Both the position numbers and the translations under genes were made by a program. From positions 1 to 36,733 of the IMG/VR virus record IMGVR_UViG_3300009177_000073: 36,733 nt of DNA. One strand, written 5' to 3'. Source of the DNA: a virus. Under the pieces are notes generated by a model that did no database searches, was not told the origin of the DNA, and was given only the letters and a program-made list of their open reading frames with translations. Positions 1 through 36,733 of this stretch are shown here, one piece after another (position 1 is the first letter of the stretch; every line of letters starts with the position of its first letter).

Positions 1-563
1 GGTCCCGGTTTTGTAATAAAGCCAGAGCTAGTTTCAAATGCAATTGCAAATAAGTGTGTTCCGACTTCAATATCTCCTGCACTTGCAGAAGTAGCCACAC
101 CAAGCGTAAATCCTGTTGGTGGCGAACCAGCAGCAAATCTAATTGTCCCAGGACCAGCGCCTTCGTATACATATAAATTTACACCACTTAATCCAGCAGT
201 TCGATTGTGGAAAGTAATGTAAGCACGGTTATAGTAATTAACCATGCTAAAGTCTACGTATAGAGCGTTACTTACTATAGGAGTAGCAGGGTAAAGTGAG
301 TCGTATAAATCACCTCCGGTGGTAAGATATAAATACCGAGGTGTCTCATTTAATCTCTTATAGATTGCTATTCTTCTTATGTTAGCTTTTGTTAAATCCT
401 TAACCAAACCGGGACGGGTGATAACTTCATTCTGTTGAAAATCTAAGTTTAAACAGTCAATGAAATATCCAGGAGGGACGGAATCAACCGTCCCCCTGGA
501 ATATAAACCTTTCCACTGTTTAATGTTGGTAGGAGTATGATTAACTAAATCAAGTTTAGTCAT
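1..563 (-). CDS. Virion structural protein, probable tail/connector component (partial, C-terminus off left edge)
   Basis: The frame is open from an ATG at 563 down to base 1, giving the first 187 residues. The N-terminus is hydrophilic, with a 'RGTVDSVPPGYFIDCLNLDF' stretch followed by 'EVITRPG'. That pattern (no defect, 'PPG', 'NLDF', 'TRPG') recurs in large beta-rich tail-tube or stabilisation proteins of short-tailed phages; the assignment is from memory of the pattern, not a search. The rest alternates beta-strand-like segments such as 'RYLYLTTGGDLYDSL' and 'VGTHLFAIAFET'. It is the last visible gene of the minus-strand structural operon and its start overlaps the end of the 39-residue gene upstream by 8 nt. 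The exact role is unproven. Confidence 0.75.
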   Translation of the reverse strand, partial: MTKLDLVNHTPTNIKQWKGLYSRGTVDSVPPGYFIDCLNLDFQQNEVITRPGLVKDLTKANIRRIAIYKRLNETPRYLYLTTGGDLYDSLYPATPIVSNALYVDFSMVNYYNRAYITFHNRTAGLSGVNLYVYEGAGPGTIRFAAGSPPTGFTLGVATSASAGDIEVGTHLFAIAFETSSGFITKPG

Positions 564-675
564 TAGGTTCCGCTCGATGTAATCCGTCTGAACACCAAAG
601 TCCAGTCATTCTATGAACCCAATACTTAAACTTATCGATGTAATTAATCTCTCCACCACACCACTTGCAAGTCAT
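556..675 (-). CDS. 39-residue zinc-knuckle mini-protein
   Basis: A tiny frame, MTCKWCGGEINYIDKF...WCSDGLHRAEPND, starts at an ATG that overlaps the TAA of the preceding gene (TAATG). It ends 8 nt inside the next gene. CxxC near the N-terminus, then a His and a Cys about 20 residues later, could bind one zinc. Gapless packing between two clear structural genes, with overlap at both ends, is the main evidence that it is translated. Function is unknown; a virion accessory or assembly role would fit the position. Confidence 0.6.
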   Translation of the reverse strand: MTCKWCGGEINYIDKFKYWVHRMTGLWCSDGLHRAEPND

Positions 676-1250
676 TACTTGAGACTCTCAAAAATAGCAT
701 GGAAGTGAATCGTATCGCCACTAACAGCAGCAGGAATAGCTGATGCAGCTAATTCAGCTAATGCAGCAGCAGCTTGAGCATCACCAGCAAATGTAGCAGT
801 AGTTGCAGCAATACCAAATGTAGCTTGTGGAATAGTTCTAGTAGTTGCCGCAGCCTTTGTTAATGCACCAGAGTTAGAATCTGCTGTAATACCAATAGCA
901 GTTCCGGCCGAACCACCAAGAACTGTAACAGCACCATCTGTAACTGTAATAGTTCCAGTAGGTGTAACAGCAGCAGCTGATCTAATTAAAAGCTTCTTAT
1001 TAGTATAATCCCACTCATACTTATAACCAGCTTTACCATGAGCATCTAACCAAATAGGCTGAGAACTAATACCAGGTAAAGGCAATCCAAGTCCAGCCCC
1101 ATCAACTAATGTCGTTAGTGGATCTAAAGTAATACCACCAGTAACATAAACTGACGGAGATGCATTAATTGCTAGGGTTCCAACAACATGAACCATTCTT
1201 CCATCAAACCAAACCTTACTAGATGTTGGTGTTGCTACAGCATTAGCCAT
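675..1250 (-). CDS. Ala/Thr-rich virion structural protein
   Basis: 191 residues. The N-terminal part (1-90) looks beta-rich; the rest is a low-complexity Ala/Thr/Gly region with 'TVTDGAVTVLGGSAGTAIGIT'-like strands and a helical 'AQAAAALAELAASAIPAAV' segment. The start is supported by an AAGGAGAG ribosome site and a TAATG overlap with the upstream connector gene. It lies in the structural operon between the head-tail connector and the tail protein, so it is probably a tail or head-decoration component. I do not recognise a named family. Confidence 0.7.
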   Translation of the reverse strand: MANAVATPTSSKVWFDGRMVHVVGTLAINASPSVYVTGGITLDPLTTLVDGAGLGLPLPGISSQPIWLDAHGKAGYKYEWDYTNKKLLIRSAAAVTPTGTITVTDGAVTVLGGSAGTAIGITADSNSGALTKAAATTRTIPQATFGIAATTATFAGDAQAAAALAELAASAIPAAVSGDTIHFHAIFESLK

Positions 1251-1912
1251 TACACAACTCTCCTTCGAGGTAATCTAAATGGTTGCCTACGAACTCTATC
1301 ACCCTGTTTATTTTTATTAAGGATTTGCATTAACAGGGTATCATACTTAACCGTGTCTTTATTAATCATGGCCGCTTTTACTGGATTCTCACCAATACTA
1401 TTAGCAGCATATTCAGCAGTCCTATGAGCTAACCAATTAAACGACCTATAAATCTCAGCAGGACTATTGTTAGCGGTTATTGATGTAATCACACGGTAGT
1501 AACGAACTCTAACAGTTTTTTCTTCTGTAGCTCCAAGAAACTTAATCTCAGTTCCAGTCCACTGCCAAACTCCTAAGTTAGTGCTTGGCGTTTCAGTAGG
1601 CAACCAGTTTCTTTCAATTATAGGAGTAAAATTGTTATCATCATCCCCAACCCTCTTTTCAAATAATTCAATAGGGACAATCATATCATCAGGTGGAACG
1701 TCAGGCGTTGTATCTCCAGCGTCGATATCTAAATCAGATACTCCAGTTGACTTAAGATTCTGCATTCCTCCAACAATAAGCTTGTCACACAACTCGTCGT
1801 TAACTATCTTTAATATAGGTAACAACGTCGAGTTGGTATAGAGACTAGCTCCCTGATCGTTAAGAGCTACTCTAGCCCTATCCATTATATCTGAAGCAAG
1901 AACTGGAGTCAT
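1250..1912 (-). CDS. Head-tail connector / adaptor-like protein
   Basis: 220 residues. The first 60 are helical, with a 'ASDIMDRARVALNDQGASLYTNSTLLPILKIVNDEL' arrangement in which an N-terminal helix pair is followed by a Tyr-containing turn; this resembles phage head-tail adaptor proteins (P22 gp4-like or 'phage adaptor' families). Later come 'LGVWQWTGTEIKFLGATEEKTVRVRYYR' beta strands and a helical, basic C-terminus (RRQPFRLPRRRVV). A strong AAGGAAG ribosome site precedes the ATG. Position downstream of capsid genes supports a ring protein below the portal. Family assignment is by pattern only. Confidence 0.65.
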   Translation of the reverse strand: MTPVLASDIMDRARVALNDQGASLYTNSTLLPILKIVNDELCDKLIVGGMQNLKSTGVSDLDIDAGDTTPDVPPDDMIVPIELFEKRVGDDDNNFTPIIERNWLPTETPSTNLGVWQWTGTEIKFLGATEEKTVRVRYYRVITSITANNSPAEIYRSFNWLAHRTAEYAANSIGENPVKAAMINKDTVKYDTLLMQILNKNKQGDRVRRQPFRLPRRRVV

Positions 1913-1920
1913 TTTCTTCC

Positions 1921-2541
1921 TTAAGCAAAGCTAGCTTTATTTTTCTCGTATTCAATCTTATTAATAATAAACTTACATGTGCCACAAATAATGGCATCCC
2001 TAGAAACTGAAGTCTTACACATCGGGCATTCAATCATTCCAGCAGAATTATCATATTCCATTAACCACTGACGATCAGTAATTCCTAGAACCTTAGCAGC
2101 ATAACGCTGGTGAGAAGTAATTAGCTCAGAACGATGATACTGTTCCCAATCACTATCAGCAGCCTTAGCTAAATTAACGAACCAATTACGTTGTGTAGTT
2201 CTTAGAGTTTCAATCTCAGCCTTAAATTTAGCCTTAGCTTCAAGAGCACTAACTTTACCAGGAACCCACATCATACCAGGCTTAGCATCTTCACCAGCAA
2301 GAACATGAGAATTTGAAAAGTCATTAACAATTGACTTAGCAATGTCATCAGCAATTACAGGAACCTTCATCGACCTGTCGGTGCCGACTAAACGTTCATT
2401 AAACGAGGAAGAATGAACATGATAAACTATAATATCATTCTCAGGAGCAGCAGGAATATGGTATCTACCACCAATAATTCCTGGCTTTACTTCAGTTACC
2501 GAAAATGGGAATACGGAAATGATTGTGCAAACATCACTCAT
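1921..2541 (-). CDS. Structural-operon protein with C-terminal zinc ribbon
   Basis: 206 residues. The N-terminal half is beta-rich; a helical middle (about 95-150) is followed by a treble-clef or zinc-ribbon-like C-terminus, CPMCKTSVSRDAIICGTCK (four Cys in two CxxC pairs, around residues 172-190). The ATG follows GGAGAT and overlaps the end of the upstream gene by 8 nt. A zinc knuckle in a head-region protein is unusual, but the portal here has one too. Role is unknown; virion or morphogenesis factor by position. Confidence 0.65.
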   Translation of the reverse strand: MSDVCTIISVFPFSVTEVKPGIIGGRYHIPAAPENDIIVYHVHSSSFNERLVGTDRSMKVPVIADDIAKSIVNDFSNSHVLAGEDAKPGMMWVPGKVSALEAKAKFKAEIETLRTTQRNWFVNLAKAADSDWEQYHRSELITSHQRYAAKVLGITDRQWLMEYDNSAGMIECPMCKTSVSRDAIICGTCKFIINKIEYEKNKASFA

Positions 2542-3064
2542 TTTTTATCTCCACCATAGACTTGAACGTTGGTAATTCTTTAACTGGTTCTGGAGCGTCG
2601 ATTATTCCTAGAATCTTATCCGACTCTACCTGCATTTCTTTTTCTTCTTCCTTCTTCCAATCTTCCTCTGACTTAACAACAGGCTTATTGTTAGCCATGA
2701 ATTCAAATCGTGTTACTAAATATTCAACGGCACGCCATGTAAGTGGTAACGAATCTTTATTATCTTTATCAAGAAAAGTCATTAATGGTTCATAAGTAAA
2801 CTTTTCATCAATCAAATCAGGTCGGTTATTAGGCTCAGCACGCTCAAGTATCCAACAAGGTGGAATATACCAATACTTACAAATCTCTCGGACACCAAAT
2901 TCACGCCTGATAAAAATACCAGATTCCGTATAAAGGTTATAATCACCTTTACGCTTTTCGGTCTCTTTATCAGACCTAACAACTCGATATTTAGGAACAT
3001 CCAATTGTGGATGTAATCCATATTTCTCTCTAAGTCGAGTGTTAATATTTGTCGGAGTGTCCAT
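2534..3064 (-). CDS. Conserved structural-operon protein, unknown function
   Basis: 176 residues, hydrophilic, with no signal peptide or membrane segment. The N-terminal half has aromatic-rich strands ('GDYNLYTESGIFIRREFG', 'CKYWYIPPCWILERAEPNNRPDL'). The C-terminal third is Lys/Glu-rich (EEDWKKEEEKEMQVESDK) and probably an extended helix. It lies between the capsid-accessory gene and the zinc-ribbon gene. Its upstream flank contains a strong hairpin at 3073-3101 instead of a clear ribosome site, so expression may be moderated. No family recognised. Confidence 0.65.
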   Translation of the reverse strand: MDTPTNINTRLREKYGLHPQLDVPKYRVVRSDKETEKRKGDYNLYTESGIFIRREFGVREICKYWYIPPCWILERAEPNNRPDLIDEKFTYEPLMTFLDKDNKDSLPLTWRAVEYLVTRFEFMANNKPVVKSEEDWKKEEEKEMQVESDKILGIIDAPEPVKELPTFKSMVEIKNE

Positions 3065-3072
3065 TTTTAATT

Positions 3073-3101
3073 TGGGTGGGAGATTATTAGTCCCCCACCC
3101 A
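3073..3101. other. GC-rich hairpin between capsid-accessory gene and next gene
   Basis: TGGGTGGG (3073-3080) pairs perfectly with CCCACCCA (3094-3101), loop 13 nt, and two more pairs form after one mismatch. Neither strand has a clean U-run directly 3', so it is not a textbook terminator. On the minus-strand transcript it sits between two structural genes and could act as an attenuator, an mRNA-processing site or a 3' end stabiliser for the highly expressed capsid transcript. Confidence 0.5.
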
Positions 3102-3108
3102 TCCTATC

Positions 3109-3462
3109 TTACGTCATGCAAGGATACCACTTAGCTAAATCAGGACAGAAATAAAGTGTAACCACTTCATACTGTGCCATAGACTTAGTAAGTGCAACTG
3201 CGTAGTAGCCGGTTGCGGGAGATCCACCACTCACGAAATCAGGCGGTGAAGCTCCATCAAATAAAAAGTCCATCGGTCCACAGAAATCAGGAAACGGTGG
3301 CTTAATATTTGCTATGTCAGTCGTTCCACTAATTCTAACACATCGGCCAGAAGTAACTGCTGACAGATCGATAGAAGTAGCAGAAGCGATGATAGGAATA
3401 GGACTAGGATTCTCTTTAGTCCCAGGATATTGAAAACGCTGCCAAGTTTCAGGTGTGCCCAT
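3109..3462 (-). CDS. Small capsid-accessory (decoration-like) protein
   Basis: 117 residues, apparently all-beta, rich in Pro, Ser and Thr, immediately downstream of the major capsid gene. It starts at an ATG preceded by AAGGAAAA. Short hydrophobic strands ('SIDLSAVTSGRCVRISG', 'ATGYYAVALTKSMAQYEVVTLYF') alternate with Pro-rich turns. Size, composition and position fit a capsid decoration or head-stabilising protein, but no motif proves it. Confidence 0.6.
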   Translation of the reverse strand: MGTPETWQRFQYPGTKENPSPIPIIASATSIDLSAVTSGRCVRISGTTDIANIKPPFPDFCGPMDFLFDGASPPDFVSGGSPATGYYAVALTKSMAQYEVVTLYFCPDLAKWYPCMT

Positions 3463-3488
3463 ATGATTATTTTCCTTTTAATTAAAAA

Positions 3489-4757
3489 TTAATAACCAGT
3501 GGGCACAGCTAAATTATCGATGTATGACATCGACGGTGGACAATCATTGAAAAGATTCCACGAAGCAACGATGTAAAATACCTGAGATGTAACAACACCG
3601 CCAGACGGTCCACGAATCTCAAATATCTTACGACCATCAACTTCATAGAAACCAATCGGCTGTAATTCAGCTCGGCCCCAATGATCCATCGTAAGGAAGT
3701 CAACTCGTGTTCTATCCCAAACATAAGACTTCTGTGCTGGAGCACCAGCTAAAGTCATCTTATCCGAGAAGAACAGATTTAAACCTTCCTCTGCATTAGT
3801 CTTATCAATACGGCTAATAGTCTGTCCAGCCGCTTCATAAGCCTGCATTTGAGCAGGATGCATCCACGCCTTTAACGGAGCATTTGCATCATTATCTTCA
3901 CCAATTCGATCGCCAATTGCATTAATTGCACGGCGAGCAAATGATGGAGCTAAAGACGCTGAACTCGCATTAACTCGATTGCTAAGAACTTCAGGCGTCG
4001 AGGAACGAGTAAATCCAAGCCAGCTTCCACTGGTAGAATTACTATTGTGATAAGGAACACCAAATAAACCAGTAGGATTAGCGCCACTCAATCCTTCCGG
4101 TAATATAAGGTCGCCAGTTGTAATATTAGCAACCGTTGCGCTAACAACAACCTTCTTATTAGCAACGTCGTAGCTAAGAATCTTAACCGGACCAGATGCA
4201 GTTCGGTTAGTTGCTAACGTTGAATCATAAATATTAACACGCTGACCCTTACGAAGTAACTTAACACCATAACCATCAGTTGCACAGGTTATTGTATCAT
4301 TAGTTACCGTCGTAGTGGCTAACGCACTAATAGTTGCTAATACACCAGTTCCATTAGTCATGCACTGAGATTCAGTCTGACGACGGAATTCAGGCATTGC
4401 CTTGGCCATTAACTCGCGAAATAGATTAATAATGGCTTTGCGCGAGTCGTCAGTTCCAAGCTGAGGCTTAGTATTCCACTGAATAGCGAGCTTAAAGTGA
4501 TTGGTATTAATAACGGCCTTATCATAGCTAGGACCGTCGCCAATCCCTAAATCTCCACCATCAGGATCATAATATCCGAAATATCCACCCGGACCTAAAG
4601 CGAGTGGAATTCTCATATCACGTTCAGAGATAACTTCCACGTCCTTCTTTTCGACCATGCTAAAAAATTTAGCCTGATCTAATTCATAAAGGTATGGAAG
4701 CTTCTTCCTAACCTTTTCCATTTCGGTTGCAAGAACCGAAGCTGAAGCAACAGACAT
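3489..4757 (-). CDS. Major capsid protein
   Basis: 422 residues. It lies directly after the scaffold-like gene and before the small accessory gene, the standard portal-scaffold-capsid order. The helical N-terminus ('LATEMEKVRKKLPYLYELDQAKFFSMVEKKDVEVISERDMRIPL'), central long helix ('INLFRELMAKAMPEFRRQTE') and a C-terminal stretch with 'FFSDKMTLAGAPAQKSYVWDRTRVDFLTMDHWGRAEL' are consistent with an HK97-like fold of the N4/P22 type. The ribosome site AAGGAAAAA is strong. I infer the fold from order, length and pattern; no search was made. Confidence 0.85.
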   Translation of the reverse strand: MSVASASVLATEMEKVRKKLPYLYELDQAKFFSMVEKKDVEVISERDMRIPLALGPGGYFGYYDPDGGDLGIGDGPSYDKAVINTNHFKLAIQWNTKPQLGTDDSRKAIINLFRELMAKAMPEFRRQTESQCMTNGTGVLATISALATTTVTNDTITCATDGYGVKLLRKGQRVNIYDSTLATNRTASGPVKILSYDVANKKVVVSATVANITTGDLILPEGLSGANPTGLFGVPYHNSNSTSGSWLGFTRSSTPEVLSNRVNASSASLAPSFARRAINAIGDRIGEDNDANAPLKAWMHPAQMQAYEAAGQTISRIDKTNAEEGLNLFFSDKMTLAGAPAQKSYVWDRTRVDFLTMDHWGRAELQPIGFYEVDGRKIFEIRGPSGGVVTSQVFYIVASWNLFNDCPPSMSYIDNLAVPTGY

Positions 4758-6026
4758 TTACTTTTTCCTTGGCGATGTTCTGCCAGCTAAAATATCACGG
4801 TCTGACAATTTGGATTTGTCAACCTTATCCCAGTTAATATTTCCTTCTGATTCACCGCCACCACGGTTTGTAATACCAGAAAGTCGGCGAGGTTCAGCAC
4901 CATTTAATTGGCCTTTAACTCCAGCTTCTTGCAGAACCTTTCGTCTAACTTCTGGTAATACTATTCGTGCTCTGTGTAACCAAGAGGAAACAACACGCGT
5001 TTTCCAATCATTAGTATATCCAGCAGACTTAGCTTGTTTAAGTAAGCTGTCCATACTCGCAAGATGCCGCTTATCACCTCGCATTGTTCCATCAATCTTC
5101 TCAATGATATCAGCGGCAATCTTACCCCGAGTGTAATCATTTAATGACGTATAACGCTTTAAGTCTTTAACTATATCTGATTTGAGTGTGTGCCTAATAA
5201 CTTCCTCTGCGGCGCTACCAAAGTCAGTCGCCTTTTTATTTTCCCAATCAGTTCTTTCCTTCTCAAATTGATCCATTTCTGGAGACTTCTTCAACACGCT
5301 CTTACGTTCATCTAAAGGACGATCGACATTTTGGTCGCCAAAGACGTATTCATGTAAGTAGACTGCTGATGCAAAAAGATTCTTATTCTGAGCCTTCTTA
5401 CCATCTATATAAGCAGCCTTTAAAACCTTACGGAATGGATTAGTTAGAATATCACTGTAAAGCTTAGGATCAATCTTACCTACTGAATCAATAAAATTAT
5501 GACTAAACTCAGATAAAGATTCTTCACTCGTAGCTTTAAGCACCTTTAAGAAAGGCTCAGCTTGACCTTGAACAATACTCTCTTGCATATTATTAAAGAC
5601 ATTAACAGACTCTTGTGCTACCTTAGCTTCTTCAGGAGTAGCAAAATACTGTTGATATTCTTTATTTTCATTAATAATAGCTCTAAGTTCAGGATGCTTC
5701 TTAAGCATTCCAGACTTAGCTAAATCTTTAATTAAGGCATCAGGGCTGTCGGCTTCTTCATCAGACTCATCTGAATCGGATTCTTCTTCGTCTGAAGATT
5801 CCCCCTCGTCTGATTCTTCTTCTTTCGTTTCTTCGGCGGAATCGTCTTCAATTTCTCCTTCATCAGACCCGCCATCTTCTGAATCATCTGTGGGTTCATT
5901 CTCATCACCACTTTCAGGATCGTCTAATTCAGCATCATCCTGATTTAGAATTTTACGATCAGTAATTCCAGTTTCTAATTCGCCTTCACTTGCGCCGAGG
6001 TCTGGAGTGATTTTATCTGTAGGCAT
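4758..6026 (-). CDS. Probable capsid scaffolding protein (acidic N-terminus)
   Basis: 422 residues between portal and capsid genes. Residues 15-95 are an extreme acidic tract of Glu, Asp and Ser ('DDSEDGGSDEGEIEDD', 'EESDSDESDEEADSPD'); the remainder is long amphipathic helices with charged coiled-coil character and a basic C-terminus (GRTSPRKK). This layout, acidic and disordered then helical then basic tail that can contact capsid protein, is typical of scaffolds. The stop codon abuts the capsid leader; the start overlaps the portal stop (TAATG). A protease domain is not visible. Confidence 0.75.
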   Translation of the reverse strand: MPTDKITPDLGASEGELETGITDRKILNQDDAELDDPESGDENEPTDDSEDGGSDEGEIEDDSAEETKEEESDEGESSDEEESDSDESDEEADSPDALIKDLAKSGMLKKHPELRAIINENKEYQQYFATPEEAKVAQESVNVFNNMQESIVQGQAEPFLKVLKATSEESLSEFSHNFIDSVGKIDPKLYSDILTNPFRKVLKAAYIDGKKAQNKNLFASAVYLHEYVFGDQNVDRPLDERKSVLKKSPEMDQFEKERTDWENKKATDFGSAAEEVIRHTLKSDIVKDLKRYTSLNDYTRGKIAADIIEKIDGTMRGDKRHLASMDSLLKQAKSAGYTNDWKTRVVSSWLHRARIVLPEVRRKVLQEAGVKGQLNGAEPRRLSGITNRGGGESEGNINWDKVDKSKLSDRDILAGRTSPRKK

Positions 6027-8311
6027 TATGCAACCCCTGGATGTGCTGTATCTGATTTAGCTGGCATTGTCTGTTGCTGTTCCATTACCGATTGCATATG
6101 CTCCTGATAATGGGCTATTACATTCAAGTAACCACTTGGATTACTCGTCTTCATTCGATAACCTTTAGGCGAATTTAAAAATCTCTTACAAATTTCAGCA
6201 TGAACATGATTATCATCCTGCGGTTCAGGAGTAATCGTAGATTTATAACCAAAGTTTGGATCAAGTGTTGGCTGCTGTTGTAATAATTCCTGAATCTCAC
6301 GATATTGTTTATTCCTATCATCACTACCAGGAATATAAAGCTCGTGTAAACCTGTAGCCTTACGCATTAGCTCATTATTCTCAGGATGTGATAACACAAC
6401 TTCCACAATAGGATTATTAAGCTGCATTAAGCTAGCAATAATATCTCTTGTTTCATTCCACGATAACGGTAAACGGTCAACATTCTCAGGAGTGCAACGT
6501 GAACATGAGCCATAAAGCGAATCTTTAGTAATCTGTGAGTTTTGGAATGATGCACCATTCTTCTCTACGATGTTCTCATCGTAATCTAAGTATGAAGCGT
6601 AGTCTTTAACAGCTTTATACATCATTTCAGCGTAGAAACCTGATACAATTCTCCAAATCGTCCCTAAACGCTGTAAAGCTTGAGCTTGATTTTTACTAAA
6701 TTCAGTAGCAGTCTGTTCACCCGGTTGATCTCCACCATAAATTGAAGGTAAAGAACCAGTAATAAACTGAGCATCCTCATCATAAGCACGCTTAAGCATT
6801 CCAGCTTCATTATTTGCATTAGTAGTTCTAGTTTCCCACATCTGATCTGAAATTCTCTTACCTTCTTCCATAACAACAGGAGTCATCATTCCCGGTTTAG
6901 CCTGTTGCTTCTTATATTCATCAGTATCAAGTAAATCTTTATTGAAAAAGACTTCAGATATACCATGTTCCATCGTCTGAAGTTCTAATTCAGAAATTTC
7001 AGCACGAATATCTTGAATTGTTGCTAAATTCGTGCCCATTGGTTCACCGTGGACTGTCTGAGCACGAGGATCAATTGTTATAGTCCAATGTTCATCTAAA
7101 TCTTCTTCATAAACCTCAGCAACTTTATCATTTACATAAATAACATAACATCCATTTGGATATTTCTGATTCAGTATTGCAATATCATCTTTACGATTAT
7201 TAGTTTGAGTTCTTAAACACTCATATTGGAATGGACGAAGCCATAAACATTTTACAATAGCTGTATTTTGGGGTTGCGCTCCAAGATAAATTGATGGATA
7301 TCTAACCCAATAATCATAGGACGTATCAGATGCCCGCTGTTGGATATAATCCAAGGCCGGCGGTTCACCATTAGGTCCAGGATTACAAAATATCGACGAA
7401 AGTAAAGCAATTGACTCATCAAATTTAAGTAACAAGTAACCACAATGAGCCTGATCTTTTGCATAGTAAGGCACCTTAACATTCAAAGGGCCATAAATAT
7501 CAATTAATGAACGCCCTTTTTCAAATCCTCGTAACACTTCAACAGGAACATTACCCTCATATGGGCTAACTTCAGTTTGAACTTGAGTTCCACAATAAGG
7601 ACACTTCATTGAAACCGGAGTATTCTGTTGATCTAGTGCCGGATTCATTGCCCCAAAATCAGAACCACATTTAGGACAGATATGCTCGTAATATTGAGTA
7701 GCCTGAACTTCAGTTACAGTCTTATGATAGTAACCAAACTTCTTATCTCGCTTATAATAATTATAACCAAATACAGTTCCTTGATTAAACAGCACGCATA
7801 ATGCTCGAATGAACATCATCTGTGCATTATTATCTCGCTGAATGATTTTATAAATATTATGATAGGAATCAGCAGTATCAATATCATCAGGATTATCAGC
7901 ATCGTCTGGCCAAAATCCCAATTTCGGCAAAACGGAGGATAATGCTGCCACAATAATTTCACCGTGAGCACGATACACATTAATGACACGAGCAGGTAAC
8001 TCAGATTCATCAGCAAGAGCATTCCAGTCAGGAACTCGCCAATCTCTAGCTTGAGCATCCCAAAAGATATCTACAAGATTATTCCAATAAAGTTCTAATC
8101 GACGGCATTTTCTAGCTAGTAAATAATGAACTTCCTGATCTTCTGATTCACAATGCTTAAGAATATCAAGCAAAGCATCTTTAATCTGCTCACTTAATAC
8201 AGGTTCTTGCTGAGTTTGCTGTTGTGGAACTTGATTATTCTGTTGTTGCGGCAACGTCGATGTTATCTGACTCTGGTTCGTCGGTAACGGTTGCCCTAGC
8301 ATTGTTGGCAT
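6026..8311 (-). CDS. Portal protein (with inserted zinc ribbon)
   Basis: 761 residues. It has a Gln/Pro-rich N-terminus, then helical and beta segments typical of portals of short-tailed phages ('SLPSIYGGDQPGEQTATEFSKNQAQALQRLGTIWRIVSGFYAEMMYKAV' resembles the long helix plus crown region). It sits between the large terminase block and the scaffold. A two-knuckle zinc ribbon occupies about residues 212-240 (CPKC...CPYC), between two portal-like segments. The ATG at 8311 is preceded by an in-frame TAG, so the start cannot be further upstream than this; an ATG three codons later is also possible. The first 77 nt overlap the end of the gene upstream in another frame. Confidence 0.88.
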   Translation of the reverse strand: MPTMLGQPLPTNQSQITSTLPQQQNNQVPQQQTQQEPVLSEQIKDALLDILKHCESEDQEVHYLLARKCRRLELYWNNLVDIFWDAQARDWRVPDWNALADESELPARVINVYRAHGEIIVAALSSVLPKLGFWPDDADNPDDIDTADSYHNIYKIIQRDNNAQMMFIRALCVLFNQGTVFGYNYYKRDKKFGYYHKTVTEVQATQYYEHICPKCGSDFGAMNPALDQQNTPVSMKCPYCGTQVQTEVSPYEGNVPVEVLRGFEKGRSLIDIYGPLNVKVPYYAKDQAHCGYLLLKFDESIALLSSIFCNPGPNGEPPALDYIQQRASDTSYDYWVRYPSIYLGAQPQNTAIVKCLWLRPFQYECLRTQTNNRKDDIAILNQKYPNGCYVIYVNDKVAEVYEEDLDEHWTITIDPRAQTVHGEPMGTNLATIQDIRAEISELELQTMEHGISEVFFNKDLLDTDEYKKQQAKPGMMTPVVMEEGKRISDQMWETRTTNANNEAGMLKRAYDEDAQFITGSLPSIYGGDQPGEQTATEFSKNQAQALQRLGTIWRIVSGFYAEMMYKAVKDYASYLDYDENIVEKNGASFQNSQITKDSLYGSCSRCTPENVDRLPLSWNETRDIIASLMQLNNPIVEVVLSHPENNELMRKATGLHELYIPGSDDRNKQYREIQELLQQQPTLDPNFGYKSTITPEPQDDNHVHAEICKRFLNSPKGYRMKTSNPSGYLNVIAHYQEHMQSVMEQQQTMPAKSDTAHPGVA

Positions 8312-8588
8312 TTGCTAATCTCGCGTATTTTAATTCTAAATCGTGAATTCGTCTACGTCTTGTTACAATTCCACCAATTGAAGGTCCAGGCTTTTCTAAT
8401 GGTTTATCAGGCTTAATATCCCTAGCTCTAAGTATTGAAATCTCGTCTCTAAGATCATCATTCCATTCACGTAATACTTTACACGACTGACATTCTACGT
8501 CTAAAGCCCGCTCTACGTATAGAAGTGCTTTTCTTTTCTTTTCTCTCGATATGTTCCATACGACGATAAAACGACGTTTGATCTCCAT
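8235..8588 (-). CDS. Small coiled-coil protein squeezed between terminase and portal
   Basis: Bases 8312-8478 lie between the terminase stop and the portal start and are open in this frame only, encoding 'VLREWNDDLRDEISILRARD...RRRRIHDLELKYARLANA', a charged helical protein with a CxxC (ECQSCK). No ATG exists in frame downstream of the terminase stop. The nearest is at 8588, 110 nt inside the terminase gene (117 residues); another ATG lies at 8633. The 3' end also overlaps the portal by 77 nt. Start choice is uncertain; a non-ATG start or a +1 shift in the A-rich tract near the terminase end are alternatives. Confidence 0.5.
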   Translation of the reverse strand: MEIKRRFIVVWNISREKKRKALLYVERALDVECQSCKVLREWNDDLRDEISILRARDIKPDKPLEKPGPSIGGIVTRRRRIHDLELKYARLANANNARATVTDEPESDNIDVAATTE

Positions 8589-10122
8589 TAGCCATTGCTT
8601 CGATTGCAAGCTGGCGGTCTTTAACGATTTCATAATCTTTAGCTCTCCTTACTAAGTGTTCTTTGATACCTAACATTAAGTTACGTAAGGTATCATATGG
8701 ATCGTCACCATCAAATTCTCTTACATCTTCTGGAGCCTTACCATCTACACCTTTATCTTCATAGATGCAATATGGAATAGTCTCTATTAATAATTCACAG
8801 TTAGAAAATACTTGTAACTTAGGTAATGGTGTAGGATCAATTTCTTCAATCCAAATTCTAGTATATTTCTCGTAGGCTTCCTGACCATACATTCTAAAGA
8901 TTTGTTCGGCGGTTTCTTTATTAAACTCACCTTCATAATACTTCTTAATATTGGGCTTTTCCCACTTAAGAAACTCATGAATAGCAAGTTTACCGCCAAT
9001 ACGATCTTTCTTACCTAATTCAGCTAACGTCCTAAAATTGGACTTACGAAGCTCTTTATTCAACTGACTAATAATAGATTCTTCGCCTTGATGTTGAGCC
9101 GCAGAATGACAAATAATAATTTTCTCAACTCGTTGGCACTCTTGTCCAGTAATGTTGATAAGATCAGCAATCCAACTAGACGGTTTCTGCCCTTTTTTGG
9201 CATACTCACGATATATATAAACACGCCCATTTGGAGAAATTGCAGCCCAATAAATACAAGTATAGGCAGCAAAGCCCCAATCAATGCCAATAATAACAGG
9301 CCACCAATCAGGAATAATGAAAGGAGTAACGACATGCTTAGCATTCTCCGGTTCATTAGGAAGTGGATCAATTCTCCACTCCATAAATACCTGACCTTCG
9401 TATGTATCCCAATCTCCTAAAAGTTTAGCTCTCTTTTCAGCTTCAGGTAACGATTCTAACTGTTGTATATATTCAGGATTAGCCTTCAATAATTCTGGAT
9501 TATCTGTAATCTTTGCTGGAATAAAAATTCGTCGCAATCCAGTTTGCATATCTTCAATAATTTTACCACCAAACTTATCAGGAGTTACGAAGCGTTTCTT
9601 GAAAAAAGAGTGCCCGACGTTACCAGGGTTTGATCCACTTCTAGCAATTGCAGGTAAATCAGCCGAACGAGATCGCATACGAGTTGCAATCATATACATA
9701 TACATAAATTCAGTAAAATGGGTAGACTCATCAAATTCTACTAAATTATATTGGTCAGAGTCATAATCTCTAATATTCTTTTCATGTTCACAATGACCAT
9801 ACCAATGCTTTGCACCAGAAGGCCATTTCCAAAACTTCTTACTTTCATTATAGATAGCACCTGTATGTGGATAAATCTCTTGTGCCCGAGCGATAATTTC
9901 CTTCTCAAGATGCTTTAAGTTACGCCTTAACGTAATCCCCTTGTAGTAAGGATGCTCATGGAATTGATAAATCAATGGCATCCAAACTAATATCTCCGTC
10001 TTTCCACTTCCAGCTGAACCACCATAAAGAGCTTCCTTAACAGTAAAAGGAACCTGTAGAAATTCCTTTTGCTTAGGAGTCGGTGTAAATGAGCGTTCAG
10101 CTACAGAAGCTACTTCAATCAC
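8479..10122 (-). CDS. terL: Terminase large subunit (DNA-packaging ATPase/nuclease)
   Basis: 547 residues. Cleaves concatemeric phage DNA and pumps it through the portal. Walker A GGSAGSGKT at 34-42 (Lys41), Walker B NLVEFDE at 126-132 (Asp131, Glu132), coupling-like motif RSGSNPG at 161-167, and the RNase H-like nuclease domain starting at 'VIIGIDWGFA' with Asp281. This is the canonical two-domain TerL, full length. The start is GTG at 10122 behind GAGAT. Its C-terminus carries a Lys/Arg-rich tail (ERKEKKSTSIRRAGFRRRMSVV) that overlaps the next small gene in another frame. Confidence 0.96.
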   Translation of the reverse strand: MIEVASVAERSFTPTPKQKEFLQVPFTVKEALYGGSAGSGKTEILVWMPLIYQFHEHPYYKGITLRRNLKHLEKEIIARAQEIYPHTGAIYNESKKFWKWPSGAKHWYGHCEHEKNIRDYDSDQYNLVEFDESTHFTEFMYMYMIATRMRSRSADLPAIARSGSNPGNVGHSFFKKRFVTPDKFGGKIIEDMQTGLRRIFIPAKITDNPELLKANPEYIQQLESLPEAEKRAKLLGDWDTYEGQVFMEWRIDPLPNEPENAKHVVTPFIIPDWWPVIIGIDWGFAAYTCIYWAAISPNGRVYIYREYAKKGQKPSSWIADLINITGQECQRVEKIIICHSAAQHQGEESIISQLNKELRKSNFRTLAELGKKDRIGGKLAIHEFLKWEKPNIKKYYEGEFNKETAEQIFRMYGQEAYEKYTRIWIEEIDPTPLPKLQVFSNCELLIETIPYCIYEDKGVDGKAPEDVREFDGDDPYDTLRNLMLGIKEHLVRRAKDYEIVKDRQLAIEAMANGDQTSFYRRMEHIERKEKKSTSIRRAGFRRRMSVV

Positions 10123-10179
10123 GGTATCTCAACCAATTGAAGAAATCAACAATTTTATTACCAATCCAGATTAATAACT

Positions 10180-10374
10180 TCACGGCTTTGGAAGTAAATG
10201 AGCCGGCTGATTAGTCATTAACCGTGTTACTAAAGAACCACCTAACTGGGCTAAACCTTGAACAACAGTTCCAATCTGATGATCAGGAAAAAAGATATTC
10301 CAAATCTGAACAGCAGCAATTAATACATACTGTATAATTAACGTTCGAGTTGTAAGAACTTGCTTGGAATCCAT
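10180..10374 (-). CDS. Small single-span membrane protein (holin candidate)
   Basis: 64 residues, with one strongly hydrophobic segment, roughly 'TLIIQYVLIAAVQIWNIFF' (residues 11-29), then a weakly amphipathic stretch and a short polar tail. The start follows GGGAAAA. It lies among late genes together with other small membrane proteins, just upstream of terminase. One transmembrane segment fits a small holin or a membrane accessory, but there is no family signature. The endolysin that it would serve is not recognised in this window. Confidence 0.6.
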   Translation of the reverse strand: MDSKQVLTTRTLIIQYVLIAAVQIWNIFFPDHQIGTVVQGLAQLGGSLVTRLMTNQPAHLLPKP

Positions 10375-10375
10375 T

Positions 10376-10588
10376 TTACTTTTCCCTTCTTAAATTAATA
10401 TCATTAGCTAAGAAAACCATTCTAGTATTATAAACTCGTTCATCCAAAGTCTTATATGGAGGCATTGGTTCTGTAAAAGTAGCAGTTAAATTACAATAAT
10501 TTTCATCCATAGTAATAGATTTAACTTTAGCAGGAATAAGAATCGTATCTCCAATATGTAACTCATCCCCATTAATATCATGTGGCAT
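10376..10588 (-). CDS. Small beta-barrel-like phage protein
   Basis: 70 residues, MPHDINGDELHIGDTILIPAKVKSI... The 'HDINGDELHIGDTILIPAKV' stretch followed by 'YCNLTATF' resembles small SH3-like barrel proteins that many phages encode next to virion genes. I choose the ATG at 10588 because GGGAGA lies 5 nt upstream; a TTG six codons further upstream is less likely. Gap to the preceding gene is 2 nt and to the next gene 1 nt, so all are probably translated from one transcript. Function unknown. Confidence 0.7.
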   Translation of the reverse strand: MPHDINGDELHIGDTILIPAKVKSITMDENYCNLTATFTEPMPPYKTLDERVYNTRMVFLANDINLRREK

Positions 10589-10590
10589 AG

Positions 10591-11814
10591 CTATCTCCCT
10601 GAACAAAAGCCTGTAATCTGCATACCGGGAAAGTTATTATTCAGAACTGCTCGATTTAAAGTATTCCAATACTCAACTGAACGTTCATTATTATACTTCG
10701 ATTCAGTTCCACGTTCAAATAAGAAGAACCAAATTCCAGTAGGCCAACCATTAATTCCCTGTCCGAAACGGACAGTAAAATCGGAGATTCGATTAATAAC
10801 GTCTGCATTACTCTCTCTATCATCCTGATACATTATTCCAGCAATACCAATCTTCTTAGCCCATTGCCAGAATCCAGCTTCAGGAGATATAGATTCACCT
10901 TTACCAACTTTAATTAACGAAAGAGGAACATGACAATGTGAGCAAACTTCACCCTGACTTACATTAGCTGAGAAGTATGGATTACCACAAGTTGCACAAT
11001 ACCAAAATGGGTCATCCCCAATGCCTGCGGCATGTTCATCTGTATAGTGAACTAATAGGACGGCATCCACAGTTAATAACTGACGAGCCTGCCAAGTCTC
11101 ACTAATCATTTGCTGAGTATTATTGTTATCAGCTTGATTTTGTTCCCACTTAACAAATGCAGCTTTAATTAATGCAAAAGGTAACGTCGTATCAACAGTC
11201 TTATCTTCATCCCTCATTAAAGCACATAGAGGAATAATCTTATCATTGTAAAGTTCTAGTAAGAATATTTGATCCTGAGATTCATCTATGGAAGGGTAAT
11301 CATCACTATACACAGCACCGTTACGCAGAGAAATAGGCATAGTAGCCCAATCTCCGAACGCAGCTCGATATCTATCTCGAATAACTTTTCGATTCTCCAA
11401 AGTATGAACACCATACTCAGGAGTAAACACATATGGAGAAGGAGAACTAAACCGTGGTAATCCTGATGCTGATATTCCACACAGGTCACCCTTCATATCT
11501 TTAATCTGATCTACTGTAGGAAATATAATAACAGGTGGTGTTGGACCTGGATTAACTACTTCGAGTTGAGTAGTCCAAACAGTTATTGGATAACCAACTA
11601 CCACTAATCCATTATAAGGAACGTAGCCATCAGCAGTAATTCTAATTGGATACTGTTTAGGATTAGGTAATGTTACTTCTAAATAACCTTCATTATCAGC
11701 AACGTAGTCCTGATCATTAATACCACAATGAAAGAATGGAACCCTCGCCCCACCAGTTGAGGTAACTGTAACTACTAATTTACAAATCGTTGATGGCGGC
11801 TTCGGTTTACCCAT
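10591..11814 (-). CDS. Two-domain surface protein: Ig-like/CarboxypepD-like N-terminus plus TIM-barrel-like domain with zinc knuckle
   Basis: 407 residues. Residues 8-95 form a carboxypeptidase-regulatory-like beta domain ('DNEGYLEVTLPNPKQYPIRITADGYVPYNG'). From about 110 on, alternating strands and helices ('QIFLLELYNDKIIPLCALMRDE', 'AVLLVHYTDEHAAG', 'GIAGIMYQDDRESNADVINRISDFTVRFG', 'WPTGIWFFLFERG') suggest a barrel such as those of glycoside-hydrolase-like phage proteins. Two CxxC pairs (CATC...CSHC) form a zinc ribbon inserted between strands. Could be a receptor-binding or cell-wall/capsule-active protein. Catalytic residues are not assigned; the domain calls are by eye. Confidence 0.55.
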   Translation of the reverse strand: MGKPKPPSTICKLVVTVTSTGGARVPFFHCGINDQDYVADNEGYLEVTLPNPKQYPIRITADGYVPYNGLVVVGYPITVWTTQLEVVNPGPTPPVIIFPTVDQIKDMKGDLCGISASGLPRFSSPSPYVFTPEYGVHTLENRKVIRDRYRAAFGDWATMPISLRNGAVYSDDYPSIDESQDQIFLLELYNDKIIPLCALMRDEDKTVDTTLPFALIKAAFVKWEQNQADNNNTQQMISETWQARQLLTVDAVLLVHYTDEHAAGIGDDPFWYCATCGNPYFSANVSQGEVCSHCHVPLSLIKVGKGESISPEAGFWQWAKKIGIAGIMYQDDRESNADVINRISDFTVRFGQGINGWPTGIWFFLFERGTESKYNNERSVEYWNTLNRAVLNNNFPGMQITGFCSGR

Positions 11815-11999
11815 TATTCATCATCCTCTGCTGGCATACCAAAACGTTTCTTAAAGGTAAGCCACATTAAATCTACTTTTGCTTCTAACTTAGTAAATCT
11901 AGCAACGTTTGCTATATGAAAGCGATATAAAGTATAAACGAATGAAGCAATAGTTATTAAAGTCCCTAACGATATTGTAGGGTCAAATAGTCGTTTCAT
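11814..11999 (-). CDS. Small membrane protein, paralogue of the next upstream gene (holin-like)
   Basis: With the ATG at 11999 the product is 61 residues: MKRLFDPTISLGTLITIASFVYTLYRF, then a charged helix (RFTKLEAKVDLMWLTFKKRF). It has one N-terminal membrane segment and a cytoplasmic amphipathic tail. It aligns with the 52-residue gene upstream (RFDPTVSLGSIIVSATLIIYLVV...). That similarity is why I prefer this start to a TTG at 12050, although GAGGAT lies 6 nt before that TTG. A holin/antiholin pair is a reasonable guess. Confidence 0.6.
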   Translation of the reverse strand: MKRLFDPTISLGTLITIASFVYTLYRFHIANVARFTKLEAKVDLMWLTFKKRFGMPAEDDE

Positions 12000-12009
12000 T
12001 GGCTCAGGA

Positions 12010-12168
12010 TCAGATACCTGATTTGTTAAAGCGAACAATAAGTGAGTCAATCTTATCCTCTAAATTCGCAAACTTCTTAATAAAATACCAGTTATTTACA
12101 ACCAAATAAATAATCAAAGTAGCAGATACTATTATACTACCCAATGAAACTGTAGGGTCAAATCGCAT
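12010..12168 (-). CDS. 52-residue membrane protein, paralogue of the downstream gene
   Basis: MRFDPTVSLGSIIVSATLIIYLVVNNWYFIKKFANLEDKIDSLIVRFNKSGI is my reading (given in parts: RFDPTVSLG, a hydrophobic segment of about 17 residues, then a charged helix). It starts with ATG at 12168, 4 nt before the end of the upstream gene. It shares FDPT[VI]SLG and the same layout with the next gene, so the pair arose by tandem duplication. Type: N-terminal signal-anchor with a short coiled coil. Candidate holin, antiholin or membrane-anchored accessory protein. Confidence 0.6.
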   Translation of the reverse strand: MRFDPTVSLGSIIVSATLIIYLVVNNWYFIKKFANLEDKIDSLIVRFNKSGI

Positions 12169-12172
12169 AAGT

Positions 12173-12412
12173 TTACTTTATTAATGCATTTAAAGTTTCT
12201 TGTAGCTTAGGATTCGCCTTTAATAAAGCTGCGATATCTTCAACGGCTGCAATGATTTGTTCAACATCGGTAATAGCTTTACCGAAATCAAATCCAGACT
12301 GAATCATAGCCTGAATATCTTTAACTGACGAGACGATTGATTTAACATCCCCAAGAACTCGTTCCAAGTTTCCACCTGCTAATAACTGCATTATTAATTT
12401 AAGCCAATCCAT
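12173..12412 (-). CDS. Amphipathic helical small protein
   Basis: 79 residues, almost entirely helical: a hydrophobic N-terminus (DWLKLIMQLLAGG) and repeated 'VEQIIAAVEDIAALLK'-type amphipathic helices with Val/Ile at heptad-like spacing. A GGGGGAT ribosome site lies 4 nt before the ATG. Its start lies 19 nt inside the end of the upstream gene. It could bind a membrane surface or form a helical bundle. Neighbouring membrane proteins suggest a lysis or envelope role; no family recognised. Confidence 0.6.
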   Translation of the reverse strand: MDWLKLIMQLLAGGNLERVLGDVKSIVSSVKDIQAMIQSGFDFGKAITDVEQIIAAVEDIAALLKANPKLQETLNALIK

Positions 12413-14619
12413 TTTATCCCCCTAATATAGTCAACTAAATTGATAGGCTTTGTAAGCCTTGAACGAACAAAATTAGGAGCCTGATGATAAAGCCAATTCC
12501 ATATCGAAACTGGTTCAGGTTCAGGAGAGCCAGCAATATTAAGTACTACGCCATAAGGTTTAACAGCGGCAGTAGTTAAGTCAGTTCCATTAGTAAATAC
12601 AATGAACTTTCTAGAAGCTTCGTCATAGTAATTACCACCAATAATACACTCAGAATGGGTATAAATAACTGAAGCATTAGTAGCACAAGGAAAATTAGAA
12701 TCAATTAATCTAAGCCAAATAAAGGATGTTGGATTAACATTATAATCTGGAGTAGCTCCTAATGTTGCTGTATCATAAACAATCATTGCTGGCTGAGTCA
12801 ATCCATTAGGGCCTGTTACACTAACTCCAAGATCAATATCCTCACGAGGAGAAAGTTGTGGACCGTGAGCTAATACTAGCTGACCAGTATGAGCACCATC
12901 TAAAACAATACCAAATCCATTATTAGTTGGAAGTCCTGGAATAGTTCCAGTCCCATTATTAACATAAGTAACAGCATCATTAGAGTCACTCACATGAGAA
13001 ATTGCAGCAGTCATATGAGTAGTGCAGGTTGAATCAGCATTAAAACTAGAGATTAAACTATTAGCAGTAGCTGTAATAACACTTGAACTATTAGTAGGTA
13101 AATGAATAGTAGTAATCTTACCAGAAACTGTGCAACTAAATGATTGACTTGCTCCATCATTTACATAATTAACTTTAACTACTTGAGCAGGATCACTTGA
13201 ATAATAGGCTGACTTAACATTAAATCTAACATCAGCATGAAGTGTTGGAGAAGCAGCTAAACTATATCCAGTAGCTTCCCAAGCTTCAGCAGCATTACGA
13301 GCCATTAATTTATAAGGTTGTGTTCCGAATAAACTAAACTGCTGACCTGCTGCTGTTTTATACCAATAAGGTCCAACAATAAAATGTCCAGCACCTATAA
13401 CACCAGTCTTAGTTCCACTAACAAAATACATCCCCTGAACGAAATCACCATTAATCCAACTACCAAATCCACTATATTGATCAGGGTCTACCTCAACTTC
13501 AGAAGCATTACTAGTTACACCATAAGTTATAGCTGTCCCACCAGCATAAGTATAATTCTTAAATCCTGGAGGATTAGGAGCTAATGTAGCCGTAGCATAA
13601 GAAGGTCTACGACCTGACCATTGTGGAACTCCATTTAATGTTCCATCTAAATTAACTTGACCCTGACTTAACTGATAATGACTTAAGTAATCAACAGTTT
13701 GAACTATATCAGTAGTTCTAAGTTTAGCATTACCTGCTCTAGTAGATCCAAATCCATTTGGAGTTGATACTGTAGGCCAATCAGCACCACACCATATCGC
13801 TGGTCCCCAATTAGGTGGATTTTGTGTATGTGTTAATCCAGTAGAAGTACACATCTTTCCATCAGGCGCAGGTGTTGGATTAGATCCTCTAAATGGACCG
13901 CATCCACCTTCTTCACCTTGAGCACCTGAAGTTCCGCCATAAGTTCCAGTTCCTGCACATATCCTTTGTGGACTACTACAAATCGTTGAAAGACCTGTTT
14001 GATTAGCGTCACCAGTTCCAGGATTAACTAATTCACAAGTAACCCAATTCCAAGGTGGAGGATTATTCGGAGGATTACCATAAGTTAATCCATATTGAAT
14101 ATAAACATAACGATGTCCACCAGACTCGTGATATCCTAAACCAGCAGGATAAGGAGTAAATGGAGTATTTTCTAAGACTACTTCATTTCCATTAATATCA
14201 TAAGTATATCCATATTGACCATGCCACATTTCATAAAGAGCACCACTACTATATCCCCAATTACGATAATAAATTGCAGGTGTAGCAGTATCTGGAGTAG
14301 AACCTAAAGATGTAGGAACAATATATTCAATTAAAGAATAATAACCATAATATCCAGACTGTCCTTCTTGTAATGAGAAGCAATGGATTAAATTATCCAT
14401 TGATGCCCTACCACAAGTTGAAATCGGTCCACCTATATATGGAAGTGGTGATGCACCCGGATCATTAGGATGTGGATTTGTTCCACCAGGAATAGTAAAA
14501 TATCCTCCTAATGAAACATCAGACTGCGTAATAACTGGACCTGTATTAGTAGTCACTACAAATGGTAGTGCCTGAGCTAAAAGCACAGATACAATTATCG
14601 GTCTAATAAAAGGATTCAC
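12394..14619 (-). CDS. Large exported, Cys-containing beta-rich protein
   Basis: 741 residues with a GTG start at 14619. The N-terminus 'NPFIRPIIVSVLLAQALPFVV' looks like a Sec signal or membrane anchor. The body is Gly/Tyr/Asn/Thr-rich with many aromatic strands and no long helices, plus several Cys (for example in 'ISTCGRASMDNLIHC' and 'RICAGTGTYGG...EGGCGPF') that could form disulfides outside the cytoplasm. That composition fits a beta-propeller or fibre-like surface protein. It is next to the tail-fibre-like genes. Not recognised as a named family. Confidence 0.65.
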   Translation of the reverse strand: MNPFIRPIIVSVLLAQALPFVVTTNTGPVITQSDVSLGGYFTIPGGTNPHPNDPGASPLPYIGGPISTCGRASMDNLIHCFSLQEGQSGYYGYYSLIEYIVPTSLGSTPDTATPAIYYRNWGYSSGALYEMWHGQYGYTYDINGNEVVLENTPFTPYPAGLGYHESGGHRYVYIQYGLTYGNPPNNPPPWNWVTCELVNPGTGDANQTGLSTICSSPQRICAGTGTYGGTSGAQGEEGGCGPFRGSNPTPAPDGKMCTSTGLTHTQNPPNWGPAIWCGADWPTVSTPNGFGSTRAGNAKLRTTDIVQTVDYLSHYQLSQGQVNLDGTLNGVPQWSGRRPSYATATLAPNPPGFKNYTYAGGTAITYGVTSNASEVEVDPDQYSGFGSWINGDFVQGMYFVSGTKTGVIGAGHFIVGPYWYKTAAGQQFSLFGTQPYKLMARNAAEAWEATGYSLAASPTLHADVRFNVKSAYYSSDPAQVVKVNYVNDGASQSFSCTVSGKITTIHLPTNSSSVITATANSLISSFNADSTCTTHMTAAISHVSDSNDAVTYVNNGTGTIPGLPTNNGFGIVLDGAHTGQLVLAHGPQLSPREDIDLGVSVTGPNGLTQPAMIVYDTATLGATPDYNVNPTSFIWLRLIDSNFPCATNASVIYTHSECIIGGNYYDEASRKFIVFTNGTDLTTAAVKPYGVVLNIAGSPEPEPVSIWNWLYHQAPNFVRSRLTKPINLVDYIRGIKWIGLN

Positions 14620-14622
14620 TAT

Positions 14623-15411
14623 TTAATACCCTTTAAAAAGAAAATCAAATGTTCTAGTTAATATATCTTTACAGCACTTAATTGGAGCACCGTTAAAGAT
14701 TCCAGCAGGAACAGTTGCACCACCTCCACCAGAATCCATTTTAAATGCTGCCTGATTAACTGCTATATATTGAGCACTAGATTGTGTCCAAGTAGGATTT
14801 GAAGATCCAGATGTTCCTTGAATAACATAACCTGATGCACCACCAATACCATCACCAGGAATAGGAACTTGATTATCTAAAGCTGAGAAGCTGCTACCAG
14901 AAACATTACATGCATCAATAGTATTACCAAAAGAACAAGCGCTAAATATTAACTCATTATTTTCACTTGGAGTAATACTTCCAGGCTGTAAAGTAGTTCC
15001 TACTGATGTAGCTCCACTTTCACTATCATATGGACTAGTAAGTTTTACACCACTAAAACATCCTACAGCAATACCTGAATAAGATGCTCCACCTGAAACT
15101 GTAAAAGTATGACCACTTCCTACAGTTGGATTAGCAGTATAAAAGATTTGAACACCAGTTTGAAATCCTGTATCATAAGCTGTCCGTGGTGTCCAAGTAT
15201 TTCCCTTAGAATCTGAAACAGTTGGTTCACTTATGCTATAATAAAATGTCGATACTACACAAAAATTTGCTCCAGTAGTATTAATAGAACTAGTAGTAGA
15301 ACCACTAGCACTAGCTGCTGAAATAGCATGAGCTACTAATGCAACGGTCCTGAAAGCTGGACTAGGAGCAAGGACTGATAATGAGATTAATATTGAAGAT
15401 ATTATTTTCAT
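14623..15411 (-). CDS. Exported beta-sandwich fibre-like protein
   Basis: 262 residues. The N-terminus (MKIISSILISLSVLAPSPAF) is a convincing signal sequence with basic residue, hydrophobic core and small residues. The mature part is Ser/Gly/Thr-rich with 'PTVSDSKGNTWTPRTAYDTG', 'GHTFTVSGGASYSGIAVGCFSG' and 'NELIFSACSF', a pattern I associate with beta-sandwich domains in secreted and phage fibre proteins. The start ATG overlaps the TAA of the preceding gene (TAATG). Probably a surface or receptor-interaction protein. Confidence 0.6.
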   Translation of the reverse strand: MKIISSILISLSVLAPSPAFRTVALVAHAISAASASGSTTSSINTTGANFCVVSTFYYSISEPTVSDSKGNTWTPRTAYDTGFQTGVQIFYTANPTVGSGHTFTVSGGASYSGIAVGCFSGVKLTSPYDSESGATSVGTTLQPGSITPSENNELIFSACSFGNTIDACNVSGSSFSALDNQVPIPGDGIGGASGYVIQGTSGSSNPTWTQSSAQYIAVNQAAFKMDSGGGGATVPAGIFNGAPIKCCKDILTRTFDFLFKGY

Positions 15412-17039
15412 TATTGTATAGCAAAGTTATAAATTGAAAAACTAAGAAGTTCAGCGGCCACACCTAAACTATTATTAAGAGATATTCTTCCCCAAAATTC
15501 ACTACCAGCAGTACAAGTGGCAAGACTATGACCTGATGCTACACTTAAAGTAATAGTAAAATCATTTAATTGCATTACTGTTCCTTTAGCAGTATCAGCA
15601 CCAGTATCAGGCGTTGCACTATATGTCGTAGGAGCTACAGCACCATCAGCAGCACATTTACCTTCAATACTCCAAGTAGCAGTTCCACTAGTTGTATTAG
15701 CTCTCCATTTACCAATAAGAGTCATTGCAGTTCCATCCCAATCAGTTGGAATTGGAAAATGGAATTGCAATTCAGTTGTAGATCCATCAGGGAAACTAGC
15801 AGTAGGAACTAATATTGTAGAGCCAGAAGTAGCAGCGGCAGCGGCTCCAGAACCTTGTGTATTAAAAGCTAATGTTGCTGTTCCAGCTTGAGTAGCCGCA
15901 GCAATCCAAGCATAAGCTCTAGTTAATTTTAATCCAAGATTTCCACTTGAAAAAGTAAATCCACTTGATAAAGTAGCTGAACCTGGACCACCAGCACCAT
16001 CATTCCAGTAAATTAATTTATCAGCATTAGGATCGGTAAAAGAAAATAACTGTCCACCATCTTTAATACTATCAGCACTACTTCCATTCCAAACAGCAGC
16101 GTGCAAGTCTGTAGTTGCACCAGATCGTGTTACTCCAGAAGCTCCAGCAGGGGCTGTAAAGTTACCAGTTCCATCTAAGAAATGAGCAGAGTTACCATCT
16201 AATTTCTTAACAAATCCATGATTAGATATGCTAACATTATTAATTGTATTATCCGCTAAACTTAATCCGGCTTCGGTTAATCCAGTAGCATTAGTTAAAG
16301 TTCCACTTGATGGAGTTCCTAATGGACCACCGCTGTAAAGGATTGTTACACTAGAATTAGGAAATGTATAAGTCTTAGCTGTTGATGCTGGACCAGAAAT
16401 TATAAATAAAGATCGTCCACCTAATTTACCACCAGAGTCAGCATAAGATACTATTTCATTTGCTGCTGATGATGAAGTATTAGTGGAAAAATCTCCACCA
16501 CCACCACCACCGGCAGCGGTAATAGTTATTGCCTTACCAGTATTATCAGTGGTAAGAGTTATATTAGAACCAGCTACTAAGGTAAGAGCGGTAGGATTTG
16601 CACTTGCAGTAACTGTAGTCTGACCTGATACTACTATTGAGCCGAATAGATTCTGATCTCCAGTATTTGTGCCACTAATTGTGGCATCACCAGACATCGT
16701 TAACGTTCTATTAGCATCACCAGTAGTTAAAGTAAAAGTTCGATTAGCAGTTATATCAGAACCAGGTTTTATTGTAAGGACATGAGAAGCATTAGTATCA
16801 TCTATTGTTAAACCAGTATTAGTTAAATGAATAGAACTTATAGCAGAACATTCTTTAATTAATTTACCAGTCGTTCCATCAAAACAAGTAAAGTTTCCAT
16901 CAGTTGCACTACTTGGACCTACAACATCTCCGCTACCTGCACCTCCAGAACTTAAAGTTCTAGAAGGAGTAATTGTTACTTGAGCGTATACAGTTGTAGG
17001 AATTACTAAAAGGATTAGACTAAGGAATCTTCTTAACAA
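15411..17039 (-). CDS. Tail-fibre-like protein with N-terminal signal sequence
   Basis: I choose the TTG at 17039, because GCGAGG lies 6 nt upstream and it gives a textbook signal peptide, (M)LRRFLSLILLVIPTTVYA-Q. A TTG at 17087 would add 16 residues. The 542-residue body has Gly/Ser/Thr-rich repeats ('SDITANRTFTLTTGDANRTLTMSGDATISGTNTGDQ') typical of fibre shafts, a 'SAHFLDGTGNFTAPAGA' motif seen in many phage tail fibres, a poly-Gly hinge (AAGGGGGGD) and a beta-rich C-terminal domain. A cleavable signal on a fibre is unusual. Confidence 0.75.
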   Translation of the reverse strand: MLRRFLSLILLVIPTTVYAQVTITPSRTLSSGGAGSGDVVGPSSATDGNFTCFDGTTGKLIKECSAISSIHLTNTGLTIDDTNASHVLTIKPGSDITANRTFTLTTGDANRTLTMSGDATISGTNTGDQNLFGSIVVSGQTTVTASANPTALTLVAGSNITLTTDNTGKAITITAAGGGGGGDFSTNTSSSAANEIVSYADSGGKLGGRSLFIISGPASTAKTYTFPNSSVTILYSGGPLGTPSSGTLTNATGLTEAGLSLADNTINNVSISNHGFVKKLDGNSAHFLDGTGNFTAPAGASGVTRSGATTDLHAAVWNGSSADSIKDGGQLFSFTDPNADKLIYWNDGAGGPGSATLSSGFTFSSGNLGLKLTRAYAWIAAATQAGTATLAFNTQGSGAAAAATSGSTILVPTASFPDGSTTELQFHFPIPTDWDGTAMTLIGKWRANTTSGTATWSIEGKCAADGAVAPTTYSATPDTGADTAKGTVMQLNDFTITLSVASGHSLATCTAGSEFWGRISLNNSLGVAAELLSFSIYNFAIQ

Positions 17040-17379
17040 CTTGAGCCTCGCATTTAAGTGTCTGCCAATTAAATTTATCGGTGTCAAGACACTTTAGCTC
17101 TTTGCGAAACTCTTGCTCTAATGTATTCTGCTCTGCACTTAATGAATTAGATGCTACCTTAGCTTGTGCATCTAGGAGATCTACTCGACATTGAGTTACT
17201 TGAATCTTTAACTGATGATTCTCAGCCTTTAGTTTAGATAGTTCTGATAATTCTGGAACTGGTAATGCTGGAGTTTGAAGAAAGAAAAGAGCGCATATGG
17301 GAAGTAGCGAGAACGACGGCGTTTTTCGTAAGGCTTGCCTAATCAGCCGATTAGCTTGAGTGAGACTTGCCTTAATCAT
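17020..17379 (-). CDS. Exported coiled-coil protein (i-spanin candidate)
   Basis: 119 residues: a basic N-terminus, a hydrophobic segment 'FSLLPICALFFLQTPAL' (about 23-39), then a coiled coil 'ELSELSKLKAENHQLKIQVTQCRVDLLDAQAKVASNSL' and a C-terminal region with two more Cys. One N-terminal membrane segment followed by a periplasmic coiled coil is the layout of Rz-type inner-membrane spanins, but an outer-membrane partner is not obvious. The ATG follows AGGAAG. It ends 20 nt inside the fibre gene. Confidence 0.55.
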   Translation of the reverse strand: MIKASLTQANRLIRQALRKTPSFSLLPICALFFLQTPALPVPELSELSKLKAENHQLKIQVTQCRVDLLDAQAKVASNSLSAEQNTLEQEFRKELKCLDTDKFNWQTLKCEAQVVKKIP

Positions 17380-17390
17380 TTGCGTTCTAC

Positions 17391-17494
17391 TTCCTAGTGT
17401 GAGTTGCTTAGCCTAATTAAACGACGGTCTTACAAGTGACTGATGCTCGCTGGCGCTGCGCGCCTAGCTCGCTCCTCTCGATCAAACAAAAGCA
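17391..17494. other. Intergenic GC-rich islet with small hairpin and a CGACGGTCTT repeat
   Basis: 104 bp between two exported-protein genes with no credible frame. It holds one copy of the repeated decamer CGACGGTCTT (17422-17431) and a GC-rich islet around 'GGCGCTGCGCGCC' that forms a 5-bp stem with a 3-nt loop. Such GC content is out of place in this AT-rich genome. No U-run follows on the minus strand, so terminator function is not supported. Confidence 0.4.
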
Positions 17495-17890
17495 TCAATG
17501 AAAATAAACTGAATCAATAACAACACTAGTTCCAGTTTCTCTAATAGCTCTAAAGTTTACAATTGCGACATGACCATTAACAGTAACAGTATCGCCGTAT
17601 AAAGCTCGTAGACCTGCCGAAGATGTTGGAGTAGAACCATCAACAGTAAATCTTAAAATACAAGTTGTTCCACTTGCACAATTAACTGTAAAGGTTGCGA
17701 CGTTAGCATTAGCAGTTGCAGTTGGATCAGATGAAGTAATTTTTGAACTAGTGAAACCTGCAGCGGTTCCAGCGATAGTTAAAGTTTCAGAATTGTAGGG
17801 AATGAGATCCCTGGCAACTAAGACCGTCGATTGAGTTATTCCAGCAATTAAAAGACTAAGGAGTAACAGCGATCGATTGAATAACTTCAT
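17495..17890 (-). CDS. Small exported beta-domain protein
   Basis: 131 residues: signal sequence 'KLFNRSLLLLSLLIAGITQSTVLVA', then a small Cys-containing beta domain ('VATFTVNCASGTTCILRFTVDGSTPTSSAGLRALYGDTVTVNG', 'AIVNFRAIRETGTSVVIDSVYFH'). The C-terminal beta pattern resembles phage capsid or tail appendage domains. ATG at 17890 follows AAGGAAAA. The gene start lies inside the end of the small-terminase-like gene by 35 nt. Probably secreted or anchored at the cell or virion surface; exact role unknown. Confidence 0.6.
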   Translation of the reverse strand: MKLFNRSLLLLSLLIAGITQSTVLVARDLIPYNSETLTIAGTAAGFTSSKITSSDPTATANANVATFTVNCASGTTCILRFTVDGSTPTSSAGLRALYGDTVTVNGHVAIVNFRAIRETGTSVVIDSVYFH

Positions 17891-18359
17891 AATCGTTTTC
17901 CTTCTTCATAGGTGGAGCATTGATTATTACCTGAACTCTATTTCCACCATCACTTCCGGTGATTACTTTACCAGATATCTTCTCAAAGGTTTCAGCTAAC
18001 ATCTTTGCAGTAGCAGCAGCTTCCTGAGGTTTAGTAGTATTAACTAAGTTCTCTTTCATTTCATCTATAGCACGGCTGATTCCATCGAGAAGTTCGTCCT
18101 TAACAGAATCAACATTTGCCTTAACCTTAGTTGCAATAGCTTCTTTTAATTCAGTATTTACTCCAACAGCATCACTAATTATAGCTTTACTAAGTCTACC
18201 AGCAGTTTCTCTAACTACTCCAGTAACCTCGGCAGCTTCACTAGGAGAAGTTAATTTAGCAAGTGTTCCAATAGCTACACGCTCATCAGTAGTTAAATGT
18301 TGACGAGAATTAGTTGTGCGTTTAATTCTTTCAATGTATTCTTCTTGTTCTATATACAT
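17856..18359 (-). CDS. Probable terminase small subunit (DNA-binding)
   Basis: 167 residues from the ATG at 18359 (an ATG at 18410 would add 17 residues). It has an N-terminal helical part with a helix-turn-helix-like stretch ('LTTDERVAIGTLAKLTSPSEAAEVTGVVRETAGRLSKAI'), central oligomerisation helices ('VKDELLDGISRAIDEMKENL') and a C-terminal 'VQVIINAPPMKKENDYEVIQ' strand-like tail of the type seen in many small terminases. It is the first gene of the late arm, a usual place for terS. No search was done; a regulator is the alternative. Confidence 0.55.
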   Translation of the reverse strand: MYIEQEEYIERIKRTTNSRQHLTTDERVAIGTLAKLTSPSEAAEVTGVVRETAGRLSKAIISDAVGVNTELKEAIATKVKANVDSVKDELLDGISRAIDEMKENLVNTTKPQEAAATAKMLAETFEKISGKVITGSDGGNRVQVIINAPPMKKENDYEVIQSIAVTP

Positions 18360-18410
18360 TGGGACGACGCCAACACTATAACATAGGGACACCCTCGAAA
18401 ACCTCAACAT

Positions 18411-18602
18411 TTACGGGCCTCACGCAGTGACCCAAGTTGGGACACCTAGGTAGTTTTGATTTTCTATTATTATATATTTGGAATATGAGACTCTTTTATT
18501 TTTTAAAGTATGTAGGTCTTTCAAGGTACGCCCAAGTTTTGTCCCAGCATGAGACTCTATAAAAGGGGGTGTATGGGGTGTGGATTGATTGATGAACTTT
18601 AT
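18411..18602. promoter_or_regulatory. Divergent intergenic region, left half: candidate late-arm promoter zone
   Basis: 192 bp with no credible gene, upstream of the left (minus) arm. It contains two direct repeats of ATGAGACTCT (about 18485 and 18549), two copies of CCAAGTT followed by a GGGACA/TGTCCC word, and one copy of the repeated GTTGGGACACC word near 18436. On the minus strand TTGAAA with AT-rich sequence about 17 nt downstream could be a weak promoter, but no good -10 box stands out. A phage-specific late promoter is possible. Confidence 0.35.
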
Positions 18603-18673
18603 ATTACAGAGTAATTGGTATTTAGATTGTAAGACTTACATATGTAAATATTACAGTGTAATAATTGTTACAC
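18603..18673. promoter_or_regulatory. Array of TTACA/TGTAA palindromes (operator cluster)
   Basis: Five overlapping or adjacent dyads of the same half-site: ATTAC-AGA-GTAAT (18603-18615), TGTAAG-A-CTTACA (18628-18640), TTACAT-ATGTAA (18636-18647), ATTACA-G-TGTAAT (18650-18662) and GTGTAA-TAATTG-TTACAC (18656-18673). All are exact apart from their central spacers. This density in 71 bp between divergent arms is what a cooperative repressor or switch region would look like. The binding protein is not identified. Confidence 0.6.
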
Positions 18674-18852
18674 ACTTGAGTAGTTATTACATAGCAGTTA
18701 TAGGACCGTCGATTAGAACGTGGTGCATTTCCATCATTTACCATTGGCATCATTACTGCATTATCAATTGCCAGACAATCTAGCGTGTCCGTTAGCTCTG
18801 CTAGATTCTCGGTAATGTAGCGTTTGATTGGCTCACTAAAACGAGTAGCCAA
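18622..18852 (-). CDS. Doubtful 76-residue frame in the divergent regulatory region
   Basis: A TTG-initiated frame whose first half reads like protein ('TRFSEPIKRYITENLAELTDTLDCLAIDNAV') but whose second half is a hydrophobic low-quality tail. It has no ribosome site, overlaps the operator array and the leader hairpins, and runs against the leader of the plus-strand gene. Recorded because it is long for the region; I would not include it without transcript or proteome evidence. Confidence 0.2.
   Translation of the reverse strand: MATRFSEPIKRYITENLAELTDTLDCLAIDNAVMMPMVNDGNAPRSNRRSYNCYVITTQVCNNYYTVIFTYVSLTI
18779..18805 (+). other. Leader hairpin upstream of boxB/boxA
   Basis: TCTAGC (18779-18784) pairs with GCTAGA (18800-18805), loop 15 nt. 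It is the first of three stem-loops in the leader of the 142-residue gene; the next two are the boxB-like stem and the large hairpin. Together they suggest a structured 5' untranslated region. Confidence 0.4.
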
Positions 18853-18875
18853 TTAGCTACCGCTCTTTAACAATT
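18845..18875 (+). promoter_or_regulatory. rrn-like boxB-boxA antitermination element
   Basis: A stem-loop GTAGC-CAATTA-GCTAC (18845-18860) is followed directly by CGCTCTTTAACAATT (18861-18875). The latter matches the bacterial ribosomal-RNA boxA word (GCTCTTTAACA) over its full core, and the order boxB then boxA is that of rRNA leaders, not of lambda nut sites. BoxA recruits NusB/S10 to make RNA polymerase resistant to termination. Here it heads the right-arm transcript. Confidence 0.7.
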
Positions 18876-18878
18876 AAA

Positions 18879-18956
18879 TAGGTTGTGGATTGGCTACTTA
18901 GCTAATTACTACCTCTCGGCAGCATAGGATTAGCTAAGTAACGAGTCCACAACCTA
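18879..18956 (+). promoter_or_regulatory. Large two-tier leader hairpin ending at the ribosome site
   Basis: Outer stem TAGGTTGTGGA (18879-18889) with TCCACAACCTA (18946-18956), 11 perfect pairs; inner stem ACTTAGCTAAT (18896-18906) with ATTAGCTAAGT (18929-18939), 11 perfect pairs; terminal loop 22 nt. The stem ends 3 nt before GGAG of the ribosome site (18960-18963) of the next gene. It could control translation or protect the 5' end, or be the rrn-like processing stem after boxA. Confidence 0.65.
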
Positions 18957-18968
18957 ACAGGAGCGAAC

Positions 18969-19397
18969 ATGTTTACATTGAATGAAGCTAGAATTAACCG
19001 ACGCGGTAAGGGTGCAAAAGGCTCAGTAGTTGTTAGTTTGCTAGCGACAGTTAAAGAATCCGACGAAAAGACTGGCGTAGCTAAGAAGTTTGATTATTCA
19101 GGCTTTGAAGCTTTACAGCCTGAAGTTATGGTCGAATTTGTGAAGTCTCAAGGTCTTAATCCAGCCAAGCTATTGGCTATGGCATTTGATAGCATTCGGA
19201 AGAATCAAGCTATCAAAGGCCACGGTGCTGGTAGCGAACTTCGAGAGAAACTCATTACTGTTGGATTGGCTGAGAAAAAGACTGCGCCAGCACTTGCAGC
19301 AGCTATCCAACAAATGATTCGAGTTCAGAAGATGCTCGGCAAAGTAGTGAGTATTGATGAAGTAATTACAGAAATGGTAGCGCAGAAAAAGAGTTAG
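18969..19397 (+). CDS. First right-arm protein, helical, probably highly expressed
   Basis: 142 residues. The beginning is basic ('NEARINRRGKGAKGSVVVSLLATVKES'), the rest helical with a 'GAGSELREKLITVGLAEKKTAPALAAAIQQMIRVQKMLGKVVSIDEVI' stretch. Ribosome site GGAG 5 nt before the ATG. Codon choice (GCT, CGT, AAG, GGT, CAG) is less AT-biased than that of neighbours, which suggests high expression. Isolated between the elaborate leader and a terminator-like hairpin, so it forms its own unit. A DNA-binding or host-takeover role is possible; the family is not recognised. Confidence 0.8.
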   Translation: MFTLNEARINRRGKGAKGSVVVSLLATVKESDEKTGVAKKFDYSGFEALQPEVMVEFVKSQGLNPAKLLAMAFDSIRKNQAIKGHGAGSELREKLITVGLAEKKTAPALAAAIQQMIRVQKMLGKVVSIDEVITEMVAQKKS

Positions 19398-19405
19398 CAT
19401 TTACT

Positions 19406-19445
19406 TAGACCTGTTACTCGAAAGAATAGCAGGTCTAGTTAAATT
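19406..19445 (+). terminator. Terminator-like hairpin after the 142-residue gene
   Basis: TAGACCTG (19406-19413) pairs with CAGGTCTA (19430-19437), 16-nt loop, followed by GTTAAATTCT. Eight perfect pairs nine bases after the stop codon; the U-run is weak, so termination may be partial. The boxA-modified polymerase could read through it. Confidence 0.5.
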
Positions 19446-19495
19446 CTAACGTCAGCCAATCTAAAGTTAATCAATTTATTGATATAAAATTCATA

Positions 19496-19540
19496 ACCTA
19501 CGGTATAAGCCTAGCACGTTACCAGACTTATACCGTAGGT
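19496..19540. repeat. 14-bp perfect inverted repeat at left edge of candidate origin
   Basis: ACCTACGGTATAAG (19496-19509) and CTTATACCGTAGGT (19527-19540) are exact reverse complements around a 17-nt spacer. It contains the GGTA/TACC core that recurs throughout the flanks of the AT-rich core, so it may be a strong binding site of the same protein, or a cruciform-forming boundary. Confidence 0.65.
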
Positions 19541-19670
19541 CTACCAGTTTGTTACCAAAAAGCTACCAAAAAGCTACCGAAATCTATACCGGCAGATTTG
19601 ACGTATTTCCTAGGAAATATGCGAAATGTGCCTGTATACCCTACCTCTGACCATACCCTACCGGGCTACC
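19541..19670 (+). repeat. TACC iterons, left flank of candidate origin
   Basis: About ten TACC words, all in one orientation. Three are spaced exactly 11 bp apart (GTTACCAAAAA, GCTACCAAAAA, GCTACCGAAAT from 19551 on), that is, in helical phase; two more form TATACCCTACC and CATACCCTACC at about 19636 and 19653; the last is GCTACCC near 19666. Directly repeated, helically phased sites are typical of replication-initiator binding. Confidence 0.6.
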
Positions 19671-19674
19671 CTAG

Positions 19675-19693
19675 TGTCCACAAAATGAGACAG
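19675..19693 (+). promoter_or_regulatory. TGTCC-N9-GACAG dyad, origin left copy
   Basis: TGTCC-ACAAAATGA-GACAG. The same 19-bp pattern occurs in front of three sigma70 promoters (24312, 25798, 28780) and, inverted, on the other side of this AT-rich core (19799-19817). The AT-rich core begins where a -35 box would be in the other copies, and GATATAAT lies about 17-19 nt further on. Confidence 0.65.
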
Positions 19694-19798
19694 GTTTCTA
19701 TTCTTTATCTATATATAGATATAATATATATAATATATAATATATATAAATAATATATATAATAATATATATAATATAAATATATAAAGAATATAAAA
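19694..19798. other. AT-rich core of candidate replication origin (DNA unwinding element)
   Basis: Bases 19719-19788 contain no G or C at all (70 bp of A and T, mostly TATAAT-like steps). The flanks are an imperfect palindrome: 19689-19708 and 19784-19803 match as inverted repeats at 18 of 20 positions, including ATTCTTTAT/ATAAAGAAT. Low melting stability, symmetric flanking sites and intergenic position suggest the place where DNA opens for replication. No gene is present. Confidence 0.6.
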
Positions 19799-19817
19799 CT
19801 GTCACCTTTTTCGGACA
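19799..19817 (-). promoter_or_regulatory. TGTCC-N9-GACAG dyad, origin right copy (inverted)
   Basis: Read on the minus strand it is TGTCC-GAAAAAGGT-GACAG, followed by TTTTATATTC. It mirrors the copy at 19675-19693 around a centre near 19746, so the two sites face each other across the AT-rich core. Confidence 0.65.
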
Positions 19818-19825
19818 CCTTGCGG

Positions 19826-19978
19826 TGGGTAGCAAGGTATGATACAGTGGGGGTATCTCCGGTAAACGTCGATGGATACAGGCTTAACTCCTACTTTCCT
19901 TTCGGTAACACTCTGGTATCTGGTCGGTAGCTACCCGGTAGCCTACTGGTAGAACCTTGGTAGCAGGTTGAAGGTATG
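19826..19978 (+). repeat. GGTA iterons, right flank of candidate origin
   Basis: About eleven GGTA words, nearly all in one orientation and opposite to the TACC words on the left: for example GGTAGC at 19828, 19926, 19937 and 19959, GGTATC at 19852 and 19915, GGTAAC at 19904, GGTATG at 19973. Only one TACC interrupts them. Orientation flips exactly across the AT-rich core. No credible coding frame before 19976. Confidence 0.6.
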
Positions 19979-20017
19979 AGCCAATCCAAACAATTTAAAT
20001 CAATAAATGAGGATAAA

Positions 20018-20260
20018 ATGTATAGAGTAGTAGAATTAAATGGAGCATTCTACATCGTAGATTCAAGGGATACTATTCAAAGTGTTTGGTATACTCTTAA
20101 GTATGCACAAAAGGAATGTAACGTCATTAACAATATCGACGGTCTTAACGACAAAATCTATCAATCGCTACTGAATGACATTGAACACAATTCAGTATCA
20201 AGTGCAATCGTAGACTTGAGAGAAACTGAAGAATTGAATAGGATTTGGAGGTTAAATTAA
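20018..20260 (+). CDS. Small acidic protein, first gene after candidate origin
   Basis: 80 residues. I choose the ATG at 20018 because GAGG lies 5 nt upstream; an ATG at 19976 inside the last GGTA iteron would add 14 residues. It begins with two short strands, 'YRVVELNGAFYIVDSRD', then helices. The 'Y.V...NN.YFI.D' pattern returns in the next gene and at the C-terminus of the HNH frame, suggesting a small family of related phage domains. Function unknown. Confidence 0.65.
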   Translation: MYRVVELNGAFYIVDSRDTIQSVWYTLKYAQKECNVINNIDGLNDKIYQSLLNDIEHNSVSSAIVDLRETEELNRIWRLN

Positions 20261-20261
20261 T

Positions 20262-20444
20262 ATGATTGAAAGATATACAGTAGCTAAGAAGAATAATGTT
20301 TACTTCATTAAGGATAATGAGTGTAAACAATATAACCTGCCGGAAATGGCAGTATCGTTATACTTTAAGAATCCGTCGAATGCTAGTGAAGTATGTAAGA
20401 TAATGAATGAAGAATGGAAGTACTTTCTTTGGAAACCTGAATAG
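20262..20444 (+). CDS. 60-residue protein related to its upstream neighbour
   Basis: Starts at an ATG with GGAGG about 11 nt upstream, 2 nt after the preceding stop. 'ERYTVAKKNNVYFIKDNECKQYNL' resembles the start of the preceding gene, then a helical part ('ASEVCKIMNEEWKYF'). Its stop is followed by a strong terminator hairpin, so these two genes form a short unit. Function unknown. Confidence 0.65.
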   Translation: MIERYTVAKKNNVYFIKDNECKQYNLPEMAVSLYFKNPSNASEVCKIMNEEWKYFLWKPE

Positions 20445-20450
20445 GGAACG

Positions 20451-20501
20451 AAATAGACTCTAAAGTATACAAAGTAATAACAGAGTCTATTTAGTTTTCT
20501 T
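20451..20501 (+). terminator. Rho-independent terminator
   Basis: AAATAGACTCT (20451-20461) pairs perfectly with AGAGTCTATTT (20482-20492), 11 pairs, 20-nt loop, followed by AGTTTTCTT. Six bases after the stop of the 60-residue gene. The A-rich 5' arm with a U-rich 3' arm also makes it partly bidirectional. Confidence 0.7.
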
Positions 20502-20513
20502 GGAGGTAGAATA

Positions 20514-20801
20514 ATGTGGATTAAAGTAACTCAGGAAGATATCGATAATGGAATTAAGCAATATAGCATCACTAGGACCGATGTTTGCATATCCTGTCCG
20601 GTAGCGCAAGCATTCTACAGAATTACAGGAAAGTCAATTCTAGTAGGGATGTTTAGTTATTGGCAATGGGATGTTGGTAAAATCCATAACCTACCGAATA
20701 ATGTGGTAGATTTCGTTAGAGAATTTCATAATAACATCATAGAACATCCTGAATTAATCAAGCCAATCAAGTTTCAGATTAAAAAAGAAACGGTAAAGTA
20801 A
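20514..20801 (+). CDS. Conserved small phage protein with 'CPVAQA' motif
   Basis: 95 residues with a GGAGG ribosome site. The N-terminus 'IKVTQEDIDNGIKQYSITRTDVCISCPVAQAFYRITG' follows a pattern (V-T-x-E-D-I-x-x-G ... C-x-x-C-P-[IV]-A-x-A) that I recall in many unannotated phage and plasmid proteins. A conserved CxxCP could bind metal. The C-terminal half is helical with 'LPNNVVDFVREFHNNI'. Function not known to me. Confidence 0.7.
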   Translation: MWIKVTQEDIDNGIKQYSITRTDVCISCPVAQAFYRITGKSILVGMFSYWQWDVGKIHNLPNNVVDFVREFHNNIIEHPELIKPIKFQIKKETVK

Positions 20802-20802
20802 A

Positions 20803-20991
20803 ATGGCAATCTACTGGACGGTCTTGGAAAACAAGTTACCAAAAGTAACTGCTAAACGTTGTGACTTCTGTAAAAAGTTATTCACAGATGGAGCAATTAG
20901 AATAATTAATGATTACGACGTGACATTCTGTGGTAATAACTGTAAATCAAAGTGGTTGAAAGAATTGGATAGACGTGAGAGAGGTTACTAA
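20803..20991 (+). CDS. Zinc-finger mini-protein
   Basis: 62 residues. Four Cys (CDFC...CGNNC) spaced as a treble-clef or MYND/HIT-like finger: 'KRCDFCKKLFTDGAIRIINDYDVTFCGNNCKSKWLKELDRR'. The basic C-terminus suggests nucleic-acid or protein binding. It follows the previous stop by one base. Function unknown. Confidence 0.7.
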   Translation: MAIYWTVLENKLPKVTAKRCDFCKKLFTDGAIRIINDYDVTFCGNNCKSKWLKELDRRERGY

Positions 20992-21014
20992 CGACTATTG
21001 TAGTTAATCCTTTA

Positions 21015-21521
21015 ATGGAATATAACACAATGAATGAATGTCAATTTTGTTATATTCCTTTAAGCGATTTAACTTATAGATTTTGTTCGATAGAATGTCA
21101 ATCAGATCATTGGAGGTTAATAGAAATGTTCATTAAAGAGCTAAAAGTAGATAAAGAGTTATTCATATCATGGCAAAACGCCGAACTAGCATCAATTAAT
21201 GATATCATTACAAACCTTAGCAATGATGATGCTGTTAAAGAAATACAAAAGAGAATTGAAGATTTAGCTCGATTAGAATATGAATGTAAAGCTAAATCTT
21301 CCGCTCTTTATAGATTACAGGAAGAAAAGTTAGGTCGTAAAGGTATTCCAACATCAATTAAAGAATCAAGACCCGAGATTGATGTTACATTCAACGTCAA
21401 TTTTGATAAGCCTAAGAAAGAAGTTAAGGTTAAAGCAAGTAAGGAAAGTGTATTCGCTACATTAGGAATTGATGTTAAAGCAATGTTGGCAGCAATCGAA
21501 GCTAAGAAGAGTGAAAAATGA
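21015..21521 (+). CDS. N-terminal zinc finger plus coiled-coil protein
   Basis: 168 residues. CQFC...RFCSIECQ (residues 9-30) is a small zinc finger; a long charged helix follows, then a basic low-complexity linker (PKKEVKVKASKES) and a C-terminal helix. No good ribosome site precedes the ATG at 21015 (or 21030). A strong GGAGG sits before an internal ATG at 21126, which would remove the finger, so a shorter product of 131 residues may also be made. Role unknown. Confidence 0.65.
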   Translation: MEYNTMNECQFCYIPLSDLTYRFCSIECQSDHWRLIEMFIKELKVDKELFISWQNAELASINDIITNLSNDDAVKEIQKRIEDLARLEYECKAKSSALYRLQEEKLGRKGIPTSIKESRPEIDVTFNVNFDKPKKEVKVKASKESVFATLGIDVKAMLAAIEAKKSEK

Positions 21522-21613
21522 TTAAACGAATGTTGTTGTTAATTGCGATTGGAATAGTATTAGGAGTATTAATGAGCCTACTATTCCCTGATTATTTATT
21601 TTTTATCAGGTAA
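21518..21613 (+). CDS. 31-residue membrane mini-protein
   Basis: An ATGA overlap with the preceding gene starts a short frame: MIKRMLLLIAIGIVLGVLMS, then LLFPDYLFFIR and a stop. It is one strong transmembrane helix with a basic N-terminus. It ends 6 nt before the helicase ATG. Size and overlap argue for translational coupling. Could be a small inner-membrane effector; not proven. Confidence 0.5.
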   Translation: MIKRMLLLIAIGIVLGVLMSLLFPDYLFFIR

Positions 21614-21619
21614 AAAAAG

Positions 21620-23563
21620 ATGAATGTCCAAGATTCTAAAGTCCTAGCTGAAAGATTATTAAAGAAATATAAGAGTCTAGAGAACTGGTCAATTGAAATT
21701 AATGATTCAGTTCGTAATGCTGGATTATGTAATCATCAATACCGTCGCATTTACTTAAGTGGTCAGGTTGTAGAACGACGGTCTTACAATGAAGTTAAAG
21801 ATACAGTATTGCATGAAATAGCTCACGCTTTGGTAGGACCGGGCCACGGTCATGATGATATATGGAAAGCTCAAGCAATTATTATCGGATGCATTAGTGA
21901 AAGCTGTGGGGATAATTCAGACTTTCATTCACGCAAAATAGATGATAGATCATATGGTAGCATATTTTGCGTGAATTGTAAGTGTCATGCATTAAAGATG
22001 ACGCAATTAGATGGAACACTATGGAAGTTAGATTGTGGTCATTCAATACGTGAAGTTATTGTTGAGAAAAAAGAAACAGTTTTAAAATCGTCGGATGGAT
22101 TTGAACCTAGGAAATATCAATTAGAAGGTATTGACTTTGCGAAGCAAAGTGGCTTTAGATGCTTGATTGCTGATGAAATGGGATTAGGTAAAACAATTCA
22201 AGGTATTGGAACATTTAAGACATACTTGAATGAACTAAGTCCAACACTTTGGGTAGTTAAGTCAGGACAAAAGATACAATGGGCCGTAGAATGTGTAAGG
22301 TGGTGTGGTTTATACCCACAAGTTATCCAATCAAGTAAAGATGTTCTAATTCCTGACTTGTTTAAAGTATACATCGTAGGATATGACATTCTTAGAAGAT
22401 TCAGTAAGAAGGTTAAGCGTAAAACTACAACAAATTGGGGAATGGAAGTAGAACAAGAAGTATTAGAATCACCATTCTACGATTTTCCCTTTAAACTGAT
22501 AATTTTAGATGAATGTCAATCAATTAAAAACGACGGATCGTCCCGATACGCAGAAATTGAAAACATTTGTAAAGGTAAAGAACACATTATTGCGTTAAGC
22601 GGAACGCCGATTAAGAATCAGGCAGCAGAGTATTTTCCAATATTAAATATCTTAAAACCGGAACGGTTTCCATATAAAGAAGAATATCTAAGACAATGGG
22701 TAGAGATTGACGATTCAGGTCAGTATGCAAAATACATGGGAATTAAGCGACATAAGCTTGATGAATGGAAAGCTTACACGGCTGACTTTATCATTAGAAG
22801 AACAAGGGCAGAAGTAGCACCTGAGATTCCAAAGGTTAATCGTAGTTTCTTTCATATTGATCCTGACAACGCTAAACTAAAGCGTATGTATAAGGATGAA
22901 GAAGATGACTTTGTTGGACAAATGATTAAGAAACAAGGTCAGCCTAATTCAATTGAAATTCTAGGCATGATTGCGAAAATGAGACACATTGTAGGATTAA
23001 TGAAAGTCCATCCTACAATTGAGCGTGCTCAGGAATTTCTAGAAGATACTGATAGGAAGTTAGTAATCTTTGTCCACCACTTAGACGTTGCAGAAGCAAT
23101 GAAGTTAGTTATTACTAATTGGTGCTTAGATAATGATTTAAACGAGCCATTGATATTTCACGCCGGTTTAAACTCACAACAACGATTCGACGTGGTTGAG
23201 AAGTTCAAACTTGATAAAAGTAGGATTATGATTGCATCAAGTTTGGCCGCAGGCGAAGGAATAAACTTGCAATTCTGTAGCGATTGCATAATCGCTGAAA
23301 GACAATGGAATCCTGCTAATGAGGAACAAATCGAAGGCCGATTCATGCGTATCGGTCAAACGGCTGATAGAGTAGACGCAACATACATGGTAGTTAGTGG
23401 AACAATTGATGAATACTTCACAGAATTGGTTGAGAAAAAGCGAAGCTATATGAATGCAACACTTGACGGCAAGGCGACTAATTATAGTGAAGAATCATTG
23501 ATGATGGAATTGACTAAGATTATGATTGAGAAGAACCGAAAGACTGTATTTAAAGGTTGGTAA
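21620..23563 (+). CDS. SprT-like metalloprotease fused to SNF2-family helicase
   Basis: 647 residues in three parts. Residues 1-90: SprT-like (Spartan-like) zinc protease with HEIAH at 65-69 (His65, Glu66, His69) and further His at 76/78. Residues 117-141: zinc ribbon (CVNC...CGH). Residues 160-600: SNF2/superfamily 2 ATPase with DEMGLGKT at 185-192 (Walker A Lys191), 'LDECQ' (Walker B), 'SGTP' (motif III) and 'IEGRFMRIGQ' (motif VI). An SMARCAL1-like annealing helicase or remodeller that also cleaves proteins on DNA, for example DNA-protein crosslinks or host factors, is the obvious inference. All catalytic residues look intact. Confidence 0.9.
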   Translation: MNVQDSKVLAERLLKKYKSLENWSIEINDSVRNAGLCNHQYRRIYLSGQVVERRSYNEVKDTVLHEIAHALVGPGHGHDDIWKAQAIIIGCISESCGDNSDFHSRKIDDRSYGSIFCVNCKCHALKMTQLDGTLWKLDCGHSIREVIVEKKETVLKSSDGFEPRKYQLEGIDFAKQSGFRCLIADEMGLGKTIQGIGTFKTYLNELSPTLWVVKSGQKIQWAVECVRWCGLYPQVIQSSKDVLIPDLFKVYIVGYDILRRFSKKVKRKTTTNWGMEVEQEVLESPFYDFPFKLIILDECQSIKNDGSSRYAEIENICKGKEHIIALSGTPIKNQAAEYFPILNILKPERFPYKEEYLRQWVEIDDSGQYAKYMGIKRHKLDEWKAYTADFIIRRTRAEVAPEIPKVNRSFFHIDPDNAKLKRMYKDEEDDFVGQMIKKQGQPNSIEILGMIAKMRHIVGLMKVHPTIERAQEFLEDTDRKLVIFVHHLDVAEAMKLVITNWCLDNDLNEPLIFHAGLNSQQRFDVVEKFKLDKSRIMIASSLAAGEGINLQFCSDCIIAERQWNPANEEQIEGRFMRIGQTADRVDATYMVVSGTIDEYFTELVEKKRSYMNATLDGKATNYSEESLMMELTKIMIEKNRKTVFKGW

Positions 23564-23576
23564 CGCTGGAGAAGAT

Positions 23577-23798
23577 ATGATTAAACTTCTAATAAAAAAC
23601 TTCGACGGTCTTGAGACTACAGACAATATAGAATCGTTACCTAAACATTTACTAAACCGAAATGTTCAACGATTAGAGATTTATAAAGTCTACAGCGATG
23701 AAGAACAGAAGCAATTAGTAGCAGCATTTATTAGGAATAAGAACAACGTCGATCAAATATATGGTGTTGAATACTACGTGCCACTGGAGTTACAATGA
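23577..23798 (+). CDS. 73-residue hypothetical protein
   Basis: ATG at 23577 chosen because GGAGA lies 5 nt upstream; frames starting earlier would be inside the helicase gene. The sequence 'IKLLIKNFDGLETTDNIESLPKHLLNRNVQRLEIYKVYSDEEQKQLVAAF' is a mixed small fold with a C-terminal strand. It carries one of the repeated CGACGGTCTT decamers (encoding FDGL). It ends overlapping the next ATG (ATGA). Function unknown. Confidence 0.7.
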   Translation: MIKLLIKNFDGLETTDNIESLPKHLLNRNVQRLEIYKVYSDEEQKQLVAAFIRNKNNVDQIYGVEYYVPLELQ

Positions 23799-24013
23799 GT
23801 ATTGAAGATGAAATTAAGAAGATTAAACCTAATGATGTTTGGACACAGCTTGCACTTCATTATTATGAAACAATGAAGATGATACTTCACCTTTGTGATG
23901 AAGATAATTATGGTGATGCATCAGCTAAAATAGAAGATTATGTAGAGAAAAGAGTAAAAGAAGCAGCTAAAATTCTAGAGGAGAAAAGAAATGAAAAAGA
24001 AACCACCCACTAG
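23795..24013 (+). CDS. 72-residue acidic helical protein
   Basis: Starts by ATGA overlap. Short, charged and probably all-helical ('DVWTQLALHYYETMKMILHLCDEDNYGDASAKIEDYVEKRVKEAAKILEEK'). The last 23 nt overlap the start of the next gene. A helical hairpin of this size could be a small inhibitor or accessory subunit; no family recognised. Confidence 0.65.
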   Translation: MSIEDEIKKIKPNDVWTQLALHYYETMKMILHLCDEDNYGDASAKIEDYVEKRVKEAAKILEEKRNEKETTH

Positions 24014-24305
24014 AGTTATGGAATTGGAAGTTCATCGTTCACAAAAGCATCCAGCTTTAGGTCATGTAATTGTAGTCTTACATCCATGTGGACATCGCCG
24101 TCGGTTAGGTTTAACAAGATGGGATAAATCAGTTAAAGAAAGTTGGTATAGAACGCAAAGCGTTAAACTAATAAAGATTGAAGTAATAGAAGTAACTGAT
24201 AAAGAACATTGTTATAAATGTCCAGAATTAGAATCATGGCTAGGCGATGAGCCTCTGGTAGCGGAAGTGCTAGAACATCTAGATTTGGTAGACGAGATAG
24301 GTTAA
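23991..24305 (+). CDS. 104-residue protein with CxxC pair
   Basis: ATG follows GAGGAGAAAAG. A basic beta-rich beginning ('RVMELEVHRSQKHPALGHVIVVLHPCGHRRRLGLT') and an acidic C-terminal tail ('ESWLGDEPLVAEVLEHLDLVDEIG'). His/Cys positions (HPCGH, HCYKC) could form one zinc site. Its stop is a few bases before the promoter at 24331, which begins a new unit. Function unknown. Confidence 0.65.
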   Translation: MKKKPPTRVMELEVHRSQKHPALGHVIVVLHPCGHRRRLGLTRWDKSVKESWYRTQSVKLIKIEVIEVTDKEHCYKCPELESWLGDEPLVAEVLEHLDLVDEIG

Positions 24306-24311
24306 AGGTAA

Positions 24312-24330
24312 TGTCCCCAAAGGTGGACAG
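24312..24330 (+). promoter_or_regulatory. TGTCC-N9-GACAG dyad upstream of promoter a
   Basis: TGTCC-CCAAAGGTG-GACAG directly abuts the -35 box TTGACT. Same 19-bp pattern as at 25798, 28780 and at both sides of the candidate origin. Location just upstream of -35 favours an activator or a repressor that overlaps polymerase contacts. Confidence 0.7.
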
Positions 24331-24359
24331 TTGACTTAATGATTAAACTATGAGACAAT
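24331..24359 (+). promoter_or_regulatory. Sigma70 promoter a
   Basis: TTGACT (24331-24336), 17-nt spacer, GACAAT (24354-24359). Start site predicted near 24366. The transcript would begin with a hairpin TCGGGA-ATGG-TCCCGA (24367-24382), a typical 5' stabilising structure, and lead into the 155-residue gene. Confidence 0.75.
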
Positions 24360-24410
24360 GGTCTAGTCGGGAATGGTCCCGAGGTTAGTTAAAAACAAAG
24401 GATAAAGAAA

Positions 24411-24878
24411 ATGTCTGCTACTCTAGTTACTGTGACAAAGAATACCCGTGGCCGTGACTCCCGTGAAGTTTCGTATAAGGCAATTGGTAAGTATGTTTCT
24501 CGCACTATTGCACGTGAAACTGATGAAGAGGGTAAGCCGCTTCCTAAAGATGAGAATGGAAAGCAGATTACTCGTGATGAAGTTGTAGAGGAATTTGATA
24601 GTAACGGCGTTTTGACTGACGTTGCTGATGTTCGTGCTCTACTTCCTGCTGGTGAATCTGGCGATCGTATTTTCCTTGATATCGTTGCTGATGGTTATAA
24701 TGAGTGGGCATTCGCACAGGAATCTAACCGTGATGAATTGACGCCATTTATTTCTCACCTTAACGACGATCAGCAGGCTACAATCCGACGGGCTGTTAAT
24801 GCAATGGCTAAGGTTGAGATGTTTAAGGATAAGCCGAAGGTTGATATTCTTCAGATGATGCTGAAGAATGCGGCTTGA
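24411..24878 (+). CDS. 155-residue protein on its own transcript, likely abundant
   Basis: Starts after GGATAAAGAAA, 45 nt downstream of the predicted start site of promoter a. Codon usage (CGT, CGC, GCT, GGT, CTT, AAG) differs from the AT-rich neighbours and resembles highly expressed genes. The fold is probably mixed alpha/beta ('RDSREVSYKAIGKYVSRTIARETDEEGKPLPKDENGKQITRDEVVEEFDSNG' early, helical C-terminus). It has its own promoter and a downstream structured region and terminators. Unrecognised; the most strongly expressed early product by these signs. Confidence 0.75.
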   Translation: MSATLVTVTKNTRGRDSREVSYKAIGKYVSRTIARETDEEGKPLPKDENGKQITRDEVVEEFDSNGVLTDVADVRALLPAGESGDRIFLDIVADGYNEWAFAQESNRDELTPFISHLNDDQQATIRRAVNAMAKVEMFKDKPKVDILQMMLKNAA

Positions 24879-24889
24879 TTTTACTTACT

Positions 24890-24960
24890 GTTGATATTAT
24901 TCCAACGTATCAACAATTAAGTAAATTGGTTCTTTCCCATTCTCCAATCAAAAGAATGGG
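24890..24960 (+). terminator. Two terminator-like hairpins after the 155-residue gene
   Basis: GTTGATA (24890-24896) pairs with TATCAAC (24908-24914); then CCCATTCT (24936-24943) pairs with AGAATGGG (24953-24960), followed by ATTTGTT. The second has the better terminator shape, 8 pairs and a weak U-run. Either could separate the protein message from the structured RNA downstream. Confidence 0.55.
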
Positions 24961-24964
24961 ATTT

Positions 24965-25081
24965 GTTAAGCTTGCTAGGCCGGGGGTTATTAAGTATTTA
25001 GTACTAGTGGAGAAAGCTAATAACTTTCAATAAACTACCTAAAATACCTCTGATACAGTACCGGGACTTAGCAAGCTTAAC
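24965..25081 (+). ncRNA. Structured RNA candidate with 13-bp closing stem
   Basis: GTTAAGCTTGCTA (24965-24977) and TAGCAAGCTTAAC (25069-25081) are exact reverse complements enclosing 91 nt. Inside are GTACT/AGTAC pairing (about 25001 and 25057) and a GAAAG/CTTTC hairpin (about 25012-25029), plus a GC-rich GGCCGGGGG segment. There is no coding frame. It lies between two terminator structures on the sense strand of promoter a. No known RNA family recognised; compensatory changes in relatives would decide. Confidence 0.55.
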
Positions 25082-25097
25082 AATTCTCTAGCTGATA

Positions 25098-25139
25098 TAT
25101 TATTGGGGGTGATTTATGCGTTAAATCAATCCAATAATA
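25098..25139 (+). other. Two-tier hairpin following the structured RNA candidate
   Basis: TATTATTGG (25098-25106) pairs with CCAATAATA (25131-25139), and inside TGATTTA (25110-25116) pairs with TAAATCA (25122-25128) with a TGCGT loop. Perfect in both tiers. It may be the end of the structured RNA or a processing signal between it and the tRNA. Confidence 0.5.
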
Positions 25140-25154
25140 GGTCGGGCCGTTTCT

Positions 25155-25194
25155 TGTTAGTTCTTTCGATATAAGAACTAACACTTTTCTTTTT
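25155..25194 (+). terminator. Strong Rho-independent terminator before tRNA-Met
   Basis: TGTTAGTTCTT (25155-25165) and AAGAACTAACA (25173-25183), 11 perfect pairs with a 7-nt loop, followed by CTTTTCTTTTT. A textbook terminator. It ends 9 nt before the tRNA, so the tRNA must come from read-through or from an unrecognised promoter. Confidence 0.8.
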
Positions 25195-25203
25195 AAAACA
25201 AAA

Positions 25204-25277
25204 GGGCCATTAGCATAATTGGTTAATGCTTTCGGCTCATAACCGAAATGATTTAGGTTCGAATCCTAAATGGCCCA
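25204..25277 (+). tRNA. tRNA with CAT anticodon (Met, or Ile after CAT modification)
   Basis: Acceptor stem GGGCCAT/ATGGCCC, D arm with GGTTAA loop, anticodon stem TTCGG/CCGAA with loop CTCATAA (anticodon CAT), T arm TTAGG-TTCGAAT-CCTAA. All stems are intact. CCA is not encoded. The first pair is G-C, not the C-A mismatch of initiator tRNA, so it is elongator Met or the tRNA-Ile(CAT) that TilS modifies. Phage tRNAs usually supplement codons rare in the host. Confidence 0.93.
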
Positions 25278-25326
25278 CTTTATTCCATTCAACATTGATT
25301 TAAATGCTGTAAAGGCTTGGTATCGA

Positions 25327-25533
25327 ATGACTAAGAGAGAAGAAATAGAATATCATTTTAGTGATGTTTACTGGCCTATTACAGATTCAAATGAATACAA
25401 TTATGTCTGTCCAATGTGTTACGCTGTAGTAAATGGATATAATAGAATAATGCATGTTCAATGGCATCTAGATTTATTCGATTCAATCAATGGTAAAGAA
25501 AATGAAGGCCAGACTAAAACAACGTCATCTTGA
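25327..25533 (+). CDS. Small C2H2-like zinc-finger protein
   Basis: Residues 'CPMCYAVVNGYNRIMHVQWH' give C-x2-C-x11-H-x3-H, a single C2H2-type finger, in a 68-residue protein. The start at 25327 is my choice. An upstream ATG at 25270 would lie inside the acceptor stem of the tRNA and would need an unprocessed transcript, but it extends a coding-like frame by 19 residues. No clear ribosome site helps. Function unknown; single fingers can bind DNA or protein. Confidence 0.6.
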   Translation: MTKREEIEYHFSDVYWPITDSNEYNYVCPMCYAVVNGYNRIMHVQWHLDLFDSINGKENEGQTKTTSS

Positions 25534-25723
25534 TGATTTTCCAGATTGGCCTATTATTAAAGCTAATGTTCCTTTAGGTAAGGAATATGAAGTCATAGGA
25601 TTTAGATCTGATTGTGAGATAGAACATATTGAAACTGGACGTAGAACTATTATAAATGTTTATCTTTGTCGATGTCCTGAATCAACAGGTTGGTTACCAG
25701 TAGATGTATTGGAGATTGATTAA
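25502..25723 (+). CDS. 73-residue basic beta-rich protein
   Basis: Start at the ATG at 25502 (GGTAAAG just upstream); an ATG at 25490 adds four residues. It overlaps the preceding gene by 32 nt. 'PDWPIIKANVPLGKEYEVIGFRSDCEIEHIETGRRTIINVYLCRCPESTGWLPVDVLEID' looks like a small barrel (SH3-like), a common form of small phage proteins. Ends 75 nt before the next operator. Function unknown. Confidence 0.65.
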   Translation: MKARLKQRHLDDFPDWPIIKANVPLGKEYEVIGFRSDCEIEHIETGRRTIINVYLCRCPESTGWLPVDVLEID

Positions 25724-25797
25724 ATTAGTTATAACCTGTAGGGTGTCCCAACATTCACAGCAAGTTTCATGATTTAAATATAATAAAGAATGATTAA

Positions 25798-25816
25798 TGT
25801 CCTATAAAGTGGACAG
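25798..25816 (+). promoter_or_regulatory. TGTCC-N9-GACAG dyad upstream of promoter b
   Basis: TGTCC-TATAAAGTG-GACAG, two bases before the -35 box. Third exact-spacing copy of the same operator. Confidence 0.7.
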
Positions 25817-25818
25817 CG

Positions 25819-25847
25819 TTGACATACGCTTCTAGATGCGTTATACT
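25819..25847 (+). promoter_or_regulatory. Sigma70 promoter b
   Basis: TTGACA (25819-25824), 17-nt spacer, TATACT (25842-25847), close to consensus. Predicted start near 25854, followed by a 5' hairpin TACAGGC-CGTAGAA-GCCTGTA (25861-25881). It leads into the GC-rich block and the HNH gene. Confidence 0.8.
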
Positions 25848-25853
25848 ACGCTT

Positions 25854-26038
25854 AGACGATTACAGGCCGTAGAAGCCTGTAAGACTCGCCAGCCTACCAA
25901 ACGTCCTCGGACCCATTTCTACTGTATGCCACGCTCATATCGAAGCCTAACGCCAGATTCGGCCACTCCTGTAGTCGTCGTGCGTGTCGATTTCCCCTCC
26001 GAGCCTATAGAGGCACAGTATGGGCTGTCTACGGAAGT
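25854..26038 (+). other. GC-rich foreign-looking block (leader of HNH gene, or ncRNA)
   Basis: About 185 bp with clearly higher G+C than its surroundings, bounded by promoter b and the HNH frame. Two frames are open through most of it. One starts at an ATG at 25836 (inside the promoter spacer) and gives 73 residues, ending at 26057, whose C-terminal 43 residues (from 25926) have G/C-ending codons unlike other genes here. The other runs into the HNH frame from 25883. I cannot tell whether it is a recent insertion, a structured RNA or a small gene. Confidence 0.4.
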
Positions 26039-26692
26039 ATTAAATTACTTAGAATAAGATGCCCTAAATGTCATAAAGAAGTATTAGTTGATAATGATAA
26101 TATATTATCGTGTTGTAATATAAATTTACAAGATATAAATTTTAAGATTGTTGGATATAAGTTAGAATCTGGTGGTAGAGGATTAAGAAAAACTATACCT
26201 AGATATATAAAAGAAGAGATAATAAATAGACAAGATAATAAATGTATTTATTGTGATAAAGAATTTGGTAGTTTTGATGAAGATAAACTTAAGATAGTTA
26301 GAATGGAATTTGATCATTTCACTCCATTTTCATTTACTCAATGTGATAACTACGAAAATATAGTAGCATCATGTAAAGATTGTAATAGAAAAAAGTTTGA
26401 TAAAATATTTGAAAGTATAGAAGATGTGAGGTATTATGTTAAAACAGGAGAGCTTAGGAATGGGAATTTGTCCGATATGTGGAAAGCCTTTTCACAAGCT
26501 AAGAGTGAAACAAATTTACTGCCAAGCAAAATGTCGTCACAAAAATTGGAGAGATCAACATCCAAGGATGAAAAATACAGAAAAGACTTAAGTTGTGATG
26601 CTTTTGAAATATATGAGAAAGATAATTATCTTCGTATAGTTGATAATAGAGGATTAGCTATAATAACTAAAGAAGGAATAAAATATGAGTAA
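26039..26692 (+). CDS. HNH-like endonuclease with zinc knuckles, no canonical start codon
   Basis: The frame ending at 26692 codes for RCPKCHKE (a zinc knuckle), 'SCC', then CIYCDKEF...MEFDHFTPFS...NIVASCKDCNRKK, which is the HNH core (DH, N, and CxxC pairs; conserved Asp-His and Asn). The first ATG (26303) would cut off the knuckles and part of the core. The listed start is an ATT at 26039; ATA at 26054 or a CTG at 25922 are other options. The C-terminal 'FEIYEKDNYLRIVDNRGLA' resembles two small proteins at 20.0-20.4 kb. A broken or shifted start is possible. Confidence 0.55.
   Translation: MKLLRIRCPKCHKEVLVDNDNILSCCNINLQDINFKIVGYKLESGGRGLRKTIPRYIKEEIINRQDNKCIYCDKEFGSFDEDKLKIVRMEFDHFTPFSFTQCDNYENIVASCKDCNRKKFDKIFESIEDVRYYVKTGELRNGNLSDMWKAFSQAKSETNLLPSKMSSQKLERSTSKDEKYRKDLSCDAFEIYEKDNYLRIVDNRGLAIITKEGIKYE
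26460..26591 (+). CDS. 43-residue zinc-finger protein nested in the HNH frame
   Basis: ATG at 26460 with AGGAG 9 nt upstream. 'GICPICGKPFHKLRVKQIYC' then 'QAKCRHKNWRDQHPR' is a typical phage zinc ribbon (CPxCGKxF...YCxxxCRxKxWR), much more protein-like than the overlapping HNH frame at the same place. Four Cys. It uses a different frame of the same DNA and lies entirely inside the HNH frame. Confidence 0.65.
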   Translation: MGICPICGKPFHKLRVKQIYCQAKCRHKNWRDQHPRMKNTEKT

Positions 26693-28280
26693 AGAAGGCA
26701 ACACAGTCATTGGAGGATTAACTATGCAGTCTTATACTGGATTACCTTACGGTGTATTTCCAGACGTCCTTTGCACCTCTACTGTGACCTACGTTGCTTA
26801 TAAGAATTCTTTAGGTCTTTGTGTTTATCAATTTCCTAATGGACATCCTGAACAAGCTACGCTTGTATTACAAGAGTCAGAGAAAGTAGATATTGGATTT
26901 GCTCGTTTGTTCCAATATAAAGGTAAGGTATTAGTAGCTTACGCAGCTAATATTCAACCAGCAACTTCAATTATACTTATTGATGTTGATGCACATTTAC
27001 AGTTAAAAGTAACACAACCTTGTGTCGGAAACTACCCATGTTGTTTTGGTGATAAGTATTTATTTTATCAGAAGTTAAGGGCTGATAAAGGAATTGATTT
27101 AACTAAAATAGACTTAGATGATCTTACTGAAAGTCCAGCTACAGGGAATCCTGCACCCACTGGGTTGGCATATTACGATGGAACAAATGTAATAAACATG
27201 GATCAAAATAGGGCATCAGTTCAAGGATGCTTTAATCCAATGAGAGCTAAAGAAGGTGGAGCATTAGTAGGTGAAGATCCTGTTAATGGTTTATTCACAA
27301 TCATTGGTACTAAGAAAGGCACGATTAATAAGGGTAATACAAACAACAATCCTCAATGTGCCTTCGACGGTCTTAACTTAACCACAGTTTATTGGAATCC
27401 ACCGGAGATATCTAATGTCTTCACTATCTTATACAATATTACGGCTGCTGATATTCCTGATAAGCCTGTTATTCCATTGCCTGCTCCGCCGTCCAAAACT
27501 AAACAGAGATGGATAGGGGCTTATTTTAATAGAAGTTTAAGATATGGTGACAATCCTAACAGAGTAGGTAATATTACAATAATAGCAGATGAAGCCTACC
27601 CCATTGAAAACTTAGCTGAACCTTTAATTGTTACACACAGTGTGGGAGATGCTAAGATTATTACTAAACAAGATTTAATTATTGCATACTACGCTGGAGC
27701 CGGTAATGTTACAGACTTACAAACAGTTTATAGCTCATTCCTTTCGCTACCTGAAAAACCAATCTTGGCATACATTGATGGTAGAGCTTGGCCCTCTATA
27801 TGCCCTAGTTATTTTAAGAAGAATAAAACATGGTTGGGAGTTCAGTGTTATCCTAACACTAATGAGACGCCTGCTATATTTCAAAACGCAATGGAAGCTA
27901 TCTTGGACCAAGTATCAAAATATGGATTGCCAATCTGGTTAATTACCTGTTTATACGATCGTAACTTCACGCTAACGTTAGATCAAATTGAAGCAGTTCA
28001 ATATTGTTACAACCTATGGTATGATAAGTATAACGTGATAGGTGAACTAGCTTTTGATGATCGACGGTCTGGTCTAAAGAATTATCCACAGTTGATTCCA
28101 TATTTAAATACTAGATTTGACGATACCATTAGACCTACTCGCGCAATGTATTGGTCACCCGATAATGACTGGAGACGTGCCTATTTAGACGCATTAATTA
28201 AAGGTGATGTTTTAGTTAAACAAGGTTCGCAAGAATCACTTTATACAATTAGTTTGATTAAGAATAATCTTGGAGTTTAA
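26685..28280 (+). CDS. Large beta-propeller/TIM-barrel-like protein in the early arm
   Basis: 531 residues. The first half has repeating 'VTYVAYKNSLGLCVYQF', 'KGKVLVAYAANIQP' and 'GLFTIIGTKKG' strands like a propeller; the second half alternates strands and helices ('KPILAYIDGRAWPSICPSYF', 'TWLGVQCYP', 'GLPIWLITCLYDR', 'YNVIGELAFDDRRSG'), like a glycoside-hydrolase-type barrel. ATG at 26685 overlaps the HNH end; GGAGG also precedes an ATG at 26724. A surface or receptor protein in the replication arm is unexpected. Catalytic residues not assigned. Confidence 0.6.
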   Translation: MSKEGNTVIGGLTMQSYTGLPYGVFPDVLCTSTVTYVAYKNSLGLCVYQFPNGHPEQATLVLQESEKVDIGFARLFQYKGKVLVAYAANIQPATSIILIDVDAHLQLKVTQPCVGNYPCCFGDKYLFYQKLRADKGIDLTKIDLDDLTESPATGNPAPTGLAYYDGTNVINMDQNRASVQGCFNPMRAKEGGALVGEDPVNGLFTIIGTKKGTINKGNTNNNPQCAFDGLNLTTVYWNPPEISNVFTILYNITAADIPDKPVIPLPAPPSKTKQRWIGAYFNRSLRYGDNPNRVGNITIIADEAYPIENLAEPLIVTHSVGDAKIITKQDLIIAYYAGAGNVTDLQTVYSSFLSLPEKPILAYIDGRAWPSICPSYFKKNKTWLGVQCYPNTNETPAIFQNAMEAILDQVSKYGLPIWLITCLYDRNFTLTLDQIEAVQYCYNLWYDKYNVIGELAFDDRRSGLKNYPQLIPYLNTRFDDTIRPTRAMYWSPDNDWRRAYLDALIKGDVLVKQGSQESLYTISLIKNNLGV

Positions 28281-28281
28281 G

Positions 28282-28590
28282 ATGAAATTAACAATGAAAC
28301 AGTTGGCTTATTTACCAGCTTTAGATTGGTTGGTTGATGATAGTCCAGAAACTTGTGGTTCAGGTAGAACATATCTTCTAGCTTATGCTTTTTTAAGAAG
28401 GGCACATAATAATTTAGATAAGGAAGTATTGATATTCGATCATTTTCCAGATTATAGAAATATAGATTTTATTGCAAGAAATATTTTTCATATTTATAAT
28501 GAAGAATATAAAGATAAATATAACATATATTATTCTCAAGTATATAAAACTATAATTATGAAGGAGAAGAAAAGTGAGAAGCAAAACTGA
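28282..28590 (+). CDS. Short P-loop-like protein
   Basis: 102 residues. ATG at 28282 follows GGAG; an upstream TTG (28270) is less likely. 'DSPETCGSGRTYLLAYAFLRRA' resembles the shortened Walker A of small phage P-loop-like proteins (GxGRT), then 'KEVLIFDHFPDYRNIDFIARNIF' gives a strand ending in Asp, as in a Walker B. No helicase motifs follow, so the protein is a minimal or degenerate NTPase fold. Role unknown. Confidence 0.6.
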   Translation: MKLTMKQLAYLPALDWLVDDSPETCGSGRTYLLAYAFLRRAHNNLDKEVLIFDHFPDYRNIDFIARNIFHIYNEEYKDKYNIYYSQVYKTIIMKEKKSEKQN

Positions 28591-28777
28591 ATTCAAACAA
28601 GATGAAAAGTATGCATTGATGAGGAAGTTTAGTATTGAAAGAGTAAATAATTTATTTAATTCTGAATTACCTGATGGAACTAGACTATTTAATCTAACAA
28701 AACGCGAAGCTGAATATATCTATCACATTGTAAAGCAACATGTTGATAGAGTTAATAGAAGGTCTAATAATAAATAG
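28574..28777 (+). CDS. 67-residue basic helical protein
   Basis: GTG start with AAGGAG 7 nt upstream, overlapping the previous gene by 17 nt. Charged helical sequence ('ERVNNLFNSELPDGTRLFNLTKREAEYIYHIVKQHVDRVNRR'). Could be a small DNA-binding or accessory protein. It ends two bases before the operator at 28780. No family recognised. Confidence 0.6.
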   Translation: MRSKTEFKQDEKYALMRKFSIERVNNLFNSELPDGTRLFNLTKREAEYIYHIVKQHVDRVNRRSNNK

Positions 28778-28779
28778 AT

Positions 28780-28798
28780 AGTCCTCAAACGAGGACAG
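28780..28798 (+). promoter_or_regulatory. TGTCC-N9-GACAG-type dyad upstream of promoter c
   Basis: AGTCC-TCAAACGAG-GACAG, one base off the consensus at position 1, one base before the -35 box. Fifth copy of the operator in the window. Confidence 0.65.
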
Positions 28799-28799
28799 C

Positions 28800-28828
28800 T
28801 TGACAACGCTCACTGAGTATGCTACAAT
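28800..28828 (+). promoter_or_regulatory. Sigma70 promoter c
   Basis: TTGACA (28800-28805), 17-nt spacer, TACAAT (28823-28828). Predicted start near 28835. It drives the block that contains the SLOG protein, the nuclease, the Sak4-like ATPase and the following replication genes. Confidence 0.8.
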
Positions 28829-28866
28829 GGTATATTCGGTGGGCGTTTCTTATTGGTGCTTATTAT

Positions 28867-29082
28867 ATGGGACATATAGTATCGGATGATTTAATCATTG
28901 TTAATACTCAAGGTATTAGAACTGTAGAATATGGTGAGTCTACTAAGTCAACCTATAGACAGACCAAACCATATTTCATTAGTATCACTTATAAAGGTGG
29001 TCATAGCCTTTTTTATTATGATTCTTTGGAAGAAGTAAAGAGTATTTATAATAAAATTAGAGTTGCTATGAAAGCTATATGA
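28867..29082 (+). CDS. 71-residue beta-rich protein, first gene after promoter c
   Basis: The ATG at 28819 overlaps the -10 box, so I choose the ATG at 28867, which follows the predicted start site; it has no good ribosome site. The sequence 'VSDDLIIVNTQGIRTVEYGESTKSTYRQTKPYFISITYKGGHSLFYYDSLEEVKSIYNKI' looks like a small alpha/beta fold with a helix at the end. Ends with ATGA overlap with the next gene. Function unknown. Confidence 0.6.
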   Translation: MGHIVSDDLIIVNTQGIRTVEYGESTKSTYRQTKPYFISITYKGGHSLFYYDSLEEVKSIYNKIRVAMKAI

Positions 29083-29510
29083 TATTAGGTATTGTTGGAT
29101 CTGAATCAGCTAAGTTTACTCCGGAAACAGAAGCTATTGCAAAGAGATTAATTAGATCATACATATCAATTCACGAAGCTGACACAATTTGTTCAGGTGA
29201 ATGTCATTTAGGTGGTATTGATATTTGGGCTAAGGAAGCTGCCCAAGAATTAAATCTAAAATACATTGGATATCCTCCAGCTAAGTTAGTTTGGAATGGT
29301 GGGTATAAACAACGTAACATTCAGATTGCTAAGAAATCTGACGTTGTAATCTGTATTACACTTAGACAGTTACCCGAATCATATAATGGTATAAGATTTG
29401 ATTACTGTTACCACTGTAGAACTGATAAGCATGTAAAGTCTGGTGGTTGTTGGACAGTTAAGTTTGCTAAGTCTTTGGGTAAGACAACTGATATAATTGT
29501 GATTCCATGA
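29079..29510 (+). CDS. SLOG-fold (Rossmann-like) protein
   Basis: 143 residues. 'MILGIVGSESAKFTPETEAIAKRLI' is a strand-loop-helix nucleotide-binding start; 'CSGECHLGGIDIWAKEAAQELNLKYIGYPPAK' with a G-G-I-D motif and 'NIQIAKKSDVVICITL' follow the SLOG/DprA-like and DUF2493 pattern. Two CxxC-like pairs (CYHC, GGCW) come near the C-terminus. SLOG proteins sense or process nucleotides; here it could act on signalling nucleotides or base modification. Exact substrate unknown. Confidence 0.65.
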   Translation: MILGIVGSESAKFTPETEAIAKRLIRSYISIHEADTICSGECHLGGIDIWAKEAAQELNLKYIGYPPAKLVWNGGYKQRNIQIAKKSDVVICITLRQLPESYNGIRFDYCYHCRTDKHVKSGGCWTVKFAKSLGKTTDIIVIP

Positions 29511-30361
29511 AAAAAAGAATTTTAGCTATTGATTCACAAATCTTAACTTCAGTGCAACGATGTGGCTTCAAAACATTTCTTAGATTCCTTAAGCATCTAG
29601 AGATGAATGAAAAGCCATTTGGTATGGTAAGAGGTGGATTAGGCCATACTCTTACCAAGACTTATTACACCGCATTGATGGAAAAGAAAGATTGGAACGA
29701 TGCCGTTGGATTAGCTAGTGAAGCTGCTCGGTTAGCTTATCCAGTAATGAATATACTAGCTGAACAGGCAGAAGAAACTATCAAGTTCTTTTATTCATAT
29801 GCTGAATATTACAGATATGACGGCATGGAAGTATTAGGAGTAGAAGAACCATTCACAATTCCAATCTATGAAGATGACGATCTTATTGTAGTTTATGAAG
29901 GTGTTAAAGACTTACGGTGTGTTCTGCCTAATTTAGGCAAAGTTGTAATGGATCATAAGTTTCGTGGAAGAATGGTAGACTACAGCCCATTAGATAATCA
30001 GTTCATGGGTTATGCATTAGCAGAGGACGTGTCGGTAGTATACGTTGATGAAATTGGAATGCAGAAGTCTAAGGAACCTAAAGAACGTAACCGTAGGGTT
30101 CCATTAAGCTTTACACAGGGGATGAAGGATAGATGGTTAAAGAATACTATAGGCTGGTCTAAAACTTTAGATTACTACTTACAGAATAATTACTGGCCTA
30201 TGCAATGGTTACAAGGTAGAGAAGGCCCACTATGTAGACAGTGTGAATTTCACGATATCTGTGACTCAGATAATGATCAAGAGGCAGCACGTAAAATTAA
30301 AATGATGTTCCACATTGGAGATAAGTGGGAACCGGGGAAGGTAGTTAAAGATGGGGAATAA
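29507..30361 (+). CDS. Cas4/RecB-like exonuclease with probable Fe-S cluster
   Basis: 284 residues, PD-(D/E)XK nuclease of the Cas4/RecB type: His47, Asp135 region, 'VMDHKFRG' (Asp149, Lys151). Four Cys fit a Cas4-like iron-sulphur cluster: Cys19 near the N-terminus and C243-x2-C246-x5-C252 at the C-terminus ('CRQCEFHDIC'). Likely resects double-strand ends during recombination with the Sak4-like ATPase and SSB-like protein nearby. Stop overlaps the next start. Confidence 0.85.
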   Translation: MKKRILAIDSQILTSVQRCGFKTFLRFLKHLEMNEKPFGMVRGGLGHTLTKTYYTALMEKKDWNDAVGLASEAARLAYPVMNILAEQAEETIKFFYSYAEYYRYDGMEVLGVEEPFTIPIYEDDDLIVVYEGVKDLRCVLPNLGKVVMDHKFRGRMVDYSPLDNQFMGYALAEDVSVVYVDEIGMQKSKEPKERNRRVPLSFTQGMKDRWLKNTIGWSKTLDYYLQNNYWPMQWLQGREGPLCRQCEFHDICDSDNDQEAARKIKMMFHIGDKWEPGKVVKDGE

Positions 30362-30644
30362 AGATCATCTACATAAGTATAAGCTCAAGAACTTAGGTTC
30401 AGACGGTAAGCTTTACTTAGTATACTTTTGCACATTACCTAACTGCACGAACTATATAAGGGCTGATTTAATTTACGGTAAAGAAGTAATATGCAATCGC
30501 TGTGATAGACCTTACATTCATAAGAATTGGGAAGGTCGTTATGTCGTTCATCCTCATTGTTTAGATTGCACTAAGAAGTCTGATAAAGTTAAGAAGCACG
30601 ACGCTGATCTTGATGATATTTTTAAAGTGTTAGAGGTAAAATAA
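30351..30644 (+). CDS. 97-residue zinc-ribbon protein
   Basis: Overlaps the nuclease end by 11 nt. Cys/His pattern CTLPNC...CNRC...HPHC...C gives two possible knuckles ('YFCTLPNCTNYIRADLIYGKEVICNRCDRPYIH'), with a basic region before them. A single-domain zinc ribbon that could bind DNA or RNA; it may help the nuclease or ATPase next door. Family unknown. Confidence 0.65.
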   Translation: MGNKDHLHKYKLKNLGSDGKLYLVYFCTLPNCTNYIRADLIYGKEVICNRCDRPYIHKNWEGRYVVHPHCLDCTKKSDKVKKHDADLDDIFKVLEVK

Positions 30645-30841
30645 TGAAATATTATCATATTATAATTGACGGTGTTGATGGATCTACTTCATATGAAAAA
30701 AGACAGTTAGTAACAGATGATAAGAAATATATTAGAGAATTTATTAATGAGTATAATCATGAAGGTGCTACTTTATACTTAGTTATTGAAGATCAAATTA
30801 GTGATGATGATGAAATCTGTAGAATCTTAGAGATAAAATAA
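30644..30841 (+). CDS. Small paralogue A flanking the Sak4-like gene
   Basis: 65 residues, start overlapping the previous stop (TAATG). 'YYHIIIDGVDGS...KYIREFINEYNHEGATLYLVIEDQ' matches the gene at 31622 ('YKLYIVCVNEDGYTF...EFLKKYDHEGSALWLTITD'). Strand-helix-strand, probably a small beta-alpha-beta domain. Function unknown. Confidence 0.65.
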   Translation: MKYYHIIIDGVDGSTSYEKRQLVTDDKKYIREFINEYNHEGATLYLVIEDQISDDDEICRILEIK

Positions 30842-30842
30842 A

Positions 30843-31625
30843 ATGGACTCTTTCAAACTTTCAACAAAAGAAAAAGATGATAAGGTTAGAGTATTAGGAG
30901 TCGGTCCTAATGGTGCTGGTAAAACTGTAGGATTTGCAAGTTGGCCCGGTAAAACATTAATTTTTGACTTTGATAAAAGATATGCACCACTTATTGATTG
31001 GCTTCCTGATAGGCTTGACGATATTACAATCCAGCCTGTTTCTGCAAATAGGTACTGGGAAGATTTTCACGCTAAGATTAACGATCTTGCTGACTATAAT
31101 CAATATGATAACATTATCATTGATAGCATTACTAGTTTATCTATTGCTACAGTCGTAATGCAAATGATGGTTCGTGGTGATTTAAGAGTAACATCAGCAG
31201 AGATGGCTAAGAATAAAGGTGGAGATAAATTAGGAGTAAAATTTACTAAAGGTGGAGTTTCAATTCCGGGTTGGGATGAAATTAATGGTGAAGCAATGTT
31301 GATTACACAAATGCTTGAGGTTCTCAAGTCATTTAATTGTAATCTATTTGTTAATGCCCATCCAATCCGACGTGAAAAAGAAGGTTCAGAATATACATCT
31401 TTAGTAACATTTGGACCTAAAGTAGAGTCAATGATTCCAGGTTACTTTGATGAGATTTGGTATTTCGATAAGCGTCCTTCAGCACAAGGTGATGATATCA
31501 CACGTAGAGTTTATCCAAGACCGTCGATGAGTTATCCTAATGCTAAGACTGCTATTAAGGGAATGCCACCTTATGTAGATTTTGCTAATCTTAGGTTATA
31601 CGATGTGATGAAACCTTATTTATGA
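30843..31625 (+). CDS. Sak4-like RecA-fold recombinase/ATPase
   Basis: 260 residues. Walker A GPNGAGKT at 21-28, 'LIFDFDKRYAPL' strand, Walker B-like 'NIIIDSITSL' at 90-99, later 'CNLFVNAHPIRREKEG' (sensor-like His) and 'VESMIPGYFDEIWYFD'. This is the Sak4/AAA_24 pattern: single-strand annealing or RecA-like recombination with a phage SSB. Close to a nuclease and an SSB-like protein. Its stop overlaps the next start (ATGA). Confidence 0.85.
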   Translation: MDSFKLSTKEKDDKVRVLGVGPNGAGKTVGFASWPGKTLIFDFDKRYAPLIDWLPDRLDDITIQPVSANRYWEDFHAKINDLADYNQYDNIIIDSITSLSIATVVMQMMVRGDLRVTSAEMAKNKGGDKLGVKFTKGGVSIPGWDEINGEAMLITQMLEVLKSFNCNLFVNAHPIRREKEGSEYTSLVTFGPKVESMIPGYFDEIWYFDKRPSAQGDDITRRVYPRPSMSYPNAKTAIKGMPPYVDFANLRLYDVMKPYL

Positions 31626-31876
31626 TTATTTATAAGTTATATATAGTATGTGTTAATGAAGATGGTTATACATTCTACTCACAAAGTAAGGAAAGAGTAT
31701 TAGAATTTCTTAAGAAGTATGACCACGAGGGTTCTGCTCTTTGGCTTACTATTACTGATTATGGAAATGCTAATTGGTTAGTAGATGAGAAAATGATTCA
31801 ACAGAATAACGAAGAAATATATAAAGAATTAGAAACACAAGATTTGCCTGGAATAAGCCAAGCAAATAAACCGTAA
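31622..31876 (+). CDS. Small paralogue B flanking the Sak4-like gene
   Basis: 84 residues, ATGA overlap with the ATPase. The core resembles the gene at 30644 (Y-x-x-x-I ... E-F-[IL]-x-x-Y-[ND]-HEG-[AS]-x-L-[YW]-L-x-I) plus an acidic C-terminal extension ('QQNNEEIYKELETQDLPG'). Two diverged copies on either side of the ATPase suggest duplication and a shared partner. Function unknown. Confidence 0.65.
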   Translation: MIIYKLYIVCVNEDGYTFYSQSKERVLEFLKKYDHEGSALWLTITDYGNANWLVDEKMIQQNNEEIYKELETQDLPGISQANKP

Positions 31877-31900
31877 ACTAAAAAGAAAAGAGAAAATAAA

Positions 31901-32284
31901 ATGGCTTCAATGCGTTGGGTTGTTACTAAGGAAGATGTTGCTAAGAATCGTTTGGTTGAACCTGGTTGGCATCCTGTTGAAGTTGCTGACTTTCAGATTG
32001 CATTGTCTAAGAAGAAGGATTCTAACAATGCAATTTATGACTTCAAAGTACTCAGCCCAAACTTCGCTGGTGCAATGATTCGCATTTACTTTAATGAGAA
32101 GGCAGCAGGAGCAATGACACCGCTCTTGCTTGCAATGGGTAATAAGCAAAATGAAGATGGTTCAATCGATGTTAACTTGAGTAAGGAGTCATTGGTTGGA
32201 CTGAAGGTTAAGGCTTTCATTGTTCGTGGTGAATTTGAAGGTAAGCCGAAGAACGAAATTACTGATTACGCGGCTTTGGTGTAA
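31901..32284 (+). CDS. DUF669-like single-strand-binding candidate
   Basis: 127 residues. 'EPGWHPVEVADFQIALSKKKDSNNAIYDFKVLSPNFAGAMIRIYFNEKAAGAMTPLLLAMG' then 'LVGLKVKAFIVRGEFEGKPKNEITDYAAL' matches the pattern of DUF669/DUF2815-type proteins, thought to be phage SSB-like OB-fold proteins (function mainly by synteny with Sak/Sak4). Codon use is less AT-biased than neighbours (CGT, GCT, AAG), so it is probably abundant, as SSBs are. A good ribosome site is not obvious (AAGAGAAAATAAA). Confidence 0.75.
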   Translation: MASMRWVVTKEDVAKNRLVEPGWHPVEVADFQIALSKKKDSNNAIYDFKVLSPNFAGAMIRIYFNEKAAGAMTPLLLAMGNKQNEDGSIDVNLSKESLVGLKVKAFIVRGEFEGKPKNEITDYAALV

Positions 32285-32300
32285 TAACCAAACTACTCTG

Positions 32301-32335
32301 GTCCCGTAGTAGGGGAAAAACGGGGCACTTTTTAA
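32301..32335 (+). terminator. Rho-independent terminator after the SSB-like gene
   Basis: GTCCCGT (32301-32307) pairs with ACGGGGC (32320-32326) including one G-U, 12-nt loop, followed by ACTTTTTAAAT. 16 nt after the stop codon. Confidence 0.75.
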
Positions 32336-32349
32336 ATAAGGAGTTTAAG

Positions 32350-32556
32350 ATGCCACTAGATATAGATAAGATTTTCACATATCATCCACCTAAGAATGAC
32401 CAACCAGAACGCTACATAGCTATTAGAGATAAAGCTAAAGAGTTAGCTGAATTAGTTAATTTAGTATGTCCGGAATCTAGAGAGAAGTCAGTAGCTCTTA
32501 CTAATATTCAACAGGCAGTTATGTGGGCTAACGCTTCTATAGCAATTAATGAGTAA
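32350..32556 (+). CDS. Acb2-like cyclic-nucleotide sponge (anti-CBASS), small form
   Basis: 68 residues. 'FTYHPPKNDQPERYIAIRDK' then 'AKELAELVNLVCPESREKS' and 'VALTNIQQAVMWANASIAINE' follow the Acb2/Tad1 hairpin-domain pattern: F-x-Y-H-x-P start, RY..IR..A..LA, P.SRE.S.A.T....A..WANA.IA. Acb2 forms a hexamer of small helical subunits that traps cyclic di- and trinucleotides made by CBASS (and Thoeris-type signals), so the cell's effector stays inactive. Ribosome site AAGGAG. Match is by memory of the motif, which is distinctive; ligand residues not checked. Confidence 0.85.
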   Translation: MPLDIDKIFTYHPPKNDQPERYIAIRDKAKELAELVNLVCPESREKSVALTNIQQAVMWANASIAINE

Positions 32557-32561
32557 GAGAG

Positions 32562-32759
32562 ATGGCTAAAATTTGGGAACCTCAACCAATTGAAGTATAT
32601 AAAGATTGGATTAAATCAATTCTAGATGTGGCTTCAGATGATTTAAATGATTGGGAAAATACTTTCGTAGCTAGTCTTGATGAAAGATTAACTAAAGGTA
32701 AGAATCTAACTGAAGCTCAAGCGGATAAATTAGAAAGTATTTACGCTGAGAAAACATAG
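32562..32759 (+). CDS. 65-residue helical protein
   Basis: Follows the Acb2-like gene by 5 nt; start after AGAG. 'DWIKSILDVASDDLNDWENTFVASLDERLTKGKNLTEAQADKLESIYAEKT' follows a pattern I have seen in many small phage proteins (LTxxQxxxLExIY). Helical. Could be a further anti-defence or DNA-metabolism accessory; not identified. Confidence 0.7.
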   Translation: MAKIWEPQPIEVYKDWIKSILDVASDDLNDWENTFVASLDERLTKGKNLTEAQADKLESIYAEKT

Positions 32760-32768
32760 GAGGATAAA

Positions 32769-32912
32769 ATGAGAGAGCCACTTCATTTAGTATTAGTAAT
32801 CTTAGCTTTCTTATGCTTCTGCCTAGCCGCAACAAATTTCGTTGGTGGGGAAAATAGAGTTAGATTAATTGCACTTGGACTAGCTGTTGGAAGTGCTGCT
32901 TATATTTTCTAA
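32769..32912 (+). CDS. 47-residue membrane protein
   Basis: ATG at 32769 with GGAGG 4-5 nt upstream. Two hydrophobic segments: 'HLVLVILAFLCFCLAATNF' (residues 5-23) and 'LIALGLAVGSAAYIF' (33-47) separated by a charged loop GGENRVR. Good ribosome site and tight spacing argue that it is made. Possibly a superinfection or envelope modulator. Confidence 0.65.
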   Translation: MREPLHLVLVILAFLCFCLAATNFVGGENRVRLIALGLAVGSAAYIF

Positions 32913-32923
32913 AGGAGCTAAAA

Positions 32924-33118
32924 ATGGGATTTCAAGATGAACCTACAATGGATGCTAGAGTACCAATGAGATTAACTAAAGACGTTGAAGTTTCCTACAG
33001 ACAACAACTTCAGTCTGATATCGATAGACTTCAAGCTATGTTAGATAAGAAGTTAGAAATGATTAAGTTGTTAGATGAGAATCCTGCAATTGAAAAGTTC
33101 ATGAATCTTTCTCGTTAG
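32924..33118 (+). CDS. 64-residue coiled-coil protein
   Basis: ATG follows AAAGGAG. A short N-terminal region with 'ARVPMRLTKDVEVSYRQQL' and a coiled coil 'SDIDRLQAMLDKKLEMIKLLDENPAIEKFM'. Likely dimeric. It ends 7 nt before the tRNA-Leu gene. Function unknown. Confidence 0.65.
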   Translation: MGFQDEPTMDARVPMRLTKDVEVSYRQQLQSDIDRLQAMLDKKLEMIKLLDENPAIEKFMNLSR

Positions 33119-33125
33119 TAAAGCA

Positions 33126-33215
33126 GCCGATATGGCGGAATTGGTATACGCAGCGGACTTAAAATCCGCGGCTCCTTTAAAGAGCATATAGGTTCGAGTC
33201 CTATTATCGGCACCA
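33126..33215 (+). tRNA. tRNA-Leu (TAA anticodon)
   Basis: Acceptor stem GCCGATA/TATCGGC, D arm, anticodon stem GCGGA/TCCGC with loop CTTAAAA (anticodon TAA at 33160-33162), long variable arm (GGCTCCTTTAAAGAGC) typical of class II tRNA-Leu, T arm ATAGG-TTCGAGT-CCTAT, and an encoded CCA. Reads UUA/UUG, a codon heavily used in this AT-rich genome, so it probably compensates for a host with fewer UUA codons. Confidence 0.96.
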
Positions 33216-33233
33216 CTTTTAAAAGATAACAAA

Positions 33234-33464
33234 ATGTGGATATCAGATTGCAGAAAGATTTATGACTCTTACCGTGATAATCCTTCTATTAGAAATCTCA
33301 GTCGCACTCTTAATCGTTCACGATCTGATATACAACGACGACTATTAGTGGCTCGGTATTTCCATAACTACCCTGAGCTACTAGATATGGATTCACTTAA
33401 CGAAGCTTATAAGTATGTTCTAAAGTTGAGGAAGATACAGCGTTTATTAAAGAGGAAGAAATGA
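33234..33464 (+). CDS. Small basic helix-turn-helix protein, regulator candidate
   Basis: 76 residues. 'NPSIRNLSRTLNRSRSDIQRRLLVARYFHNYPELLDMDSLNEAYKYVLKLRK' contains an HTH-like stretch (IRNLSRTLNRSRSDIQRRL) of the ParB/KorB or sigma-like type, followed by a helical dimer-like part and a very basic tail (KIQRLLKRKK). A possible reader of the TGTCC-N9-GACAG sites or of the origin repeats; that link is speculation. Start ATG at 33234, no strong ribosome site. Confidence 0.6.
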   Translation: MWISDCRKIYDSYRDNPSIRNLSRTLNRSRSDIQRRLLVARYFHNYPELLDMDSLNEAYKYVLKLRKIQRLLKRKK

Positions 33465-33871
33465 TTAGTATTATTAATAGTAGGTATGGACCGACAGATA
33501 AACAAATTGATGCATTTCAGAGATTAATTCAGAAGTTTCCTAAAGGTGAAGAATTTGCACACGGAATGAGCGACGGCGATATTAGAATTCATTTACTACT
33601 TAACCTAGCAGGATTTACAGTTAAAGGTTATCCGTCAAATAACGACGACGTTGTTGATGACTTCCCTAATATTACTAGAATTGAGCCATCTAGAATTAGT
33701 GATAGAAATAAACTGTTGATCGAAAACTCCAGTGCAATCATTGCGCTACCACAGATGATGAATGAATGGGAAGATTCACCACAGTGGAAAACTATTCGTT
33801 ATGCTATTAGTCAGGGACTTGAAGTTTACGTAATTACTCCTATTGCTGGATATATTTATAAGAGGGTTTAG
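33461..33871 (+). CDS. Second SLOG/Rossmann-like protein
   Basis: 136 residues, ATGA overlap. 'FAHGMSDGDIRIHLLLNLAGFTVKGYP', 'RIEPSRISDRNKLLIENSSAIIALPQMMNEWEDSPQWKTIRYAISQGLEVYVITP' is a nucleotide-fold pattern resembling SLOG or YspA-like proteins: strand, helix, 'RNKLLIENSSAIIALP' (phosphate-loop-like) and 'GLEVYVITP'. Together with the gene at 29079 the phage carries two such folds. Substrate unknown. Confidence 0.65.
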   Translation: MISIINSRYGPTDKQIDAFQRLIQKFPKGEEFAHGMSDGDIRIHLLLNLAGFTVKGYPSNNDDVVDDFPNITRIEPSRISDRNKLLIENSSAIIALPQMMNEWEDSPQWKTIRYAISQGLEVYVITPIAGYIYKRV

Positions 33872-33873
33872 AG

Positions 33874-34230
33874 ATGCCTGTAATCGCTGACGTTATTCAA
33901 TCATTAGATACAATCAAAGCAATTCATAAAGCTAAGAACGATGATTATGCATTTGATAGTAATCCATTCTTTAACTTCGACGTTCAACAGTACGTTATGG
34001 AACTGTTTAATGATCCTAGAGATAAAGTATTCGCTTCCTTACTAGGGTTAAAGTTGGCTAGGTTAGCAAACCTACTTAACCAAAACACAAAGCCAAAGAA
34101 TGAATCTATAGAAGATACGTTCATTGATTTTGCTACCTACGTTCTGTTACATAAAGCAGACCGTAAGCGTCGAAATAATGAACGACAACCTTTAAGTGCA
34201 ACATCGATTGAGAAAGCTAACAATGCTTAA
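33874..34230 (+). CDS. DUF1599-like nucleotide-pyrophosphohydrolase-fold protein
   Basis: 118 residues. 'KAKNDDYAFDSNPFFNFDVQQYVMELFNDPRDKVFASLLGLKLARLANLLNQNTKPKNESIEDTFIDFATYVLL' follows the DUF1599/nucleotide-modification-associated pattern (KNxDYA...NPF.NF, KLARL.NLL, ESIEDTFIDxAxY), an all-alpha MazG-like fold. The acidic residues in E-S-I-E-D-T-F-I-D could bind metal. Likely nucleotide pool or modified-base metabolism. Confidence 0.7.
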   Translation: MPVIADVIQSLDTIKAIHKAKNDDYAFDSNPFFNFDVQQYVMELFNDPRDKVFASLLGLKLARLANLLNQNTKPKNESIEDTFIDFATYVLLHKADRKRRNNERQPLSATSIEKANNA

Positions 34231-34363
34231 ATCACTAGGCTCTGGTAAATTTATGCCAGTTAGTGAGGACGGAAGTAAGAAGTTTTTAAGTAAGCCAGTT
34301 AGTAAGAAGAAGGCTAAAAAGAGATTAGCACAGGTAGAGTTCTTTAAGAATAAAAGTAAGTAG
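34223..34363 (+). CDS. 46-residue very basic protein
   Basis: ATG overlaps the previous stop by 8 nt. Sequence is strongly basic (SKKFLSKPVSKKKAKKRLAQVEFFKNKSK in its C-terminal part, more than a third Lys/Arg), so it probably binds nucleic acid. It ends 17 nt before the polymerase start. Too short for family assignment. Confidence 0.55.
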   Translation: MLKSLGSGKFMPVSEDGSKKFLSKPVSKKKAKKRLAQVEFFKNKSK

Positions 34364-34380
34364 TTGTAGTTGGAGTCAAA

Positions 34381-36733
34381 GTGGCAAACTTCGTTCCGGG
34401 TGTTGGTAATTTCAACACTAAACTGATCTTTTGCGGTGAGGCTCCTGGCTCTACAGAGGATAGAGTCGGCGAGCCTTTTGTCGGTTCAAGTGGGGAATTT
34501 TTAGATGGAATGTTGTCAGAGTTGGGACACCCTGAATGGAGGGCTGAATACTATACGACTAATATATATAAATTTAGACCACCAAACAATGATATTAAAC
34601 GCGTAGCGGAAGTATGTAATCCTGCTCAACAAGAAGAATTAGTATGGAAAGAAATCAATGACATCAAGCCTAATGTAGTTTGTGCGTTAGGTGAAACTGC
34701 GTTAAGAAAGTTAACTGGATGCTCTGGAATATTAAAGTATAGAGGGAGCATCCTGCGAAGCAAGTATGGGATTCCAAAAGTTGTAGCAACAATTCATCCA
34801 TCAGCAATTATTAGAGCAGCTAATGCAGATTATGAAGAAGGCGCCCCCGAAGGTGGGGCATTAAACTACATATGGCGTCGTGTAGTTATTCAAGATATCG
34901 CTCGTGCTATAGACGAGTCTGCTTTTGATAGACTTGACTTACCTCAAAAGTTTATTAAGGTTTGTAGCTCATCGAGTGACTTAAATAAGTTTATACGTGA
35001 AGGTGTAGGTAGGGATAGAATTTATCTGGACGTTGAAACTTATAGCTCCACGTTAGTAATGTGTGTCGGATTAAGCTGGGACGGTATTTCCTGTTTAGTT
35101 GTTCCATTAATCCAAGGTATTGGTAGTAAGGAAATAACAACAATACCAACATCAGACCTAGCCTTTATCTGGCAGTTACTCCAACAATTATTTAATAACT
35201 ACGAAATAGCTGGTCAAAACCTCAAGTTCGACATTCCTAAGCTACAATCAATCGGCTTTACCTTCAAACGTCACATCAAGTCAGACCTACTACTGAAAGC
35301 TCATACGATAAATCCTGAGATGCCTAAGAAATCATTAGGCTTCCTTACCTCAATTTATACAAGAATGCCCTTCTATAAGGATGAAGGTAAAGAGTTTGTA
35401 TTTGGTAGGGACAACATCAATGATTACTTTCAATATAATGGTAAAGATGTATGTGCCACAGGTGAAATTGATTTGGCAATGGAGGAAGAATTAATCGAAG
35501 TTGGTGAGCAGTATAATATAGATTTAAAAGGATTCTATTACAATTTCGTAGTTAAGAAGCATTCATTTTACTGCGACTTAGAACGTCTTGGATTAAGGGT
35601 AGATCCACAAGTTAGAGAATACCTAGCAGCTAAATATGAGATGTGGTTAGGCGACATTGATAAAAGACTCCAAGCAATGTTGGGACACCCTATAAATTTC
35701 CGGTCCCCAAAACAGTTATCAGACTTGATATTTGGAGACTTAGGAGTTCCTACTTATAGGATACCTAAAGGTAAAAAGTATTACAAGACTAATGAAGATA
35801 TCATAGCAAAATTGTTGCGAGACACCATTAAAGATAGCTATCGTACAACAATTTTAGAATTGATGCTTGAACGTCGTAGAGTAGATAAGACATTAAATAC
35901 ATATCTTTATAATCTACTTGACTTAGATGGACGGGCTAGAACTTCAGTAAACATCGTTGGAACTGAAAATGGTAGAACTTCAACATCAAACTTAGGTCCA
36001 CCTGATAGACCTTATGATTGTGGTAATGCATTCCAAACATTAACAAAGCATGGTGAAATTGGTGGTGATATTAGACTTCAGTTTATACCAGATGAAGGAA
36101 TGATATTTGTTAATATTGATAAATCACAGGCTGAAGCTCGCGTCGTAGCATTACTAGCAGAAGATTATGATTTATTAAATGCAATAGATAAAATTGATGT
36201 TCATCGTCGTACCGCCCGTTGCGCCTTAATCGACGGCGTTATGAACTTAAGTTATGACTTCGATCCTATTGCTGATAAAATGGGTAAGGATAGTCCTGAA
36301 CGATTCTTAGGTAAAAAGTCAAGACACGCTACTAACTACGACATGGGTTGGCGTGAATTCTTAACTAACTTAATCACTGAGGCTAAGCGTAATAACTTAG
36401 ACTTAACTTTATCCAAATTTAAAGTGGAGCAAATCCTTGATCGTATACACAAAGCTACCCCTAAAACTAGAGAAATCTTTCATCGAGACATTAAGGAACA
36501 GCTTGATACTAAACGTGCGCTTATTAATCCCTTTGGAAGGATCAGAAGATTCTACGGTAGATTTGATAATAGAATCTACAAGGAAGGATACGCCTGTATT
36601 CCCCAAGGGACAGTAATCGACGACTTAACTCGATCATTATTCGCAGTTAAGGAATTAAAGTTTCCAATCTTTAAGCCAAAGAGTATGGGCATTCAAATAG
36701 AGAGCCACGACAATGGCTTATTCCAAATGCCCA
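34381..36733 (+). CDS. Uracil-DNA glycosylase + 3'-5' exonuclease + family A DNA polymerase (partial, 3' end off window)
   Basis: GTG start with TTGGAG upstream; the frame is open to the right edge (785 codons). Residues 1-165: uracil-DNA-glycosylase-like domain of the GEAPG type (GEAPGSTED at 19-27, 'GEPFVG', 'ATIHPS' near 137-142; no obvious Fe-S cysteines). Residues 205-370: exonuclease with DVE (Asp217, Glu219), 'NLKFD' and YxxxD (Tyr352, Asp356). Polymerase: motif A DKSQAEAR at 580-587, motif B GKKSRHATNYDMGW, motif C SHDNG at the very end. SPO1-type polymerases have a similar UDG-like fusion. A Gly/Ala/Pro-rich GC hairpin (34843-34859) lies at the end of the UDG part. Confidence 0.93.
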   Translation, partial: MANFVPGVGNFNTKLIFCGEAPGSTEDRVGEPFVGSSGEFLDGMLSELGHPEWRAEYYTTNIYKFRPPNNDIKRVAEVCNPAQQEELVWKEINDIKPNVVCALGETALRKLTGCSGILKYRGSILRSKYGIPKVVATIHPSAIIRAANADYEEGAPEGGALNYIWRRVVIQDIARAIDESAFDRLDLPQKFIKVCSSSSDLNKFIREGVGRDRIYLDVETYSSTLVMCVGLSWDGISCLVVPLIQGIGSKEITTIPTSDLAFIWQLLQQLFNNYEIAGQNLKFDIPKLQSIGFTFKRHIKSDLLLKAHTINPEMPKKSLGFLTSIYTRMPFYKDEGKEFVFGRDNINDYFQYNGKDVCATGEIDLAMEEELIEVGEQYNIDLKGFYYNFVVKKHSFYCDLERLGLRVDPQVREYLAAKYEMWLGDIDKRLQAMLGHPINFRSPKQLSDLIFGDLGVPTYRIPKGKKYYKTNEDIIAKLLRDTIKDSYRTTILELMLERRRVDKTLNTYLYNLLDLDGRARTSVNIVGTENGRTSTSNLGPPDRPYDCGNAFQTLTKHGEIGGDIRLQFIPDEGMIFVNIDKSQAEARVVALLAEDYDLLNAIDKIDVHRRTARCALIDGVMNLSYDFDPIADKMGKDSPERFLGKKSRHATNYDMGWREFLTNLITEAKRNNLDLTLSKFKVEQILDRIHKATPKTREIFHRDIKEQLDTKRALINPFGRIRRFYGRFDNRIYKEGYACIPQGTVIDDLTRSLFAVKELKFPIFKPKSMGIQIESHDNGLFQMP

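Follow-up and report, generated by a model that had tools for sequence, protein, structure and literature searches.

Protein p4 of phage phi29 is a repressor of strong early promoters and an activator of the late promoter, and the L5-type stoperator of mycobacteriophages is an asymmetric 13-bp site, GGTGGMTGTCAAG. From sites upstream of the -35 box p4 acts, as do the repressors GalR and KorB, on the promoter-bound RNA polymerase through its alpha-CTD (PMC7730913). The KorB operators (OB) of plasmid RK2 form a dyad that is read by a ParB-type DNA-binding domain, is repeated in the replicon and lies 4-10 bp, or more, ahead of the target promoters; from a site 4 bp upstream of the -35 box KorB acts as a repressor (PMC11790492). 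The late-promoter consensus of the P2 Ogr/P4 Delta system has the spacing TGT-N12-ACA, upstream of promoters (PMC3931495). Finally, the cluster A mycobacteriophages distribute a single operator family over the genome, early promoters included (PMC9283540).

The DNA analysed here (the window, meaning the whole stretch) is a 36.7-kb virus record whose late genes lie on the minus strand, the early ones being on the plus strand. Among its products are a terminase, an exonuclease, a Sak4-like protein and a helicase of the SprT/SNF2 type, and the record is incomplete since it ends inside a UDG-DNA polymerase A gene. A repeated dyad, the promoters beside it and the adjoining elements are the following:

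19675-19692, unstranded: distal dyad TGTCCACAAAATGAGACA, one mismatch, 125 bp upstream of the proximal dyad and recognisable in 5 of 12 genomes
19693-19799, unstranded: AT-rich element (A+T content 93%) whose inverted ends are of the TTCTTTAT..ATAAAGAA type; it is conserved in relatives and may be an origin
19800-19817, unstranded: proximal dyad TGTCACCTTTTTCGGACA, one mismatch, next to the AT-rich element and 2 nt ahead of a weak promoter
19820-19848, plus strand: putative weak promoter TTGCGG-17-TACAGT of the first early operon, with TGA before the -10 box, proposed from the sequence and the relatives
24312-24329, unstranded: operator dyad TGTCCCCAAAGGTGGACA with both halves perfect, separated from the -35 box by 1 nt, kept before the orthologous gene in relatives
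24331-24359, plus strand: promoter TTGACT-17-GACAAT, 9/12 consensus matches, TGA before the -10 box (TGn extension)
24411-24878, plus strand: first gene behind the 24331 promoter, a conserved early protein of 155 aa (AlphaFold pLDDT 75)
25798-25815, unstranded: operator dyad TGTCCTATAAAGTGGACA with both halves perfect, separated from the -35 box by 3 nt
25819-25847, plus strand: promoter TTGACA-17-TATACT, 11/12; the operon of this extra copy is without counterpart in relatives
28780-28797, unstranded: operator dyad AGTCCTCAAACGAGGACA, one mismatch, 2 nt before the -35 box
28800-28828, plus strand: promoter TTGACA-17-TACAAT, 11/12, driving the operon of the exonuclease (29507), Zn-protein (30351) and Sak4 (30843)

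The symmetric unit is an 18-mer of mirror-image (inverted) halves, TGTCC-N8-GGACA. The initial annotation had given it as a 19-bp dyad, TGTCC-N9-GACAG; the dyad itself is real, but the trailing G falls outside the symmetry. All five copies claimed there are present at their positions (two perfect, three with one mismatch), and a scan of the whole 36.7-kb window yields no sixth with at most one mismatch, the match at 36595 having two and lying inside the DNA polymerase gene. Under an order-3 Markov null, 0.275 copies with at most one mismatch are expected per window, with a maximum of 3 in 200 draws. The three promoters described earlier as near consensus with 17-nt spacers all exist; the description suits those at 25819 and 28800, but that at 24331 reaches only 9/12. 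To these we add the fourth promoter at 19820-19848, which is separated from the 19800 copy by 2 nt and at whose orthologous place several relatives have TATAAT or TATACT. A fold search with the model of the 24411 protein gave no match.

With OB this phage dyad has its geometry in common, a position few bp upstream of the -35 box (gap 1-3 nt), whereas OB is 16 bp long and of other sequence, and KorB is a full CTPase clamp that works together with KorA; the phage candidate is only a helix-turn-helix protein of 76-118 aa with putative binding. Like p4, the reader would be a phage regulator placed upstream of the -35 box, but the p4 sites differ in sequence and number, and late activation in the present group is a guess. 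The dyad contains an exact TGT-N12-ACA upstream of promoters, as in the P2 Ogr/P4 Delta system, and differs in sitting mostly on strong early promoters and in its fixed inner CC..GG. A zinc-finger protein of the Ogr/Delta type (PF04606, CX2CX22CX4C) was found in 0 of 15 records, and no credible C4 motif in six genomes; because of the former we do not file the dyad under Ogr/Delta. The stoperators are asymmetric, whereas the phage dyads stand beside promoters or in arrays, and the L5-type 13-bp consensus does not occur in the window. Nor does the proteobacterial LexA/SOS box CTGT-N8-ACAG (zero sites in the window), which bears out the earlier remark that the dyad is not LexA-like.

Relatives were gathered from IMG/VR by the operator-promoter pattern, the 24411 protein and the capsid protein, the last giving 42 loci of 48-100% identity; the helicase as query against IMG/VR found nothing. 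About 20 relatives, phages of ca. 49 kb, were recovered. Outside this phage group the IMG/VR scan with the operator-promoter pattern returned mostly chance matches. The capsid and 24411 proteins have zero matches in 50,697 phage records, no GenBank counterpart of the group was found by capsid protein, and the search for a host by capsid alignment met no genome with these capsid genes. Our comparison set comprises 30 records including the window (917 kb), several of them fragments or near-duplicates that were left out of most later counts.

With up to one mismatch allowed and k running from 4 to 14, a count of TGTCC-Nk-GGACA over the 917 kb, near-duplicates included, shows k = 8 alone to be enriched: 71 sites (17 perfect) versus 11-25 at other spacings and, outside predicted genes, 37 versus 0-3. 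Together with the five window copies against 0.28 expected, this restriction to N8 rules out a chance origin. Exact half-sites in the non-redundant set tell of two arrangements: inverted pairs peak at 13 bp start-to-start (16 versus mostly 0-3) and again at 24 bp (n=5), while direct pairs are most frequent at 11 bp (12, versus 6 for the second-ranking distance). Most direct pairs sit in mixed arrays, e.g. TGTCC-N6-TGTCC-N8-GGACR, and the 24-bp peak therefore amounts to 13 + 11. The position matrix has strong TGTCC/GGACA halves and a weak, AT-rich centre.

The placement of the dyad is equally narrow. Among 83 promoter-like sequences with at least 10/12 consensus matches, 20 have the end of GGACA 1-3 nt ahead of the -35 box, and any other position of GGACA is represented by at most one; a PWM scan gives a dyad-to-(-35) gap of 1-3 nt in 22 of 76 promoters. 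When the PWM was trained without the G010/G025/G038 group and then applied with that group included, 27 promoters scored at least 10 versus about 0.6 expected from the genome-wide rate, and the dyads of the withheld group were recovered as well. Three operons carry a dyad promoter across the group: the first early operon, that of the 24411 gene, and that of the exonuclease, Zn-protein and Sak4. The motif is thus present before orthologous promoters, the point on which the initial annotation had staked its phage-specific regulon, and the regulon is confined, as far as seen, to one phage group. In the distant G005 a small ribbon-helix-helix-like ORF and the Zn-protein lie behind one dyad promoter, and a different 122-aa gene behind another. 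Within the G010/G025/G038 group the dyad is displaced, to gaps of 12-13 nt at the 24411 promoter and of 24 and 35 nt at the exonuclease promoter, the orthologous promoters having gaps of 1-3 in most other genomes. Measured from the abutting class, the gaps 12/13/24/35 fit a period of 11 bp with p 0.00015 and of 10.5 bp with p 0.018, or 0.005 and 0.04, respectively, with both exceptions (48 in G023, 65 in G024) included, for a period chosen after data inspection and few independent lineages. The case that displaced dyads lie near whole helical turns from the abutting class is good but not conclusive.

Half-sites also occur at the start of the late operon:

18387-18544, minus strand: isolated half-sites near the late-operon start (GGACA at 18387, GGACA at 18440, TGTCC at 18540)

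The window has only such isolated half-sites in its late region; in relatives there are ordered arrays. In many relatives the first late gene is preceded by several TGTCC half-sites, often 11 bp apart, and direct repeats at this distance are mostly found in arrays upstream of the late operon. These direct-repeat arrays had escaped the initial annotation. By eye, the late half-sites lie ca. 29-35 nt before a TTG-type -35 box, with a conserved CCTAGGAAAA-like stretch in between in relatives and weak -10 boxes (TAAGGT, TACCCT); the late promoters are likewise read by eye rather than computed.

The reader of the dyad is most likely encoded by the phage, a host protein being less probable. A phage-encoded reader is expected in all dyad-bearing genomes, and the best such candidate appears to be:

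33234-33464, plus strand: predicted ParB-type helix-turn-helix protein of 76 aa, candidate reader

Its family is present in the window, G002, G004, G006, G010, G021-G025, G028, G029, G039 and G041, i.e. in every dyad-bearing near-complete genome examined, the distant G005 giving a weak match only (E 0.98) in the same gene order; it was not found in G001 and G038, both fragments. The dyad-poor G026 has instead a ParB_N-HTH-methyltransferase fusion whose HTH region aligns weakly to the family. This fusion is the only place where ParB_N, the N-terminal CTPase domain, was seen, the candidates (76-118 aa) consisting of the HTH only. The AlphaFold model of the window protein is all-helical and confident (pLDDT 94); among its best fold matches, which are weak, are the DNA-bound DNA-binding domains of VirB and SopB (TMq 0.57-0.69) and a ParB HTH protein of phage VpV262 (TMq 0.72), all with E-values of at least 0.6. 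Within the family R20, S29 and R55 are invariant or nearly so; the recognition helix varies while the motif is constant, which counts against this protein, and our assignment of it as the reader is tentative, with the odds leaning the other way.

Other candidates fared worse. The ribbon-helix-helix family (G001_25431 etc.) occurs in only 8 non-redundant records; G002, G004 and G006 lack it, although their dyads are strong. G005 carries another ribbon-helix-helix-like ORF, without Pfam match, behind a dyad promoter. The helix-turn-helix protein of the late operon (window 17856-18410) is a less likely reader: it resembles a small terminase subunit more closely, and G026 and G027, both dyad-poor, have it too. 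The Zn-binding 30351 family is conserved everywhere, G026 included, and has no Ogr motif. A profile comparison gives no support to the idea that the 24411 and 18969 proteins form one family.

Our preferred reading, to which we give a probability of roughly 45%, is that TGTCC-N8-GGACA serves as the operator of a regulator that mainly restrains the early operons, its reader being most likely phage-encoded, with the 33234-33464 protein as the best candidate. A sequence-specific regulator would bind the dyad as a dimer or as a pair of half-site binders and, the dyad lying on the upstream edge of sigma70 promoters, could be bound together with RNA polymerase and contact it from a fixed side of the helix. 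The bound protein would mainly act as a brake on strong early promoters, in the manner of KorB, GalR and phi29 p4; restraint is the likelier sign because most dyad promoters are near consensus and without need of help. At the weaker late promoters the same protein may act through the ordered half-site arrays, possibly as an activator. Gaps of 48 and 65 nt, as in G023 and G024, fit the helical phase poorly, and helical displacement is equally to be expected of an activator.

Activation is indeed the main rival, unlikely but to be taken seriously: the dyad would be an activator site from which RNA polymerase is contacted at about -46 or one to three turns upstream, as by class I/II activators or P2 Ogr. 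The helically spaced displacements suit it, as do the TGT-N12-ACA spacing shared with the P2 late promoters, the weak look of the late promoters and, in G021, G022, G024 and the window, the weak -35 box that adjoins the dyad of the first early promoter. Several promoters at the AT-rich element have poor -35 boxes (TAGGCC, TACCCT, TACGTC), which fit activation, although their -10 boxes are extended. However, about three quarters of the dyad promoters still have TTGAC in the -35 box together with a good -10 box, early promoters must fire ahead of any phage protein, and an Ogr/Delta protein is lacking from the 15 genomes searched. A speculative variant, which we consider improbable, unites both signs: a ParB helix-turn-helix without CTPase clamp would be a single early-to-late switch, with inverted pairs restraining and 11-bp arrays activating. 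Core promoter strength would then set the sign, strong early promoters being restrained and weak late ones activated.

It is rather improbable, if less so than the single switch, that a host regulator reads the site and that the phages have put their early operons under host control. The motif stays the same in phages with terminases only about 40% identical, and the candidate phage reader varies strongly; yet the ordered arrays, the operon-specific placement and the variants within the group look like a phage circuit.

The copies at 19675 and 19800 were initially described as bracketing the origin, and they could primarily be initiator sites, the promoter copies serving a secondary autoregulation. 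An AT-rich element that has conserved inverted ends and lies between the copies or next to them would agree with this, and in the 12 genomes compared it adjoins the first early promoter, its ends being mostly of the TTCTTTATATATA..TATATATAAAGAA type, with G005, G023 and G025 the least clear cases. However, in 12/12 of these genomes the inner dyad directly adjoins a promoter-like sequence that points into the early operon, whereas the outer dyad, 101-125 bp upstream, is recognisable in 5/12 (window, G001, G002, G005 and G031), so that the bracket is not a general feature; moreover, no initiator was identified. We regard this reading as very improbable, and a regulon tying early transcription to replication is unsupported in the form proposed. 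The reading of the dyads as RNA hairpins (as terminators, or as processing or leader structures) is hardly credible: the halves can pair and a terminator scan lists two dyads on the minus strand, but the inner positions 6/13, 7/12, 8/11 and 9/10 pair no better than chance (p 0.2-1.0), which speaks for a DNA operator, half-sites also occur as direct repeats, and the dyads precede promoters.

With its site before several promoters beyond chance and conserved before orthologous ones, the system is of a kind known from several phages, the phage-wide operator regulon; the phage group seems to be new, as does the operator. An uncultivated phage group thereby gains a defined control circuit: its operators and target operons are known, and the candidate readers are few. 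In nature its operator is shifted by about one, two and three turns, which amounts to a ready-made experiment on regulators that act on polymerase from upstream of the -35 box.

The late operon opens with a helix-turn-helix protein that is kept across the phage group and is possibly the small terminase subunit.

17856-18410, minus strand: first late gene, helix-turn-helix protein

Upstream of the late operon, the relatives carry a conserved CCTAGGAAAA..GGC stretch directly 5' of the putative late -35 (read by eye), with G-rich runs (TTTTGGGGTGTAGGGGG) lying farther 5'.

Among the early genes, the family of the protein encoded behind the best-conserved dyad promoter is modeled, at low confidence, as having a beta region at the N-terminus and helices at the C-terminus; fold comparison of this model gave no match. 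Two tRNA genes also lie in the early region, and the DNA polymerase gene is incomplete, being interrupted by the contig end.

24411-24878: gene behind the best-conserved dyad promoter
25204-25278: tRNA-Met gene
33126-33215: tRNA-Leu gene
34360-36732: uracil-DNA-glycosylase domain and DNA polymerase A, one fused gene

One related phage without the dyads, G026, carries a ParB fusion.

L154:12887-14137 (record G026): ParB_N-HTH-N6/N4 DNA methyltransferase fusion

The 8-mer GACGGTCT, most copies of which take the form CGACGGTCTTA, occurs nine times in the window against about 0.3 expected.

17423, 20138, 20817, 21777, 23604, 27366, 28063, plus strand: copies of GACGGTCT
Minus strand: two further copies

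Within the early genes it falls in all three reading frames, and in the relatives it is rare, with at most three copies per record (maximum in G036). The 8-mer is a repeated putative signal specific to the lineage.
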